From Rahnella victoriana (GTDB lineage: Bacteria; Pseudomonadota; Gammaproteobacteria; Enterobacterales; Enterobacteriaceae): 64,000 bases of DNA. This document shows positions 1 to 64,000 of this stretch, one piece after another. Below the pieces are notes generated by a model that searched no databases, had not been told where the DNA came from, and worked only from the letters and a program-made list of their open reading frames with translations. Position 1 is the first letter of the stretch. Every line of letters begins with the position of its first letter. The DNA is taken from positions 186,001 to 250,000 of the forward strand of contig NZ_SJOJ01000004.1 of assembly GCF_004330295.1 (NCBI RefSeq). The letters are read 5' to 3'. The translations under genes were made by a program, and so were the position numbers.

Positions 1-372
1 CTGGCTTTTTCGGTCGGCAAGGAATACGTCACTGAAGAGAATGCGGTGCAGATGGCCAGCGCGTTATCCGGTTACGCACAAGTTCCCTGGACCACCCTCA
101 GCTGGCTCGGCGAAGGCCACACGCTGATGTCACCGATGGCACCGCTTGGTTTTGAAGGACACGTCATTTCCTCCGCCCTGTGCGGACCCGCAGACAAAAT
201 GCAACTGCCGAAAATATACGGGGATCCGGTGAATCAGTTCTGGGTCAGCCCGGTATTCACCAGCGAACTGGAATTTGCGCAGGCCAAACCGAACGGCGGA
301 TTTGAACTGGTCGCCGCAATGATCGAGAACGACATCGGGTATGTGTTTGCGCCGAGAAGCGCGGTGGTCTGA
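1..372 (+). CDS. SUFU-like domain protein, C-terminal part (5' end outside window)
   Basis: An open frame runs from base 1 to a TGA at 370-372, at least 123 residues with no start inside the window that must be the true one. The end carries WVSPVFTSELEFA followed by a conserved acidic/hydrophobic tail. This resembles the last segment of bacterial suppressor-of-fused (SUFU) domain proteins, where a similar 'P(I/L)T..E..(F/Y)A' motif precedes the C-terminus. SUFU-like proteins in bacteria are mostly uncharacterised and often sit in immunity or accessory contexts. Without the N-terminus the family call is tentative. The gene is followed by C-rich palindromic repeats that may also end transcription. 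Confidence 0.5.
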   Translation: MAFSVGKEYVTEENAVQMASALSGYAQVPWTTLSWLGEGHTLMSPMAPLGFEGHVISSALCGPADKMQLPKIYGDPVNQFWVSPVFTSELEFAQAKPNGGFELVAAMIENDIGYVFAPRSAVV

Positions 373-398
373 TGTCAGGGATCGGCGCGGAGTGCTTG

Positions 399-500
399 CT
401 CCTCCCCCTGCGAAGGGGGAGGCCGGGAGGGGGTTTAGCAGGCAACTCAGATGCCATTAATACCCCACCCCAGCCCTCCCCTTCGCAGGGGAGGGAGCAA
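399..500. repeat. C-rich palindromic intergenic repeat, pair of units (family A)
   Basis: Two hairpin units lie between convergent genes. The first has stem CCTCCCCCT/AGGGGGAGG (399-434) and the second CCCTCCCCT-TCGC-AGGGGAGGG (471-492). They are joined by GGCAACTCAGATGCCATTAA. The same units recur at 8652, 35698-35863 and 55836-55965. The arrangement resembles REP/BIME-type elements and could end transcription from both sides. Confidence 0.8.
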
Positions 501-515
501 ACTAAAAATCTGCCG

Positions 516-2012
516 TTATTTACTCATTTCCGGCTGAAAATCCTCAGCATCCACATCATATCCCGACGGTTCCCACCGTACCGCTGTCAGCACGATTAAG
601 CCTGCCAGTGGCGCTAACGCGATCACCCAGAACACGCCGGTGCCGAGCGCCGCGGAAAGGACCGGGAACAGGAACAACGAGACCGTGGAGCTGCCGCGCA
701 TCAGCGTCTGGTTGAAGCCGACACCCATGCCGCGCAGCGACGTCGGATAGCTCAGTGACGCAAATGTCATGGTGTGCGAACCCGGACCGAAGCCCTGACC
801 GAACAGGAATAACGCCAGCATGGCGATGGAAATCGCCGCTTCTCCGCCGTCGGCCGGTCGGCCCACCAGCGCCAGGCCGATCATCGCGACCAGCTGGCAG
901 GCGTAACCGGCGTAGGTCATTTTCCATGCGCCAAATTTCGAGACATAACGCACCGCAATCAGGCCGCCGACAAAGGCGAAGCACAGGTTCAGGCCGAGTG
1001 AGAACAGAATGGTGCTGATCATCGACTGTTGCAGGAAGCTGGATAAGATCACCGGCAGCCCGAACGCCACGGCGTTATAGGCAAAGGACGAGGCCACGGC
1101 AGTGACGGTCGCCAGCACGGTGCGGCGCAGATAAACGCCCTGCAACAGCGTGCCGTAGTTGCGCCATGCGGCTTTACGTACTTTCACCTGCGGTGTCTTA
1201 TCGGCATCGTCTGCCACGACGGCATTGATGTTATAGGATTTTCTCAGGATCGCCGCCGCACTTTGCAGGTCGCCCTGATTGGCTGCCCAGACCGGCGATT
1301 CATTCATATAACGGTGGCGGATAGCGATAATCAGGATCGCCGGTACTGCGCCGAAACCGAGGATCAGACGCCATAACCAGTCGGTATGGGTAGCCGGCAG
1401 CACCGCGTAAAGCAGCAGAACCAGCAGATACGACACGCTGATCGCCGCATACCACGTCGGACACCACATCGCCACGCGCGAGGCTTTATTGCCGCGTCCC
1501 TGAAGTTTTGAGAACTCCGCCAGAAACGCCATGGCGACCGGTAAATCGATACCGACCCCCAGACCCATCACAAAGCGTGAGCCGCCCAATACCCATTCGT
1601 TTGGCGCAAAGGCGCAGGCCAGCGCGGCAATCACGAAGAAGAACATATCGGCCATAAATACGCGGTAACGGCCGATTTTGTCGGTCAGATAGCCGCCGAA
1701 CAGTGCGCCGACAATCGCCCCGAAGGTGATGGCCGATGCCACAAAGCCCGCGCCGGAAGGCGTCAGGCCGAACTGGCGGGTAATATCTTTCATCCCGAAA
1801 GCCAGCGCACCGAGGTCGTAGGCGTCGAGGAAAACGCCGCCCAGTGCGATAGCAATCACGATGCGCGCGTCGCTGATTTTGGCCGCGCCACGGTTCACTA
1901 ACTGAGTAATATCGGCAGCGGAACGAATCACCACCGGCTGGTCAGACGCAGTGTCGGCTGCGCTGTAATCCCCTGAAGAGGCGGCCTGAGAGGCCGCAAT
2001 TGAATCAGACAT
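516..2012 (-). CDS. MFS transporter, metabolite:H+ symporter type
   Basis: A 498-residue major facilitator permease of the inner membrane. It has a hydrophilic N-terminus of about 50 residues and then twelve predicted membrane segments. The MFS loop 2-3 signature is present (GYLTDKIGRYRVF), and TM4/5 has GLGVGIDLPVAMAFLAEF as in the sugar/aromatic-acid symporter group (YaaU-like). The substrate cannot be told from sequence. I chose the ATG at 2012. An in-frame ATG 12 codons upstream (2048) also exists, and neither has a good ribosome-binding site. The next gene upstream on the same strand is a zinc alcohol dehydrogenase about 115 bases away, so a shared catabolic role is possible but unproven. 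Confidence 0.85.
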   Translation of the reverse strand: MSDSIAASQAASSGDYSAADTASDQPVVIRSAADITQLVNRGAAKISDARIVIAIALGGVFLDAYDLGALAFGMKDITRQFGLTPSGAGFVASAITFGAIVGALFGGYLTDKIGRYRVFMADMFFFVIAALACAFAPNEWVLGGSRFVMGLGVGIDLPVAMAFLAEFSKLQGRGNKASRVAMWCPTWYAAISVSYLLVLLLYAVLPATHTDWLWRLILGFGAVPAILIIAIRHRYMNESPVWAANQGDLQSAAAILRKSYNINAVVADDADKTPQVKVRKAAWRNYGTLLQGVYLRRTVLATVTAVASSFAYNAVAFGLPVILSSFLQQSMISTILFSLGLNLCFAFVGGLIAVRYVSKFGAWKMTYAGYACQLVAMIGLALVGRPADGGEAAISIAMLALFLFGQGFGPGSHTMTFASLSYPTSLRGMGVGFNQTLMRGSSTVSLFLFPVLSAALGTGVFWVIALAPLAGLIVLTAVRWEPSGYDVDAEDFQPEMSK

Positions 2013-2127
2013 TGTTGTGTTTACGCTTTTTGACAAAAAAACCAGCATAGAGGCGACGTGATACCGGTCACAAGTCCTGATTAGCGGTTGAGTGAAAATA
2101 AATGGCTATAAGTTAAAACTAAGTGAT

Positions 2128-3192
2128 CTAAGCGTGCTGTCGCCAGCGCAAAACTGCCTTAATCACCTTGCCGTTTCTGCTGTCTTCTGCCGCCTGATTA
2201 ATGGCCTCAAAATCGTAAAAATGCAGTAAGCGATCGAAGGGGAATTTCCCCGCCTGCCACAATGAAATCATTTTCGGGATAAATTCCTGCGCGACCGAAT
2301 CCCCCTGAATGACGCTGAGAATTTTCCGCCCGCGTGACAGCGTCGCGCCACCGGCACCGGTCAGGCGCACCATCACGCCGCCGTCATTCAGCGCCTGTTG
2401 TCCGAGGGTGTCCAGCGCCGGTACGCCCGCCGTATCAATGACGTAATCCAGCGTCCCTTGCAGATTGCGCTCCTGGCCGGTTTTCAGCACGTCTGTTGCG
2501 CCCAGTTCACGCGCCAGATCCAGACGGTGCTGATGCTGATCGAGGGCGATAATCTCCTTCGCTCCGGCGATTTTTGCCGCCATCACCGCCGCCATACCGA
2601 CTGCGCCGGTGCCGGTGATCAGCAGGCGGTCACCTTTTTTCACCTTCAGGGTATTCATCACCGTCCCCGCGCCGGTTTGCAGGCCGCAGCCGAGGGGCGC
2701 GAGTGTGGCCAGCGGCAGCGATTTATCCACTTTGACCAGATTCTGTTCCGTCACCAGCGCATAACTGGCAAACGACGACTGACCGAAAAAGTGCCCGTCG
2801 ATACCCTGCGGATAGGCGCTGCTGCCGTCGAGGCGTGAGAAGCCAAAATTCAGGGTGGAGAAGTGTTCGCAGTCCACCGGCCGGTGATTTTCGCAGGCGT
2901 CGCACTGGCCGCAGGACTGAAACGACAGCACCACATGATCGCCCGGTTTCACCCCGGTCACCGCGCTGCCGACCTGATCGACAATCCCGGCACCTTCGTG
3001 ACCCGGCACCACGCCGGGCGACAGAAAACTGAGATCGGTGTGGCAAATCCCGCAGGCGACAATGTGTACCCCGACTTCATTACGACGCGGTGCGCCAAGG
3101 CGGATCTTTTCGAATTTCAGGTGATGATCACTGTCAGCGATGGCCGCGCTGATCATGCGGGGATGCGTTCTGTGTGGATGTTGCACTGACAT
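2128..3192 (-). CDS. Zinc-dependent alcohol dehydrogenase, aryl-alcohol type
   Basis: A 354-residue medium-chain dehydrogenase that should interconvert an alcohol and an aldehyde with NAD(P). The catalytic zinc site shows in CGICHTD and VPGHEGAG. The structural zinc lobe is CGQCDACENHRPVDC, and the Rossmann motif GTGAVGMAAVMAAK lies mid-protein. A glycine-rich segment PLGCGLQTGAGTVMN is typical of the aryl-alcohol dehydrogenase/class III branch. The start at 3192 is preceded by AGGAGA at a six-base distance. An upstream frame extension exists but has no site like this. It shares orientation with the MFS permease downstream. The substrate is unknown. Confidence 0.9.
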   Translation of the reverse strand: MSVQHPHRTHPRMISAAIADSDHHLKFEKIRLGAPRRNEVGVHIVACGICHTDLSFLSPGVVPGHEGAGIVDQVGSAVTGVKPGDHVVLSFQSCGQCDACENHRPVDCEHFSTLNFGFSRLDGSSAYPQGIDGHFFGQSSFASYALVTEQNLVKVDKSLPLATLAPLGCGLQTGAGTVMNTLKVKKGDRLLITGTGAVGMAAVMAAKIAGAKEIIALDQHQHRLDLARELGATDVLKTGQERNLQGTLDYVIDTAGVPALDTLGQQALNDGGVMVRLTGAGGATLSRGRKILSVIQGDSVAQEFIPKMISLWQAGKFPFDRLLHFYDFEAINQAAEDSRNGKVIKAVLRWRQHA

Positions 3193-3331
3193 CGGGTTCT
3201 CCTGTCTGCAGGGAAAACGGACGAGGGGGGCTAAGTGATGCGGCGGATAAGCTTCGAACATTTACGCATTTTACAGCGATACCGCCGCCTGCTTTTATGG
3301 CTCACCATCCATTCCCCTGCGCAAAATTGGA

Positions 3332-3338
3332 CTATTCT
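3332..3338 (+). promoter_or_regulatory. Possible sigma-S type -10 element for osmF
   Basis: CTATTCT lies 90 bases before osmF and is one base from the sigma-S preferred CTATACT. The E. coli osmF operon is sigma-S dependent. A small hairpin (GTCGC-CGG-GCGAC, 3383-3395) lies in the presumed leader. This is inference from motif and homology only. Confidence 0.3.
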
Positions 3339-3427
3339 TGTTAGCAGCTTGTTTTCATGAGTGAAAGAATAAAAAAAGAGCAGTCGCCGGGCGACAAAAC
3401 CAACATAACCCGATAAGAGGATAGAAC

Positions 3428-4366
3428 ATGACTGTAATAACCGGGCGAGTACGGGGATTTTCCGTGGCAGCGCTGGCACTGGTGTCAGCCATCAGTTTCA
3501 GCGCACAGGCGGCGGATGACGCCGTGCGTGTCGGCTCCAAAATTGATACCGAGGGTTCGCTGCTCGGCAACATCATTATTCAGGTGCTGGAAGCCAATGG
3601 CATTCACACCACCAATAAGTTACAGCTGGGGACGACCAAAGTAGTGCGCGGGGCGATCACCGCCGGTGAAATCGACCTCTATCCGGAATACACCGGTAAC
3701 GGCGCGTTCTTCTTCTCTGACGATAAAGATCCGGCGTGGAAAAATGCCCAGGCCGGTTTCGATAAAGTGAAAAAGCTCGATTACGACCAGAACAAAATTG
3801 TCTGGCTCAGCCCGTCTCCGGCCAACAACACCTGGACCATCGCGGTGCGTCAGGACGTGGCGAGTGCGCATAACCTGAAATCCCTGGGCGATTTGGGCAA
3901 ATTCATCAGCAGCGGCGGCGATTTTAAACTGGCGGCCTCGGCGGAATTTATCGAGCGCCCGGATGCGTTACCGGCGTTTGAAAATGCCTACGGTTTCAAA
4001 CTGAATCAGGCGCAGTTACTGTCGCTGGCGGGCGGCGATACGGCGGTCACCATTAAAGCGGCTGCCGAACAGACTTCCGGCGTCAATGCGGCGATGGCTT
4101 ACGGCACGGACGGCCCGGTGGCGGCGCTGGGCCTGCAAACGCTGGAAGATCCGAAAGGCGTGCAGCCGATTTACGCGCCAGCGCCGATCATCCGCGAGGC
4201 GGCGCTGAAAGCGCATCCGAACATTCCTGATTTACTGAAACCGGTGTTTGCGTCGCTCGATACCAAAACGTTGCAGGGCCTGAACGCGAAAATCGCGGTG
4301 GATGGTCAGGATGCGAAAAAGGTCGCGGCGAAATATTTGCAGGAAAAAGGTTTCTTTAAAAAATAA
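3428..4366 (+). CDS. osmF: Glycine betaine ABC transporter, periplasmic binding protein OsmF
   Basis: A 312-residue periplasmic binding protein of the quaternary-amine family, E. coli OsmF (YehZ) type. It captures betaine-like osmoprotectants for the YehWXY importer. An N-terminal signal peptide ends at about residue 29 (SFSAQA|ADD). The domain starts with VRVGSKIDTEGSLLGN and contains the conserved LQLGTTKVVRGAITAGEIDLYPEYTGNG segment, shortened here to its key words GTTKVV and YPEYTG. The ribosome site AGAGGA is seven bases from the ATG. It heads the four-gene osmF-yehY-yehX-yehW operon in the same order as E. coli. Confidence 0.95.
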   Translation: MTVITGRVRGFSVAALALVSAISFSAQAADDAVRVGSKIDTEGSLLGNIIIQVLEANGIHTTNKLQLGTTKVVRGAITAGEIDLYPEYTGNGAFFFSDDKDPAWKNAQAGFDKVKKLDYDQNKIVWLSPSPANNTWTIAVRQDVASAHNLKSLGDLGKFISSGGDFKLAASAEFIERPDALPAFENAYGFKLNQAQLLSLAGGDTAVTIKAAAEQTSGVNAAMAYGTDGPVAALGLQTLEDPKGVQPIYAPAPIIREAALKAHPNIPDLLKPVFASLDTKTLQGLNAKIAVDGQDAKKVAAKYLQEKGFFKK

Positions 4367-4426
4367 CCGGGCAGTGACGCCCTGAGCACGGCCTGCGGGT
4401 CGTGCTCACCGGACTCAGGTATTGTT

Positions 4427-5596
4427 TTGACTCATCATTCTCCCGTCAAAAACCGCGTGCTGCTGACGCTGGTTTTGCTGCTGTGGCTGGCCGGTTTCGG
4501 CCTGGCCTTTCTCAGCCATGCGCCCAACCGGCTGGTGTCCGGCAAGGGCATTTCGCTGGCGAGTCTGCTGCATGGCTACTCCGCGTTATTACTCATTCCG
4601 GCTTTATTGCTGCTGGCCTGCGCCTTCGTGACGCTGTATGGCCGCCATCATTTGCTGGTGATGTTGCTGGCGGAAATCCTGCTGACGGCGCTGGTCTGGC
4701 TGGCCGGACACGGGGCTGTGCAACTGGCCGGCGGCGATGAGGACAGCATCGCGCGCACCTCGCTCGGCGGCGGCTTCTGGTCGGCTGCCGCGCTGTGTCT
4801 GCTGATTGCCTCCGACGCCATTTCCCGTTTCACCCGCAATCACAGCCTGCGGATTGTGCTCAACGTGCAGATGATCGTGCCGGTGGTGTTGCTGCTGGCG
4901 TACGGTCAGCTTGCCCAGCTTTCGCTGCTCAAAGAATACGACAACCGTTCCGACGTGTTTAACGACGCGCTGTGGCAGCATCTCGGCATTCTGTTTGGCA
5001 CGCTGGTGCCTGCGGTGCTGATCGGTCTGCCCGCCGGATTGTTGTGTCACCGCAAACCGCGCTGGCGCGGACCGGTGCTGTCAGTGCTCAATATTATTCA
5101 GACCGTGCCGTCGATCGCGCTGTTTGGTTTACTGCTCGCGCCGCTGGCGGGACTGGCGAAAGCGGTGCCGTGGCTGGCGGAACACGGTATCAGCGGTATC
5201 GGGCTGGCCCCGGCGATCATTGCGCTGGTGCTCTATTCATTGCTGCCGCTGGTGCGCGGGGTGATTGCCGGGCTGGAGTCGGTGCCGGAAGCGGTGATCG
5301 AATCCGCGCGTGGCATGGGCATGAACCGGGTGCAGATCTTCTTCCGTGTACAGATGCCGATCGCCTTGCCGGTGATCCTGACCGGTATCCGCATCGTGGC
5401 GGTGCAAACCGTCGGTATGGCGATGGTCGCGGCGCTGATCGGCGCAGGCGGACTGGGTGCCATCATGTTCCAGGGCTTGCTCAGCAGCGCGCTGGATCTG
5501 GTGCTGCTCGGTGTGATCCCTGCGGTGCTGATGGCCGTCGTCGTCGACAGCGCTTTTAAATTCGCCGTCTCAATGCTGGAGACCACACGCAGATGA
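4427..5596 (+). CDS. yehY: Osmoprotectant ABC transporter permease YehY
   Basis: A 389-residue inner-membrane permease with about ten hydrophobic segments. The C-terminal half holds the ABC permease coupling region (ESARGMGMNRVQIFF-type EAA loop, near residues 288-305). The length matches E. coli YehY (about 385). The start is a TTG with AGG seven bases before it, because no in-frame ATG precedes the first membrane segment. Its stop overlaps the ATG of yehX by four bases, so translation is probably coupled. Confidence 0.92.
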   Translation: MTHHSPVKNRVLLTLVLLLWLAGFGLAFLSHAPNRLVSGKGISLASLLHGYSALLLIPALLLLACAFVTLYGRHHLLVMLLAEILLTALVWLAGHGAVQLAGGDEDSIARTSLGGGFWSAAALCLLIASDAISRFTRNHSLRIVLNVQMIVPVVLLLAYGQLAQLSLLKEYDNRSDVFNDALWQHLGILFGTLVPAVLIGLPAGLLCHRKPRWRGPVLSVLNIIQTVPSIALFGLLLAPLAGLAKAVPWLAEHGISGIGLAPAIIALVLYSLLPLVRGVIAGLESVPEAVIESARGMGMNRVQIFFRVQMPIALPVILTGIRIVAVQTVGMAMVAALIGAGGLGAIMFQGLLSSALDLVLLGVIPAVLMAVVVDSAFKFAVSMLETTRR

Positions 5597-6537
5597 TTCA
5601 TTTCAAACAGGTAAGCAAACACTTTGCCGGAAAAGCGGTCGTGCGCGACCTGACGCTGGAAATGGCGAAAGGCGAATTCACGGTGCTGATCGGCACGTCC
5701 GGCTCGGGGAAATCCACCACGCTGAAGATGATTAACCGGCTGGTGGAGCACGATCGCGGCGAAATTCTTTTTGCCGGTGAACCGATAGAAAAATTCCGTG
5801 CGCAGGATTTGCGCCGCCGCATGGGCTACGCCATCCAGTCGATTGGCCTGTTCCCGCACTGGACGGTGGAAGAGAACATCGCCACGGTGCCGCAACTGCT
5901 GAAATGGCCGAAAGCCAAAATCCGCGACCGCGTGACCGAGCTGATGAACCTGCTCAATCTTGACCCGAAACAGTTCCGTCAGCGGTATCCGCATCAGCTT
6001 TCCGGCGGGCAACAGCAGCGCGTCGGCGTGGCGCGTGCGCTGGCCTCCGACCCGGAAGTGTTACTGATGGATGAACCCTTCGGTGCGCTGGATCCGGTGA
6101 CCCGCGCAACCTTACAGGAAGAGGTGGCGCGTATTCATAAAATCACTCACCGCACCATTGTGCTGGTGACCCATGATATCGACGAGGCGCTGGCGCTGGC
6201 CGACCGTATCGTCCTGCTTAACGACGGGCAGGTGGTGCAGCAGGGCACGCCGCTGGAACTGCTGACGCAACCGGCGACGCCGTTCGTACGCGATTTCTTC
6301 GGCGGCAGCGACATGGGTATTCGTTTGCTGTCGCTGCGGGAAGTCGGTTCGCTGACGCGGCGCGGTGAGCTGTACACCGGCAGCGGCAAACCGCTGACCG
6401 ACAGCATGAGCCTGAGTCAGGCATTGTCGGCGTTTGTCGCGCAGCAGGTTCAGCATTTGCCGGTGGTGGATGAACAGGGGCAGCCGCTCGGCGTGCTGCA
6501 TTTTGCGGATCTGACCGCGCAAAGGAGCATCGCATGA
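5593..6537 (+). CDS. yehX: Osmoprotectant ABC transporter ATPase YehX
   Basis: A 314-residue ATP-binding subunit that drives the OsmF-YehW-YehY importer. It has Walker [10 protein letters not shown] (about residues 35-43), the signature [15 protein letters not shown], Walker B VLLMDEP and the switch histidine in VTHDIDEAL. After about residue 250 comes a short CBS-like tail ([19 protein letters not shown]). In related betaine importers such a tail senses ionic strength. It overlaps both neighbours by four bases within the operon. Confidence 0.95.
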
Positions 6538-7304
6538 CACGGGTTGTGGTGCGGGTCATCACGGATCCGCTGATCTGGCTGTTTGCTTTATTGCTGGCGC
6601 TGATTTTTGGCATGACCTCGCTCGGCGGCCTGTTCCACTGGCTGTTTCCTGAACTGAGCAGGCCGGTCTATCAGCAGGAAAGTTTCGCCGCGCTGGTGCA
6701 GGCGCATCTGTTGCTGGTCGGGATTTCCAGCCTGATTGCGGTGGTGATTGGCGTGGCGGCAGGCGTCGGGGTCACGCGTCCGGCGGGTAAAGAGTTCCGC
6801 TCACTGGTGGAAACCCTGGTGGCGATGGGGCAGACCTTTCCGCCGGTCGCGGTGCTGGCCGTCGCGGTGCCGGTGATGGGATTCAGTGAAAAACCGGCGA
6901 TTATCGCGCTGGTGCTTTACGGTTTACTGCCGGTGTTGCAGGGAACGATTGCCGGGATCGAATCAGTGCCGCCTTCGGCGCGCGAGATTGCGCAGGGCGT
7001 CGGCATGAGCCGCTGGCAGATGTTGCGGAAAGTGGAAATTCCGCTGGCCGCGCCGGTGATCATTTCCGGCATCCGTACGTCAGTGATCATCAATATCGGC
7101 ACGGCGGCGATCGCCTCGTCGGTCGGCACGTTAAGCCTCGGCTCACCGATTATTATCGGCCTGAGCGGGTTTAACACGGCGTATGTATTGCAGGGCGCGG
7201 TGATTGTTGCACTGCTGGCGATTTGCGTGGATATGCTGTTTGAACGCTGGAGCCTGTGGTTACAACGCTGGCAGCAGCGGTCAGGAGAGGGATCAGTTCG
7301 CTGA
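6534..7304 (+). CDS. yehW: Osmoprotectant ABC transporter permease YehW
   Basis: A 256-residue second permease of the importer, last gene of the operon. It has about six membrane segments and an EAA loop around [17 protein letters not shown]. It pairs with YehY to form the channel. The start overlaps the yehX stop (ATGA). Its 3' end overlaps the last 12 bases of a small convergent membrane-protein gene (7293-7469). Confidence 0.95.
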
Positions 7305-7469
7305 TGCCGCAGGCGGCGCAGGCACCACAGAAGGGGCGTCGTTATCGCTGACCGGTTTAGCGTCGTCCTGGATCACCACGGCATAACCGGCAACCATCAC
7401 GCCACCAATTGCGCCAATTGCCATCAGACCAAACAGCGCGATAAATAATTTTTTGCCAAGCGAATTCAT
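7293..7469 (-). CDS. Small single-span membrane protein, unknown function
   Basis: A 58-residue protein: short basic N-terminus (MNSLGKKL), one hydrophobic span of about 20 residues rich in Gly/Ala, and a Pro/Ala-rich tail ending in PAPPAASAN. The ATG at 7469 has GAGG at seven bases, a good ribosome site. A TTG two codons upstream is less likely. It is convergent with yehW and overlaps it by 12 bases. I do not recognise the family. Confidence 0.65.
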
Positions 7470-7693
7470 GTGCAATACCTCAGAAATTTGAACGACGAAT
7501 TATAAATCGTTTCCTCACCCCTGCAACAGACTATTCATGCTGTGATTACTTTTAGCCGGATGCACAGGTATTTTTTGTCATATACAGAAACTTTTTAGCA
7601 ACATTTTGACGCGATAGCACAGATTTCCTTGCCGGTAATCAGGCCAATAGCGTTAACTGTCTGCCTTCGTTATCACGCTAATAAGTTATTTCT

Positions 7694-8611
7694 ATGATGG
7701 GTTCTGCCGGACGTGCTCTGCTGCCGTTAATCGCCTCACTGTTTGCGTTGTATTTTATCTGGGGTTCTACCTATTTCGTCATCCGCGTGGGGGTAGAAAG
7801 CTGGCCGCCGCTGATGATGGCGGGTCTGCGTTTCTTCGTCGCCGGATGCATTCTGTTTACTTTCCTGCTGTTACGCGGGCATCACGTTCCGACCCTTAAA
7901 CAATGGATGGCCGCCGGTGCGGTGGGCATCTTGCTGCTGTCGGTGGGTAACGGGCTGGTGACGGTTGCCGAACATATGCAGGTGCCGTCTGGCATTGCGG
8001 CAGTGATGGTTGCTACCGTGCCGCTGTTTACCCTGTGCTTCAGCCGCCTGTGGGGCATGCCAAACAGCCGTCTGGAATGGACCGGCGTTGCCATCGGTTT
8101 GTTCGGCATTGTGCTGCTCAATACCGGCAGTAATCTGCAAGGCAACCCGTGGGGCGCGGCGCTGATCCTGCTCGCCTCGCTGAGCTGGGCGTTTGGTTCG
8201 GTATGGAGTTCGCGTCTGCCCCTGCCAAAAGGTCTGATGGCGGGTGCGGCAGAAATGATTATCGCCGGTGTGGTGTTGCTGGTCGCCAGCCGGTTCAGCG
8301 GTGAACACCTGACCGCCGCCCCCTCGCTGAGCGGCTTTCTGGCGCTCGGCTATCTGGTGGTATTCGGCTCGATGATTGCCATCAGCGCCTATATGTTCCT
8401 GCTGAAAACCGTACGTCCCGCCGTCGCCACCAGTTATGCCTATGTGAATCCGATCGTCGCGGTATTGCTCGGCATAGGTTTCGCGGGCGAATCCCTGTCG
8501 CCGGTGGAGTGGGTGGCCTTAGGCGTGATCCTCTGCGCAGTCCTGCTGGTGACGCTGGGGAAATTCGTGTTCGCGCGTAAGAAAACTAAGATCACGGAAG
8601 TGAAGGTTTAA
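7694..8611 (+). CDS. yedA: DMT/EamA-family inner-membrane transporter YedA
   Basis: A 305-residue ten-span drug/metabolite transporter with two EamA repeats. The N-terminal FALYFIWGSTYFVIRVGVES and the middle VTVAEHMQVPSGIAAVMVAT are nearly the same as in E. coli YedA, as is the SYAYVNPIVAVLLG motif in repeat two. Relatives export amino acids or metabolites, and the substrate of YedA is not established. The gene stands alone. A family A repeat hairpin follows it and separates it from the convergent lipid operon. Confidence 0.92.
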   Translation: MMGSAGRALLPLIASLFALYFIWGSTYFVIRVGVESWPPLMMAGLRFFVAGCILFTFLLLRGHHVPTLKQWMAAGAVGILLLSVGNGLVTVAEHMQVPSGIAAVMVATVPLFTLCFSRLWGMPNSRLEWTGVAIGLFGIVLLNTGSNLQGNPWGAALILLASLSWAFGSVWSSRLPLPKGLMAGAAEMIIAGVVLLVASRFSGEHLTAAPSLSGFLALGYLVVFGSMIAISAYMFLLKTVRPAVATSYAYVNPIVAVLLGIGFAGESLSPVEWVALGVILCAVLLVTLGKFVFARKKTKITEVKV

Positions 8612-8651
8612 ACCGCTTCCCTTTCGCAGATGTGACAGCTGGGTTGTTTTA

Positions 8652-8676
8652 CTCCTCCCCTTCGCAGGGGAGGAAG
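8652..8676. repeat. C-rich palindromic repeat, single unit (family A)
   Basis: A hairpin with stem CCTCCCCT/AGGGGAGG around TCGC sits between the convergent yedA and DUF3833 genes. It matches the unit at 471-492 and could act as a bidirectional terminator. Confidence 0.7.
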
Positions 8677-8691
8677 CAGATCGAATTAACC

Positions 8692-9228
8692 TCATTTTTT
8701 CTCAAAGAAGATCGTCACCCGCGCTACTTCCACGCCAAATTTTTTCAGCGACGTGACGTTAAACAGGTGCTGTTCGTCCTGCTGGTAAATCCAGTCATCG
8801 AACGTCAGGCGGTAGGTGCTGTCGCCTGATTTCACGTCCATCACGTATTTCCAGTTGAAGGCATTGCCTGCGGATTGCCCGGTGGCGGTGCCGATAATGT
8901 CACCCGCCGTGCCGGTGTAATGGCCATCCGCCAGTTTACGGATACGCCAGACGCGGGTCTGTTTTTCGCCGTCGTCATAGACAAAGTCTTCATGCAACGT
9001 CAGCGTATCGCCCGCCACGTCACCATGGATTTTGACGGTGAAGCGCCGCGTCTGTTTGTTGCTGTGATCCTGCACCATGCCGTACGCCACGCTGTCACCG
9101 GCAAACCAGCTGAAAATATCCAGCTTCGGTTGTGCCTGCGCGTAATCCTGAACAGTGGCTTTACAGCCAGTCAGTAGCAGCATTGTGCCGACGATCAGCG
9201 TTAAAAAAATCTTTCGCAGAACAGTCAT
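8692..9228 (-). CDS. DUF3833-family lipoprotein
   Basis: A 178-residue lipoprotein: basic N-terminus, hydrophobic stretch and lipobox LLTGC with Cys22, so it should be anchored in the outer or inner membrane facing the periplasm. The rest is the DUF3833 fold, with LDIFSWFAGD and FDDWIYQQDEQHLFN as recognisable stretches. The function is unknown. It is the last gene of the nine-gene operon beginning at 15601, 24 bases after the chalcone isomerase-like gene. Membership in the operon suggests a role in envelope lipid handling. Confidence 0.85.
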   Translation of the reverse strand: MTVLRKIFLTLIVGTMLLLTGCKATVQDYAQAQPKLDIFSWFAGDSVAYGMVQDHSNKQTRRFTVKIHGDVAGDTLTLHEDFVYDDGEKQTRVWRIRKLADGHYTGTAGDIIGTATGQSAGNAFNWKYVMDVKSGDSTYRLTFDDWIYQQDEQHLFNVTSLKKFGVEVARVTIFFEKK

Positions 9229-9252
9229 AAAAACTCCCCCAATAAGATGGTA

Positions 9253-9780
9253 TTAATCGGACGCAGATGCGCCGGTCAGCCTGCTGCGTAAATCAGGATA
9301 TTGCGTGGCGGGCGAGAGCCAGATCGCCAGAAAAGCATCGCGGAATGCCGGGCTGAATGGCTGGCCCACCGGCGTACTCAGCACGCTGTTCGCGGGCTGG
9401 CTGTAAAACTGGCCGCCATTCTCAGTGGCGACAAACACAATTTCGCTGCCGTTGCTGACATCCGGCCAGGTGTTCTGCACCGCGTCCAGCCAGCCATATT
9501 CCTGTGCCTGCGCCAGTAATCCCAGCGCCTGCCATTGTTCTTCGGTGGCTTTGGTCAGCTCCTGATGATCAATGTTGCGCAGATACTCAATCTTCAGTGC
9601 CTGCGGCCATTTCCCGGCCTGATACTTACCGTCGGGTGTCAGCAGTTGCGAGTGATAAACCTCAAACGGCCCCCAGCTCAGGGTCGCGCGCCCGACCTGT
9701 TGCCACGGGCTCCAGGGCGTGGCGGCAAAGGCAGAGCAAGACATCATCAGCCAAAGTGCTGCGAGAAATACGCGCATCAT
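9253..9780 (-). CDS. Chalcone isomerase-like secreted protein
   Basis: A 175-residue protein with a signal peptide (MMRVFLAALWLMMSCSAFA|ATP). The body fits the bacterial chalcone isomerase-like family: GRATLSWGPFEVYHSQLLTPDG near the N-terminus, ALKIEYLRNI, and a C-terminal FRDAFLAIWLSP. Bacterial members are not flavonoid enzymes, and some plant relatives bind fatty acids. A lipid-binding role fits the neighbours but is inference. The ATG overlaps the TGA of the DUF2878 gene by one base. A much longer upstream frame exists, but only this start gives the signal peptide. Confidence 0.8.
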   Translation of the reverse strand: MMRVFLAALWLMMSCSAFAATPWSPWQQVGRATLSWGPFEVYHSQLLTPDGKYQAGKWPQALKIEYLRNIDHQELTKATEEQWQALGLLAQAQEYGWLDAVQNTWPDVSNGSEIVFVATENGGQFYSQPANSVLSTPVGQPFSPAFRDAFLAIWLSPATQYPDLRSRLTGASASD

Positions 9781-10280
9781 CAGGTTTTCCGCACTGTATG
9801 GTTGCTTAGCAAAACCGGCAGGCTTATCAGCGGTAAAAATATCGCCCAGCCCGCCGCCAGTAAGAGCCAGACATACACCGGTGCGGCGAGAAGTTGCATA
9901 GCACCAAGCTGCATACCGAGGTAATAGGCCAGCGGGCCGCTGACCGCGCCGATGAGAGGAAGCCAGTACCACGTCAACCGGATAGTGCCCAGTAACCACA
10001 GCCACCATGCGCTGAAACCCAGCCATAATGCCATCATCCACGGCGGTACGGCGGCAGAATCAGTAAATTCAAACAGACCTGAAATACACCACAGCGAATC
10101 CATCATGATGCCAAGTGTACAGGCGGTCGCGACCCACAAACGTCGTCCGGAGGGTGTAAACGCCAGCATCAGAAAACTGCTGATCAGCAGAAAAATAATA
10201 AAACGGTCGCGCCCCCAGACGGCCAGTGTCCACCAGACGTCAAAGCCCAGTGTCAGCAGCCAGAAGCGCAGCGATTTCAT
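9780..10280 (-). CDS. DUF2878 membrane protein
   Basis: A 166-residue protein made almost entirely of hydrophobic segments (about five spans), starting MKSLRFWLLTLGFDVWW. It matches the DUF2878 family, of unknown function. The ATG overlaps the stop of the methyltransferase gene (ATGA), so the two are probably translationally coupled. The family usually travels with Cfa-like methyltransferase and DUF1365 genes, from my recall of gene neighbourhoods. Confidence 0.8.
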   Translation of the reverse strand: MKSLRFWLLTLGFDVWWTLAVWGRDRFIIFLLISSFLMLAFTPSGRRLWVATACTLGIMMDSLWCISGLFEFTDSAAVPPWMMALWLGFSAWWLWLLGTIRLTWYWLPLIGAVSGPLAYYLGMQLGAMQLLAAPVYVWLLLAAGWAIFLPLISLPVLLSNHTVRKT

Positions 10281-11509
10281 CCGCGCCGCTCGGCGACCAG
10301 TTGCACGGTGCTGATGGTGCGGGCGCGGAAACCGGCCTCGCAGTAGCACAGATAAAACAGCCACAGGCGACGGAAATATTCGTCCTGCACGCCGTCAGTC
10401 TGCGCATTCCAGTAGTGCTGCACCCGTTCGCGCCATTCATGCAGGGTGCGGGCGTAATCGGAACCGATATCGAACAGGTCACGCACCACCAGACTGGTGC
10501 AGCGGGTCATGGCGTCGTTCATCGCGGTGATCGAGGGCAGAAAGCCGCCGGGGAACACGTAGCACTGAATAAAATCGACGTTACGGCTGTAGGCGGCGTA
10601 TCGCTGATCGGCGATGGTGATCGCCTGAATCGCCATGCGCCCCTGCGGTTTCAGCAGCGCGTTGCAGCGTTTAAAAAAGGTGGAGAGGTAGCGTTTACCC
10701 ACCGCTTCGATCATCTCGATGGACACCAGTTTATCGAACTGGCCTTTCAGCGCGCGGTAGTCTTCAAACAGCACCGTCACGCGGTCACTCAGCCCGGCTT
10801 TTTCGATCCGCTCACAGGCATAGCGATATTGCTCGCGGGAAATGGTGGTGGTGGTCACCTGACAGCCGTATTCACGCGCGGCAAATTCGGCCATCGCGCC
10901 CCAGCCGGTGCCGATTTCCAGCAGATGGTCGCCCGCGTGTAACTGCAACTGTTCACACAAACGGCGCATTTTGGCTTCCTGCGCCTGCTCCAGCGTCATC
11001 TGCGGTTCCTGATACCAGGCCGAGGAATACAGCATCTTCTCATCGAGAAAACCCTGATAGAAATCGTTGCCCAGATCGTAATGCGCTGAGATATTTTTCC
11101 GCGCCTGCGCCGGGCTGTTACGGCGGAAAAAATGAATAATTTTTTTGGCGGGTGTGCTGAGCCAGCTGAGGCGCGCACTGATTTTATCCACCAGCTTCAT
11201 ATTCTCGGCCAGCAGCTGTAAAACCGTGGTCAGATCGGGCGTGGTCCAGTCGCCATCAATAAAGCTTTCCCCCGCCGCCACGCTGCCGCCCAGTAAGACA
11301 CGCCGGTAGGCGCGCAGGTGGCGGACGTCAATTTCGCCCTGCAACAGAGCGGTCGGATCGCCAAAGAATATCGCCTGCTCACCGGGTTCACGCAGTGTCA
11401 GACCGGCCCCTTTGAGCTGCTTCAGCACGCCAAGGATCATGGCGCGTGCCGCTTTGCTGCGCCTGTTATTCGCCGCGGCACGGGCGAGCTGCATTTCAGG
11501 TTGGCTCAT
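10277..11509 (-). CDS. Cyclopropane fatty acid synthase-type SAM methyltransferase
   Basis: A 410-residue cytosolic enzyme that should transfer a one-carbon unit from S-adenosylmethionine to unsaturated acyl chains of phospholipids. The SAM site is LLEIGTGWGAMA at about residues 196-207. NISAHYDLGNDFYQGFLD (139-156) and the VSIEMIEAVGKRYL and FIQCYVFPGGFLPS stretches are Cfa signatures. It differs from the housekeeping Cfa, being an operon member with DUF1365 and an FAD oxidase. In Rhodobacter a related methyltransferase with an FAD enzyme has been linked to furan fatty acids (from memory). The product here could be a cyclopropane, methylated or furan acyl chain. Confidence 0.9.
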   Translation of the reverse strand: MSQPEMQLARAAANNRRSKAARAMILGVLKQLKGAGLTLREPGEQAIFFGDPTALLQGEIDVRHLRAYRRVLLGGSVAAGESFIDGDWTTPDLTTVLQLLAENMKLVDKISARLSWLSTPAKKIIHFFRRNSPAQARKNISAHYDLGNDFYQGFLDEKMLYSSAWYQEPQMTLEQAQEAKMRRLCEQLQLHAGDHLLEIGTGWGAMAEFAAREYGCQVTTTTISREQYRYACERIEKAGLSDRVTVLFEDYRALKGQFDKLVSIEMIEAVGKRYLSTFFKRCNALLKPQGRMAIQAITIADQRYAAYSRNVDFIQCYVFPGGFLPSITAMNDAMTRCTSLVVRDLFDIGSDYARTLHEWRERVQHYWNAQTDGVQDEYFRRLWLFYLCYCEAGFRARTISTVQLVAERRG

Positions 11510-11511
11510 GG

Positions 11512-12228
11512 TCAGTCCTTATCAACGGGAGGATGAGAATAAACAGGTGCCCGTTTCAGCCACAGTTTCAGCGCCTGCCAGTAGATCGTCAGCGCGGTTT
11601 TTGCGGTCATGACAGGCAGCCGCCACAATTGCTGACGCAGCGCCTCGCGGGTCAGCGGGCGGGCTGTCAGTGAAAGGGCGGCATCGAATTCCCGTTCTTT
11701 GCGGTGATTTTCGATCGTGATGTGTAACTGCTTTCCCGGGGGCGTCAGCCGCCAGTGATAGACCATGTCCATCGGATTAAAGGGCGACACATGAAAGGCT
11801 TTCGGCACAGGTTGCGAGCCGTCGGGGAGCACGGCGTAGGTGTGGCGTTCATTCCAGGGGGTGTTGCGCACTTCGGCCAGCATCCAGCGCAAAATACCCT
11901 GTTGATCATAAAGATAGTAGAAGTTAACCGGGTTGAAATAGCAGCCGAAATAGCACAGCTGGCATAACAACATCACCCGCCCGTCGGGGCGTTCGCCGGT
12001 CAGTTCGGCGATCCGTGCCTGCGCTTTGGTTTTGATGTCGCCACCGCCGAGATAATCTTTGCGGCGAAAACTGGCCGGGGAGAATTTTTCCAGCCGGATC
12101 CCCCGCGCGGGCAGCTGTTCCAGCTCATCAAGATCAATCAGCGGCATGAAAATATCGTAATCGAAACGGTGCTCAACCGGCGTAAAGCGGCGATGTCGTA
12201 CCGTGCCGACATACAACTGGCTGTTCAT
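11512..12228 (-). CDS. DUF1365 domain protein
   Basis: A 238-residue protein with the DUF1365 hallmarks: GTVRHRRFTPVEHRFDYDIFM at the N-terminus, LLCQLCYFGCYFNPVNFYYL in the middle (around 98-117) and an AEVRNTPWNERHTY stretch. The function is unknown. The family is found almost always beside Cfa-like methyltransferases and FAD amine oxidases. It overlaps the FAD gene by four bases (ATGA) and is two bases from the methyltransferase gene, placing it inside the operon. Confidence 0.88.
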   Translation of the reverse strand: MNSQLYVGTVRHRRFTPVEHRFDYDIFMPLIDLDELEQLPARGIRLEKFSPASFRRKDYLGGGDIKTKAQARIAELTGERPDGRVMLLCQLCYFGCYFNPVNFYYLYDQQGILRWMLAEVRNTPWNERHTYAVLPDGSQPVPKAFHVSPFNPMDMVYHWRLTPPGKQLHITIENHRKEREFDAALSLTARPLTREALRQQLWRLPVMTAKTALTIYWQALKLWLKRAPVYSHPPVDKD

Positions 12229-13583
12229 GACGCCTCCCGCTTTTCCTGCTCATGCTGCAACTGCACACTGAAAAGCTGCTGATTAAGCTGTTCCACCACG
12301 TCACGCGCGCTGTTGACGCCATCTTCGTGAAAGCCGTTGTACCAGTACGCGCCGCAGAACCAGGTGCGGTGATGACCGTTGATGCGGTAGCGTTCCTGTT
12401 GTGCATGATGGCTGGCCAGATTGAGCACCGGGTGCCTGTAGGTGGTGCGGAACAGGATTTTGCTTTCGTCGACCGGCGTCAGCGGATTGAGCGACACACA
12501 GAACGTCTGCGGCGCATCCAGTCCCTGCAAAATATTCATGTTATAGGTCACGCTGGCGCGGCGGCGGTGCGACGGATTGCTGTCGCGCATATCCGCACGC
12601 GCCGCCAGATGCAGCGAATTCGGCAACTGATAATTCCAGCTCGCCCAGGCGCGTTTTTCCCGTGGCAGCAGATGGGTGTCGGTATGCAAAATCACGTCGT
12701 TACTCTGATACGGCAGCGCACCGAGAATGCTCCGTTCGTCGGCGGTGGCGGTGTCACCGAGGATCGCCAGCGCCTGATCGGAATGGCAGGCGAAAACAAT
12801 CTGATCAAAATGCTCTTCGCCACGCGCCGAATGCAACGTCACGCCGCATGGCGTCCGCACCACCTGACTGACCGGCGTAGCGGTCAGCAGCCTGACGCGG
12901 GACGGCAGTTTTTCCTGCATCCGGCGGATATATTCCCGCGAACCGCCGGGCACCACCATCCACTGCGGGCGGTTACTCACCTCCAGCAGCCCGTGATTGT
13001 TGAAGAAACGCAGAAACATCGACAGCGGGAAGTTCGCCATATCGCTCAGCGACGAAGACCAGATCGCCGCGCCCATCGGCAGCACGTAATGCAGGGCGAA
13101 GAACGGCGTAAAACCGTTTTGATCGAGCAGATCGGCCAGCGTATCTTCGTCGTTATGCGGGTTAAGCAGGCGCGCTTTGCACAGTTTGTTAAAGCGCAGG
13201 ATCTCGAAAATAAACCGCCAGAACCCCGGCCTGAACAGATTACGGCGCTGAGCAAACAGGCTGTTGAGCGAGTGGCCGTTGTATTCCAGTTTGCTGGCCG
13301 GATTGCGCACGGAAAAACTCATTTCCGTCGGCTGGCCTTCGATGCCCAGCTCTTTGAGCAGGGCAATAAAATGCGGGTAGGTGCGTGAGTTATAAACAAT
13401 AAAACCGGTATCGATGGCGTACTCTTTGCCGTCGGAAATCACATCCTGCGTGGCGGTGTGTCCGCCTAAGGTGGCCGAGGCTTCGAACACCGTGATCTCG
13501 CAGTCGGGCTGGCTTTTTGCCAGCAACCACGCGCAGCTCAGCCCTGAAATTCCACTCCCGACGATGGCCACTTTTGTTGTCAT
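12225..13583 (-). CDS. FAD/NAD-binding amine oxidase-type flavoprotein
   Basis: A 452-residue flavoprotein. The dinucleotide motif VAIVGSGISGLSCAWLL opens the protein (residues 5-21), followed by the second FAD strand ITVFEASATLGGHT. The rest matches the flavin amine oxidase/desaturase-like branch that accompanies Cfa-like enzymes. The likely role is oxidation or desaturation of an acyl chain next to the site modified by the methyltransferase, inferred from neighbours and from the Rhodobacter furan fatty acid precedent. The gene is one base from the SDR gene and overlaps DUF1365. Confidence 0.88.
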   Translation of the reverse strand: MTTKVAIVGSGISGLSCAWLLAKSQPDCEITVFEASATLGGHTATQDVISDGKEYAIDTGFIVYNSRTYPHFIALLKELGIEGQPTEMSFSVRNPASKLEYNGHSLNSLFAQRRNLFRPGFWRFIFEILRFNKLCKARLLNPHNDEDTLADLLDQNGFTPFFALHYVLPMGAAIWSSSLSDMANFPLSMFLRFFNNHGLLEVSNRPQWMVVPGGSREYIRRMQEKLPSRVRLLTATPVSQVVRTPCGVTLHSARGEEHFDQIVFACHSDQALAILGDTATADERSILGALPYQSNDVILHTDTHLLPREKRAWASWNYQLPNSLHLAARADMRDSNPSHRRRASVTYNMNILQGLDAPQTFCVSLNPLTPVDESKILFRTTYRHPVLNLASHHAQQERYRINGHHRTWFCGAYWYNGFHEDGVNSARDVVEQLNQQLFSVQLQHEQEKREAS

Positions 13584-13584
13584 T

Positions 13585-14301
13585 TTATTTCACCATTTTC
13601 CGGCATAACCATTTTTGCACACTGACGGGCAGCCACGAAGCCACCTTGAGAAAACCGACAAAGAGCGGGGGAAAGGCAATTTCGCTGGCACCCTGCGCCA
13701 GTTTTTTCCGGATGTGTTTTGATGCCTGTGCGGCGGTTACTATCATTGGCATCGCGAAATCATTGTGCGAGGTGAGCGGCGTTTCGACAAATCCCGGCTG
13801 GATCAGTGAAACGTGGATCTGACGTTTTGCCAGATCCACCGCCAGTGAACGGGCAAAAAAGGCCAGTGCGGCTTTGGATGCGCCGTACGCTTCACTGCGT
13901 GAAAACGGCAGCAGCCAGGCGACGGAACCGACCAGCGCCACACGGCTGCCGGGCGCCAGGCCGGGGAGCAGGGCATCGAGGCAATTGACCGGGCCGTTGA
14001 AATTGGTGTTCATCACCCGCGCGACTTTTTCGGCATCGACGACACCGTTGTCGAGATACTCGCAGGTGCCTGCACAGAGGATCACGATATCAGCCTGTAC
14101 TCCGCCCAGCGCCTCGCGGGTGGCGGCTAAATCGGTGATATCAAAAGATAACGGCACGATCAGCGGGCTGGCTGCGGCCACCGCCGTGAGCTTTTCGCCA
14201 TCGCGCCCGCAGGCCATGACTTCCCAGCCTTCAGCGGCATAATCCAGCGCCAGTTGCTTTCCGATGCCTGAACTGGCACCGGTGACCAGCACACGGCGCA
14301 T
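13585..14301 (-). CDS. Short-chain dehydrogenase/reductase
   Basis: A 238-residue classical SDR. The cofactor motif TGASSGIG is at residues 7-14, the NAG-equivalent is CAGT, and the catalytic pair is YGASK with a serine in GSVAW upstream. A basic residue set after the second strand (CGRDG) suggests NADP(H). Its ATG overlaps the preceding TAA by one base. As an operon member it probably reduces or oxidises a lipid intermediate. The substrate is unknown. Confidence 0.9.
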   Translation of the reverse strand: MRRVLVTGASSGIGKQLALDYAAEGWEVMACGRDGEKLTAVAAASPLIVPLSFDITDLAATREALGGVQADIVILCAGTCEYLDNGVVDAEKVARVMNTNFNGPVNCLDALLPGLAPGSRVALVGSVAWLLPFSRSEAYGASKAALAFFARSLAVDLAKRQIHVSLIQPGFVETPLTSHNDFAMPMIVTAAQASKHIRKKLAQGASEIAFPPLFVGFLKVASWLPVSVQKWLCRKMVK

Positions 14302-14753
14302 TATTTCAACCTGGCTTTAACAGCGCGCACGGCACCGCCGAGCACCGGCACATGCTCATACAACATGGCCCCGAGATCGTAATAATCGCGCTGATACACG
14401 ATGCGGTTTTCATTCAGCCGCAAATGGCTCGCGCCATTCAGAAACGTTGCCTGACCTTTTCTCAGCGCCGGATGGGAAAACTCCATCCGCCAGAACAGCG
14501 AGGCTTCGTCTCCCTGCACCAGCGGCGGCTGGATCTCAAAACGGCAGTAGTTGACCTTTTTGAGTAACTGCTCGAAATAGCGTTCAAGCGCATCCACCCC
14601 GTCGTAATGCGAAACGGGGTCGATAAACACGATATGCGGATGATAGATACGGGAAAGCTGGGTCAGCCGGCTCATGTCGAGCTGGGCATAAAATTCGCAC
14701 ACACGGGTCAGCACATCCGCCGGTATGGCGGGTTCAGGGAAAGGTTTAATCAT
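14301..14753 (-). CDS. NTF2-like (SnoaL-type) protein
   Basis: A 150-residue single-domain protein of the nuclear transport factor 2-like fold. YHPHIVFIDPVSHYDGVDAL and FWRMEFSHPAL are typical strands and helix of the cone-shaped pocket. Such proteins are small isomerases, hydratases or binding proteins. No catalytic residues can be assigned with confidence. The start overlaps the stop of the MerR gene (TAATG) and its stop overlaps the SDR start in the same way. Confidence 0.8.
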   Translation of the reverse strand: MIKPFPEPAIPADVLTRVCEFYAQLDMSRLTQLSRIYHPHIVFIDPVSHYDGVDALERYFEQLLKKVNYCRFEIQPPLVQGDEASLFWRMEFSHPALRKGQATFLNGASHLRLNENRIVYQRDYYDLGAMLYEHVPVLGGAVRAVKARLK

Positions 14754-15601
14754 TATTTTTTCCTTTCATGACGGTCAGACACGATATGCAAAAGAGTGTG
14801 GGGATCTTCTTCCGCGATGTCTTCGCCAGCCTCTGCGCTGTCGGACTCTTCCGCGCCCAGTAACCGCGCGGTGCTGCCCAGAAGAATGATCGACAATCCC
14901 TGTTCCACCCACATGAGCAGGCGCTGGCGCTGAACCTGCGTCAGCTTGCCTTCAGACCACAGCAGGATTTGCGAATCGCTGAGGCTTTCAAGATACGGAT
15001 CGCTGAGCGGCACCGGCAATATCTCAACCTGCATGCCTTCCTCACAGCGGACAATGGCTTCCAGCCACAACTCGGTGCTGTCGGTGTGTCCCCAGGCCAC
15101 CAGCGTGGCGGGCGGTCCCGGTCGTTTGCGGGCGGCATTCATGCACATGACGGCGTGTTCGATGATCAGGCCGTCAAGCTGGCTGCGTAACATCAGCAGC
15201 CGCGAATCGCCCGAACTCAGCCGCGCACGCAGCGGACGAAGAACATTATTCACAAACGCCGCCGCCGGATATTCGCGCCCGAATTCCATGATCAGCTGAC
15301 GGACTTTTTGCGGGCGACCGTCCTGCAGGGCGTTCAGCAGCTGATGCTCTGACTGCGACCAGCCGCCCGGCAGCGCGTCGACTTTACCTTCCAGCAGGGA
15401 TTTGACCTGACCGACCGGAATGCCCCGGTTGATCCAGCCCAGAATGGTGCGGATGGTATCGAGATCGTCATCATTAAACAGACGGTGACCGCCTTCCGTG
15501 CGCTGGGGTTTCAGCAACCCGTAACGCCGCTGCCAGGCGCGCAGGGTGACCGGATTGATTCCACAAATACGGGCGACTTCGCCGATGCTGTAAAGAGACA
15601 T
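14753..15601 (-). CDS. MerR-family regulator, MlrA-like, first gene of lipid operon
   Basis: A 282-residue regulator. The N-terminal MerR HTH (residues 1-70) begins MSLYSIGEVARICGINPVTL and continues with RAWQRRYGLLKPQRTEGGHR, almost the same as E. coli MlrA. The C-terminal 200 residues follow the helical and Rossmann-like layout of the cobalamin-type MerR proteins (CarH/LitR/MlrA group). The classic B12-ligating DXHXXG motif is not seen, as in MlrA. The tail is acidic (SAEAGEDIAEEDPH). The start at 15601 matches MlrA. An in-frame ATG at 15622 is less likely. It probably regulates its own operon through the TGTACA repeats just upstream. Confidence 0.85.
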   Translation of the reverse strand: MSLYSIGEVARICGINPVTLRAWQRRYGLLKPQRTEGGHRLFNDDDLDTIRTILGWINRGIPVGQVKSLLEGKVDALPGGWSQSEHQLLNALQDGRPQKVRQLIMEFGREYPAAAFVNNVLRPLRARLSSGDSRLLMLRSQLDGLIIEHAVMCMNAARKRPGPPATLVAWGHTDSTELWLEAIVRCEEGMQVEILPVPLSDPYLESLSDSQILLWSEGKLTQVQRQRLLMWVEQGLSIILLGSTARLLGAEESDSAEAGEDIAEEDPHTLLHIVSDRHERKK

Positions 15602-15660
15602 AGTTGAATCCAAAATATTCATAACACTTATGAGATAACTCTAGCGCCAGATCGCAAAGC

Positions 15661-15689
15661 TGTACAACTTTATTATTTTTGTACAACTT
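15661..15689. promoter_or_regulatory. Direct TGTACAACTT repeats, probable MlrA-like operator
   Basis: TGTACAACTT occurs at 15661-15670 and again at 15680-15689. A degenerate copy (TTGTGCAATT) is at 15721-15730. E. coli MlrA and CarH/LitR-type proteins recognise TGTACA-containing sites, so these are likely targets of the adjacent regulator. They lie in the divergent promoter region between the lipid operon and the XRE-cupin gene, so both directions may respond. Confidence 0.55.
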
Positions 15690-15785
15690 AACAAAAACTT
15701 TTCGCTTACATCATTTTAACTTGTGCAATTCCCATATAAGAGATAATTTCCCGATATTGAGATTTAACGCATGAAGGGGAAGATG

Positions 15786-16355
15786 ATGGAAGAAGGGCAG
15801 GAGAGTCAGGATCTGCGGCTGGCGGAAAGGCTGGCAGAATTGCGGGTAAGCCGGGGCTGGTCGCTGGAACAACTGGCGCAGCTGACCGGCATCAGCCGCG
15901 CCACGCTCTCGCGGGTGGAGCGGGCAGAAACCAGCCCGACGGCATCGTTGCTTGGCAAACTCAGTGCGGCGTACGGGCTGACCACATCGCGCCTGCTGAT
16001 GGCGCTGGAAGACAATCCGCCGGAGCTGATCCGTGTCTCACAACAGCCGGTGTGGCATGACCGCGAAACCGGCTTCGAGCGCCGTTCGGTTTCCGCTCCC
16101 GCCCCCGGTTTTCGCGCTGAACTGATTTCCGGCGTCCTGAAAGCCGGTGCCACCATCACCTACGACGCACCGCCGGTAGAGGGCCTTGAACAGCATATCT
16201 GGATGCTGGATGGTGTGCTGGAATTCACCCTTAACGGGCGCGGCTACCGGCTGGAACCGGGCGACTGCCTGCGTTTTCATCTTCATGGTACCTCCTCCTT
16301 CCACGTGCCCGGCCCGCAAGATGCCCGTTACGCCGTCGTCATTTCACGTCCTTAA
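15786..16355 (+). CDS. XRE-family regulator with cupin sensor domain
   Basis: A 189-residue regulator: HTH of the Cro/C1 type at about residues 8-62 (RLAELRVSRGWSLEQLAQLT, then ISRATLSRVERAETSPT) and a C-terminal cupin beta-barrel (LEQHIWMLDGVLEF, YRLEPGDCLRF). Such proteins usually control a neighbouring metabolic or transport gene. GGGG six bases before the ATG at 15786 decides the start. ATGs at 15771 and 15783 are alternatives. It is followed after 25 bases by two acetyltransferase genes, probably in one transcript. Confidence 0.88.
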   Translation: MEEGQESQDLRLAERLAELRVSRGWSLEQLAQLTGISRATLSRVERAETSPTASLLGKLSAAYGLTTSRLLMALEDNPPELIRVSQQPVWHDRETGFERRSVSAPAPGFRAELISGVLKAGATITYDAPPVEGLEQHIWMLDGVLEFTLNGRGYRLEPGDCLRFHLHGTSSFHVPGPQDARYAVVISRP

Positions 16356-16380
16356 TCTCTGAGAAAAAAGGTTTATTCCT

Positions 16381-16917
16381 ATGCAAAACAGCAATGAAGT
16401 GGTGATCAGTGAAGTGCAGGGCGGCGTACTGCCAGCGGAAGATCTGGACGCGCTGGCCGAAACGCTGATGCAGTCGGTGGCGCTTGGCGCGAGTATCGGA
16501 TTCATCCTGCCTTTTGGTTTTGTGCAGGCGCAGGCGTTCTGGCAAAAGCTGTTACCGGCGTTTGAGCGTGGCGAAAAACGGCTGCTGGTGGCGCGGTATG
16601 AAGGGAAAATTATCGGCACCGTACAGCTGGTGGTCGATCAGCCCGCCAACGGCATTCATCGCGGTGATGTGGTGAAACTGATGGTGCATCCCGACGGACG
16701 CCGTAAAGGGATCGCCCGCAAACTGATGGACGCCGTGGAAACGCTGGCACGTCAAGAGGGCAAAACCTTGCTGGTGCTGGACACCGTCACCGGCAGCCCG
16801 GCGCAAACGCTGTACCACGATCAGGGCTTCACGCTGAGCGGCACAATCCCGCACTATGCGATGTCAACGGAAGGCATGCTGGAGTCCACCAGTGTGATGT
16901 ATAAGGTGCTGGTGTGA
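16381..16917 (+). CDS. GNAT-family N-acetyltransferase
   Basis: A 178-residue acetyl-CoA-dependent acetyltransferase. The acetyl-CoA loop is VHPDGRRKGIARKLMDAVE (about residues 101-119), preceded by the VKLM strand and followed by the LVLDTVTGSPAQTLYHDQGF motif. The acceptor is unknown. It lies between the XRE-cupin regulator and a second GNAT gene, whose GTG start overlaps its stop (GTGA), so the two are co-translated. Confidence 0.88.
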   Translation: MQNSNEVVISEVQGGVLPAEDLDALAETLMQSVALGASIGFILPFGFVQAQAFWQKLLPAFERGEKRLLVARYEGKIIGTVQLVVDQPANGIHRGDVVKLMVHPDGRRKGIARKLMDAVETLARQEGKTLLVLDTVTGSPAQTLYHDQGFTLSGTIPHYAMSTEGMLESTSVMYKVLV

Positions 16918-17387
16918 ACTGGCGGATTGCGCCGGAGGATGTCGGTACGCCGGATGCCGCACAATTGCTGGATGCGCTTTCGCAGACGCTGGCGGCCATC
17001 ACTGGCGACAGCGGGCGTTCATCGTTTTCCGTGGATGATATGCAGGAGGCCGGGGCGTGTTTTGTGATCGCCCGTGACAGCTGCGAAAATGCCGTCGGAT
17101 GCGGCGCAATCCGGCCGCTGCAACATGACACTTGTGAGCTTAAAAGGATGTACGCAACGCCCGGACATCCGGGACTGGGCAGTGCGATTCTGGCATTTCT
17201 CGAAGCGCAGGCCGCGGCCTCAGGCTATCAGGCGTTATGGCTGGAAACCCGTCGGGTAAACCTGAACGCGGTAGGTTTCTATCGCAAGCGGGGTTATACG
17301 GAAATCGATAATTACGGCAGATATCGCGGCAGACCGGAAGCCGTGTGTCTGGGGAAAGTGCTTTTTTGCGTTTCCCCCGAAGACTAA
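16914..17387 (+). CDS. GNAT-family N-acetyltransferase
   Basis: A 157-residue second acetyltransferase. ELKRMYATPGHPGLGSAILA is the acetyl-CoA binding strand and loop, with a shortened R/Q-x-x-G-x-G/A motif, and ALWLETRRVNLNAVGFYRKRGY is motif B. It starts with GTG overlapping the stop of the first GNAT gene. Its 3' end overlaps the convergent molybdoenzyme gene by four bases. Confidence 0.85.
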   Translation: MNWRIAPEDVGTPDAAQLLDALSQTLAAITGDSGRSSFSVDDMQEAGACFVIARDSCENAVGCGAIRPLQHDTCELKRMYATPGHPGLGSAILAFLEAQAAASGYQALWLETRRVNLNAVGFYRKRGYTEIDNYGRYRGRPEAVCLGKVLFCVSPED

Positions 17388-18148
17388 ATCCCGCTAAACC
17401 AGTTATAGCCCTGATCTTCCCAGTAGCCGCCCGGGTTTTCGTTGGTGACGAAAATCGCGCCGATGTGTTTGGCGTTTTTGAAGCCCAGCTTGGTGGGCAT
17501 TCTCAGGCGTAACGGGTAACCGAAATCCGGCGGTAACGGTTTGCCGCCGAAATCCAGCGCCAGAATGGTTTGCGGATGCAGCGCCGTCGCCATATCGATG
17601 CTGGAATAATAGCGGTCGTCACATTTGAATCCGACGTATTTAGCGGACAGATCTGCGCCGACGTGCTGTAAAAACGTTTTCAGCGGCACGCCTTTCCACT
17701 GACCAATTGCGCTCCAGCCTTCAATGCAAATCAGACGGGTGATCTGACTTTCCTGCGGCAGTCGCTGTAACTGTTCCAGCGTCCACGAGGCTTTCTTTTG
17801 CACCAGACCGGAGACTTCAAGCCGGTAATTGGGAATGTCGATTTCGGGTACGTTGTATTCCGGATAATAAGCATTGAAGCGAAACGGCGTGGTGATCTGG
17901 TCAGCGCGATAGGTTTGCGCCAGTTTTTGCCCGCTGAACAGCCAGCCCTGCACGCGGTCATTCCAGCGCGACATCGCCCACAGCACTTTGTCGACCTGAT
18001 CGCCATCCTGCAAATTACAGCCGGTCAGCATCGACACGGCCCCTAATGTCAGCCCGGAGCGCAGCAATAAGCGGCGCTGGATATTGACCAGTTGCTTGCG
18101 CTGGTCCGGTTCAATAATGATTTTTGGCCGCGGTGATTTATCATTCAT
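17384..18148 (-). CDS. Molybdopterin-dependent oxidoreductase, sulfite oxidase/MsrP superfamily
   Basis: A 254-residue exported molybdoenzyme. Cys141 in RLICIEGWSAIGQWKGVPL is the expected molybdenum ligand of the sulfite oxidase fold. The N-terminus carries twin arginines (QRRLLLRSG, R25-R26), a hydrophobic stretch and a lipobox-like LTGC at 41-44, so it may be a Tat-exported lipoprotein. It is shorter than MsrP (about 330) and closer to the compact YuiH-like branch. The substrate is unknown; sulfoxides are one candidate. The start overlaps the cytochrome b gene by eight bases. Confidence 0.85.
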   Translation of the reverse strand: MNDKSPRPKIIIEPDQRKQLVNIQRRLLLRSGLTLGAVSMLTGCNLQDGDQVDKVLWAMSRWNDRVQGWLFSGQKLAQTYRADQITTPFRFNAYYPEYNVPEIDIPNYRLEVSGLVQKKASWTLEQLQRLPQESQITRLICIEGWSAIGQWKGVPLKTFLQHVGADLSAKYVGFKCDDRYYSSIDMATALHPQTILALDFGGKPLPPDFGYPLRLRMPTKLGFKNAKHIGAIFVTNENPGGYWEDQGYNWFSGI

Positions 18149-18782
18149 CCGTGCTTTCCTCTGTCACTGTTTTTTTGCCACCGGTCAGCATGGCCACCAA
18201 TGTTTTCGGCACCAGCAGCACCATCAGTACGTGGATCACCACGAACAACATCACGCCGCTCATCGCGAAAAAGTGCACATAGCGGGCGATATCAAAGCCG
18301 CCAAACAGCCACACCAGCCCGCTGAACTGCACCGGTTTCCAGATGGATAACCCCGACAGCACCAGTAACAGACCGAGCAACAACACGCCGCTGTACATCA
18401 GTTTTTGTACTGCGTTGTACTGCCCCAGCTTGTGCGGCAGTGTAAAGGTCAGTGCGCGAACGGTATCGCGCCAGACGCTACGCGGCGTAAAGGGGAAAAA
18501 GTCGCGGCGGAAATGCCCGCTGAACATCCCCCACAGCAGATAAAACAGGGCGTTGGCTGCCATCAGCCACATCACCGCCAGATGCCAGGCAATGTTGCCG
18601 CCCAGCCAGCCGCCCAGCGTGGTGTTTTGCGGGAAGGTAAACGCAAAAATCGGGTCAGCGTTATAAATGCCCCAGCCACTCATCACCATGCCGGTCATGG
18701 CAAGCACATTAATCCAGTGACAAATACGGACCGGCCAGGCATGGATCCGGCGTTTACGTGGTGAAGAAGGCTGAGGTTTCAC
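18141..18782 (-). CDS. Cytochrome b561/thiosulfate reductase-type membrane cytochrome b
   Basis: A 213-residue inner-membrane protein with four main spans. Probable haem-ligand histidines are in VRICHWINVLAM (span 1), NIAWHLAVMW (span 2) and ARYVHFFAMSG plus VVIHVLMV (last spans). It should pass quinol electrons to the molybdoenzyme encoded next to it, as MsrQ does for MsrP, although it is a different haem family. The gene lies between a periplasmic DUF5666-like protein and the molybdoenzyme in one operon. Confidence 0.88.
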   Translation of the reverse strand: MKPQPSSPRKRRIHAWPVRICHWINVLAMTGMVMSGWGIYNADPIFAFTFPQNTTLGGWLGGNIAWHLAVMWLMAANALFYLLWGMFSGHFRRDFFPFTPRSVWRDTVRALTFTLPHKLGQYNAVQKLMYSGVLLLGLLLVLSGLSIWKPVQFSGLVWLFGGFDIARYVHFFAMSGVMLFVVIHVLMVLLVPKTLVAMLTGGKKTVTEESTDE

Positions 18783-18807
18783 GGGTTATCTCCTGTTACG
18801 CAGCGGA

Positions 18808-19431
18808 TTACATCGGTGGCGCGATGCCGTCTTTACCGGCGGCAATACCCCGTGCGACCAGCGCACCTTTGTCATCTTTCATCGCAAACAGCACGATTTT
18901 TGTGCCCGGTTTCAGCAGGCTGCGGTCGCCCGGTGCCAGCAGTACCACCGGGACATCGTCCGGCACGACCACGGTTTTCTCGGCGTCATGGTATTTCACG
19001 GTCAGCGTGCGGCCATTGCTGTTCACCAGCTTGCCGACGGTGCCGTTGGTCATGGTGTTGATTTTGCCGTCCGGCGATTCAAACGGATTGAAGCCTTCAC
19101 CGCTGCCGCGCAGGCTTGGCGCGAAGACATGCACTTCCAGCGCTTTCAGTGTGCCGTTGGCTTGTGGCACGGCGGCTGTCCCGATAAAGCTGTCGGCTTT
19201 GATATCGCTGATTTCGCCCTTGGTCACCGCATTGATTTTGGTCTGATCGGTGAGCTTAACGTCGAGCTTTTCGCCCTGGCGGGTAGTGATTTGTACCGAT
19301 GAGTCATTAACTGAATCAATGGTTCCGCGTGTGGGTTTAATCACATTATCGGCGGCAAAGGCCGGGGACATTCCGCTGCACATCAGCAGGGAACCCAGTA
19401 ACAGACCAGCGAGACGTGTAGGTGTATTCAT
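18808..19431 (-). CDS. Periplasmic protein with DUF5666-like beta repeats
   Basis: A 207-residue protein with a signal peptide (cleavage after SPAFA, about residue 27). The mature part has OB-like repeats: TRGTIDSVNDSSVQITTRQG is typical of DUF5666, and a second repeat (GTVGKLVNSNGRTLTVKYHD) follows. The function is unknown. It is the first gene of the cytochrome b/molybdoenzyme operon, divergent from a metal-type two-component system. Confidence 0.75.
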   Translation of the reverse strand: MNTPTRLAGLLLGSLLMCSGMSPAFAADNVIKPTRGTIDSVNDSSVQITTRQGEKLDVKLTDQTKINAVTKGEISDIKADSFIGTAAVPQANGTLKALEVHVFAPSLRGSGEGFNPFESPDGKINTMTNGTVGKLVNSNGRTLTVKYHDAEKTVVVPDDVPVVLLAPGDRSLLKPGTKIVLFAMKDDKGALVARGIAAGKDGIAPPM

Positions 19432-19546
19432 GATGAGATCTCCATTTTACAGCGTTATTTCATTCGGTTAAGTGAATCACTGAAGCTGCCAGTGACGAAT
19501 AACTTCCTTAAGAGTGGACGATAAACCGGGATTGGCTGATGACAAA

Positions 19547-19568
19547 TTGATGACAAAATTGTCATCAA
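19547..19568. promoter_or_regulatory. CusR/HprR-type palindromic operator
   Basis: Perfect inverted repeat with arms TTGATGACAA and TTGTCATCAA separated by AA. The core TGACAA-N2-TTGTCA equals the known E. coli CusR box core. An extra half-site (TGATGACAAA) lies directly upstream at 19538-19547. The site sits between the divergent response regulator gene and the DUF5666/cytochrome b/molybdoenzyme operon, so it probably controls both. Confidence 0.8.
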
Positions 19569-19643
19569 AGGTGTCTGATGAAACTGATAAACTTCCGGTG
19601 AATCATTCTTTAGGTGAATGGTCATGCGGCACTGAGGGCCTGA

Positions 19644-20318
19644 ATGCGAATACTGGTAATTGAAGATGATGTCAGTACAGGCGACTACCTGAAAAAAGGG
19701 CTGACGGAAGCCGGTTACAGCGTGGATCTGGCGCGTAACGGTGCCGACGGGTTGTTTCTGGCGCTGGAAGAGGGTTACGACACGGTGATCCTCGACGTGA
19801 TGCTGCCGGGGCTGGACGGCTGGCAGGTGATGGAAGTCCTGCGGAAAAAAAGCGACGTGCCGGTGCTGTTTCTGACCGCACGCGATGAAGTGCAGGATCG
19901 TATTCACGGGCTGGAACTGGGCGCTGACGATTATCTGATTAAACCGTTCTCCTTCACCGAGCTGGTGTTGCGTATCCGGACCTTGCTGCGCCGTCCGGCA
20001 GCGCGGGAGCCGGATATTTATTCTGTCGCCGACCTGCATCTTGATGTGCTGCGCCGCCGGGTGACGCGTCAGGATCAGACCATCGCGCTGACCAACAAAG
20101 AGTTCATGTTGTTGCAATTACTGATGCGCCGCGAAGGCGAAGTGCTGTCGCGCACCATGATCGCCTCACAGGTCTGGGATATGAATTTCGACAGCGATAC
20201 CAACGTGGTCGACGTCGCCATCAAGCGTCTGCGCGCCAAAGTTGACCGCACCTTTGAGGTGAAACTGATCCATACCGTACGTGGCATCGGCTACGTTTGC
20301 GAAGTGCGTCATGACTGA
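19644..20318 (+). CDS. OmpR-family response regulator, CusR/HprR type
   Basis: A 224-residue response regulator. The receiver domain has acidic residues ED (8-9), the phosphoacceptor aspartate in [13 protein letters not shown] (about residue 51), Thr in FLTARD and Lys in LIKPFS. The winged-helix domain includes [20 protein letters not shown] and [13 protein letters not shown]. It resembles CusR and HprR, which respond to copper and to HOCl/H2O2. The kinase gene overlaps its 3' end. The palindrome at 19547-19568 is its likely target. Confidence 0.9.
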
Positions 20319-21747
20319 TCGCCCGTCTGCCCGTCGCCCGGAACGCGCCATGTCGCTGACCCTGCGCGCCACCTTACTTTTCGCGCTGATCGCCTCGCTG
20401 GTGGTCAGTGCCGTGGGGTTTTATCTTTATTACTCGATAGATAAAGAACTGATGCGCCGCGCGGATTATCAGGTCAGCGGACGCGTGCAGTATTTCCGCC
20501 ATCTGCTGGCGAATGAATTCCCGCTGTCGCAGCTGAGCCGCAATCCGGGGCTGTTTGAAAATATGCTCGGGAACGAACGCGATATCCTGACGTTCGGGCT
20601 GAGCAATGAAAAACCGCTGATCAACGTCAATCCCTCCCGGCTGGATTTGCCGCCGGTTGCGGCGGTGGCAGACGGCCAGCCGCTGACACTGAAGACTGTG
20701 CATCAACTGACCGCGCCTGACGGGACGCCGGTACGTTTTGCCCGCGCGGCGGTAAAAATGGAAGACGGGCGGACGGTTGAAATCACCGGTGCGCATTTCA
20801 TGACGGAAGAATCACGCCTGTTACAGACCTTCCGCTGGGAAATTATCGGCGCGGTGCTGTTCGCGTATCTGCTGATTGCCGGACTCGGCTATCTGGTGAT
20901 CCGCCGCGGACTGCGGCCGCTGCGCCATATGGCGCACGAGGCAACGCAGATCCATCCGGCCAGTTTGTCCACGCGGCTGACGGCAGCAAAAGCGCCGCAG
21001 GAATTGCAGCAACTGATTTATTCCTTTAATGACATGCTGGACCGGCTGGCGGAAGGCTATCAGCGGCTGACGCAGTTTTCCGCCGATCTGGCGCATGAGA
21101 TCCGCACGCCCGTGGGGGCGCTGATGGGGCATTGTCAGGTGGCGCTCTACCAGCCACGCACGGTGGAAGAATACGAAACGCTGCTGGCGAACAATATGGA
21201 AGAGCTGGAGCGCATTTCGCGCATGGTGGAAAACATCCTGTTTCTGGCGCGGGCCTCCGACGCGCGGTCTGTTCTGACCATCACCGCCATAGATGTGTCC
21301 ACGGAAATGACCCGCATTCAGGACTATTTTGAGGGGCTGGCCGAGGAGCGAGAGATGACGCTGGACGGTAAAGGGGCGGGCGTGCTGTTCGCCGATGCCA
21401 TTTTGTTCCAGCGCGCGCTCAGCAATCTGGTGGCTAACGCGGTGCGTTATGGCCGCGCGGGGAGTGCCATCGTGTTGCGCGCCGAACCGCATCCCCGCGG
21501 TATGGATATTCATGTGATCAGTCAGGGCCATCCGATCCCGGCGGATAAGCTCGGCAAACTGTTCGATCGTTTCTACCGGGCGGATGCCTCACGCAGTGAA
21601 GGCGGCAGTTCCAGCGGTCTCGGTTTATCCATTGTTCAGGCCATTATGGCGCTGCATCAGGGCCATGTGACGGTGGAAAGTTCAGCGCAGGGGGAAACGC
21701 GTTTCACGCTCTCTTTTCCGGCGGCTGATCACACGTTTTCTCAATAG
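20311..21747 (+). CDS. Heavy-metal-type sensor histidine kinase, CusS/HprS-like
   Basis: A 478-residue inner-membrane kinase: first span near residues 20-40, a periplasmic sensor of about 130 residues, a second span, then a HAMP domain. The H-box is [16 protein letters not shown], the N-box [10 protein letters not shown] and the G-box [10 protein letters not shown]. The first glycine box is degenerate (ISQGHPI), as is usual in CusS relatives. The sensor domain lacks an obvious run of His/Met copper ligands, so the signal may not be copper. The ATG at 20311 overlaps the regulator stop. A Met 13 codons later is an alternative. Confidence 0.88.
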
Positions 21748-21889
21748 TTCCTCAATGAGAGGGAAAAATTGCGTAAGAATTGGCTAAATATTTCTGTGTT
21801 ATGTGGTTGAATCATAAGAAATTCGTTAATTTCGTTACATTATCACATTGGAAGAAACCAATCAGTTTGAACGAAAATACGCGGCCCGG

Positions 21890-21957
21890 GGTCTGATTAG
21901 TCCTAAGGAGTGGGTTCCATCCTCCGGTACGAGCGGTCTGTACGACGCAACCAGACT
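21890..21957 (+). ncRNA. Candidate structured 5' leader of eptB
   Basis: This segment can fold as a three-way junction. The closing helix is GTCTG (21891-21895)/CAGAC (21952-21956). Helix two is GGAGTGG (21907-21913) with CCATCCTCC (21917-21925), with a two-base bulge. Helix three is GTAC (21928-21931)/GTAC (21940-21943). It ends 24 bases before the eptB start, which has only a weak ribosome site. E. coli eptB is controlled post-transcriptionally by the MgrR sRNA. I do not recognise a known RNA family. Confidence 0.35.
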
Positions 21958-21980
21958 CACCAAAGAGCCACTTATTTCTG

Positions 21981-23657
21981 ATGCATAAACTACGTTCACT
22001 TTCGCAACAAAGCATTTCTTTGTTCATTGCACTTTATCTCGGGCTTCTGCTAAACCTTCCGATTTTCATCCGCCGTTATCAGCAACTGCATTATGACAAT
22101 GCCTTGTCGATTGCTGTCGAAATGGTGGCATGTTTCGCGCTGGTCTATTTCCTCTGTATGTTGCTGTCGTATACCGGAAAAACCGTTTTCCGCGTGCTGA
22201 TGACCGCCATCGTGATTTCTTCCGCAGCGGCCAGCTATTACATGATCCTGTTTAACGTCGATATCGGTTACGGCATCCTGGCGGCGGCTCTGGCTTCTGA
22301 TTCCATTGATTTATCAAAAGAATCGGTCGGCACCCATTTTATCGCCTGGACCGTACTGGTGAGCCTGTTGCCGGTTCTGTTGCTGTGGCTGAGTAAAATG
22401 CCGGGCGCGGGGCTGAAACAGACCACGGTTAAAAAGCTGGCGGTCAGAACCTTGCTGCTCGCGGTGTCCGGCCTGCTCTGCTATATGCCGTTGCGCCTGA
22501 TGGGCAAGGTGCAGGATCGCCAGGACATCGTGAACAACCGCATGATGGCCAGTTACGGCGGCGTCGTTGCCGGTACCTACTCGCCATCCAACTGGCTTTC
22601 GGCGTTAGGTCTTTACACCTACAGCAGTTACAGCCAGGCGGAAGACACTAAAAATCTGTTCGATCCGGCCAAACATTTCACTTATACCGCACCGGCAGAT
22701 GCCAAAGACATGTACGTGGTGTTTGTGATCGGTGAAAGTGCCCGCCGTGACCATATGGGGCTGTACGGCTATGACCGTGACAACACGCCAAATCTCGACA
22801 AAGAGAAGAATCTGGTCGCCTTACAGGGCTATTCCTGTGACACCGCCACCAAGCTTTCCCTGCGTTGTATGTTTGTCCGCGAAGGCGGGGCGTCGGAAGA
22901 ACCGCAGCGTACCCTGAAAGAGATGAATGTCTTCTCCGTGCTGAAAAGCAACGGCTGGAGTTCAGAGTTATATTCCATGCAAAGTGAAGCCTGGTTCTAT
23001 AACAAAACCCGTGCGGATGATTATTCACTGCGCGAAAACATCGCCTCTGAAAAGCGTAACGCCGGTAAGCCGGTAGATGACATGTTGCTCATCGATGAAA
23101 TGAAAGATTCGATGAATAACCATCCGGACGGTAAGCACCTGATTATCCTGCATACCAAAGGCTCGCATTACCTGTATTCCGACCGCTATCCGCGTTCTTT
23201 TGCCAAATATAAGCCGGAATGTATGGGCATTGATGATTCCTGTTCCACCGGGGAAATGATCAACGCGTACGATAACTCGCTGTTGTATACCGATTACTTC
23301 CTGTCGCAGGTCTTTGACCAGTTGCGGGATAAGAACGCGATTGTGTTCTACGCCTCCGATCACGGCGAGTCGATTTCTCAAAGCATGCATTTCCACGGCA
23401 CACCGCGTGATCATGCGCCGATCGAACAGCGTACGGTGCCGATCATGGTCTGGGCGTCAGATAAATTCCTGGCTAACGATCAGAACAAAGCCAGCTTCGA
23501 ACAACTGCAAAAAATGGCAGCGGCGAAGACGCCGGCGTTCCACGAAAAACTGTATGACACTATTCTGGGCTGTATCGGTTACACCTCGCCAAACGGCGGG
23601 ATTGTGGAGCAGCACAACTGGTGCCATGTGCCTGATCAGGCCGCTGCAACAAAATAA
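21981..23657 (+). CDS. eptB: Kdo2-lipid A phosphoethanolamine 7''-transferase EptB
   Basis: A 558-residue inner-membrane enzyme that adds phosphoethanolamine to the outer Kdo of lipopolysaccharide, lowering surface charge. Five N-terminal spans (residues 10-170) are followed by a periplasmic alkaline-phosphatase-like domain. Zinc ligands are expected at Glu252 (FVIGESARRDHMG) and in YASDHGES. The Thr nucleophile is probably Thr290 in SCDTATKLSLRCMF. The words NWLSALGLY, LIILHTKGSHY and NWCHVP match E. coli EptB closely. It has about the same length (563) and stands alone. Confidence 0.95.
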   Translation: MHKLRSLSQQSISLFIALYLGLLLNLPIFIRRYQQLHYDNALSIAVEMVACFALVYFLCMLLSYTGKTVFRVLMTAIVISSAAASYYMILFNVDIGYGILAAALASDSIDLSKESVGTHFIAWTVLVSLLPVLLLWLSKMPGAGLKQTTVKKLAVRTLLLAVSGLLCYMPLRLMGKVQDRQDIVNNRMMASYGGVVAGTYSPSNWLSALGLYTYSSYSQAEDTKNLFDPAKHFTYTAPADAKDMYVVFVIGESARRDHMGLYGYDRDNTPNLDKEKNLVALQGYSCDTATKLSLRCMFVREGGASEEPQRTLKEMNVFSVLKSNGWSSELYSMQSEAWFYNKTRADDYSLRENIASEKRNAGKPVDDMLLIDEMKDSMNNHPDGKHLIILHTKGSHYLYSDRYPRSFAKYKPECMGIDDSCSTGEMINAYDNSLLYTDYFLSQVFDQLRDKNAIVFYASDHGESISQSMHFHGTPRDHAPIEQRTVPIMVWASDKFLANDQNKASFEQLQKMAAAKTPAFHEKLYDTILGCIGYTSPNGGIVEQHNWCHVPDQAAATK

Positions 23658-23787
23658 TCTGTGCTAAATCTGCCGCCTTTTTCTAAACAATGAAGAGGGC
23701 GGCGACATCCCCCGCGTTTTAAGTCACAATCGGTTAACATGCCTTTAAGGTATTTAAATTTTGCTTTTTTATCAGGGCCGATAACCG

Positions 23788-24897
23788 ATGCAAGCACTCC
23801 GAATCACAATCTGTGTCCTGACGGTCATCATGACGTTACTGACGCTGCTCCCCTTTTCTAGAAATCAGCGCTGGTGGGTGCGTGTCTGGGATTTTCCGCG
23901 CTTACAGATGGCGTCACTGTGTCTGGTTTTCCTGCTGACGGAACTGGCGATCATGCCGTTCGGCGATGGCATTACCTTCACGGTGATTATCCTGACCGTG
24001 GCCTGCATGGCGTATCAGACCTGGTGGATCCTGCCTTATACCCGCCTTTACCGGAAACAGGTGAAGAAAACAGTATCCGACAGCCATTCGCGCATCAAAA
24101 TCATGAACAGCAACGTGCTGATGACCAACCGTAAGCCGGAAAAGTTACTGGCGCAGATCCGGCAATACCAGCCGGATATTCTGGTGCTGCTGGAAACCGA
24201 TCAGTGGTGGGAAGATCAGATGGCAGAACTGGATGCCAACTATCCGCACAGCCTGCGATGTCCGCTGGATAATCTGTACGGTATGCATGTGTATTCACGT
24301 CTGCCGATGCACGCCGCGAAAATTCAGTATCTGGTGGCTGACGATATTCCTTCCATGCATTTTCGCGCTGAACTGCCATCCGGTGAGCAGGTGATCTTGC
24401 ACTGTCTGCACCCGATGCCGCCCAGCCCGACGGAAGCCGACGAATCCACTGACCGCGATGGCGAACTGGTCGCTGTCGGTCATACTGCCGCTAAGGCGCG
24501 TTATCCGACCATCGTGACCGGCGACCTGAACGATGTGGCATGGTCGCGCACCACGCGTCTGTTTATGAAAATCAGCGGCCTGCTGGATCCGCGTCGTGGC
24601 CGTGGCATGTACAACACCTTTCACGCCAGCTATCCGTTCCTGCGCTGGCCGCTGGATCACGTGTTCCACAGCAAGGATTTCACCCTGGTTGACCTGCGGC
24701 GTCTCGGTTTCATGGGGTCAGATCATTTCCCGATCCTGGTTGAACTGGCGCTGACACCTTGTGAGGGTCAGGATCAGGAATCGCTGGAAATCGAAGAGGA
24801 AGATCTCGAAGAAGCGGAAGAAAAACTGACGAATGCCGGAGTGAAAAGCACTGACGTACACAGGGCGGAAAAACTTAATATGCCGGTCTGCGGATAA
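23788..24897 (+). CDS. Membrane-anchored endonuclease/exonuclease/phosphatase-family protein
   Basis: A 369-residue protein with three N-terminal spans (residues 5-90) and an EEP catalytic domain. Active-site stretches are IMNSNVLMTNRKPEKL (metal-binding Asn), DILVLLETDQWW (catalytic Glu), TGDLNDVAWSRTTRL (Asp-Leu-Asn) and GSDHFPILVELAL (Asp-His). Such enzymes cut phosphodiesters in nucleic acids or lipids, and members with this topology are uncharacterised. The tail from about residue 325 is very acidic (SLEIEEEDLEEAEEKL). It is five bases from the LysR gene, possibly co-transcribed. Confidence 0.85.
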   Translation: MQALRITICVLTVIMTLLTLLPFSRNQRWWVRVWDFPRLQMASLCLVFLLTELAIMPFGDGITFTVIILTVACMAYQTWWILPYTRLYRKQVKKTVSDSHSRIKIMNSNVLMTNRKPEKLLAQIRQYQPDILVLLETDQWWEDQMAELDANYPHSLRCPLDNLYGMHVYSRLPMHAAKIQYLVADDIPSMHFRAELPSGEQVILHCLHPMPPSPTEADESTDRDGELVAVGHTAAKARYPTIVTGDLNDVAWSRTTRLFMKISGLLDPRRGRGMYNTFHASYPFLRWPLDHVFHSKDFTLVDLRRLGFMGSDHFPILVELALTPCEGQDQESLEIEEEDLEEAEEKLTNAGVKSTDVHRAEKLNMPVCG

Positions 24898-24902
24898 TCA
24901 TT

Positions 24903-25817
24903 ATGACAAGTGAACGCGACCGTCTGCCGCTGGCGGAAGATTTACGGGTGTTTCTGGCGGTGGTGAATAAACAAAGTTTTGCTGCTGCCGCCACTGAACT
25001 TGGTCAGTCTCCGGCCTATGTCAGCAAGCGGATCCAGATCCTTGAAGAGTCGCTGAATGCCCGTTTGTTGCACCGTTCCACTCGCGGTGTGCGCTTAACC
25101 GACGAGGGTGAAAGAGCCCGTCGCTGGGCGCTGCAAATTCTGGATAACTTCGAGCAGTTTATCGGTGACCTGTCGGATTCGCGCACCGAACCGCGTGGCA
25201 ATGTGCATATTTGCAGTTCGTTCGGTTTCGGGCGCTGCCACGTGGCACCTGCGGTGGCTGAACTGGCGGAACAGTATCCGCTGCTGAATCTGCGGCTGGA
25301 TTTGTTCGACCGGGTCGTGGATCTGGTCGCCGACGGGATCGACTTGGAAATTCTGGTCGGTGACGATATTCCACAGCAGCACATCGGCAAAAAGCTGGCG
25401 CAGCATCAGCGTATTTTGTGTGCCTCTCCGGCGTATCTGGATGCGCACGGCGTGCCGGAGTCAACGGATGCGCTGGCGCAGCATCAGTGTCTGGTATTAA
25501 AAGAGCGCGATAACCCATTTGGCATCTGGACTCTCACCGCCAGAGACAAAGAGGTTCGCGCCCGTGTAAAAGGACCGCTTTCATCGAACAGCGGCGAAGT
25601 GGTTCTGCAATGGGCACTGAAAGATCACGGTATTATCCTGCGCTCAGAGTGGGACGTACGTCCTTATATCGAACGAGGGGAACTGGTTCAGATATTGCCA
25701 GACTATTCACAACCCGCCAGCGTGTGGGCGGTTTACCCGACGCGCCTTGCAGACTCCGCCAAACTGCGGGTATGCGTCGAATTCCTTCAGCAGCGGTTCA
25801 GTCAGTTACTGACCTAG
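24903..25817 (+). CDS. LysR-family regulator next to leuCD-like genes
   Basis: A 304-residue LysR protein with HTH at residues 12-70 (LRVFLAVVNKQSFAAAATEL, SRSTRGVRLT-type wing) and an effector domain from about 95. It is convergent with the leuD-like gene 30 bases away. LysR proteins commonly control a neighbouring catabolic or anabolic operon, so the leuCD-like pair is the best candidate target. No inducer can be named from sequence. Confidence 0.85.
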   Translation: MTSERDRLPLAEDLRVFLAVVNKQSFAAAATELGQSPAYVSKRIQILEESLNARLLHRSTRGVRLTDEGERARRWALQILDNFEQFIGDLSDSRTEPRGNVHICSSFGFGRCHVAPAVAELAEQYPLLNLRLDLFDRVVDLVADGIDLEILVGDDIPQQHIGKKLAQHQRILCASPAYLDAHGVPESTDALAQHQCLVLKERDNPFGIWTLTARDKEVRARVKGPLSSNSGEVVLQWALKDHGIILRSEWDVRPYIERGELVQILPDYSQPASVWAVYPTRLADSAKLRVCVEFLQQRFSQLLT

Positions 25818-25847
25818 CGCCGTTTTTATCCGGCGCTTATGAGATCA

Positions 25848-26456
25848 TCAGACCAGCCAGGGATTTTTTTGCAGATGTGACTGCTGAAACTGACGGATGT
25901 CGTCGCTGTACCGCAGCGTGTTACCGACAGCATCCAGCCCGTTAAGCAAGGACAGCTTGCTCAGCTCATCAATGGCAAAATCAATCACCTGACTGTTATG
26001 CAAAACAATCTTCTGCTGCGGCAAATCGACGATGATTTCGTTGCTTCCCGCGAGCGTCACGTCCTGTGCGACCTGTTCCCATTGTTCAGGACTCAGCTGC
26101 ACCGTCAGTACGCCGTTACGCTGGCAGTTATCGAAAAAAATCCCCGCAAACGTCGTGCCGATCAAGGCACGGATCCCCAGCTGTTTTAATCCCCATACCG
26201 CATGTTCGCGACTGGAGCCGCAGCCGAAGTTTGGCCCGACCAGCAGGAATTTGGCATTCTGCCAGTCAGGCTGATTGAGGATAAACGCCGGATCAGGAGA
26301 ACCGTCCGCCAGAAAGCGCAAATCGAAAAATACCCCGCGATCTAACCCGTTGCGGTCGATGCCTTTTAAAAACTGCTTCGGCATGATCACATCGGTATCG
26401 ACATTCGCGGCGGGTAACGGCGCAGCCACGCCGGTTAATACGTTAAAAGACTGCAT
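25848..26456 (-). CDS. leuD: 3-isopropylmalate dehydratase small subunit-like (LeuD type)
   Basis: A 202-residue small subunit of an aconitase-superfamily isomerase. Typical words are DVIMPKQFLKGIDR, the substrate-recognition loop FGCGSSREHAVWGLK (about residues 77-91) and TVQLSPEQWEQ. With the adjacent large subunit it would move a hydroxyl between adjacent carbons of isopropylmalate or a related C4-C7 diacid. It overlaps the large-subunit gene by 14 bases. It lies outside a leuABCD operon, so it may be a second copy specialised for another substrate. Confidence 0.88.
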   Translation of the reverse strand: MQSFNVLTGVAAPLPAANVDTDVIMPKQFLKGIDRNGLDRGVFFDLRFLADGSPDPAFILNQPDWQNAKFLLVGPNFGCGSSREHAVWGLKQLGIRALIGTTFAGIFFDNCQRNGVLTVQLSPEQWEQVAQDVTLAGSNEIIVDLPQQKIVLHNSQVIDFAIDELSKLSLLNGLDAVGNTLRYSDDIRQFQQSHLQKNPWLV

Positions 26457-27873
26457 TGTTTTCTCCTTCGAATTCCCGGATATCGGTCAGATGACCGGAA
26501 ATCGCCGCAGCAGCTACCATTGCCGGGCTCATCAGATGGGTACGCGCGCCCGCGCCCTGACGGCCTTCGAAATTACGGTTGGTGCTGGAAGCACAGCGGT
26601 CGCCCGGCGAAAGCACATCATCGTTCATTGCCAGACACATCGAACAACCCGACTGACGCCATTCAAAACCGGCGCGGGTGAAGATCTCCGCCAGACCTTC
26701 CTGCTCGGCCTGCGCGCGAACCTGACTGGAACCTGGTACGATCATCGCACGAACGGTGGGCGCGACGTTTTTTCCGCGAACCACTTCGGCGGCGGCACGT
26801 AAATCCTCGATGCGCGCGTTAGTGCAGGATCCGATGAAGGCATGACTGATGCTGATGCTGTTCAGCGGCTGACCGGCGCGCAGTCCCATGTATTGCAACG
26901 CACGCTGTAAATCTTTGCGGCGCGAGGCATCGGATTCTGCCCGCGGATCCGGCACCAGGCCGCTGATCGCCAGCGCCTGATCCGGACTTGTTCCCCAGCT
27001 CACCATCGGCGCGATTTCCGCGGCGCTCAGTTCAACTTCGCGGTCGAAAACGGCGTCCGCATCGCTGTGCAACTCACGCCAGACATTCACCGCCGCCGCC
27101 CATTGCGGGCCTTTCGGTGCACGTGGTTTGTCTTTCAGGTAATCAAAGACTTTGTCGTCAGGAGCCATAAATGCACCGCGGGCACCGGCTTCAACGGCCA
27201 TATTACACATCGTCATACGGCCTTCCACGCTCAGCGCGTCGATGCCTTCTCCGCAGAATTCAATGGCGTAACCGGTGGCTCCTGCCGCCCCGATTTTTGC
27301 CACCAGCGCCATCACCACGTCTTTGGCTGTCATGCCTCTGGCGAGCGTACCGTTAACCGTCACCCGCAGAGTTTTCAGGCGTTTGTAGACCAGCGTCTGG
27401 GTCGCCAGAAGATGTTCAATTTCTGAGGTACCGATACCAAACCCGAATGCGCCTAATGCGCCGTAAGTGGTGGTGTGGCTGTCGCCGGCGGCAATCACCA
27501 TCCCCGGCAAAATAAAGCCCTGTTCGGGGGCGACAACGTGCTCAATACCCTGACGGCTGTCGAGAATATCGAACAACTCAATGCCAAATTCTTCGCAGTT
27601 TTCTGCCAGATAGGACACCTGCCGTGCGCCACCGGCGTCCGGCATCTGACGGGTACGTAAGGGGGCCGTCGGGTTGACGTGATCGACCACCGCCAGCGAC
27701 GTTTCCGGACGCCATACGCGGCGGCCTGCTTCACGCAATCCGCTGAAGGCCTGCGGGCTGGTATATTCGTTAATCACCTGCCGGTCGATGTACAACAACA
27801 CGTGTCCTTTATCGTCGAGCGTACGCACGGTGTGGCTGTCGATATGTTTTTCGTATAGCGTTCTTGGCTTCAT
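26443..27873 (-). CDS. leuC: 3-isopropylmalate dehydratase large subunit-like (LeuC type)
   Basis: A 476-residue iron-sulfur large subunit. The 4Fe-4S ligands are expected at Cys350 (IGSCTN), Cys410 and Cys413 (SGCSMCLAMN). Other aconitase-family words are TLYEKHIDSHTV, AGDSHTTTYGALGAFGFGIG and NRNFEGRQG. The length is that of LeuC (466). No leuA or leuB accompanies it. The neighbours are a LysR regulator and, divergently, a haloacetate dehalogenase-like hydrolase. Function is either leucine synthesis by a paralogue or handling of citramalate/dimethylmalate-type acids; I cannot decide between them. Confidence 0.88.
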   Translation of the reverse strand: MKPRTLYEKHIDSHTVRTLDDKGHVLLYIDRQVINEYTSPQAFSGLREAGRRVWRPETSLAVVDHVNPTAPLRTRQMPDAGGARQVSYLAENCEEFGIELFDILDSRQGIEHVVAPEQGFILPGMVIAAGDSHTTTYGALGAFGFGIGTSEIEHLLATQTLVYKRLKTLRVTVNGTLARGMTAKDVVMALVAKIGAAGATGYAIEFCGEGIDALSVEGRMTMCNMAVEAGARGAFMAPDDKVFDYLKDKPRAPKGPQWAAAVNVWRELHSDADAVFDREVELSAAEIAPMVSWGTSPDQALAISGLVPDPRAESDASRRKDLQRALQYMGLRAGQPLNSISISHAFIGSCTNARIEDLRAAAEVVRGKNVAPTVRAMIVPGSSQVRAQAEQEGLAEIFTRAGFEWRQSGCSMCLAMNDDVLSPGDRCASSTNRNFEGRQGAGARTHLMSPAMVAAAAISGHLTDIREFEGENNAVF

Positions 27874-28043
27874 TGCATTGCCCTGATAAACGAAGTGGAT
27901 AACGTCAGCGTCGCAAACTCGCGCGTATCGGGCAAAGGGCTGAGTGTGGAGCGTTAAAACACGATCCGTGAAGCGGCAATCTCCACTTGCGGCCTTGTTG
28001 CCGGTTCATCAGCGACTAAGATGGGTAAAAAAGGAGAAGACCC

Positions 28044-28919
28044 ATGTTTGAACATTTTACCCAAAGCAGGATGTCCGTTAACGGCACCGAAATTGCCTGT
28101 CGCATTGCCGGGCAGGGCGAACCGTTGTTATTGCTGCACGGGCACCCGCAGACTCAGGCGATCTGGCATAAAGTCGCACCTTATCTGACGTCTCAGTTCA
28201 CCGTCGTACTTGCCGATTTACGCGGCTATGGCGACAGCGGTAAACCGGAGCCTGATGCGGAGCATCTGCGCTACAGCAAGCGCGAAATGGCACAGGACCA
28301 GTTTGAGCTGATGGCAGCGCTGGGCTTTCATCAGTTCAGCGTGGTGGCTCACGATCGCGGTGCCCGTGTGGCGCACCGGCTGGCGCTGGATCATCCGCAG
28401 GCGGTGAAGCGGTTGGTGCTGATGGATATCGCGCCGACGCTTTCCATGTATCGCCAGACGACGGAAACCTTTGCCCGCGCTTACTGGCACTGGTTTTTCC
28501 TGATCCGCCCGGCACCGCTGCCGGAAGCATTAATCATGGGCGACGCCGACCTCTATCTGCGCAGCGTAATGGGCAGCCGCAGCGCGGGTATGCAACCTTT
28601 CACCGAAGAAGCTTACGCAGATTATTTGCGTTGTCTGCAACTGGATGGCACGGCACGCGGGATTTGCGAGGACTATCGTGCGTCGGCGGGTATCGACCTG
28701 CAACACGACGAAGTGGATCTGAATGCAGGCCGCAAAGTGAAGTGTCCGCTTTTGGTTCTCTGGGGAGAGCAGGGGACGGTAGGGAAATGTTTTGCGCCGC
28801 TGGCAGAGTGGGAAAAGGTGGCAGAAAACGTGCAGGGAGAGGCGCTGCCTTGCGGGCATTACATTGCCGAAGAACAGCCGGAACTGCTGCTGGAAAAAGT
28901 CCTGCCATTTTTACGTTAA
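28044..28919 (+). CDS. Alpha/beta hydrolase, fluoroacetate/haloacetate dehalogenase-like
   Basis: A 291-residue alpha/beta hydrolase. The nucleophile is an aspartate, not serine: Asp104 in VVAHDRGARVAHR. The pattern of fluoroacetate dehalogenases is complete, with Arg105 and Arg108 for the carboxylate, His149-Trp150 (YWHWFF) plus Tyr211 (EDYRAS) for the halide, acid Asp128 (LMDIAP) and base His272 (PCGHY). The spacings agree with the Rhodopseudomonas enzyme as I recall it. The oxyanion motif is LLLHGHPQT. The predicted reaction is hydrolysis of a haloacetate to glycolate; the natural substrate is unproven. GGAG precedes the ATG. Confidence 0.88.
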   Translation: MFEHFTQSRMSVNGTEIACRIAGQGEPLLLLHGHPQTQAIWHKVAPYLTSQFTVVLADLRGYGDSGKPEPDAEHLRYSKREMAQDQFELMAALGFHQFSVVAHDRGARVAHRLALDHPQAVKRLVLMDIAPTLSMYRQTTETFARAYWHWFFLIRPAPLPEALIMGDADLYLRSVMGSRSAGMQPFTEEAYADYLRCLQLDGTARGICEDYRASAGIDLQHDEVDLNAGRKVKCPLLVLWGEQGTVGKCFAPLAEWEKVAENVQGEALPCGHYIAEEQPELLLEKVLPFLR

Positions 28920-28943
28920 GCGCACGTTTCCGTTTCCGGACAT

Positions 28944-28971
28944 AAAAAACCCGCATTACGCGGGTTTTTTT
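28944..28971. terminator. Rho-independent terminator, bidirectional
   Basis: Stem ACCCGC/GCGGGT around ATTAC, with an A run before and a T run after it. It serves the hydrolase gene and the convergent betT gene. Confidence 0.9.
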
Positions 28972-29000
28972 GTGAGGCGGTTGTGTTAAGGCTCAGGTGA

Positions 29001-31055
29001 TCAGGCCGGTTGTTCCGGGAAGGTGAGGGTGTTGCCCGGCGCTTCGCGGTTGATGTGCAGGAAGTTCAGATGACGTTCGTACTGATCCAGAATGTCGTTG
29101 ATCACCTGATGTTTGGTGAAGTCCATCAGGTCATTGCCCTGCGTGCCTTCCAGCAGGAAGGTTTCCAGACGGTAATAATGTGATTTACCGGCGCGTGCGC
29201 GATAGGTAAAGGCAGGCACCGCATAGCGCACCGGCCAGATCTGATAGACAAAGTTCTGCTCTTCACCCAGCGCGACCTGCAATTCCAGCGGCCCGATTTT
29301 TTCGTCGTCCTGCGGTTCGTGCCCGGTAAAGGTCACTTTGGCACCGCGCAGTTCCAGTTCCTGCGCCACTTCCTGCATCGCCGGGCGGCATACCGTATCC
29401 ATCATTTTTTGCGTATGGCGCGTGCCGGGGTAATTCATCACCCGCGACAGACGCTGTTTCCAGTTCAGGGCCGCATCGCTGGTCGCAGGCAGCGGAGCCA
29501 GTGACTGCTGGGTGCTGGCGCGACGATAATCTTCCAGACGCAGTGATTTATACAATCCGGCCATGATGAAGAAAATCACAAAGCTGAACGGCAGTCCCAT
29601 GATCACCGTGGTGTTTTGCAGCGCCGACACGCCGTCAGTCATCAGCATACCCAGCGTCAGCACGCCGATGGTGACAGACCAGAAAATCCGCAGCCAGTTT
29701 GGCGCATCGTTATTAATGTCCGCGAGTTTTGAGGTGAAGTTCCCCAGCACCAGCGAGCCGGAATCCGCCGACGTGACATAAAACAGCAGGCCGGTAATGG
29801 TGGCAACGGAAGCACTCAGCGTAAAGCCGGGATACTGCGCCAGCAGGCTGTACACGCCACGCTCAGGGTGCGAAATCACTTCGTTGGCGAAATCCAGATT
29901 GCCATGCAAGATCTGATACAGCGCGCTGTTACCGAAAATCGACAGCCACAGCAGGGTGAAGACAAACGGGATAATCAGCGTGCCGAGCACGAACTGACGG
30001 ATGGTGCGCCCGCGCGAAATACGCGCCAGGAACAGGCCGACAAACGGCGACCACGCCACCCACCACGCCCAGAAGAACAGGGTCCAGCTGTTCATCCATT
30101 CCGTCGGGCGGTCAAAGGCGAAGGTGTTGAGCGTCATGCCCATAAAGCGGTTGATGTAATCCCCGATGTTGAGCACCAGCGCATTGAGCAGGAATTCGGT
30201 ATTGCCGAAGAACAGCAGGAACAGGATCAGCCCCAGCGCCAGCAGCACATTGAGTTCCGACAAAATACGGATGCCTTTATTGACGCCGGACGTGACCGAC
30301 ACCGTCGCCATGATCACCGAAAGCAGGATCAGCGCGGCCTGCACCGTCAGGTTTTCCGGAATATGGAACAGCACTTTCAGGCCGTAATTGAGCTGAACCA
30401 CGCCGATGCCGAGCGTGGTGGCGATGCCAAAAATAGTCCCGACCACGGCAGCGATATCCACGCTGTGGCCGATAGGGCCGTTAATGCGTTTGCCGAAAAT
30501 CGGATACAGCGCCGAACGGATGGTCAGCGGCAGGTTGTAGCGGTAGCTGAAATAGCCCAGCGCGATGCCCATCAGCGCGTACATCGCCCAGCCGGTCAGC
30601 CCGTAGTGGAACAGCGTCCAGGTCATGGCCTGCCGCGCGGCTTCCAGCGTTTGTCCGTGACCTTCCGGCGGTAACATGTATTGCGTGACCGGTTCCGCGA
30701 CTGAGAAGAACATCAGATCGATGCCGATCCCGGCGGCAAACAGCATCGCCGCCCAGCTCATCATGCTGAATTCGGGTTTGGATTGTTCAGGGCCCAGTTT
30801 GATCGAACCAAAACGTGAACAGGCTATGAACACTACAAACACGATGTACAGCGTGGCAGCCAGCATGTAATACCAGCCGAAGGTGGCGGATACCCAGTTA
30901 AGGGCCAGGCTGATCCATTTTCCCGATAAATCGGTGAAGAAAATGGTCATTAATGTGAAGGCTAAAATCAGCCCGGCGGAGGTGAAGAACACGACCTTGT
31001 TCAGCTGGTCGCGAGGTTTTTCGCTCTGTTTCTCTGTCGTATCGGCAATCGCCAT
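29001..31055 (-). CDS. betT: High-affinity choline transporter BetT (BCCT family)
   Basis: A 684-residue choline:H+ symporter of the inner membrane with twelve spans in the first 520 residues. The family signature is the Trp-rich MNSWTLFFWAWWVAWSPF stretch followed by GLFLARISRGRT. A cytosolic C-terminal domain of about 160 residues, typical of BetT and thought to sense osmotic strength, follows. It is divergent from betI-betB-betA across a BetI-type palindrome, the same layout as in E. coli. Confidence 0.96.
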   Translation of the reverse strand: MAIADTTEKQSEKPRDQLNKVVFFTSAGLILAFTLMTIFFTDLSGKWISLALNWVSATFGWYYMLAATLYIVFVVFIACSRFGSIKLGPEQSKPEFSMMSWAAMLFAAGIGIDLMFFSVAEPVTQYMLPPEGHGQTLEAARQAMTWTLFHYGLTGWAMYALMGIALGYFSYRYNLPLTIRSALYPIFGKRINGPIGHSVDIAAVVGTIFGIATTLGIGVVQLNYGLKVLFHIPENLTVQAALILLSVIMATVSVTSGVNKGIRILSELNVLLALGLILFLLFFGNTEFLLNALVLNIGDYINRFMGMTLNTFAFDRPTEWMNSWTLFFWAWWVAWSPFVGLFLARISRGRTIRQFVLGTLIIPFVFTLLWLSIFGNSALYQILHGNLDFANEVISHPERGVYSLLAQYPGFTLSASVATITGLLFYVTSADSGSLVLGNFTSKLADINNDAPNWLRIFWSVTIGVLTLGMLMTDGVSALQNTTVIMGLPFSFVIFFIMAGLYKSLRLEDYRRASTQQSLAPLPATSDAALNWKQRLSRVMNYPGTRHTQKMMDTVCRPAMQEVAQELELRGAKVTFTGHEPQDDEKIGPLELQVALGEEQNFVYQIWPVRYAVPAFTYRARAGKSHYYRLETFLLEGTQGNDLMDFTKHQVINDILDQYERHLNFLHINREAPGNTLTFPEQPA

Positions 31056-31167
31056 CTTTTCCCCAATCTTGTTAATTAAACGCTATTTTTCAATAAATTG
31101 GCTGTTAATAAAACCAAAAATACATACAAATTACTAACGTATTGGTAATAAAATATATGCATTTTTA

Positions 31168-31181
31168 ATTGAACGTTCAAT
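31168..31181. promoter_or_regulatory. BetI operator, perfect palindrome
   Basis: ATTGAACGTTCAAT is a perfect 14-base palindrome flanked by T and A runs that extend the dyad. It lies between betT and betI, where the TetR-type repressor BetI binds in E. coli, so choline should relieve repression of both units. Confidence 0.75.
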
Positions 31182-31291
31182 CAAAAAAAAGTTAAATAGG
31201 TGACGTCAGAGCGTTAACAAGGTTGTACGAAAGCGTAAAAAAACGGTTTTTTAAGCGCGTTACAACCCGCTCATTTTCAGGAGCCGGCACC

Positions 31292-31891
31292 ATGCCCAAA
31301 GTAGGAATGCAGCCCATCAGACGGCAGCAATTAATTGAGGCAACCCTGGCAGCGGTCAACGAAGTCGGGATGCACGATGCCTCGATTTCGCAGATCGCCC
31401 GCCGTGCAGGCGTTTCCAACGGCATCATCAGTCACTATTTTCGTGACAAGAACGGCCTGCTGGAAGCGACCATGCGTTATTTGCTCAGTCATCTGGGAGA
31501 AGGGGTGCAGTTGCGGTTATCGCAGCTGACGGATACCGCACCGACGGCGCGGCTGCATGCGATTGCAGAGGCTAATTTTGACGACAGTCAGACCAACAGC
31601 GCGGCGATGAAAACCTGGCTGGCCTTCTGGGCAAGCAGTATGCATCACCCGCAGTTGTACCGGCTGCAACAGGTCAACAGCCGCCGGCTCTATTCCAATT
31701 TATGTTCTGAATTCAGACGTTTTCTGCCAAGGGATCAGGCGCGTATTGCGGCGCAAAGTACCGCCGCCTTAATTGATGGTTTGTGGCTGCGTGGCGCACT
31801 GAGCGGTAAAGCGTTCAACCGCGCCGAAGCCATCCACATTACGCATAGCCATATCGAATCACAGATTGCTCAACAGGTTACTGAACAGTAA
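31292..31891 (+). CDS. betI: TetR-family repressor BetI
   Basis: A 199-residue choline-responsive repressor. It begins [19 protein letters not shown] and has the HTH at about residues 25-50 ([20 protein letters not shown], then FRDKNGLL). AGGAG eight bases before the ATG at 31292 decides the start; an in-frame extension upstream lacks such a site. It is the first gene of betIBA, with betB 43 bases downstream. Confidence 0.95.
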
Positions 31892-31934
31892 CCGGGCAGA
31901 AAACTTTCAGACCGCACAGACCGAGGAGAGAAGT

Positions 31935-33404
31935 ATGTCCCGCTACGGCAAGCAAAAACTGTATATCAACGGGCGTTTTCAGGACAGCACCGGTGATGAA
32001 ACCTTCGACGCCATCAATCCGGCCAACGGCGAGGTGATCGCCACGGTACCAGCCGCGACCCACGCTGATGTCGATCTGGCGGTGAAAGCGGCACAGAAGG
32101 GCCAGAAAGTCTGGGCCGCGATGACGGCCATGAGCCGCGCCCGTATTCTGCGCCGTGCCGTGGACATTCTGCGCGACCGTAACGACGAACTGGCGGCCAT
32201 TGAAACCGCTGATACCGGCAAACCGCTGTCTGAAACGCTGGCCGTGGATATCGTCACCGGCGCGGATGTGCTGGAGTATTACGCGGGATTAATTCCGGCG
32301 ATTGAAGGCCAGCAAATTCCGCTGCGCGATTCCTCCTTCGTTTACACCCGCCGCGAGCCGCTGGGTGTGGTGGCCGGAATTGGTGCGTGGAACTATCCGG
32401 TTCAGATTGCGCTGTGGAAATCCGCCCCTGCACTGGCGGCCGGTAACGCGATGGTATTCAAACCGAGTGAAAACACCTCGCTGACCGCACTGAAGCTGGC
32501 AGAAATCTACACTGAAGCAGGCGTGCCAGACGGCGTGTTCAGCGTGGTCACCGGCGCGGCCAGCGTCGGACAGGCGTTAACCGATCATCCAGATATCGCC
32601 AAAGTGTCGTTCACCGGCGGTATCAAAACCGGCAAGAAAGTGATGGCCAGCGCGTCAGCATCGACGCTGAAAGAAGTGACCATGGAACTGGGCGGTAAAT
32701 CACCGCTGATTATTTTTGATGATGCCGATCTCGATAAAGCCGCCGACATCGCCATGATGGCGAATTTCTACAGCTCGGGTCAGGTGTGCACCAACGGCAC
32801 GCGGGTGTTCGTGCCAAAAGCCCTGCATAAAGCGTTCGAGGCCAAAGTGCTGGAGCGGGTAAAACGCATCCGCATGGGCGATCCGACAGATGAAAACGTC
32901 AACTTCGGCCCGCTGGTCAGCTTCGCGCACATGGAATCCGTGCTGCGTTATATCGACAGTGGCAAGCGTGAAAGCGCGACACTGCTGACCGGCGGCGAAC
33001 GTGTCACCACCGGCGAATACGCCAAAGGCGCTTATGTCGCGCCGACGGTCTTCACTGATTGTCGCGATGACATGCTGATTGTGCGTGAAGAAATCTTCGG
33101 GCCGGTGATGAGCATCCTGACCTATGAAAGTGAAGAGGAAGTGATCCGCCGCGCCAACGATACCGAATACGGTCTGGCCGCCGGACTGGTGACGCAGGAT
33201 CTCAACCGCGCCCACCGCGCTACCCACAAACTCGAAGCCGGGATTTGCTGGATCAACACCTGGGGCGAATCTGCCGCAGAAATGCCGGTCGGTGGCTACA
33301 AACATTCCGGTGTGGGACGCGAAAACGGCATCACCACCCTTGAGCATTACACCCAAATCAAATCCGTGCAGGTCGAACTGGGCGAATTCAGCTCAGTATT
33401 CTGA
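31935..33404 (+). CDS. betB: Betaine aldehyde dehydrogenase BetB
   Basis: A 489-residue NAD(P)-dependent dehydrogenase that oxidises betaine aldehyde to glycine betaine. The catalytic Glu is in [10 protein letters not shown] and the nucleophile Cys in [13 protein letters not shown] (about residues 280-292). The length equals E. coli BetB (490). The start at 31935 is preceded by GAGGAGAGAAGT. It is the middle gene of the operon. Confidence 0.96.
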
Positions 33405-33427
33405 TCCGCTGCAACAGAGGAGATTCA

Positions 33428-35113
33428 ATGGATTACGATTACATCATCATCGGTGCCGGTTCTGCCGGCAACGTACTCGCCACCCGTCTGACGGAAGACA
33501 GCGACGTGACCGTTTTGCTGCTGGAAGCGGGCGGCCCGGATCATCGTCTGGATTTTCGTACCCAGATGCCTGCCGCGCTGGCTTTCCCGTTACAGGGACG
33601 CCGCTACAACTGGGCGTATGAAACCGATCCGGAACCGCATATGAATAACCGTCGCATGGAATGCGGACGGGGCAAAGGGCTTGGCGGTTCGTCGCTGATC
33701 AACGGGATGTGTTACATCCGGGGTAACGCGATGGATTTCGATAACTGGGCGAAAGCGCCGGGTCTGGAAGACTGGAGCTATCCGGACTGCCTGCCGTATT
33801 TCCGTAAAGCGGAAACCCGCGATATCGGTCCGAATGATTTTCACGGCGGTGACGGGCCGGTCAGCGTGGCGACGCCAAAAAACGGCAATAACCCGCTGTT
33901 TGGCGCGATGATTGAAGCCGGAGTGCAGGCGGGATATCCGCGCACCGATGACCTGAATGGCTATCAGCAGGAAGGCTTCGGCCCGATGGACCGGACGGTG
34001 ACGCCAAAAGGCCGTCGTGCCAGCACGGCCCGGGGGTATCTGGATCAGGCCAAACCGCGTGCCAATCTGACCATTGTGACGCACGCGCTGACCGACAGAA
34101 TTCTGTTCGACGGCAAGCGCGCCGTGGGTGTCAGTTATTTTCATGGTGATGAATACAATGCCAAAACGGCAAAGGCGAAACGCGAAGTGCTGCTGTGCAG
34201 CGGCGCGATTGCCTCTCCGCAAATCCTGCAACGTTCGGGCGTGGGCGCAGCTGAGTTGCTGAACCGACTGGATATCCCGGTCGTGCATGATTTACCGGGC
34301 GTCGGCGAAAATCTTCAGGATCATCTGGAGATGTATTTGCAGTACAGCTGCACACAGCCCGTCTCTTTGTATCCGGCATTGCAGATGCATAATCAACCGG
34401 CGATTGGCGCGGAGTGGTTGTTTAAAGGCACCGGCGTCGGGGCCAGCAATCAGTTTGAAGCAGGCGGATTTATCCGCAGCCGCGAAGAGTTTGCCTGGCC
34501 GAATATTCAGTATCACTTCCTGCCGGTGGCGATCAACTACAACGGCAGTAACGCGGTGAAAGAACACGGTTTTCAGGCGCACGTCGGTTCCATGCGTTCA
34601 CCAAGCCGGGGCCGCGTGCAGGTGAAATCGAAAGATCCGCGCCAGCATCCAAGCATTTTGTTTAATTACATGGCGACGGAGCAGGACTGGCAGGAGTTCC
34701 GCGATGCGATCCGCATTACGCGTGAAATCATGCATCAGCCTGCGCTGGACCCGTACCGTGGCCGCGAAATCAGTCCGGGTGAACATGTGCAGACGGACGA
34801 AGAACTGGACGCGTTTATCCGTGAACATGCGGAAACGGCGTTCCATCCTTCCTGCACCTGCAAGATGGGCACCGACGATATGGCGGTGGTGGACGGGCAG
34901 GGTCGGGTTCACGGTATGCAAGCGCTGCGCGTGGTCGATGCGTCGATCATGCCGCAGATCATTACCGGCAACCTGAACGCCACGACGATCATGATTGCGG
35001 AGAAGATCGCGGATAAAATCCGTGACCGTCAGCCGTTGCCGCGCAGTACCGCAGAGTATTACACCGCAGGCGATGCACCGGTTCGCACGCAACCGATGAA
35101 AAAAACGGCCTGA
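33428..35113 (+). CDS. betA: Choline dehydrogenase BetA
   Basis: A 561-residue GMC-family flavoprotein that oxidises choline to betaine aldehyde, membrane-associated. The FAD motif is [16 protein letters not shown] near the N-terminus. The GMC signature appears in [20 protein letters not shown], and the C-terminal active-site histidine region is [11 protein letters not shown] and [13 protein letters not shown]. It is the last gene of betIBA and is followed by a strong terminator. Confidence 0.96.
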
Positions 35114-35138
35114 TAAATTGGCTGTAAAATCTGTGTTA

Positions 35139-35172
35139 AAAAGAGATATTCTCAGGAATATCTCTTTTTTTT
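35139..35172 (+). terminator. Rho-independent terminator of betIBA
   Basis: Long stem AAAGAGATATT/AATATCTCTTT with a short loop, followed by a run of T. It ends the bet operon before elaA. Confidence 0.9.
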
Positions 35173-35202
35173 GGCTTTCAGAAACAGACAGGGCATTAAT
35201 TC

Positions 35203-35661
35203 ATGACGGGATCAACATCGCTTCACTGGCAGGATTATCATCACAGCGAACTGAACGCGGCACAGCTTTACGCCATTCTGGCACTGCGCAGCGAAGTGTT
35301 TGTGGTGGAGCAAACCTGTGTTTATCAGGATATCGACGGGCAGGATCTGGCCGGTGAAAACCGCCATATCGTCGCCTGGCTGGACGGCAAGATTGCCGCC
35401 TACGCGCGTATTCTGCGCTTCGAAGAGGATGTGGCTATCGGGCGGGTGATTGTTGCCCCTTCCGCCCGTGGTCTGAAACTAGGCTATCAGCTGATGGAAC
35501 AGGCGCTGATCGCCTGCCAGAAGCACTGGCCGGGCGTGCGCGTCGCCATTTCCGCCCAGGCGCATTTGCAGGGGTTCTACGGCAGACTGGGATTTGTCGC
35601 GTATACCGAGATTTATGATGAAGATGGAATTGCGCATGTGGGGATGGAGTTGAATTCCTGA
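35203..35661 (+). CDS. elaA: GNAT-family acetyltransferase ElaA
   Basis: A 152-residue acetyltransferase close to E. coli ElaA. Shared words are WQDYHHSELNAAQLYA, VFVVEQTCVYQDIDGQDL, YARILRF, IGRVIV and AQAHLQGFYGRLGF. The acceptor is unknown. ATG at 35203. It stands alone between the bet terminator and a long repeat element. Confidence 0.92.
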   Translation: MTGSTSLHWQDYHHSELNAAQLYAILALRSEVFVVEQTCVYQDIDGQDLAGENRHIVAWLDGKIAAYARILRFEEDVAIGRVIVAPSARGLKLGYQLMEQALIACQKHWPGVRVAISAQAHLQGFYGRLGFVAYTEIYDEDGIAHVGMELNS

Positions 35662-35697
35662 TATTGGGCGAAGCGCAAGCTTCAGCATTGTTTTGTC

Positions 35698-35863
35698 ATT
35701 AATACCCCACCCCAACCCTCCCCTTCGCAGGGGAGGGAGCCGATCGAGCCTTTCGCATGGGATATCGCCGATCGGGTTTTACTCATCTTCCTTCGCATAG
35801 GATATAACCGATCGGGTTTTACTCCTCCCCCTGCGAAGGGGGAGGCGGGGAGGGGGTATTAAT
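35698..35863. repeat. Composite C-rich palindromic element (family A), 166 bp
   Basis: The element is bounded by ATTAATACCCC and its inverse GGGGTATTAAT. The left unit has CCCTCCCCT-TCGC-AGGGGAGGG and the right unit CTCCCCCT-GCGA-AGGGGGAG. Between them are degenerate copies in which CCGATCGGGTTTTACTC occurs twice (about 35772 and 35810). The core therefore seems to have been duplicated and then decayed. It lies between elaA and a convergent LysR gene. Confidence 0.8.
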
Positions 35864-35886
35864 GGCAACTCAGAAGACGGATATGT

Positions 35887-36819
35887 TTACCTTTCCCAGT
35901 ACGCCGGACTCCCAAATTTCTCCAGCAGAAAATCAATCACCGCCCGTACTTTGATCGAAGGACGGCGGCTGTTCGGGTACAGCGCTGAAATGGTTTGCGG
36001 CTCCGGCGAGGTCGATACCTGATAGCCTTCCAGCACACTGACCAGCCGTCCGTCGCGTAAGGCGTCGCCAATCAGCCAGGTTGGGAAGACCACCAGCCCC
36101 ATGCCGTCGGTGGCCGCCTGTGTCAGGCTTTCCGCATTATTGCTGGTCAGCACGCCACGCAGGTTCATCGAGTGCCACTCCTGGTCCGGTTGACGGAAAT
36201 ACCAGCGCTGCGAACCGGCGAAGCCTTTGAACACCAGACAGCTGTGATGCAGCAAATCCTCGGGCGTTTCCGGGGTGCCGTTGCGCGCAAGGTAAGCGGG
36301 GCTGGCGGCAAGACGGAAAGTCTGATGGCCAAGCGTACGCGCCTGAAGGGTGGAATCGGCCATCACGCCGATGCGGATCAGCATATCAACGCTGTCCTGT
36401 AACGGGTCGATAAAATCATCGGTCTGCATCAGTTCAATATTGAGGCGCGGATACCGGGCGCTGAGTTCATGCAGCCAGGGGGCGAGATGGCGCTGGCCGA
36501 AAACCACCGGCGCATTGATACGCACCAGTCCGCCGGGTTCGCTGTCCTGTTCCTGTAAATCCAGTTCCGCCAGATCAAGCTGTGCCAGAACCTGCCGGGC
36601 GTGATCGGCCAGCAGCTTACCTGATTCTGTCGGGCTGACTGCCCGTGTATTGCGGTACAGCAATTGCGTCTGTAAAGCCTGCTCCAGCTGGGAAATCACC
36701 CGCGAGATCGTGGAAGGTGACATCGCTTCCTTTCGCGCCACTTCTGAGAAATTCCCCTGATCCAGGACGGCGACGTACAGACGCAGGGACTGAATAGTGA
36801 TCTGATTGAAACCTTTCAT
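35887..36819 (-). CDS. LysR-family transcriptional regulator
   Basis: A 310-residue LysR protein with HTH at about residues 10-68 (LRLYVAVLDQGNFSEVARKE, SPSTISRVISQLEQAL) and a substrate-binding domain from about 92. The ATG at 36819 has AGGA upstream. A much longer frame extends further but lacks a start with a ribosome site. It is divergent, 97 bases away, from two YdcZ-type membrane genes, its likely targets. Confidence 0.88.
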   Translation of the reverse strand: MKGFNQITIQSLRLYVAVLDQGNFSEVARKEAMSPSTISRVISQLEQALQTQLLYRNTRAVSPTESGKLLADHARQVLAQLDLAELDLQEQDSEPGGLVRINAPVVFGQRHLAPWLHELSARYPRLNIELMQTDDFIDPLQDSVDMLIRIGVMADSTLQARTLGHQTFRLAASPAYLARNGTPETPEDLLHHSCLVFKGFAGSQRWYFRQPDQEWHSMNLRGVLTSNNAESLTQAATDGMGLVVFPTWLIGDALRDGRLVSVLEGYQVSTSPEPQTISALYPNSRRPSIKVRAVIDFLLEKFGSPAYWER

Positions 36820-36916
36820 CTGTGCATTTCCTGCAAAGGTATTTTCCTGATTGTGCGGTTTTTCGCACAGCTCTGTCACGCTATAGTCGCCGCTTCTCAA
36901 AAAACAAAGCAGGGCA

Positions 36917-37354
36917 ATGATGAATCTGATGTTAATTCCGCTGGTGATCCTGGCGGGGATGGGGCTTTCACTGGAAGCCGGACTGATTGGTCCTCTCGGG
37001 ACGGAAGTGGGGCATTTGTGGGCCACGCTGAGTATTTTTGGCGTGGGTGCGGTACTCACCGGCCTGCTGGTGCTGTTTTTCAGCCCGCGTAACGCGCCGT
37101 CTTACACCCAGCAACCCGGCTGGCAATTGCTCGGCGGGGTGCTCGGACCGGTCTATGTCGTGGTGCTGACGCTGGCGACGCCGGTGATTGGGATCGGCAT
37201 GACCATGATTGCGATTTTGTCCGGACAGGTCGCAAAAAGTGTGCTGATAGACCATTACGGTTGGTTTGGTACGCCGCATAAAAAAGTGGGCGGTGAACGT
37301 CTGCTGGCGCTGCTGTTTATCGTTGCCGCACTTGTTTTGATTGCCTGGGACTGA
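36917..37354 (+). CDS. YdcZ-family (DUF606) small DMT membrane protein
   Basis: A 145-residue inner-membrane protein with about four to five spans, DUF606/YdcZ type. Half-size members often work as pairs that together equal one ten-span DMT exporter. The VLTLATPVIGIGMTMIAILSGQ segment matches the PRVGTAVATVAVILGQ segment of the next gene. Three bases separate the two genes, so they are co-translated. The substrate is unknown. Confidence 0.85.
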   Translation: MMNLMLIPLVILAGMGLSLEAGLIGPLGTEVGHLWATLSIFGVGAVLTGLLVLFFSPRNAPSYTQQPGWQLLGGVLGPVYVVVLTLATPVIGIGMTMIAILSGQVAKSVLIDHYGWFGTPHKKVGGERLLALLFIVAALVLIAWD

Positions 37355-37357
37355 ACC

Positions 37358-37810
37358 ATGACTGAACTGATTATGATTATTCTGGCCATTGTGGCGGGGG
37401 CTGCGCTGAGTATGCAGGCGGCGGTAAACGGACAGTTAGGCGAGAAAGTAGGCGTACTGAAAAGCGCGTTTCTGACCTTCAGCGTGGGGGCTGCAATCAC
37501 GGCGGTGTTGATTTTATTTCTGCAAACGCCCCAGCAGGCCACATTGCTGACCGTGCCGAAATGGCAACTGGCGGGTGCATTATTCGGTGTGCCGTACATC
37601 ATCATTATGGTGACTGCGGTTCCGCGTGTGGGCACGGCAGTCGCAACGGTCGCGGTGATCCTCGGACAACTCGCGATGGGGATGCTGATCGATAATTTCG
37701 GCTGGCTGGATAATCCGCTGATTGCCTTGTCATGGCACCGGCTGGCGGCGATCCCGTGTCTGATTATCGCGCTGGTGCTGATTTACCGCAGCAACAGAAA
37801 AGCCGGATAA
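37358..37810 (+). CDS. YdcZ-family (DUF606) small DMT membrane protein, partner
   Basis: A 150-residue second half of the probable transporter pair, with about five spans. The N-terminus has IVAGAALSMQAAVNGQLGEK, the typical DUF606 opening, and the middle GALFGVPYIIIMVTAVPRVG. It is convergent with the RES toxin gene. A dyad GACCCGC/GCGGGTC (37828-37854) lies at the junction and could end transcription. Confidence 0.85.
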   Translation: MTELIMIILAIVAGAALSMQAAVNGQLGEKVGVLKSAFLTFSVGAAITAVLILFLQTPQQATLLTVPKWQLAGALFGVPYIIIMVTAVPRVGTAVATVAVILGQLAMGMLIDNFGWLDNPLIALSWHRLAAIPCLIIALVLIYRSNRKAG

Positions 37811-37835
37811 CCCGCGACGATAAGTTGACCCGCTT

Positions 37836-38294
37836 CTATTGCAGACGCGGGTCAAACATCATGGGCTCGCGTTGTACCGAACTCAGCAAGGCGGCAAAAG
37901 CAGGGTGTTGCGGGTTAAGCAAAACGTTGTATTCCGCAGGGACAATCACCGACGGCACTTTTAATCCGACATAACTGCCTTCCACCAGCCAGGTTTCGCC
38001 CTGACGCTGCGTGCTGTCCGGCGGGGAAGGGCTGCGCCAGTCAGCGGCCAGTTCCGACACCTCAAGGGTATCGAGTAACGCCTCCGGCACGTCGATACTT
38101 AGCAGCGTGTAGGAGCGCATCAGCATGCTGTTTTGCAAATGCACCAGAATTTCAAGGATCGCCAGTGAAATGCTGGTGGTGGTATACACAACCGGACGAC
38201 CCGGCGGATTCCACCGCCCGCCATACAGCTGCGCGCCCGCACCAGACCAGGCCGTGGCCAGATGTTGAGTCTGAATGATGCGAAACAGCTTCAA
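37836..38294 (-). CDS. RES-domain toxin of a RES-Xre toxin-antitoxin pair
   Basis: A 152-residue RES-domain protein. Known RES toxins degrade or consume NAD+, arresting growth. The family residues are visible: Arg in YGGRWNPPGRPVVYT (about 24-38), Glu in LAILEILVHL (about 45-54) and a C-terminal Ser in KVPSVIVP. Its ATG overlaps the antitoxin stop by four bases, and the antitoxin is translated first, as is usual for these modules. Confidence 0.88.
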   Translation of the reverse strand: MKLFRIIQTQHLATAWSGAGAQLYGGRWNPPGRPVVYTTTSISLAILEILVHLQNSMLMRSYTLLSIDVPEALLDTLEVSELAADWRSPSPPDSTQRQGETWLVEGSYVGLKVPSVIVPAEYNVLLNPQHPAFAALLSSVQREPMMFDPRLQ

Positions 38295-38752
38295 CTGAAT
38301 ACCCCGTGCTGCAGGCGACCAATTAAGCGGTTAACTTCGACGGCACCCGCTTCTGACATCAGCAGTTCCAGCGGACGGGAGCCATCCAGTGCCGGTGCCG
38401 GACGGGTGATCCAGTCCAGCGCAGAAACGCGATCGCCTTCGAACAAATCCGTGGCCGCGTCAATCACGCGTACCAGCCGCGCTACCCGCTCACTTTCATC
38501 GCTTTTCAGCAATCCGTTTCCGGCTTTTCGACGCGCATAGTTGCGCTCGTTAATGCCCATGATTTCCAGTAATACCATTTTCGGCCATCCCAGCTCTGTA
38601 TTAAGTCGGTTAATGCTATCAACCGGAAATCCTTTTTGGATGGCATTTATTAAACTAATTCCGCTACTTGCGGGAAGCCCCGCAGTTTGCCAGAGCGGTG
38701 TGACAGGGTGTTGCATCGGGCTGGAAGACAGCCCGGTAATTTTTGAATTCAT
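38291..38752 (-). CDS. Xre/MbcA/ParS-type antitoxin of the RES-Xre pair
   Basis: A 153-residue antitoxin. The N-terminal Xre-like part carries LINAIQKGFPVDSINRL and NERNYARRKAGNGLLKSDES. The C-terminal MbcA/ParS toxin-binding part has ATDLFEGDRVSALDWITRPAPALDG and the final Arg-Leu helix. GGAGG eight bases before the ATG at 38752 fixes the start. A start at 38782 would lie inside the operator. It should neutralise the RES toxin and repress its own promoter. Confidence 0.88.
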   Translation of the reverse strand: MNSKITGLSSSPMQHPVTPLWQTAGLPASSGISLINAIQKGFPVDSINRLNTELGWPKMVLLEIMGINERNYARRKAGNGLLKSDESERVARLVRVIDAATDLFEGDRVSALDWITRPAPALDGSRPLELLMSEAGAVEVNRLIGRLQHGVFS

Positions 38753-38769
38753 GATATGTGCCTCCGCAC

Positions 38770-38804
38770 CGTTATTTGTCATAACTATACCATGACAAAT
38801 AACG
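38770..38804 (-). promoter_or_regulatory. Inverted-repeat operator and promoter of the RES-Xre pair
   Basis: Two perfect 13-base arms, CGTTATTTGTCAT and ATGACAAATAACG, flank the nine-base spacer AACTATACC. Read on the minus strand the spacer is GGTATAGTT and holds a -10-like TATAGT. A bound dimer would therefore cover the promoter, as expected for antitoxin autorepression. Confidence 0.8.
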
Positions 38805-38871
38805 AATGGTCATTTTATCAGCAGATCATTTTTTCTGTCAGGGCGTCAATGAAATCGAACTGAAACATAAG

Positions 38872-38887
38872 TGTGATCAATGTCACA
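38872..38887 (+). promoter_or_regulatory. CRP site upstream of tsx
   Basis: TGTGATCAATGTCACA fits the TGTGA-N6-TCACA consensus exactly. E. coli tsx is activated by CRP and repressed by CytR. The site is 214 bases before the tsx ATG, with a TTGACA at about 38917 in between. Confidence 0.75.
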
Positions 38888-39100
38888 TTGAGGATGTATC
38901 AGGATGAAACACAAATTGACAAACCTTGACCAAATCTATTTATTAGCTAAGAAAAGTTAACTCTTGTAGGAAGTAACTGGAAATTGCAGGTTTTTTGCAC
39001 TATGTGCAGCAATCGGTTGCGGATCACAGTTTTAGGGTTTGTTTTATGCAGCGTCTGAAAGTGGCAAGACGTTGTTCCACCCCCCGCTTCTGGTAAAAAT

Positions 39101-39988
39101 ATGAAAAATAAAATTATTGCAGCAGGCGCTTTGATGGCTTTGTCCTACAGCGCGACCGTGCTCGCAGATGATAGCAAGGGCGAGTTTGTTTCTGACTGGT
39201 GGCACCAGAGTGTTAACGTTGTAGGCAGCGCCGATACCCGTTTCGGGCCTACGCTGCGTAACGATGTTTACCTTGAATATGAAGCGTTTGCGCACAAAGA
39301 CTGGTTTGATTTCTACGGCTATATCGATATTCCTAAAACCTTCGGCGCCGGTAATGGCAACGACACCGGTATCTGGGATAAAAACGGTTCTCCGCTGTTT
39401 ATGGAAATCGAACCGCGTTTCTCTATCGATAAGCTGACCGGCACTGACCTGAGCTTCGGTCCGTTCAAAGAATGGTACTTCGCCAACAACTATATCTACG
39501 ATATGGGTCCGGACAGCGATAACCGTCAGAACACCTGGTACATGGGTCTGGGTACCGACATCGATACTGGTTTACCGATGAGCCTGTCTCTGAACGTGTA
39601 TGCCAAATATCAGTGGGAAAACTACGGCGCAGCAAACGAAAACAGCTGGGACGGTTACCGTTTCAAAGTGAAATACTTCGTTCCTCTGACGCAGCTGTGG
39701 GGCGGCAACCTGAGCTACATCGGGTTCACCAACTTCGACTGGGGTTCCTCACTGGGTGACGACGATTTCCGTGATCTGAACGGCAACAAAGCGCGTTCTA
39801 ACAACTCTATCGCGTCCAGCCATATCCTCTCGCTGAACTACACACACTGGCATTACTCGTTCGTGGCGCGTTACTTCCACAACGGCGGCCAGTGGGCTGA
39901 CGGCGCTGAGCTGAACTTCGGTAACGGTAACTTCGATGTGAAGTCCACCGGCTGGGGTTACTACGGCGTGATCGGCTACAACTTCTGA
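39101..39988 (+). CDS. tsx: Nucleoside-specific outer membrane channel Tsx
   Basis: A 295-residue outer-membrane beta-barrel that lets nucleosides and deoxynucleosides cross. The signal peptide ends at about residue 22 ([10 protein letters not shown]). Recognisable stretches are [23 protein letters not shown]-like [15 protein letters not shown], and the terminal [10 protein letters not shown] with the C-terminal Phe needed for barrel assembly. The length equals E. coli Tsx (294). Confidence 0.96.
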
Positions 39989-40005
39989 TTTCAGAGGTTG
40001 TCCTG

Positions 40006-40031
40006 AAAAGCCCGGCTTATGCCGGGTTTTT
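40006..40031 (+). terminator. Rho-independent terminator of tsx
   Basis: Stem AGCCCGGC/GCCGGGTT around TTAT, followed by TTTTT. Confidence 0.9.
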
Positions 40032-40172
40032 GCTTTTTAGATCCCTCTCACCGGGCGCATCAGGCACTTTTTTAGCTATTGAGTGAAAAATGAACACAAC
40101 TACAGGCGATCCTGACGCGCCGTTGTGGCATAATGCGCGCCAAATCACATTTCCCAATTAAGAGCGAGCGTT

Positions 40173-41768
40173 GTGCTAAGTACTTACAACATCACCATGC
40201 AATTCGGCAGCAAGCCGTTATTTGAAAACATTAACGTGAAATTTGGCGGCGGTAACCGTTATGGCCTGATTGGCGCGAACGGTTGTGGCAAGTCCACTTT
40301 CATGAAGATCCTCGGTGGCGATTTAGTGCCTTCCGGCGGTAATGTCGTCCTCGACCCGAACGAACGTCTGGGTAAATTACGTCAGGATCAGTTCGCCTTC
40401 GAACAATTCAGCGTGCTGGACACCGTGATCATGGGTCACACCGAATTGTGGGAAGTGAAGGAAGAGCGCGACCGCATTTACGCCATGGCGGAAATGAGCG
40501 AAGAAGACGGCTATAAAGTGGCTGATCTGGAAGTCGCTTACGGTGAAATGGACGGCTACAGCGCCGAATCCCGTGCCGGTGAATTACTGCTGGGCGTCGG
40601 CATTCCTGTTGAACAACATTACGGCCCGATGAGCGAAATCGCTCCCGGCTTTAAACTGCGTGTGTTGCTGGCGCAGGCCCTGTTCTCCGACCCGGAAATC
40701 CTGCTGCTCGACGAACCAACGAACAACCTGGACATCGATACTATTCGCTGGCTGGAGCAGGTGCTGAACGAACGTAACAGCACCATGATCATCATTTCGC
40801 ATGACCGTCACTTCCTGAACATGGTGTGTACGCACATGGCGGATCTGGACTACGGCGAACTGCGTGTTTATCCGGGTAACTACGACGAATACATGACGGC
40901 GGCAACGCAGGCGCGTGAACTTCTCAGTGCTAATAACGCTAAGAAGAAAGCGCAGATTGCTGAACTGCAATCGTTTGTCAGCCGTTTCAGCGCCAACGCC
41001 TCCAAATCTAAACAGGCGACTTCCCGTGCCCGTCAGATTGATAAGATTCAGCTTGATGAAATCAAAGCATCCAGCCGTCAGAACCCTTACATGCGTTTCG
41101 AGCAGGACAAGAAATTGTTCCGTAATGCGCTGGAAGTGGAAAAAATCACCAAAGGTTTCGACAACGGTCCGCTGTTTAAAAACCTCGGCCTGATGCTGGA
41201 AGTCGGCGAAAAAGTCGCGATTCTGGGTGCCAACGGTATCGGTAAATCGACCCTGCTGAAAACGCTGGTCGGTGAGCATGAGCCGGAAAGCGGTTCAGTG
41301 AAATGGTCCGAAAACGCTAAAATCGGTTATTACGCGCAGGATCACGAATACGAATTCGACGATACCCTGAACGTGTTCGACTGGATGAGCCAGTGGAAAT
41401 CCGAGAAAGACGACGAGCAGGCTGTGCGCGGTGTGTTAGGCCGTCTGCTGTTCGGTCAGGACGATATCAAGAAGAAAGTGAAAGTGCTTTCCGGTGGTGA
41501 AAAAGGTCGTATGTTATTCGGGAAACTGATGATGCAGCGTCCAAACATCCTGATTATGGATGAGCCAACCAACCACCTTGATATGGAATCCATCGAATCG
41601 CTGAACATGGCGCTGGAAATGTATGAAGGTACGCTGATCTTCGTTTCCCACGACCGTGAGTTTGTCAGCTCGCTGGCAACGCGTATTCTGGAAATGACCC
41701 CGACGCGCGTCATCGATTTCTCCGGTAATTATGAAGACTACCTGCGTAGTCAGGGCATCAACAGTTAA
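40173..41768 (+). CDS. ybiT: ABC-F family ribosome-associated ATPase YbiT
   Basis: A 531-residue cytosolic ABC-F protein with two ATPase domains and no membrane part. Walker A motifs are GANGCGKST (about 35-43) and GANGIGKST (about 355). The signatures are in [14 protein letters not shown] (degenerate) and [13 protein letters not shown], and Walker B in [11 protein letters not shown] and [11 protein letters not shown]. The linker between them is the ABC-F P-site tRNA interaction motif region. It is over most of its length nearly the same as E. coli YbiT. It starts with GTG. Confidence 0.96.
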
Positions 41769-41880
41769 TTCGCTGCATCCTTCGCGTTGTCTCGGCGTTG
41801 GCTGCCTTTACTCACCCCGGTCACTTACCGATGTAAGCTCCCGGGGATTCGTGCAGTTGCCGCCTTGATACAACGCGAAT
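41769..41880. repeat. Imperfect palindromic intergenic repeat (family B)
   Basis: Terminal arms TTCGCGTTGT (41781-41790) and ACAACGCGAA (41870-41879) are perfect inverses. The centre is CCCCGG ... CTTAC-CGAT-GTAAG ... CCGGGG (41815-41846). A relative with the same plan (CCCGA, CTGAC, GTCAG, TCGGG and a flanking GGCTGCCTT) is at 61085-61176. Confidence 0.75.
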
Positions 41881-41915
41881 GATTTTGCGAATTGTTTTGG
41901 GTGCCATAAAAAATA

Positions 41916-41943
41916 GAAAACCGCCGATAAAGGCGGTTTTTTT
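41916..41943. terminator. Rho-independent terminator between ybiT and moeB
   Basis: Stem AAAACCGCC/GGCGGTTTT around GATAAA with a T run after it and A residues before, so it can work in both directions. Confidence 0.9.
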
Positions 41944-41964
41944 GTGTCTGAATTTACTGATTCA

Positions 41965-42723
41965 TCATTCCCCGCACACTTCACAATGCGGGTCTTTCAT
42001 CAGTTTCATTTCGCGGAACTGTAATGTCATGGCGTCGAACATCAGCAGTTTGCCGCGCGGAGTCTCGCCGAATTTTGTCAGCAGCTTGATGGTTTCCATC
42101 GCCTGCAAACTGCCGATGGTGCCGACCAGCGGGGCCATGACGCCTGCTTCCACGCAGGTCAGGGCGTTTTCACCGAACAGGCGGCTCAGGCAACGGTAGC
42201 AAGGTTCCTGCGGCTGATAAGTGAATACGCTGAGCTGGCCTTCCATGCGGATGGCCGCGCCGGAGACCAGTGGTTTTTTCTGCGCGAAACATTCACTGTT
42301 TAGTTGATTGCGCGTCGTGACGTTGTCGGTGCAATCCACCACCACATCGCAGGCGGCAATCAGGTCGCGCAACAAGGCGTCATCCGCCTGTGCATTCACC
42401 TGATTTAAGCGGATATGCGGATTGATTGCTGCCAGTGCCACGGCGGCGGAGGCGACTTTCGCCATGCCGATCCGCGCATCGGTGTGCAGCGTCTGGCGTT
42501 GCAGGTTTGAGAGCGACACCGTATCGAAATCCAGCAGGGTTAATGTGCCGGTGCCTGCTGCCGCCAGATATTGCGCGGCGGCGCAGCCTAAACCGCCCAG
42601 CCCGACAATCAGCGCATGGCTGGCTTTCAGCTGTTCCTGACCGTCAAAATCAAACCCTTGCAGAACGATCTGGCGGTTATAACGCAGGGTTTCAGCGTCC
42701 GTCAGTTCCGGCAGTTGAGGCAT
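41965..42723 (-). CDS. moeB: Molybdopterin-synthase adenylyltransferase MoeB
   Basis: A 252-residue E1-like enzyme that adenylates the C-terminal glycine of MoaD in molybdenum cofactor synthesis. The nucleotide motif is LIVGLGGLGCAAAQYLAAAG (about residues 38-57), then TLLDFDTV. Zinc is held by Cys pairs CYRC and CEVC near the C-terminus. It is two bases downstream of moeA in one operon. Confidence 0.96.
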   Translation of the reverse strand: MPQLPELTDAETLRYNRQIVLQGFDFDGQEQLKASHALIVGLGGLGCAAAQYLAAAGTGTLTLLDFDTVSLSNLQRQTLHTDARIGMAKVASAAVALAAINPHIRLNQVNAQADDALLRDLIAACDVVVDCTDNVTTRNQLNSECFAQKKPLVSGAAIRMEGQLSVFTYQPQEPCYRCLSRLFGENALTCVEAGVMAPLVGTIGSLQAMETIKLLTKFGETPRGKLLMFDAMTLQFREMKLMKDPHCEVCGE

Positions 42724-42725
42724 AT

Positions 42726-43967
42726 TCAGCTCCGCAACAGGGCGTTAAAGGGTTCGATTTCAACGATGTCGCCTGCGGCCACGTTGTCGCGTTCGCGCTC
42801 AAGCACGATGAAACAGTTGGCCTGACTGAACGAACTGAACACGTGCGAACCCTGATGACCAGTGGTGCGCACTTCTAACTGACCTTCTCCATTGGTGCTG
42901 AAGATACCGCGCTGGAAATCGAGACGGCCCGGCGATTTTTTCAGTGGTGTCACCGCTTTTGCCTTCAGGCGCGGCGGGAATTGCCAGGCAGTATGACCCG
43001 AGAGTTGTGCAATAAAAGGCTGAACCAGCTGATAAAAGGTCAGCGCGGCAGACACCGGGTTGCCCGGCAGCCCGCAGAACCAGCTATTTTTCAGTTTACC
43101 GAAGGCGAAAGGTTTACCCGGCTTCATGGCCAGTTTCCAGAAACCAATTTCGCCCAGCTCATCCAGCATCTGCTTGGTGTAATCGGCTTCACCGACCGAC
43201 ACTCCCCCGCTGGAAATGACCAGATCGGCAAAGTCATTGGCTTCTTCGAAGGCTTTACGTAAGGCCTGTGGATTGTCGCGGATAATGCCCAGATCCAGCA
43301 CGCTACAACCCAGTTGTTCCAGCATCAGACGGACGGCGAAACGGTTGGTATCGTAAATCTGACCTTCCTGCAAAGGCGTTCCCACGGGTTGCAGTTCATC
43401 ACCGGTGGAGAATACGGCCACTTTCAGCGGTTTCCACACGTTAACGTCAGTCACGCCCAGAGATGCCAGCAGCGGCAATTCTGCTGCGCCGAGACGCACA
43501 CCGGCAGGTAACACGCTGTCGCCTTGTTTGATGTCGTCACCGGTCAGGCGGATGTTTTGGCCTTTCACCACATTGGCGGTGAAACGTACGCCCGAGTCAG
43601 ACACTTCTGCCTGTTCCTGCATGATCACCGCATCAGCGCCCGCAGGCACCGGCGCACCGGTCATGATACGGATACAGGTTCCGGCAGGCCATTCGCCGTG
43701 AAAAGGTGCACCGGCAAACGCTTTGCCCGCGACCGGCAACACGGCGCCGTCATGTAATTCGTCGCAACGTACGGCGTAACCGTCCATTGCCGAGTTATCG
43801 AAAGGTGGCACAAAAACCGGCGAAAGCACTGGTGTGGCGGTGATGCGGCCTGCGGCTGTGGCGAGTGGTAAGGATTCGGCACCCTGAGCGTTACTGGCTG
43901 GCACAAAGGCGCGCATTTTAGCCAGCGCCTCGTCAAGTGAGATCAAACCGGCAGTATTGAATTCCAT
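42726..43967 (-). CDS. moeA: Molybdopterin molybdotransferase MoeA
   Basis: A 413-residue enzyme that inserts molybdate into adenylated molybdopterin. Family words are [14 protein letters not shown] near the N-terminus, [40 protein letters not shown] and [11 protein letters not shown]. The length is that of E. coli MoeA (411). In E. coli the divergent neighbour is iaaA; here it is a mini DeoR-type gene, with iaaA 5 kb further on. The molybdoenzyme at 17.4-18.1 kb would depend on this pathway. Confidence 0.96.
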
Positions 43968-44169
43968 GAAAATTCCTTAGTGGTTCATCCCGGCTGTGCG
44001 GGTATTTTCACCGGAGCCGGGCAGGGAAGTGGAGCATCCGCATAGTATGACAGAGAAACGCAGCGAACCAAAAATCACGAAAGGCGTAAAAAATTCGCGG
44101 GGATTGGTGAAAAATTGAGATCGATCCCAAAATTAACAATGTAACGCAGGTATCATAGTTTCCGTTATT

Positions 44170-44185
44170 TGTGACCACCGTCACA
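44170..44185 (+). promoter_or_regulatory. CRP-like site upstream of the mini DeoR gene
   Basis: TGTGACCACCGTCACA fits TGTGA-N6-TCACA exactly. It is 27 bases before the GTG start of the DeoR-type gene and 203 bases upstream of the divergent moeA, so it may be an activator or repressor site. Confidence 0.65.
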
Positions 44186-44212
44186 CAACTGTCATACAAA
44201 CAGGAATAACCG

Positions 44213-44446
44213 GTGCTTAAAAAAAATCGCCATCAGGCCATCCTTCAGTTGGTAGAACAACATGAAGTGTTACAGGTTAGCGAACTGGCACAATCGCTGG
44301 ATGTGAGTCTTGAAACGATCAGACGCGATCTGAGTGAAATGCAGGACAAGGGATTGATTTTACGCCGTCATGGACGCGCGCGTCGTCTGGCCGCTCAGCC
44401 TGAAACATCCTGGCTAAACAGTTTGCAGCGCTGCCCGCAACTTTGA
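44213..44446 (+). CDS. Stand-alone DeoR-type HTH protein, 77 residues
   Basis: A DeoR/GlpR-family N-terminal winged helix only: ILQLVEQHEVLQVSELAQSL, DVSLETIRRDLSEMQDKGL and a wing ILRRHGRAR, then a short tail ending in SLQRCPQL. Full-length relatives (about 250 residues) continue with a sugar-phosphate-binding domain that is missing here. GTG start with AGGA seven bases upstream, and a good terminator right after the stop. The gene therefore looks intact as a short gene rather than a recent pseudogene. Confidence 0.7.
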   Translation: MLKKNRHQAILQLVEQHEVLQVSELAQSLDVSLETIRRDLSEMQDKGLILRRHGRARRLAAQPETSWLNSLQRCPQL

Positions 44447-44467
44447 TTGCGTAAGCAGAATAAGAAA

Positions 44468-44496
44468 CGGGAAGGCTTAATGCCTTCCCTTTTTTA
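44468..44496 (+). terminator. Rho-independent terminator of the mini DeoR gene
   Basis: Stem GGGAAGGC/GCCTTCCC with loop TTAAT, followed by TTTTTT. It also lies 24 bases past the convergent autotransporter stop. Confidence 0.9.
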
Positions 44497-44519
44497 TGCG
44501 CTGGATCTACTGGCCGGGA

Positions 44520-47486
44520 TCAGAACCGTCCCTGAATACCAATATGGCCGACATAGCCTTCCATATCGCCGTCAAAACCTTTGACGTATTTCACATCAGC
44601 ATACACTGAGGTATTTGGCGCAAGTTGTGCCGTCATGCCTGCACCGGTCTGCCAGTATTGATCGGAGAAATCCGTGGTGCTGATATCGGTTCCGCCGACA
44701 TTGATATCCGGTGAGTCTGAGAAATTACTCAGTACATCGGCAGTCAGATAAGGTTTGAATTTTTCACTGGCTTTATCTTCAGCCTGATCACGGAACAAAC
44801 GCAGCCCGGCGCGCGCAGTGCCCTGATTGACAGACACACCGGAAATATCAGAAATCTCATCGCTGAAATCTTCAGCATTCAGATACTGATAAATTATCTG
44901 ACCCTGAGGTTCGATTTTCCAGTTGGTGCTGACCGTATAAGGTTTTCCCGCTTCCGCAGACAGCAGCGCGCCGTAGCTGTCCTGTTTCGCGTCATGCAGG
45001 CTGTCATACTGATTGCGATACCAGGTGAACTGGCCGACGAGATCGATATAAGCCCCATCTTGTGCATAACGGGTGTAATACCCACCCAGACTATACGCAT
45101 CACTGCGCACTGATCCGGCGTCAGCGCGTTTACCGGCCAGGGTGCGCACCTGATCCTGCGTGTCAGTGCTTTGATTACCCAGGGTTGCCATGATACCGGC
45201 GTGGACCCGCGTGCCGTTTTTCAGCTCATCCTGATACAGATCGGTCCCGAACTGTGCAAACCAGTAATCACTGTCGTAATCAAAACGGCCTGCGTCAAAA
45301 GTGGTGTGCTCGCCGCCGGTTCTCGCCCATGACGGGTTGTTATAGCCTTTGCCGTAAGCTTCGGTGTCGCCCATGCGTTCATGCAAGGTTCCCGCGATAC
45401 GCATGCCGTAATACAGGTTCAGATAAGGTGCCGCGATATAGCCGGGAATTTCGCCACGGTATGTTTCAGGCGTATCCGGAGTAGGCACAGGAATATCCGG
45501 AGTCGGAGTATCTGGCGTTGGAACATCAGGAACCGGGACATCGGGAACCGGGACGTCAGGTGTTGGAATTTCCGCGCGCAGGTACCAGTCATTATTATCG
45601 CCGGTCGCCTCTTTGCTGCCTTCGAAAAGGTAATAGTCGTAAGCCCCTATGCTGACGCTATTTTCCAGACTGAATAAGCCATTATGGCGGCTGGCATCAT
45701 CAATCTGAGCGACCCGGATCCCGTCGTTAATGGTCTCTGCTGCCGTACCCGACGTGGAGATATTTAATCCGAACTGCCCGGAGGCGTTGCCGGTAACGTG
45801 AATTAAATCGCCGGCACTGTTTCCCTGCGCATCCTGTTCCAGCGACGTATTCATAAAGAACGTACCGTTGCCTGACAGAGTTTGCATTTCCAGCGTTTTA
45901 TAATCACCTTGATCGGAAAACCGGACGCTGGCGTTATTCATGTTAAGAGAGTCAATGCGGGAGGAACCGGTCATCAGCCACTGACTGTCCTGCGCATCAA
46001 TATTAATCGTACCGGCAGGGGCAGACGTCAGCGCCGCGCCATTTATTGCACTGCCTTGCCAGGTTGAATTAAGCAAATTGAGCGTGAGCTGGCTGGCGAT
46101 TGGATCTTCATCGGCGCTTAGTGCAATAAGGTTACCGTTAATGATGCTGCCGTTGCTGGCATCGACCGACAGGTTGGCAATCTGGCTGGCATTGCTTCCG
46201 GCGACAACAAAGGCATCGGCGGCAGTCAGAGTACTGTTATCGAGGGTAACGGCCCAGTCGCCTTCGCTGGCATGCACACCTTGAGTTTTGCCGGTAAGCT
46301 GAGAGTTTTTGAGGCTCAGCGCGCCACCAAAGGCATAGTCCGGCGTATCGTAGGAGGTGATCAGGTCAACCAGCGGTTTATCCGATTGCGTATTTTCCAT
46401 TATCACCTGATTAAGATGAACTTTCCCCTGATGACTGATTTCTATGCCGCTGGTGGTATTGCCGCTGCTGATAGTGCCATTGAGCACCGAGACAACAGAG
46501 TTTTCGTTTGAGCTGATCGCTGCGCCTGCGGAATGGACATCGGTGTCCACTAAGGTGACGTAGCTGTTTTGATTGCTTTCGATGGCCGTGCTGCCTGCAT
46601 ATTCTGTATTAACAGAACCGCCGTTCATTAACACACCGCCATTGCGGGTGGAATAAATCGCCCGCGAACCCTCGCCAGTGGTGGTAATTACCGCGTCATT
46701 GGAAAACAGAATAAATCCATTGTCTTCAGCATATAAGGCGTTGGTATGCTTACCGTGGGTGGTCACTGCGCTACCACTTCCCGTGATAAGAACGTCGTTT
46801 CTCTTGTGCAGGCTGGGATTGATGTTGTTTAAAATAATGCCTTCTGAAAAGTCACCCGCAGTTGTGATATTGACTTTATTGATGGTGCCCATTGCCCCAT
46901 TCTGGATAACCAGACCATCAGAGCCATTATTCATTGAATTAATATTCAGAGTGCCAGCAATCGTCGCGGTGGCATTATCATTCACTGTGAATGCGGGGGT
47001 GCTGTTATTATAGGTATTTACAGTGACATCATTTGTAGAAAGGAAAGAGGTTCCTGCACCTTTCATAATAATGCCTATACTTTCTCCATAAGTATTGACG
47101 ATAAGCGGGCCGAGTAAATTAACGCTTCCGCCCTTGGAAATGAGCATGGCTTCAGTAAACGAGCCATGGGTGGTAATCGTCACCGGGGCCGCGACAGACT
47201 GTGTCAGCGTGCCGCCATCATGAATATAAAAGGCGGGAATACTGACATTGGAACCTTCCGACCAGGTAGTGGCATTGATACCATCAAGATACCCTTCGGC
47301 AGAAAGGTCAAAGGGGGCGGTTCCGCTGATATCAAAAATAGGTGCATTTGTCACATTGCCAAATTCATCTTTATCACTAATATCTGTTGCAAGCGCGTAA
47401 TTTGCCAGAGAGACAGATATTGCCAAAGGGGTCAGTTTTATTAATCTAAATGCAAATGTTTTCCATTTTCTAGGTTCATTGTCCAT
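44520..47486 (-). CDS. Type V autotransporter (AIDA/pertactin-like)
   Basis: A 988-residue surface protein. The extended signal peptide runs to about residue 33 (SLANYALA|TDISD). A passenger of about 590 residues is rich in Asn, Thr, Ser and Gly and built of beta-helix repeats (words such as VTINTY, NDNATATIAGTLNI). It is followed by a Pro/Asp/Val linker of repeated PDVPV/PDTPT units, and then the C-terminal autotransporter barrel of about 260 residues ending in IGIQGRF. The role is likely adhesion or aggregation. An upstream in-frame ATG (47534) would add 16 residues. No serine protease triad is visible. Confidence 0.88.
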   Translation of the reverse strand: MDNEPRKWKTFAFRLIKLTPLAISVSLANYALATDISDKDEFGNVTNAPIFDISGTAPFDLSAEGYLDGINATTWSEGSNVSIPAFYIHDGGTLTQSVAAPVTITTHGSFTEAMLISKGGSVNLLGPLIVNTYGESIGIIMKGAGTSFLSTNDVTVNTYNNSTPAFTVNDNATATIAGTLNINSMNNGSDGLVIQNGAMGTINKVNITTAGDFSEGIILNNINPSLHKRNDVLITGSGSAVTTHGKHTNALYAEDNGFILFSNDAVITTTGEGSRAIYSTRNGGVLMNGGSVNTEYAGSTAIESNQNSYVTLVDTDVHSAGAAISSNENSVVSVLNGTISSGNTTSGIEISHQGKVHLNQVIMENTQSDKPLVDLITSYDTPDYAFGGALSLKNSQLTGKTQGVHASEGDWAVTLDNSTLTAADAFVVAGSNASQIANLSVDASNGSIINGNLIALSADEDPIASQLTLNLLNSTWQGSAINGAALTSAPAGTINIDAQDSQWLMTGSSRIDSLNMNNASVRFSDQGDYKTLEMQTLSGNGTFFMNTSLEQDAQGNSAGDLIHVTGNASGQFGLNISTSGTAAETINDGIRVAQIDDASRHNGLFSLENSVSIGAYDYYLFEGSKEATGDNNDWYLRAEIPTPDVPVPDVPVPDVPTPDTPTPDIPVPTPDTPETYRGEIPGYIAAPYLNLYYGMRIAGTLHERMGDTEAYGKGYNNPSWARTGGEHTTFDAGRFDYDSDYWFAQFGTDLYQDELKNGTRVHAGIMATLGNQSTDTQDQVRTLAGKRADAGSVRSDAYSLGGYYTRYAQDGAYIDLVGQFTWYRNQYDSLHDAKQDSYGALLSAEAGKPYTVSTNWKIEPQGQIIYQYLNAEDFSDEISDISGVSVNQGTARAGLRLFRDQAEDKASEKFKPYLTADVLSNFSDSPDINVGGTDISTTDFSDQYWQTGAGMTAQLAPNTSVYADVKYVKGFDGDMEGYVGHIGIQGRF

Positions 47487-47703
47487 TTTATATAAAGTCC
47501 TGTCAGGATTTTTGTTAAAGAGTCTGCAGGACATTCTACGCAGTTTTATTAATAAGGTTATTAATTGTATATTAAGGAATGCTTAATTTTAGATGTTTAC
47601 GAATGTGTAATATGAAGGCGTTAACGCGATGAATACAGAGGATTAAATAATATTCGATGATAATGTTGTTTCAAAGTATATATATTATCGATCGGATGAA
47701 CAC

Positions 47704-47739
47704 AAAAAAAGCCGACCGCAAAAATACGGTCGGCTTTTT
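47704..47739. terminator. Rho-independent terminator upstream of the autotransporter
   Basis: Stem AAAAGCCGACCG/CGGTCGGCTTTT around CAAAAATA. It lies 20 bases past the stop of the MFS gene on the minus strand and isolates the autotransporter gene. Confidence 0.9.
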
Positions 47740-47758
47740 AGTACTCAAATAGCGTTTT

Positions 47759-48958
47759 TTAGTGCGCGGTGACTTCGTGATTAATCTTCTCTGCCTTGCT
47801 CTTCAGGCTGGCAAGCACCACCATCAGCACCAGCAACGCATAGGAAATGGTCGCGATGTTCAGCGCCCAGAACAGACCGTATTCGTTGTAGATGAAGGAG
47901 GAGAAGGACGCGAAAATCAGCGTGCCGACGGAACTGGTGGTCAGCAGCGCGGAAGTCAGCGTTGGCGGGGAGTTTTTCACCTGCAGGCTGCCGTAGCTCA
48001 TCAGACCGGAGAACATCCCGGAGTTACAGAAACCGAACAGACCGACCGCGAACAGCACCAGAGACGGCGAGTTGCTGGTGGTCAGCACCGCCAGACTTGC
48101 CATACCGACAACCACGGAAATCAGCAGGAAAGTACGCAGTTTGACGAAACGCACGGTGAACTGATTCAGGAACAGGCCAATCGCTTTCACCATCCAGTAC
48201 GTGGTGATGTAAATCGCGGCGCGGTCAGTTTCCATGCTGAAATGCTCATGCAGCCAGCTTGGCATCCACAACGTGAAGACCAGCTCGGTGAAGACAAAAG
48301 CAAACAGCGCGATACACAGGAAGAAGACCGCAATGCCCCACGGCTCTTTCGCCACGTTGTGCGTGGATTCGTTTTTCACCGGTTGCGGCACATTTGGGAA
48401 TTTCTGACCTGCGCACAGCAAAATCATCAGCAGGCTCAGTACACCCATGATGCCGTACATCGCCAGCCAGCTTGCACCATGTTTAAACAGGAAACCCAGC
48501 ACCAGCGACAGCGTCATACCAGAAAGCGCAAAGAAGAAGTCGGTGAAGATTAAGTTCGCGGAACGTTTTTTCGGATCGTCATTGATACGCACCACCAGAT
48601 AGCTGCCGATAGACATCATCAGACCCGCCGTGGCACCAATCAGGAACACGCCCACACCAAACAGCGTAATCGACGGCATGATGAACAGCGCGATACACAC
48701 CAGCACGGAAATAAACGAGCCGGTCATCAGCTGTTTGCCCAGATCAAACTTACGCATCAGGATGCCACTGATCATAATTGGCAGGAACAGGCCGATGTTC
48801 ATCAGAGAGAACATCTGGCCGATAAAGCCCGGATCTTTGTTAAACGCGGTGGCCACCGGCCCGATCACAATGCCCAGAGTGGAAACCAGTCCACCGGTAA
48901 AGAAATAGCTAAGCCATGAGATCACATTAATCCGACGGCGGTTATAAACAGTTTCCAT
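47759..48958 (-). CDS. MFS transporter, TsgA-like
   Basis: A 399-residue twelve-span permease similar in layout to E. coli TsgA: FLSYFFTGGLV-type first span (here WLSYFFTGGLVSTLGIVIG), LMMSIGSYLVVR, LIFTDFFFALSGM and EPWGIAVFFLCIALFAFV. TsgA itself has no proven substrate. It is divergent from iaaA with 277 bases between. I call it TsgA-like because the true tsgA may lie elsewhere. Confidence 0.8.
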   Translation of the reverse strand: METVYNRRRINVISWLSYFFTGGLVSTLGIVIGPVATAFNKDPGFIGQMFSLMNIGLFLPIMISGILMRKFDLGKQLMTGSFISVLVCIALFIMPSITLFGVGVFLIGATAGLMMSIGSYLVVRINDDPKKRSANLIFTDFFFALSGMTLSLVLGFLFKHGASWLAMYGIMGVLSLLMILLCAGQKFPNVPQPVKNESTHNVAKEPWGIAVFFLCIALFAFVFTELVFTLWMPSWLHEHFSMETDRAAIYITTYWMVKAIGLFLNQFTVRFVKLRTFLLISVVVGMASLAVLTTSNSPSLVLFAVGLFGFCNSGMFSGLMSYGSLQVKNSPPTLTSALLTTSSVGTLIFASFSSFIYNEYGLFWALNIATISYALLVLMVVLASLKSKAEKINHEVTAH

Positions 48959-49235
48959 AAACTGATTTCCTAAAAAGAGAAAATAAAAAAGCCACGGAAA
49001 GCTTATCCAGAGGTGCTTTTATCCGCAGTTAAGACGTTTATTATTGCTGTTCTTTGGTCATTTGTCCCGCGAGTATATTCAATTGCAGCATTTGTTTTTC
49101 CTAAACAATCTAAGCAATTAGCGACCTTTTGATGGCGCGACATTTCTGCTTTACATACTGTAGCGGGCTAAATATAGTCAAAAACAGATCAACATTTTCC
49201 TATACATAAATACAACATCGAAAGGTGCAGCGCTA

Positions 49236-50249
49236 ATGAGTTTTTCTACTGATAATTCAGCGGCTTCCGTTTCGGACAAGAAGCGGGCGGTTATTGCGAT
49301 CCACGGTGGTGCAGGGGCGATTACCCGCGCGGCAATGAGCGCTGAAAAAGAACGACTTTACTTAGCCGAACTGGAGAGAATAGTCGCGTCCGGACAGGCG
49401 ATTCTGGCCGCCGGCGGCAGTGCACTGGATGCGGTCACCGAAGCGGTGCGTCTGCTTGAAGAGTGCCCGTTATTTAATGCGGGCAAAGGCGCTGTTTTTA
49501 CACATCAGGGAACGCATGAGCTTGACGCCTGCATTATGGACGGCCGCACGCTGGATGCCGGTGCGATAAGTTGTGTCAATCATATCCGCAATCCGATCCT
49601 GACTGCCCGTAAAGTGCTGGAAGTCAGTCCGCATGTGATGTTTACCGGCGCGGGGGCGGAAGCCTTTGCCCGCGAAAACGGACAGGAAATGGTCGGCCCG
49701 GACTACTTTTTCACGCAGGAACGTTATGACCAGCTGCAACGGGCGATTGCCGCTGATCAGGGCGTGATGCTTGATCATGACGGCGCAACGCTGAATGCGG
49801 CTGTGTCAGATGATCCGCTCGATCCGGAACGTAAATTTGGCACCGTGGGCGCGGTGGCAATGGATGCGCTGGGTAATCTGGCGGCAGCGACCTCCACCGG
49901 CGGCATGACCAACAAACAGGCCGGACGCGTCGGCGATTCGCCGATCATTGGTGCCGGGTGCTACGCCAGCAATAATACCGTGGCGATTTCCAGTACCGGC
50001 ACCGGCGAAGTGTTTATGCGCACGGTGGCGGCCTATGACGTCGCCGCGCTGATTGAATACGCCGGTCTTTCTCTTGAAGAGGCGACACGTAAAGTCGTGC
50101 AGGAAAAACTGCTGCCTCTGGGCGGCAGCGGCGGCATGATTGCGGTAGATAAGTTTGGCAACGTGGAACTGCCGTTCAACAGCGAAGGCATGTACCGTGG
50201 ATTTGCACGGGTGGGCGACGCGCCCGTCGTCAGCATTTACCGCGCATGA
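49236..50249 (+). CDS. iaaA: Isoaspartyl peptidase / L-asparaginase IaaA
   Basis: A 337-residue Ntn-hydrolase precursor that cleaves itself before the nucleophile Thr203 (KFGTVGAVA) into alpha and beta subunits. It then hydrolyses isoaspartyl dipeptides and asparagine. Other marks are [12 protein letters not shown] at the N-terminus, the [22 protein letters not shown] substrate loop and STTGTGE-like [12 protein letters not shown]. The length is slightly above E. coli (321) because of a 16-residue N-terminal extension. It overlaps gsiA by four bases. Confidence 0.96.
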
Positions 50250-52114
50250 ACAGCCCGATGAAACCTTCTCTTATTCTGCCCCCCGACCACGTGCTGGCTG
50301 TCAGTCAGCTCAGTGTGCAATTTGCGCATGAAGGTCAGGTGATCCCGGCGGTTAATCAACTCAGTTTTCAGGTGAAACGCGGCGAAACGCTGGCGATCGT
50401 CGGGGAATCCGGCTCCGGAAAATCCGTCACCTCGCTGGCGCTGATGCGTCTGGTAGAGCAGGGCGGCGGCCAGATTTCCCAGGGCGAGATGCATTTTCGT
50501 CGCCGTAACGGTGAAGTGGTGGATCTGATGGCGGCCTCGCAACCTGCCATGCGTAACCTGCGCGGCGCAGACATGGCGATGATTTTTCAGGAACCCATGA
50601 CCTCGCTCAATCCGGTTTTTCCGGTGGGTGAACAAATCGCCGAGTCGATCCGTCTGCACCAGAATAAAGATCACCGCGCTGCCCGTGCCGAAGCGTTACG
50701 GATGCTGGATCTGGTGCGTATTCCCGAAGCCCGCAATATTCTCGACAGCTACCCGCATCAGCTTTCCGGCGGCATGCGTCAGCGGGTGATGATCGCCATG
50801 GCGCTTTCCTGCAAACCCGCGCTGCTGATTGCCGACGAACCGACCACGGCGCTGGATGTCACCATTCAGGCGCAAATTCTGCAACTGATCCGCGTGCTGC
50901 AAAAAGAGATGCAGATGGGCGTGATTTTCATTACGCACGATATGGGCGTGGTGGCCGAAATCGCTGACCGGGTGCTGGTCATGCATCAGGGCAACAGCGT
51001 GGAAAACGGTCGCGTCAGTGAGATTTTTTACTCACCGCAACAGCCCTATACCCGCACGTTACTGGCTGCGGTGCCGAAACTGGGGTCGATGGCGGGTAAA
51101 CCGCTGCCTGCGCGTTTTCCTTTACCGGAGCAGGAAGAAAGCGACCCGGAACTGGTGCAAAACACCCTGACGCCGGGCGTGCCGCCGATTTTACAGGTGC
51201 GAGATCTGGTGACGCGATTTGACCTGCGCAGCGGCATATTTAACCGCGTCACCCGCCGTGTTCATGCGGTGGAAAAAGTCAGCTTTGATTTGCATCCCGG
51301 CGAGACGCTGGCGCTGGTCGGGGAATCCGGCTGCGGGAAATCCACCACCGGCCGCTCGCTGCTGAAACTGGTGAAAAGTCAGGGCGGTACCATCACCTTT
51401 AACGGCCAGACGCTGACGGATATCGGCGGCAGCGAACTGCAACATCTGCGACGCGATATTCAGTTTATCTTTCAGGATCCCTACGCCTCGCTCGATCCGC
51501 GCCTGACGGTGGGCTATTCGATCATGGAGCCGCTGCTGGTTCACAAGCTGGCAAAAGGCGCAGAAGCGGAAGCCCGCGTGGCCTGGTTGCTGGAAAAAGT
51601 CGGGCTGCTGCCGGAACACGCGCAGCGGTATCCTCACGAGTTTTCCGGCGGCCAGCGCCAGCGCATCTGTATCGCCCGCGCACTGGCGCTCAATCCCAAA
51701 GTGGTGATTGCCGACGAATCGGTTTCCGCGCTGGATGTCTCCATCCGCGCGCAAATCATCAACCTGCTGATGGATTTGCAGAAAGAGTTCGGGCTGGCAT
51801 TTCTGTTTATTTCTCACGATATGGCAGTGGTCGAGCGGATCAGCCATCGCGTGGCGGTGATGTATCTCGGGCAGATTGTGGAGATCGGCTCGCGGCGTGC
51901 GGTGTTTGAAAGCCCGCAACATCCTTACACCCGCAAACTGATGGCGGCGGTGCCGGTTGCCGATCCGGCGCATAAGCGCAAGGAACAGGCGCTGCTGGTC
52001 GATGAAGTCCCCAGCCCGATCCGTGCGCTCAATGATGACCCGCTGGTGGCACCGCTGGTGAAAGTTGGCGAAGGGCATTTCGTCGCACGGCACAGTATCG
52101 CGGGTATTTACTGA
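50246..52114 (+). CDS. gsiA: Glutathione ABC transporter ATPase GsiA
   Basis: A 622-residue ATPase subunit with two fused nucleotide-binding domains. Walker A motifs are GESGSGKSV (about residue 53) and GESGCGKST (about 360). The signatures [12 protein letters not shown] and [12 protein letters not shown] and Walker [13 protein letters not shown] and [12 protein letters not shown] (Ser in place of the usual Pro) are all present. It powers the GsiBCD glutathione importer. The start overlaps the iaaA stop (ATGA). Confidence 0.95.
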
Positions 52115-52186
52115 TTTTTCTGACGGCTTATTTTGAGCCGTCAATTCTTAGCAAGACAAACGGGTAAGACAGGAAAAGGAACTGAC

Positions 52187-53743
52187 ATGAATCAGCAGAA
52201 ATCTAAAGGTAAGAACGTTGTCCGTCAGGCCGTGCTCGCTGCCGCTGTTTTCGGTTCGCTGGCCTCGGCTTCTGCGTGGGCAGCCAAAGACGTGGTGGTC
52301 GCCGTAGGCTCTAACTTCACCTCGCTCGATCCCTACGACGCCAATGACACGCTGTCACAGGCGGTTGCCAAATCCTTCTATCAGGGACTGTTTGGCTTCG
52401 ATAAAAACATGAAGCTGGAGAATGTGCTGGCGGAAAGCTACACCGTCAGTCAGGACGGTCTGGTGTACACCATCAAACTGCATCCGGGCATTAAATTCCA
52501 GGACGGCACTGATTTCAACGCCGCTGCGGTGAAGGTTAACTTTGATCGCGCCAGCAACCCGGACAGCCATCTCAAGCGTTACAACCTGTTCAAAAATATC
52601 GCCAGCACCGAAGCGGTGGATGACACCACGGTAAAAATTACGCTGAAAACCCCGTTCTCGGCGTTCATCAACATTCTGGCGCATCCGTCTGCGGTGATCA
52701 TTTCCCCGGCGGCGCTGACCAAATACGGTAAAGATATCGGCTTCCATCCGGTCGGTACCGGCCCGTATACGCTGGATCAGTGGAACCAGACTGACTTCGT
52801 GAAAGTGAAGAAATTTGACGGCTACTGGAAAAAAGGCGAGCCGAAACTCGACACCATCACCTGGCGTCCGGTGGTCGATAACAATACCCGCGCGGCCATG
52901 CTGCAAACCGGCGAAGCGGATCTGGCCTTCCCGGTACCTTACGAGCAGGCTGCGCTGCTGGCGAAAAACGACAAACTGGATCTGGTGGCTGCGCCGTCAA
53001 TCCTGCACCGTTACATCAGCTTTAACGTGACGCAAAAGCCATTCGATAACGTCAAAGTCCGTGAGGCGATCAACTACGCCATCAACAAACAGGCGCTGAT
53101 CAAAGTCGCGTTTGCCGGTTACGCGGTGCCATCAGAAGGGCCGTTGCCGCAGGGCATCGAATACGCCGCGAAATTCAAACCCTGGCCGTATGATCCGGCA
53201 AAAGCCAAAGCCTTGCTGAAAGAGGCCGGTTATCCGGACGGTTTCACCACCACGCTGTGGTCATCGCATAACAACAGCACCGCGCAGAAAGTGTTGCAGT
53301 TCACTCAGCAGCAACTGGCGCAGGTGGGCATCAAAGTCACCGTGACCGCCATGGACGCCGCGCAGCGTGCCGCACAGGTTGAGAACGTCGGGCAGAAAGA
53401 AGCGGGTATTCGTATGTTCTATACCGGCTGGTCAGCCTCTACCGGCGAAGCAGACTGGGCGCTGTCGCCATTGTTCTCCACGCAGGCCGCGCCGCCGAAG
53501 CAGTTCAACACGGCGTTCTACAGCAATGCGCAGGTGGATAAAGACTTGTCGGATGCGCTGAAAACCACCGACAAAACCGAGAAAGCCAGACTGTACGCCG
53601 ATGCCCAGAAACAAATCTGGACCGATGCGCCGTGGGCCTTCCTGGTGACGGAACGTCTGGTGTCTGCCAATAATAAACGTCTGACAGGCTTTTATGTGAT
53701 GCCGGATACGGCCTTCAGCTTTGAAGATGCCGATGTGAAATAA
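52187..53743 (+). CDS. gsiB: Glutathione-binding periplasmic protein GsiB
   Basis: A 518-residue family 5 solute-binding protein with a signal peptide (cleaved after ASAWA, about residue 34). Family words are [38 protein letters not shown] and [19 protein letters not shown] seven bases before the ATG at 52187 fixes the start. An in-frame extension 18 codons upstream lacks a site. Two hairpins follow before gsiC. Confidence 0.95.
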
Positions 53744-53757
53744 CAGACGGTGAAGCT

Positions 53758-53820
53758 TTCAGGGCGTGTGGCGCACAGCGTGCGCGCCCTGAACCCATGT
53801 GTTCCGGGGCCGGAACATGG
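53758..53820 (+). promoter_or_regulatory. Tandem hairpins between gsiB and gsiC
   Basis: Hairpin one: TTCAGGGCG/CGCCCTGAA with an inner GCGCAC/GTGCGC (53758-53793). Hairpin two: CCATG and TTCCGG pair with CCGGAA and CATGG (53795-53820). No T run follows, so they are more likely to stabilise the gsiB end or attenuate transcription than to end it fully. That would give more binding protein than permease. Confidence 0.6.
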
Positions 53821-53851
53821 ATGTTTACCGTGAAATCACAGACAGCGAATC

Positions 53852-54772
53852 ATGCTTAACTATTTTTTAAAACGATTACTCGGACTGATCCCCACGTTGC
53901 TGATTGTGGCGGTGCTGGTGTTTTTATTTGTGCATCTGCTGCCGGGCGATCCGGCGCGGCTGATGGCCGGACAAGATGCCGACGCCAGCGTGGTCGCGCT
54001 GGTGCGTCAGGATTTAGGGCTGGATAAGCCGCTTTATCAGCAATTTTTCACCTTCTTTGGCAATGCGCTGACCGGTGACTTCGGTCATTCGATGGTGTCA
54101 AAACGCCCGGTTATAGACGAAATCAGTTCCCGTTTCCTGCCGACATTCTGGCTGACGCTGACCAGCATGCTGTGGTCGGTGATTTTCGGACTGGTGATCG
54201 GCGTGGTCTCCGCCGTCTGGCGTAACCGCTGGCCTGACAGACTGGGTATGGCGCTCGCCGTTTCCGGCATTTCCTTTCCGGCTTTCGCGCTGGGCATGTT
54301 GCTGATGCAGATTTTCTCCGTTGAACTGGGCTGGTTGCCGACGGTCGGCGCGGACGGCTGGCGTCACTATATCCTTCCTTCCATTACGCTGGGTGCGGCG
54401 GTGGCGGCAATCATGGCCCGCTTCACCCGCGCCTCGTTTGTCGAAGTGATGCAGGAAGATTACATGCGCACCGCGCGCGCCAAAGGGGTACACGAGGCGG
54501 TGGTGGTGGTCAAACACGGCCTGCGCAACGCGATGATCCCCGTAGTGACCATGATGGGGCTGCAATTTGGTTTTCTGCTTGGCGGCTCGATTGTCGTCGA
54601 AAAAGTCTTCAACTGGCCGGGATTAGGGCGGTTGCTGGTCGATTCCGTTGAGATGCGCGATTATCCGGTGATACAGGCAGAAGTGCTGCTGTTCTCGCTG
54701 GAGTTCATCCTGATCAATCTGCTGGTGGACATGCTGTACGCCGTCATCAACCCTTCAATCCGATACAAGTGA
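53852..54772 (+). CDS. gsiC: Glutathione ABC transporter permease GsiC
   Basis: A 306-residue six-span permease of the DppB group. It begins [20 protein letters not shown], has [14 protein letters not shown] after the first span and an EAA loop in [20 protein letters not shown]. It forms the channel with GsiD. The gsiD start follows at or within the stop. Confidence 0.95.
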
Positions 54773-54780
54773 GTCAACGC

Positions 54781-55701
54781 ATGAAAAACTGGCGGCGAAA
54801 TGCCGTACTTGCGAGTTTGCCGATAATCACACCGGGAACCGCGCAATCACAGGCGGTTCGGACACCGTGGAAAGCGTTCTGGCGGCGTTTCCGTCGTCAG
54901 CATATTGCGATGATTGCGGGTGTGTTCATCCTGTTATTGATCATGGCAGCCATCCTTGCGCCGTGGCTGGTGCCCTTTGATCCGGAAAATTATTTTGATT
55001 ACGACCGGCTGAACGAAGGCCCGTCGCTGATCCACTGGCTGGGCGTCGATTCCCTCGGACGGGATATTTTCAGCCGCATCCTGATGGGCACGCGGATTTC
55101 CCTGACGGCGGGTGTGCTTTCGGTGGTACTCGGCGCGGCGATTGGCACGGTATTCGGCCTGCTGGCGGGATATTACGAAGGCTGGTGGGACCGCATCACC
55201 ATGCGCGTTTGCGACGTGCTGTTTGCTTTCCCCGGTATTTTGCTGGCGATTGCCGTGGTGGCGGTGATGGGCAACGGCATGTCGAACGTGATTATTGCGG
55301 TGGCGATTTTCAGCATTCCGGCCTTCGCACGTCTGGTACGTGGCAACACGCTGGTGCTGAAACAGCAAACTTATATTGAATCCGCCCGCAGCATCGGTGC
55401 CTCCGACGCCACCATTTTGTTCCGCCACATCCTGCCGGGCACGTTGTCATCCATCGTGGTGTATTTCACCATGCGCATCGGCACGTCAATTATTACCGCC
55501 GCCAGCCTGTCCTTCCTTGGCATGGGCGCGCAACCGCCAACACCGGAGTGGGGCGCCATGCTCAACGAAGCCCGCGCCGACATGGTCATGGCACCGCACG
55601 TGGCAATATTCCCCAGTCTGGCCATATTCCTGACCGTACTGGCGTTTAATTTGCTGGGCGATGGGTTAAGGGATGCGCTGGATCCGAAATTGAAGAATTG
55701 A
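54781..55701 (+). CDS. gsiD: Glutathione ABC transporter permease GsiD
   Basis: A 306-residue second permease, DppC group, with six spans. [14 protein letters not shown] matches the E. coli start (MRLFNWRRQAVL) best, so I chose the ATG at 54781. A GTG at 54769 overlapping the gsiC stop is possible. The conserved core is [20 protein letters not shown] and the EAA loop [22 protein letters not shown]. Last gene of the operon; a family A repeat follows. Confidence 0.95.
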
Positions 55702-55835
55702 TTTTTGGGGGCAGCTATAGGTTTGAACCATATCGCATTTTTCCCAACAAATTACAGATGAGGATCTGGCCAGTTTTAGGCCTGAAATTAACGGACATGA
55801 CAATTCCTTTGTTTGTTTTCACAAACGCAGAACAA

Positions 55836-55965
55836 CTCCCTCCCCTGCGAAGGGGAGGGTTGGGGTGGGGTATTAAGGTCAAAATCCGCCGGTTGAAGTG
55901 TGCTCTGACCGGGGGTTAGCCCTTAAAACCCCCTCCCAGCCTCCCCCTTCGCAGGGGGAGGAGCA
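55836..55965. repeat. C-rich palindromic repeat pair (family A)
   Basis: Unit one (55836-55876) is CTCCCTCCCCT-GCGA-AGGGGAGGG followed by TTGGGGTGGGGTATTAA. Unit two (55928-55965) is CCCCCTCCCAG then CTCCCCCT-TCGC-AGGGGGAG. It lies between convergent gsiD and yeiG. The rest of the 294-base gap shows nothing else that I recognise. Confidence 0.8.
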
Positions 55966-55995
55966 AAGCCAAACCCTTGTTGCATCAGCAGAATG

Positions 55996-56853
55996 TCAGA
56001 CTTCAGAGTGCAAAAACTCCGCATGGAATCTCAGGTGATCTTCCACAAATGAGGCAATCGTGAAGTAGCTGTGATCGTATCCGGGCTGAACGCGCAACTG
56101 TAACGGCCAGCCGCGCTGGCGGGCGATCTCGGCCAGTTTTGCCGGTTGCAGCTGATCTGCCAGGAACTGATCGCCGTCGCCCTGATCGACTAAAATCGGG
56201 AACGGTTTTTGATCTTCCGGCAGGGCGCTCAGCAGGTGGCAGCTGTCGTATTGCAGCCACTGGCTTTCGTCATCCCCCAGATACGCGCTGAACGCTTTGC
56301 GTCCCCACGGCACCTGCGCCGGATTAACGATCGGCGCAAACGCTGACACGGAGCAGAAACGCTGCGGATTACGCAGTGCCAGCATCAGTGCGCCGTGACC
56401 GCCCATCGAGTGCCCGAAAATAGACTGACGATGGCTGACCTTGAAATGCCCGCTGATCAGCGCAGGCAGTTCATCGAGCAGATAATCGTACATGCGAAAA
56501 TGCGCGGCCCACGGTGCCTGCGTGGCATTCAGATAAAAACCTGCGCCCTGGCCGAGGTCATAACCGTCGTCGTTGGCGACGCCTTCACCGCGCGGGCTGG
56601 TATCCGGCATCACCAGAATCACGCCAAGCTCTGCCGCGACACGTTGCGCCCCGGCTTTGATGGTGAAGTTTTCGTCATTGCAGGTCAGACCCGACAGCCA
56701 GTACAGCACCGGCGGCGGTGTATCGTCCTGCGCCGGGGGCAGATAAAGGCTGAACGTCATGCTGCAATTCAGGCTCTCAGAGGTATGGCGGTAGCGCTGC
56801 TGCCAGCCGCCAAACATCCGGTGTTCTTCGAGTAGTTCAATCGAGCTGCTCAT
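55996..56853 (-). CDS. yeiG: S-formylglutathione hydrolase YeiG/FghA
   Basis: A 285-residue esterase D-type hydrolase that splits S-formylglutathione to formate and glutathione. The nucleophile is Ser in [12 protein letters not shown] (about residue 147); Asp lies in [10 protein letters not shown] and His in [16 protein letters not shown]/oxyanion words [13 protein letters not shown] are present. The ATG at 56853 has AAGGA at eight bases. It lies eleven bases after frmA, so formaldehyde oxidation and hydrolysis are encoded together. The position near folE-yeiB-galS matches E. coli yeiG. Confidence 0.94.
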
Positions 56854-56864
56854 CGACACATTCC

Positions 56865-57992
<1,128 letters not shown>

Positions 57993-58031
57993 TTAGCTCC
58001 AGTCAGGTGTTTTTACTTATTCAGTTTCGAA

Positions 58032-58961
58032 TTAATAGGTCGGGTGCAGCGCCGGATCGTGTTCCCCGGCGAGCGGATGTTTCAGTAACGGGATCACGCC
58101 GTCATTTTGTTCGATGATCAGTTCTTTCAGCGCCCGCACATTCGGGCTGAAGGCGTCCCTGCGCCAGATAAGCCAGGTGGCGGTATCGGCGAATTCATCC
58201 GGGATCTCGTGAATGCTGACCCGTTCGTGGCCGGGCAATTGTTCGAGTACCGAGCGCGGCACCATGGCAATCCCCGCACCGCTGGCGACGCAGGCCATCA
58301 TCGAATGATAGGACTGGATCTCCATGGTATTGGCGACCGGAATGCTCATGTGTTTGATCCAGCCCTGTAAACGCTGGCGGTATGAACAACTCGGGCGGAA
58401 CGCAAAAACGGTATGACCGCTGCGCCCGGCAGGCACTTCCTGCGGCGATTCGCCGGGCGGCGTGATCACCACCATGCGTTCACGAAAAGAAATGCAGCCA
58501 TTGATATCGTCAAAATCGATCGGGCCATCCACCAGCGCCGCCGCCAGACGTCCGGCACGCACGCTGTCGATGGTTTCGCCGGAGGTGGCCGTGACCAGCG
58601 ACAGCGCCACCTGCGGAAACTTCTGATGATATGCCGCCAGTAAAGAGGGCAGGCGCGTCGCCGCCGTACTTTCCATCGATCCCAGCGCGAAGTTCCCGGC
58701 GGGTTCACCGGCATGCGTGATGCTCATGGCTTCGTCGCTCAGCGCAAGAATACGTTCGGCATAGTTCAGAAAATTATGGCCCATGGCGGAAAGGCGGATG
58801 CGCTGCTTTTCGCGGATAAACAGATCGGTGCCCAGTTCGAGTTCCAGCTGACGCAGGCGGGTGGTCAGGTTCGACGGGACGCGATGCAACTGCTCTGCCG
58901 CGCGTGCCAGCGAACCGGTTTCCGCTACGCAGCAAAACATCCGTAACTGAGTGAGATCCAT
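58032..58961 (-). CDS. LysR-family regulator
   Basis: A 309-residue LysR protein with HTH at residues 3-60 (LTQLRMFCCVAETGSLARAA, RVPSNLTTRLRQLE) and an effector domain from about 88. Close in style to the PtrR/YbeF group. It lies 42 bases before frmA on the same strand and is divergent from a YbfB-type MFS gene. Either may be its target, and the divergent MFS is the classical arrangement. Confidence 0.85.
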   Translation of the reverse strand: MDLTQLRMFCCVAETGSLARAAEQLHRVPSNLTTRLRQLELELGTDLFIREKQRIRLSAMGHNFLNYAERILALSDEAMSITHAGEPAGNFALGSMESTAATRLPSLLAAYHQKFPQVALSLVTATSGETIDSVRAGRLAAALVDGPIDFDDINGCISFRERMVVITPPGESPQEVPAGRSGHTVFAFRPSCSYRQRLQGWIKHMSIPVANTMEIQSYHSMMACVASGAGIAMVPRSVLEQLPGHERVSIHEIPDEFADTATWLIWRRDAFSPNVRALKELIIEQNDGVIPLLKHPLAGEHDPALHPTY

Positions 58962-59160
58962 GATGGGTTCCTGTGTTCTCTTATCGTAAACAAGTTGGTT
59001 TGTATTATTCAGTTTTCGTGATTGTACTCATAAGGCATCATAGCGACAACATTCAATTTACTTTCTTTTAAGAAATCCGCTGTTTTCAGCCTCGGGCTTT
59101 GAGTATGTTTATTCATTGTTTCTATGATGTTGCATCGCGGTTTCTTTTAACGGAGCAGTT

Positions 59161-60288
59161 ATGGCCTTTCGAATTGCGCTAAGTGGTTTTCTGGCTTTTG
59201 TGGTCGCGATGGGTATCGGGCGCTTCGCCTTTACGCCGCAGGTGCCTTTAATGATAGCTGAACATCAGTTCAGCCTGACCGGCGCGGGGCTGGTTGCGGC
59301 CTTCAACTACCTCGGTTATCTGTGTGGCGCGTTCGACGGGATGCGCGCGGGCAAACATCTCGAGCGCCGTTTGTGGCTGGGCGTATGGGGCGGCGTTGTG
59401 CTGACATTATTGTCGGCGGTGATTTCCGGCGAAGTGCTGCACAGCATCGTGCGCTTTATGATCGGCTGGACCAGCGGCTGGGCGATGGTGATGGTGTCCG
59501 CGTGGTGTAATGAACGGCTGGCGCATTATGGCCGTCCGGCGCTGAGTGCTGCGGTGTTTGCCGGGCCGGGCGCGGGGATTTTCCTCAGCGGCATGTTGGC
59601 CGTCGGTATTCACAGTTTGCAGCTGACCTCGGCGCAGGCCTGGTGCGTGTACGGCGTGCTGGCGCTGATTTTTGTGGCGATCATTACGCCGACCCTGCCG
59701 CGAACAGGAGATTTGCACCGCTCGCATGTGGCAACTGAACCGCTGGTGATGACGCCTGCGCTGAAACGACTGGTGTGGAGTTACAGTCTGGCGGGTTTTG
59801 GTTACATCCTTCCCGCCACGTTTTTATCGCAGATGGCGAGCGCGCGTTTCCCTGACAGCCTGTTCGCCCAGTTTGTCTGGCCGGTGTTTGGCGGCGCGGC
59901 GGTGATCGGCATCATCATCGGTATTCTGACACGACACAGCCTGACGACGCATAAACGTCTGGCGCTGACATTATGGGCGCAGGGACTGGGAATTCTGTGT
60001 GCGGAAGTGGTGCCGGGCGTCAGTGGTCTGGTGCTGGGCGCATTGCTGACCGGCGGCGGTTTCCTCAGTGTGGTCCAGCTGGCTTTACAATATAGCCGCG
60101 AACTGGCACCGAATCACAGCCGCTACATGGCCGGTTTGCTGACCACCGGTTATGCCGTCGGTCAGTTATTCGGCCCCGTTCTGTCGGCCATTTCTACCGC
60201 ACTGACGCACCGTCTGGAGCCTGCGCTGTATGTCGCGCTGGTCGGTTTCATTATTGCAGGGGCGCTGGTCTTCCGGCAGAACCGATAA
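59161..60288 (+). CDS. YbfB/YjiJ-family MFS transporter
   Basis: A 375-residue twelve-span permease. It begins MAFRIALSGFLAFVVAMGIG and RFAFTPQVPLMI, the signature opening of the YbfB/YjiJ family, and has LAGFGYILPATFLSQM at the start of the second half. The substrate is unknown. It is divergent from the LysR gene across 199 bases, so probably under its control. Confidence 0.88.
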   Translation: MAFRIALSGFLAFVVAMGIGRFAFTPQVPLMIAEHQFSLTGAGLVAAFNYLGYLCGAFDGMRAGKHLERRLWLGVWGGVVLTLLSAVISGEVLHSIVRFMIGWTSGWAMVMVSAWCNERLAHYGRPALSAAVFAGPGAGIFLSGMLAVGIHSLQLTSAQAWCVYGVLALIFVAIITPTLPRTGDLHRSHVATEPLVMTPALKRLVWSYSLAGFGYILPATFLSQMASARFPDSLFAQFVWPVFGGAAVIGIIIGILTRHSLTTHKRLALTLWAQGLGILCAEVVPGVSGLVLGALLTGGGFLSVVQLALQYSRELAPNHSRYMAGLLTTGYAVGQLFGPVLSAISTALTHRLEPALYVALVGFIIAGALVFRQNR

Positions 60289-60414
60289 CTTGCAGCTATT
60301 TCATCCATCATGACGCACATTCACTGGATTCTGAACCGGCTCTCTACTACAGTAAGCCACCTCACTTTAGCGTGATCTGCGTCAAAGTGATTACATCTGC
60401 CGGAGAAAGAAAGA

Positions 60415-61080
60415 ATGCCAACCCTGAGTAAAGAAGCCATTTTGGTTCACGAGGCCCTGTTAGCCCGTGGTCTGGAAACCCCTCTGCGTGAAGCTTTGCC
60501 GATCGACAACGAAACGCGCAAGCAGCGGATCCAGGAACATATGACCGGCATCATGCAGCTTCTTAATCTGGATCTTTCCGATGACAGTCTGGCGGAAACG
60601 CCGCACCGCATCGCCAAGATGTATGTGGATGAAATCTTCTCAGGGCTTGATTACGCCAATTTCCCGAAAATCACCGTCATCGAAAACAAGATGAAAGTGG
60701 ATGAAATGGTCACCGTGCGCGATATCACCCTGACCAGTACCTGCGAACACCATTTCGTGACCATCGATGGCAAAGCCACCGTGGCCTATATCCCAAAAGA
60801 TACCGTGATTGGCCTGTCGAAAATCAACCGCATTGTGCAGTTCTTCTCGCAGCGTCCGCAGGTTCAGGAACGCCTGACCCAGCAGATCCTGGTGGCCTTG
60901 CAAACCCTGCTCGGCACCACCAACGTGGCCGTCTCCATTGACGCCGTGCATTACTGCGTGAAAGCACGCGGTGTGCGTGACGCGACCAGCGCAACGACGA
61001 CAACATCACTCGGTGGACTTTTCAAATCCAGCCAGAATACACGACAAGAATTTTTAAGAACCGTCCGCCATCCGTCGTAA
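60415..61080 (+). CDS. folE: GTP cyclohydrolase I FolE
   Basis: A 221-residue enzyme that opens GTP to 7,8-dihydroneopterin triphosphate, the first step of folate synthesis. Zinc ligands are Cys and His in [15 protein letters not shown] and Cys in [11 protein letters not shown]. The [20 protein letters not shown] helix is conserved. The length is the same as E. coli FolE (222). Followed by a family B repeat and then yeiB. Confidence 0.97.
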
Positions 61081-61084
61081 CTAA

Positions 61085-61176
61085 AGCCGCAGCGGTGTTC
61101 GCTGCGTTCGTAGACCCGAATCACTGACATCAGTCAGCTCATCGGGCTCTGCTCGCTGGCTGCCTTGCTGCAACTT
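61085..61176. repeat. Imperfect palindromic intergenic repeat (family B)
   Basis: The centre CCCGA ... CTGAC-ATCA-GTCAG ... TCGGG (61114-61145) has the same plan as the copy at 41815-41846. The flank CTGGCTGCCTTGCTGCAAC matches the outer part there. A small hairpin GCAGCG-GTGTT-CGCTGC (61090-61106) directly after folE may help end transcription. Confidence 0.7.
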
Positions 61177-61255
61177 CATTTACCTGGAGGGTAGCCACCC
61201 TGATTTTCTTCCCTTATTCTTAAATATCTCAATAATCTTCAAAAGGAATGTCAGG

Positions 61256-62410
61256 GTGCGCTCACGTATTGCCACGCTCGACTTTGCCCGTGGCCTCGCC
61301 ATTTTTGGCATTCTTCTGCTCAATATCAGCGCCTTCGGTTTACCGAAAGCCGCTTACCTGAATCCGGCGTTTGCCGGAACGCCCTCTGTTTCTGATACCT
61401 GGACCTGGGCGGTGCTCGACGTCGTCGCGCAGGGTAAATTCCTGATGATGTTTGCCATGCTGTTCGGCGGCGGTCTGTTTTTGTTGCTGCCGCGCGGCAA
61501 ACACTGGATCCAGGCGCGTTTGTCGATTCTTTTACTGTGCGGGTTTCTGCATGCCACCCTGATGTGGGACGGCGATATCTTGCTGTCTTACGGGCTGATT
61601 GGTCTGGTGTGCTGGCGGATGGTGCGGGAAGGGCGCAGCAGTCAGTCGCTGATTTCCACGGGCATTATTTTGTATCTGATCGGCGTCGCCGTGCTGGCGA
61701 TGCTCGGTTTCATTACCTCGCCGAAACCTGGCAGTTTCTGGCTGCCGGGGCCAGCGGAAATTCAATATGAACAATACTGGCGGCTGAAAGGCGGCTGGGA
61801 AGCGATCCGCAACCGCCTCGATTTGCTGTCTTCCAGTTTGCTGGCGATCGGTGCGCAATACGGCTGGGAACTGGCGGGCGCGATGCTGACAGGTGCCGGG
61901 CTGATGCGCAGCGGCTGGCTGAAAGGTGAGTTTCGCCTCGCACATTACCGCAAAGTTGCCGCTGTACTGTTACCGCTTTCATTACTGATACAAATTCCGG
62001 CGATTTACCTGCAATACCGCACCGGCTGGGACTACCGCTGGAGCGGTTTTTTATTGCAGGTGCCGCGGGAAATTGGCTCGCTGATGCAGGCCGTCAGTTA
62101 TCTGGCGCTGTGTTACGGCTTCTGGCCGCAGATTTCCCGCTGGCGGGCGGTGAACTGGATTTCGCAGATTGGCCGCATGGCCCTGACCAACTACCTGTTA
62201 CAGACGCTGATCTGCACCACATTCTTCAATGTCTTCGGCTTCTACCAGCACTTCGACCGCCTGCAACTGCTGGCGCTGGTGCCGCTGGTCTGGGCGTGTA
62301 ACTTGCTGGTGACCCTGCTGTGGTTGCGGCATTTCCGTCAGGGACCGGTGGAGTGGTTATGGCGTAAACTGACGGTCAAAGCCTCCGGTGTTGAACTGAA
62401 AACCGCCTGA
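61256..62410 (+). CDS. yeiB: DUF418 inner-membrane protein YeiB
   Basis: A 384-residue membrane protein with about ten spans. It begins RIATLDFARGLAIFGILLLN, the typical YeiB opening, and ends with the DUF418 region containing GRMALTNYLLQTLICTTFF. The function is unknown. GTG start with AAGGA eight bases upstream. Position between folE and galS as in E. coli. Confidence 0.94.
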   Translation: MRSRIATLDFARGLAIFGILLLNISAFGLPKAAYLNPAFAGTPSVSDTWTWAVLDVVAQGKFLMMFAMLFGGGLFLLLPRGKHWIQARLSILLLCGFLHATLMWDGDILLSYGLIGLVCWRMVREGRSSQSLISTGIILYLIGVAVLAMLGFITSPKPGSFWLPGPAEIQYEQYWRLKGGWEAIRNRLDLLSSSLLAIGAQYGWELAGAMLTGAGLMRSGWLKGEFRLAHYRKVAAVLLPLSLLIQIPAIYLQYRTGWDYRWSGFLLQVPREIGSLMQAVSYLALCYGFWPQISRWRAVNWISQIGRMALTNYLLQTLICTTFFNVFGFYQHFDRLQLLALVPLVWACNLLVTLLWLRHFRQGPVEWLWRKLTVKASGVELKTA

Positions 62411-62467
62411 TCCCAGATCGTCACATCATCCTAAATGATAGATTTGGGATGAAGGTTACAGAATTGT

Positions 62468-62483
62468 ATGTAAACGTTTTCTT
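62468..62483. promoter_or_regulatory. GalR/GalS-type operator upstream of galS
   Basis: ATGTAAACGTTTTCTT fits GTGnAAnCGnTTnCAC at most positions. It suggests autoregulation of galS by the galactose regulators. Confidence 0.6.
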
Positions 62484-62486
62484 TCC

Positions 62487-62502
62487 TGTGACGAGATTCA
62501 CG
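62487..62502. promoter_or_regulatory. CRP-like site upstream of galS
   Basis: TGTGACGAGATTCACG differs from TGTGA-N6-TCACA at the last base only. It lies directly next to the GalR/S-like operator, the pairing used by the mgl/gal genes. Confidence 0.6.
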
Positions 62503-62576
62503 CAGGCGTTTTCGCAAAATGTTTAGGATAGCGGTCGTGCCTCTCCGACGACCACTACACTAAAAAAGGAAACGCC

Positions 62577-62696
62577 ATGCGCACTTCACCTCGCTTCTCT
62601 TTGTCCGGCTTCTTTACCTCCTGGGTTAAAAATTTCCGTATTCCTCCGTACCACTCTCTGGCTGATCACGGAGCGACGCATGGTCACCATTCGTGA
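62577..62696 (+). CDS. Unannotated 39-residue ORF overlapping the galS start
   Basis: Reading from the ATG at 62577 gives [20 protein letters not shown] followed by [19 protein letters not shown] and a TGA. AAGGA lies six bases before the ATG, one of the best ribosome sites in the region. The ORF ends 17 bases inside galS in another frame, and the galS ribosome site (GGAG) lies within its last codons. It could be a small basic protein or a leader that couples translation to galS. I know no homologue. Confidence 0.5.
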
Positions 62697-63711
62697 TGTC
62701 GCCCGGCTGGCGGGGGTTTCTGTCGCCACCGTTTCACGTGTTCTGAACAATCCCGCTATCGCCAGTAAAGAAGCCCGCGAGCAGGTGTTGCAGGCTGTCG
62801 CCACGCTGGGATACCGGCCTAATGCCAATGCGCAGGCGCTGGCCACGCAAAGCAGCGACACCATCGGTGTGGTGGTCATGGATGTGTCAGATCCGTTTTT
62901 CGGCGCGCTGGTGAAAGCGGTGGATACCGTTGCACAGCAGCATCAGAAATACGTTTTAATAGGTAACAGCTATCATATTGCCGAAAAAGAAAGGCACGCC
63001 ATTGAGGTTTTGATTCGTCAACGCTGTAACGCACTCATTGTGCATTCGAAAGCGCTGGGCGATGACGAACTCTCGCGGTTTATGGATCAGGTATCCGGCA
63101 TGGTGCTGATTAACCGCGTCATTCCGGGCTACGAGCACCGTTGTGTCTGGCTTAACAACGTCAGCGGTGCGGAGATGGCGACGCGTTTGTTACTGTCGCA
63201 GGGCCATCAGCGCATCGGCTATATCGGGTCAAGTCACGGTATCGAAGACGATTTGCAGCGTTATCAGGGCTACGCTCAGGCAATGACGCAGGCACATCAG
63301 AGCGGTGACGCGCCACCTGCCGCATGGCGGGCACAAAGTTCGCCGGATCTGCAGGGCGGTGAGGCGGCGATGGTGGAACTCCTCGGGCGTAATCTGCACC
63401 TCAGCGCGGTGTTTGCCTATAACGATTCGATGGCGGCCGGTGCGATGGCGGTGTTGAAAGAAAACGGAATTAACATTCCGGATGACTTTTCACTGATCGG
63501 TTTTGACGATATTCCGATTGCCCGCTACACCAGCCCGAAAATGACCACCGTGCGATATCCGATCGTTTCCATGGCGACGCTGGCCACCGAACTGGCTTTA
63601 AAAGGTGCGGCAGAACAGTTAGCTACGGGCGTTTCGCATTGTTTTATGCCGACGCTGGTCAGACGCCATTCGGTTGCACCCTGGCAAAATGTGGCACCCG
63701 TCACTTATTGA
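62680..63711 (+). CDS. galS: LacI-family galactose regulator GalS
   Basis: A 343-residue LacI-type repressor of the mgl and gal genes, released by galactose. HTH at residues 3-24 ([20 protein letters not shown]), hinge at about 45-60 ([19 protein letters not shown]), then the periplasmic-binding-protein-like domain with [21 protein letters not shown]. The length is that of GalS (346). Called galS rather than galR from its position before mglB. GGAG six bases before the ATG. Confidence 0.93.
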
Positions 63712-63722
63712 TCAAATAACGC

Positions 63723-63740
63723 GATGTAACCGTTTTCAAT
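63723..63740. promoter_or_regulatory. GalR/GalS-type operator upstream of mglB
   Basis: ATGTAACCGTTTTCAA within this span matches GTGnAAnCGnTTnCAC except for the terminal bases. A weaker relative, CATTCGTTTTCAA, lies at 63786-63798. Two spaced operators would allow DNA looping. Confidence 0.65.
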
Positions 63741-63741
63741 C

Positions 63742-63757
63742 TGTGAGAACTTTCACA
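63742..63757. promoter_or_regulatory. CRP site upstream of mglB
   Basis: TGTGAGAACTTTCACA fits TGTGA-N6-TCACA exactly and lies two bases from the GalR/S-like operator. The E. coli mgl operon is CRP-activated. Confidence 0.75.
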
Positions 63758-63961
63758 GTTTATTAACATCGCGCACATTATGATTCATTCGTTTTCAATA
63801 TGATTCATTTTGGGTCCGGTTTGCCGGACTTGTTTCACAGCGAGTCAGGACGTTATCAGTCAAGGATGGCAGGCACCCACAATCATGACGTGGAGCTGTA
63901 CTGCTCCCGCAGGGGTTTCCGGTGCCACATTCTGTAACACCCTACATAACCGGAGATACAA

Positions 63962-64000
63962 ATGAATAAGAAGGTCTTCACCCTGGCGACTCTGGCTGCA
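63962..64000 (+). CDS. mglB: Galactose/glucose-binding periplasmic protein MglB, N-terminus only
   Basis: The first 13 codons read MNKKVFTLATLAA, close to the signal peptide start of E. coli MglB (MNKKVLTLSAVMA). GGAG six bases before the ATG. Position directly after galS confirms the call. The gene runs out of the window. Confidence 0.88.
   Translation, partial: MNKKVFTLATLAA

Follow-up and report, generated by a model that had tools for sequence, protein, structure and literature searches.

A Rahnella operon headed by an MlrA/BluR-family regulator and its probable role in furan fatty acid formation under a light-type switch

The window, a stretch of 64,000 nucleotides from the genome of Rahnella victoriana, contains nine consecutive genes on the minus strand that fill positions 8692 to 15601 in the order given by the original prediction. 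The nearly gapless spacing claimed for these genes was recovered as well: the distances from the MerR gene to the end of the DUF3833 gene are -1, -1, 1, -4, 2, -4, -1 and 24 bases, with the 24 bases at the last junction only. Pfam support in the operon comes from the MlrA_helical, MlrA_C, SnoaL_2, SDR, amine oxidase, DUF1365, CMAS, DUF2878 and DUF3833 models. The nine genes and a convergent neighbor are listed here in the direction of transcription of the operon.

14753..15601, minus strand: MlrA/BluR-family MerR regulator, 282 aa (MlrA_helical, 4.8e-26; MlrA_C, 1.3e-24)
14301..14753, minus strand: NTF2/SnoaL-like protein (SnoaL_2, 3.2e-14)
13585..14301, minus strand: short-chain dehydrogenase, SDR (adh_short, 7.3e-36; TGxxxGxG and YxxxK motifs)
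12225..13583, minus strand: FAD-dependent oxidoreductase, candidate UfaD-type acyl desaturase (Amino_oxidase, 3e-22; GxGxxG; adjoins DUF1365 as in ufaD-ufaO)
11512..12228, minus strand: DUF1365 protein, candidate UfaO-type oxygenase (DUF1365, 1.7e-81)
10277..11509, minus strand: Cfa-type methyltransferase, UfaM candidate (CMAS, 1.1e-84; changed Cfa residues)
9780..10280, minus strand: DUF2878 protein, probable membrane protein (DUF2878, 3e-24; hydrophobicity by eye)
9253..9780, minus strand: chalcone-isomerase-fold protein with a signal-like N-terminus, lipid-binding candidate (predicted fold)
8692..9228, minus strand: DUF3833 lipoprotein, beta barrel (DUF3833, 2e-63; lipobox LTGC)
7694..8611, plus strand: EamA transporter, convergent neighbor outside the operon (EamA, 4e-36)

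For the regulator gene we favor the start at 15601 over an in-frame ATG at 15622, because with 15601 the alignments to E. coli MlrA and BluR begin at residue 1 and because 15622 would sit about 10 bases from the transcription start predicted by eye. The DUF1365 protein of the window matches those of eight named Rahnella at 94-97%. Of the apparent internal stop codons in the DUF1365 genes of genus g178, the TAA in locus L041 proved to be the normal gene end, which the profile match overruns.

The same genes travel together in relatives. A core of five (NTF2, SDR, FAD, DUF1365 and Cfa) occurs together in 134 of 138 loci that were chosen via a DUF1365 match and include some genomes fetched twice, and all eight structural genes are together in 78 of them, so the grouping is not due to chance. 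The ECF sigma/ChrR photo-oxidative clusters of Vibrio, Aeromonas and marine relatives have the same eight structural genes, many with RudS and photolyase, whereas the Rahnella operon itself contains no ECF sigma, ChrR, RudS or PHR gene; inspection by eye of the open reading frames between 6500 and 18500 of the window also revealed no ECF sigma and ChrR genes. In loci of other families, an ECF sigma/ChrR pair together with RudS and photolyase stands alongside these genes in 11 of 33 cases. The ChrR/sigma-E motif was found at 61 sites in these 33 loci (1 with the reversed control). It lies 10-55 bases ahead of the ECF gene in 13 loci and, in a position that we judge convincing, 38-71 bases ahead of NTF2 in L077, L078, L079 and L085. 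Occurrences 126-229 bases before NTF2 (13 loci) were discounted, since they mostly fall in the end of a photolyase gene, where conservation of the encoded protein may account for the motif. In V. cholerae, VC1122 (annotated cfa) is reported to be up in blue light, and VC1123 is a DUF2878 protein (PMC5241685; PMC12971978). The predicted kinship with light and singlet-oxygen clusters and with furan fatty acid genes is supported.

Three mutually adjacent enzymes of the operon (FAD, DUF1365 and Cfa-type) match the UfaD-UfaO-UfaM furan fatty acid set by protein family and gene order. In the known pathway of Rhodobacter sphaeroides, Rhodopseudomonas palustris and Halomonas, an FAD enzyme, a DUF1365 protein and a Cfa-type methyltransferase are likewise encoded side by side. 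The Rahnella operon differs by its additional NTF2, SDR, DUF2878, chalcone-isomerase-fold and DUF3833 genes and by a regulator of the MlrA/BluR family instead of sigma-E/ChrR. One gene of the R. sphaeroides operon, RSP1089, is presumably Cfa-like. This gene is dispensable for furan synthesis (PMC7380195), and position alone is therefore no proof of a UfaM role. UfaM, UfaD and UfaO make furan fatty acid, UfaO being a characterized DUF1365 protein; three genes suffice in R. sphaeroides, as do R. palustris RPA2569-2571 (PMC7380195). The ufaD, ufaO and ufaM genes of Halomonas directly follow one another, and E. coli that expresses UfaM forms 11-methyloctadec-12-enoate (PMC12089945). These parallels support the prediction that the operon makes a modified acyl chain and suggest a closer name for the pathway, the UfaM/UfaD/UfaO type. 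With a light-type switch in control, the Rahnella operon probably converts ordinary membrane fatty acids to furan fatty acids that give protection. In this scheme, the Cfa-type enzyme (UfaM role) would methylate a cis-vaccenoyl phospholipid, the FAD enzyme (UfaD role) would desaturate the methylated acyl chain, and the DUF1365 protein (UfaO role) would insert O2-derived oxygen to form a methylated furan fatty acid, a scavenger of reactive oxygen.

The SDR and NTF2-like proteins may process intermediates or oxidized furans. They could also be essential in a route to some other acyl product, oxygenated or rearranged, on which the furan would be no more than an intermediate. SDR is present in 135 and NTF2 in 134 of the 138 order-level loci, yet neither is among the three genes reported to be sufficient for furan formation (PMC7380195). 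That very sufficiency in R. sphaeroides, and the adjacency of FAD, DUF1365 and Cfa genes in relatives across the phylum, speak for the furan as the product, and we consider the different product unlikely, if worth keeping in mind.

The remaining proteins, namely DUF2878 in the membrane, the chalcone-isomerase-fold protein in the periplasm and the barrel of the DUF3833 lipoprotein, may bind or move the modified acyl chains. The label chalcone isomerase-like finds weak support in the sequence (Chalcone_3 E = 0.0042, below cut-off), but the predicted fold speaks for it: the AlphaFold model (pLDDT 93.1) gave 5wks as best Foldseek match (E 1.3e-6) and also retrieved the fatty-acid-binding AtFAP3 (4dol, 1.1e-4). 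The DUF3833 model (pLDDT 95.7) is structurally most similar to BFA1 (5yvf, 1.1e-4) and to the fatty-acid-binding-like Ycf58 (3bdr, 1.3e-4). The signal-like N-terminus of the former protein and the lipobox of the latter agree with the earlier proposal of exported partners for the enzymes.

The regulator at the head of the operon aligns over its full length with E. coli MlrA (44%) and BluR (41%) and is the sole MlrA/BluR-family protein found in its genome. It scores 224.5 bits with the MlrA equivalog model NF011617, far under the curated cut-off of 417, and we reject its identification as a true MlrA. It shares with MlrA of E. coli and Salmonella the family and, as in E. coli, the position beside yehWXY, whereas in E. 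coli no lipid genes follow mlrA. A B12-binding LitR was also rejected, as the DxHxxG motif is absent from the MerR protein of the window, a feature that it shares with class II LitR/CarH regulators. Among 91 relatives, L125 and L126 contain a DxHxxG pattern, which we take to be chance. Two features precede the regulator gene.

15661..15685, minus strand: predicted operator TGTACA-N13-TGTACA, a direct repeat with 19-bp period whose second half overlaps the -35 hexamer
15638..15667, minus strand: predicted promoter, read from sequence, with TTGTAC (15662-15667), an 18-bp spacer and TAGAGT (15638-15643)

No other TGTACA-N11..14-TGTACA occurs in the 5.3-Mb genome. When the regulators were grouped solely by protein similarity, the operator was present in 34 of 35 loci with an MlrA/BluR-family regulator of this type, which heads the operon in Rahnella-type bacteria, and in 0 of 57 with other regulators; its spacer length varies between loci. 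The exception is L120, where the regulator is present and the operator absent, with unrelated sequence from about base -45. Pseudomonas class II LitR proteins (PplR1, PmlR2) are similar MerR proteins without a full B12 site that have a TGTACA-N12-TGTACA-type operator over the -35 box and PhrB and UfaM among their light genes. Their partner is a short LOV protein. In Rahnella, the operator of the operon has an N13 spacer, and the photolyase gene is unlinked. PmlR2 acts in vitro as a repressor at TGTACA-N12-TGTACA, from which a blue-light LOV protein releases it, and in P. putida the light genes that depend on PplR include those for PhrB and UfaM (PMC9758184).

The looser pattern TGTACA-N12/13-TRTAYA occurs at six places in the Rahnella genome. 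Four of these sites precede the operon itself, a rudS-phr pair, ycgZ-ymg-type genes and a further ariR-like gene (at a distance of 256 bases). The other two, C26:231666 inside a dipeptidase ORF and C37:164615 between hmp and glyA, look accidental and were not counted as targets. The original prediction held that no photolyase, sigma-E/ChrR pair or LitR is present; this is correct for the operon, but the genome does have a photolyase, unlinked and paired with RudS behind a similar operator. The rudS-phr site fits the class II LitR consensus T(G/A)TACA-N12-TGTA(C/T)A exactly, while the operon site has N13. The rudS-phr site is found in 8 of 10 type A genomes and, among 20 further genomes in which a photolyase was matched, in 1. 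The type A genomes without a good photolyase site are G119, where it is degenerate, and Yersinia G176; the same degenerate site recurs in G146, in which no DUF1365 was found, and type B genome G086 has a photolyase site. Genes of the ycgZ-ymg type are the kind of target that BluR controls in E. coli. In Rahnella, a similar site lies upstream of a ycgZ-ymgA-ariR-bluF locus encoding relatives of E. coli BluF (55% over its length), YcgZ (54%) and AriR (35%), and this BluF is the one BLUF protein found in the genome. The arrangement differs from that of E. coli in that no bluR was found near bluF in the 9 kb read (L274), and the sole family regulator found heads the lipid operon.

From the operators, the sole regulator and the presence of BluF, we infer how binding and light response may be connected. 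In the dark, the MerR protein would bind TGTACA-N13-TGTACA over the -35 box and repress its own operon; in trans, it would also repress rudS-phr (tRNA s4U desulfidase and photolyase) and ycgZ-ymgA-ariR. Blue light would release the regulator via the BLUF-EAL protein BluF, to which the genome offered no other MlrA/BluR-family partner. We thus consider it rather probable that the operon belongs to an autoregulated, BluF-released, blue-light-type regulon and serves as a photo-oxidative-stress unit that remodels membrane phospholipids. The predicted stress-type regulation would thereby narrow to blue-light/BluF-type control. The curli-type alternative offered with it is not supported: the protein is below the MlrA cut-off, it is the only family member found in the genome, and four of the six sites front the operon, rudS-phr, ycgZ-ymg-type and ariR-like genes. 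This reading ties the furan fatty acids of bacteria to light regulons of the LitR type and to the enteric BluF/BluR/MlrA biofilm regulators. With a single regulator and a single BluF for four candidate target promoters, Rahnella offers a simple test system. Among the matches listed from open-licence PMC papers, none connects photolyase or furan fatty acids with MlrA or the regulator BluR, and furan fatty acid does not come up in those listed on Enterobacteriaceae light operons.

The same furan-type lipid pathway could instead respond to an MlrA-like cue, such as stationary phase, c-di-GMP or an EAL/GGDEF partner, or singlet oxygen products, with light uninvolved. E. coli MlrA is a csgD activator that works with YciR and YdaM (PMC3509220), and the Rahnella regulator is as close to MlrA as to BluR. 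Moreover, Yersinia carries the operon and was reported in 2012 to be without BluF (PMC3509220), so that BluF is not a universal partner. Against a cue other than light stand the 55% identity of the only BLUF protein found in the genome to E. coli BluF, for which the operon regulator is the only family target found, and the sites at the photolyase-RudS and ycgZ-ymg-type promoters; we regard such a cue as possible, with the balance clearly against it.

Those sites could also be accidental or serve another protein, leaving the regulator to act on its own operon alone. The perfect double site is indeed unique to the operon, the rudS site is spaced by N12, the trans sites carry a TGTATA half, and by a hand estimate from base composition about 3.5 equally loose sites are expected per genome. 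However, the three trans sites have the common pattern ACCTGTACA-N12/13-TGTATAACTT, the rudS site is kept in most type A genomes, and no second MlrA-family protein was found. Purely local action seems decidedly improbable to us, and the regulon remains our preferred reading.

The methyltransferase that would start the pathway falls under the curated cut-off of every Cfa-type model that it matched (best 281.5 vs 400 bits). In the window protein, C139, H240 and H266 of Cfa, residues with a role in the bicarbonate site, are replaced by S, A and Q, so that two active-site histidines of true Cfa are lost. H240A and H266Q recur in 135 of 135 operon Cfa-type proteins longer than 380 aa in the order (137 in all), and the same two histidines are present in the true Cfa encoded elsewhere in the Rahnella genome. 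The operon enzyme thus appears distinct from canonical Cfa. That it is a second cyclopropane synthase, and the product a cyclopropane or other simple acyl modification, is very unlikely given these scores, the two exchanged histidines and the separate Cfa, even though CMAS and Cfa models match and VC1122 was taken for a cyclopropane synthase in work on V. cholerae (PMC5241685).

The operon occupies the position of E. coli mlrA, beside yehWXY, as marked by three genes outside it.

6534..7304, plus strand: yehW, which shows where mlrA lies in E. coli (71% to E. coli YehW over 6630-7247)
5593..6537, plus strand: yehX, synteny marker (65% to E. coli YehX over 5593-6522)
5009..5593, plus strand: yehY (matched part), synteny marker (59% to part of E. 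coli YehY)

In the regulator tree, E. coli MlrA and BluR nest among the operon regulators; an AU test was run on this tree after it had been seen. A tentative reading, to which we give slightly less than even weight, is that MlrA and BluR of E. coli go back to the autoregulator of an operon for photoprotection by furan fatty acids and were orphaned. Between mlrA and yehW, the eight lipid genes would have been lost, and the remaining regulator would have been taken over for curli control and, in the form of BluR, for control of ycgZ-ymgABC. Rahnella would then preserve the ancestral state, with a single regulator and a single BluF in charge of one blue-light regulon that covers furan lipids, photolyase, the removal of tRNA s4U and Ymg/AriR. 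This origin for both proteins differs from the published proposal that BluR is a duplicate of MlrA (PMC3509220).

The nine minus-strand genes of the operon were confirmed in the window sequence at the places and spacings given in the original prediction. Pfam also agrees with all of the predicted gene names except one: the chalcone-isomerase label has weak sequence support and leans on the predicted fold. The host is a Rahnella, as DUF1365 is 94–97% identical in eight named Rahnella. The operon is real and conserved, and its pathway is of a known kind; its regulator, a MerR protein of the MlrA/BluR family, is unusual.

8692–15601, minus strand: operon, MerR-NTF2-SDR-FAD-DUF1365-Cfa-DUF2878-CHI-DUF3833 (CHI, chalcone-isomerase-like protein)
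14753–15601, minus strand: regulator gene (MerR)
15661–15685: operator TGTACA-N13-TGTACA before the Rahnella MerR gene, overlapping the likely −35 box
17384–18782, minus strand: molybdopterin-type oxidoreductase-like protein and cytochrome b561-like partner upstream of the operon (by eye)

Of the genomes sampled, 26 of 246 in the family carry DUF1365, as do 166 of 295 in the order and 52 of 200 in the phylum. The best 80 of 350 DUF1365 relatives from a named-genome scan and 58 further regions made up an order-level set of 138 loci (L052–L189), with some genomes present twice. The core five genes (NTF2 to Cfa) stand together in 134 of these loci, and all eight structural genes are complete in 78. 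Among the loci from other families of the order (L077–L109, n = 33), an ECF sigma factor and ChrR lie within reach in 17, and ECF, ChrR, RudS (DUF523-DUF1722) and photolyase (PHR) accompany the lipid genes in 11. Loci L080, L092, L103 and L105 exemplify this order, c105 being one gene of such loci:

c105-ECF-ChrR-RudS-PHR-NTF2-SDR-FAD-DUF1365-Cfa-DUF2878-CHI-DUF3833

The ChrR/sigma-E motif TGATC-N16–18-CGTA precedes the ECF gene in 13 of 33 marine-type loci and stands close before NTF2 in 4 of 33. Enterovibrio, Grimontia and Salinivibrio carry a MerR gene between RudS and photolyase, and the ECF/ChrR pair is absent from the stretch examined there.

Sorted by protein similarity, the regulators of the remaining loci form two further groups. 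Type B (Klebsiella, Citrobacter, Enterobacter and others) has MerR first and RudS last in many loci, an order also visible in one Klebsiella record's own annotation. In type A (Rahnella, Ewingella, Hafnia, Rouxiella, some Yersinia, Serratia oryzae, Pantoea sp. 1.19 and Erwinia persicina), MerR heads the operon without adjoining RudS or photolyase. Several Enterobacter loci lack MerR, and Pectobacterium mostly has the core five alone; L128, L130, L132, L133 and L136 contain only these genes, without MerR or envelope genes, and a SodC-like gene starts just downstream (by eye). Ewingella americana E4 carries the operon twice: in L118 the regulator (81 aa) and SDR (67 aa) are truncated and NTF2 has no match, and in L124 DUF2878, CHI and DUF3833 are without match. 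A complete type B operon including RudS (L277, NZ_CP129856.1 509400–522098) sits on a linear record of 550 kb that was submitted as a Klebsiella pneumoniae plasmid but may be a chromosome piece.

Compared with the canonical Cfa encoded elsewhere in the genome, the Cfa-type proteins of the operon are changed at C139, H240 and H266 (Cfa numbering), residues with a role in the bicarbonate site of Cfa. In all 135 order-locus Cfa-type proteins longer than 380 aa (137 in all), H240 is replaced by Ala and H266 by Gln and E239 is retained, while position 139 is Ser in 127, Cys in 5 and Ala in 3. Among 39 phylum-locus proteins, position 266 is Gln in 31 and His in 8. Where a locus has two Cfa-type genes, the His type is the less similar copy; L210 and L222 yielded the His type alone. 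Loss of the base machinery of ring closure would fit an enzyme whose product is a methyl-branched alkene. UfaM is described as methylating cis-vaccenoyl chains, followed by desaturation by UfaD and addition of oxygen from O2 by the DUF1365 protein UfaO (PMC7380195). The three Ufa genes adjoin in Halomonas, and UfaM in E. coli is reported to yield 11-methyloctadec-12-enoate (PMC12089945). In an alignment of 136 DUF1365 proteins, H12, D58, E119, H129 and Y131 are near-invariant and might form a metal site of the oxygenase. Rhodobacter sphaeroides RSP1089 is Cfa-like. Since this protein, encoded inside the operon there, is described as dispensable (PMC7380195), the UfaM role calls for caution.

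Two partners may act in the envelope. DUF3833 is a lipoprotein (lipobox LTGC) with a predicted ten-stranded barrel (pLDDT 95.7). Against solved structures this model scores modestly, with BFA1, the fatty-acid-binding-like Ycf58 and other barrels at the top. A signal-like helix forms the N-terminus of the chalcone-isomerase-like protein, and its confident predicted model is closest to chalcone isomerases, with AtFAP3, a fatty-acid-binding protein of plants, also among the best matches. These models fit envelope lipid binding by both proteins but are not proof of it.

The operon operator is the single occurrence of TGTACA-N11..14-TGTACA in the Rahnella genome. With all 92 regulators grouped by protein similarity alone, the TGTACA pair was found in all but one of the 35 type A loci, counting the window (34 of 35), and in none of the 42 type B or 15 Vibrionaceae-like loci. 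This count supersedes an earlier one of 34/34 promoters, from a list drawn up after the sites were seen. Since six type A genomes are doubly represented, 28 of 29 distinct type A loci have the pair. In the lone exception, L120, the sequence becomes unrelated at about −45 relative to the regulator, which truncates the promoter just above its −10 region and replaces the operator; DUF2878 and CHI are without match there. In 15 non-redundant promoters the spacer varies and the half-sites are constant, the search itself having demanded exact halves. The operator resembles the MlrA site at csgD, TTGTACA-N12-TGCACAA (PMC3509220), and the PplR1/PmlR2 consensus T(G/A)TACA-N12-TGTA(C/T)A (PMC9758184), with one base more between the halves than either. 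Type B loci have a box, GTAGTATA, shortly before the MerR start in 36 of 42 cases (L143, L152, L171 and L175, for example), which differs from the TGTACA site. Upstream of E. coli bluR (L271), TGTACA occurs at −81, −61 and −39, which suggests that bluR may be autoregulated.

A genome scan with TGTACA-N12/13-TRTAYA returned six places (reversed control, 0):

1: operon
2: rudS-phr
3: upstream of a ycgZ-ymgA-ariR-like set, 82 bases from its first gene
4: 256 bases before an ariR-like gene elsewhere
5: within a dipeptidase ORF (named by eye)
6: gap between hmp and glyA (named by eye)

Base composition predicts, by a hand estimate, about 3.5 places, so it is where the sites lie, and not how many there are, that carries the evidence. 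The rudS, ycgZ and ariR-like sites share ACCTGTACA-N12/13-TGTATAACTT, and the BluR target described in E. coli is ycgZ-ymgABC (PMC3509220). The photolyase-RudS pair is unlinked to the operon in the same genome, and its promoter carries TGTACA-N12-TGTATA, an exact match to the PplR1 consensus. Such a site is present before rudS-phr in 8 of 10 type A genomes (seven N12; N14 in G190) and in 1 of 20 non-type-A genomes with a photolyase match (G086, N13), counts that are not independent, the genomes being related. Type A genome G119 has a degenerate site, and type A Yersinia G176 has ybgA without the site. Edaphovirga G048 also lacks it; its photolyase is 78% identical to that of Rahnella, but its regulator is type B. 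In G001 no photolyase match was found. Genome G146 weighs against the trans-regulon reading: it has the same degenerate site as G119, though DUF1365 was not found in it.

A single BLUF protein was found in the genome, with 55% full-length identity to E. coli BluF. Its gene adjoins ycgZ-type genes, the first small one 54% identical to YcgZ over 54 residues and the others 32% to YmgA and 35% to AriR. The EAL signature reads EAIVQ in E. coli BluF and EANLC in the Rahnella protein; against the complete signature, ExLxR, both look degenerate. A BluR-type gene is described as usually adjoining that of a degenerate BluF (PMC3509220). No bluR was seen in the 9 kb examined at this locus, and a profile search that finds the MlrA family in E. 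coli returned the operon regulator as its sole member in this assembly (rated 100% complete). The regulator of the lipid operon is the only candidate partner for BluF found in this genome.

The order in E. coli is mlrA, yohO, then convergent yehW, yehX and yehY; the window, in the same reading direction, has MerR, eight lipid genes, an EamA gene, yehW (71%), yehX (65%) and yehY (59%). Of the 34 fetched type A loci, 21 have a convergent yehW behind the operon (18 when only the 28 distinct loci are counted); none of the 104 other loci searched has one. Some of the 13 type A loci without it (L111, L113, L118, L120, L127/L067, L137/L064, L138, L139/L059, L140 and L141) end soon past the operon, for example L111, L120 and L127/L067. 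A tree of 43 regulators was rooted on the Vibrionaceae-type set. It groups E. coli MlrA and BluR with the operon regulators of Pantoea, Erwinia and G119 (support 99/95) and makes type B a single clade (100/100). An AU test, run once the tree was known and on long branches, rejected the 16 type A regulators as a group without the E. coli pair (p 0.0002) and did not reject MlrA and BluR as sisters (p 0.137). The tree held just two free-standing regulators and does not fix the deep order of groups. Since outgroup, type B and type A regulators are all attached to lipid genes, a regulator so attached is the simplest ancestral state. When 3.6 kb of a Citrobacter copy served as blastn query, none of 5,426 E. 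coli genomes matched at that sensitivity.

Operon function and control by light are predictions from genes and sites. What appears new is a sole regulator with a conserved operator, candidate trans sites that would tie it to photolyase-RudS and ycgZ-ymg, BluF without BluR, and an MlrA that shares the operon regulator's position and tree placement. Links to light are also on record elsewhere. RudS, a tRNA 4-thiouridine desulfidase, is described as frequent in light operons (PMC11417400). A light study of pear yielded a cloned Erwinia amylovora Cfa-DUF3833 transcript (PMC8465259), which is not taken here as evidence of a light effect. In Aeromonas salmonicida the cluster and a ChrR gene both fall with riboflavin (PMC10012899). 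RegPrecise places VC1123 (DUF2878) in a MerR-type PhrR regulon (PMC12971978), and blue light is reported to raise V. cholerae VC1122, described as cfa (PMC5241685).
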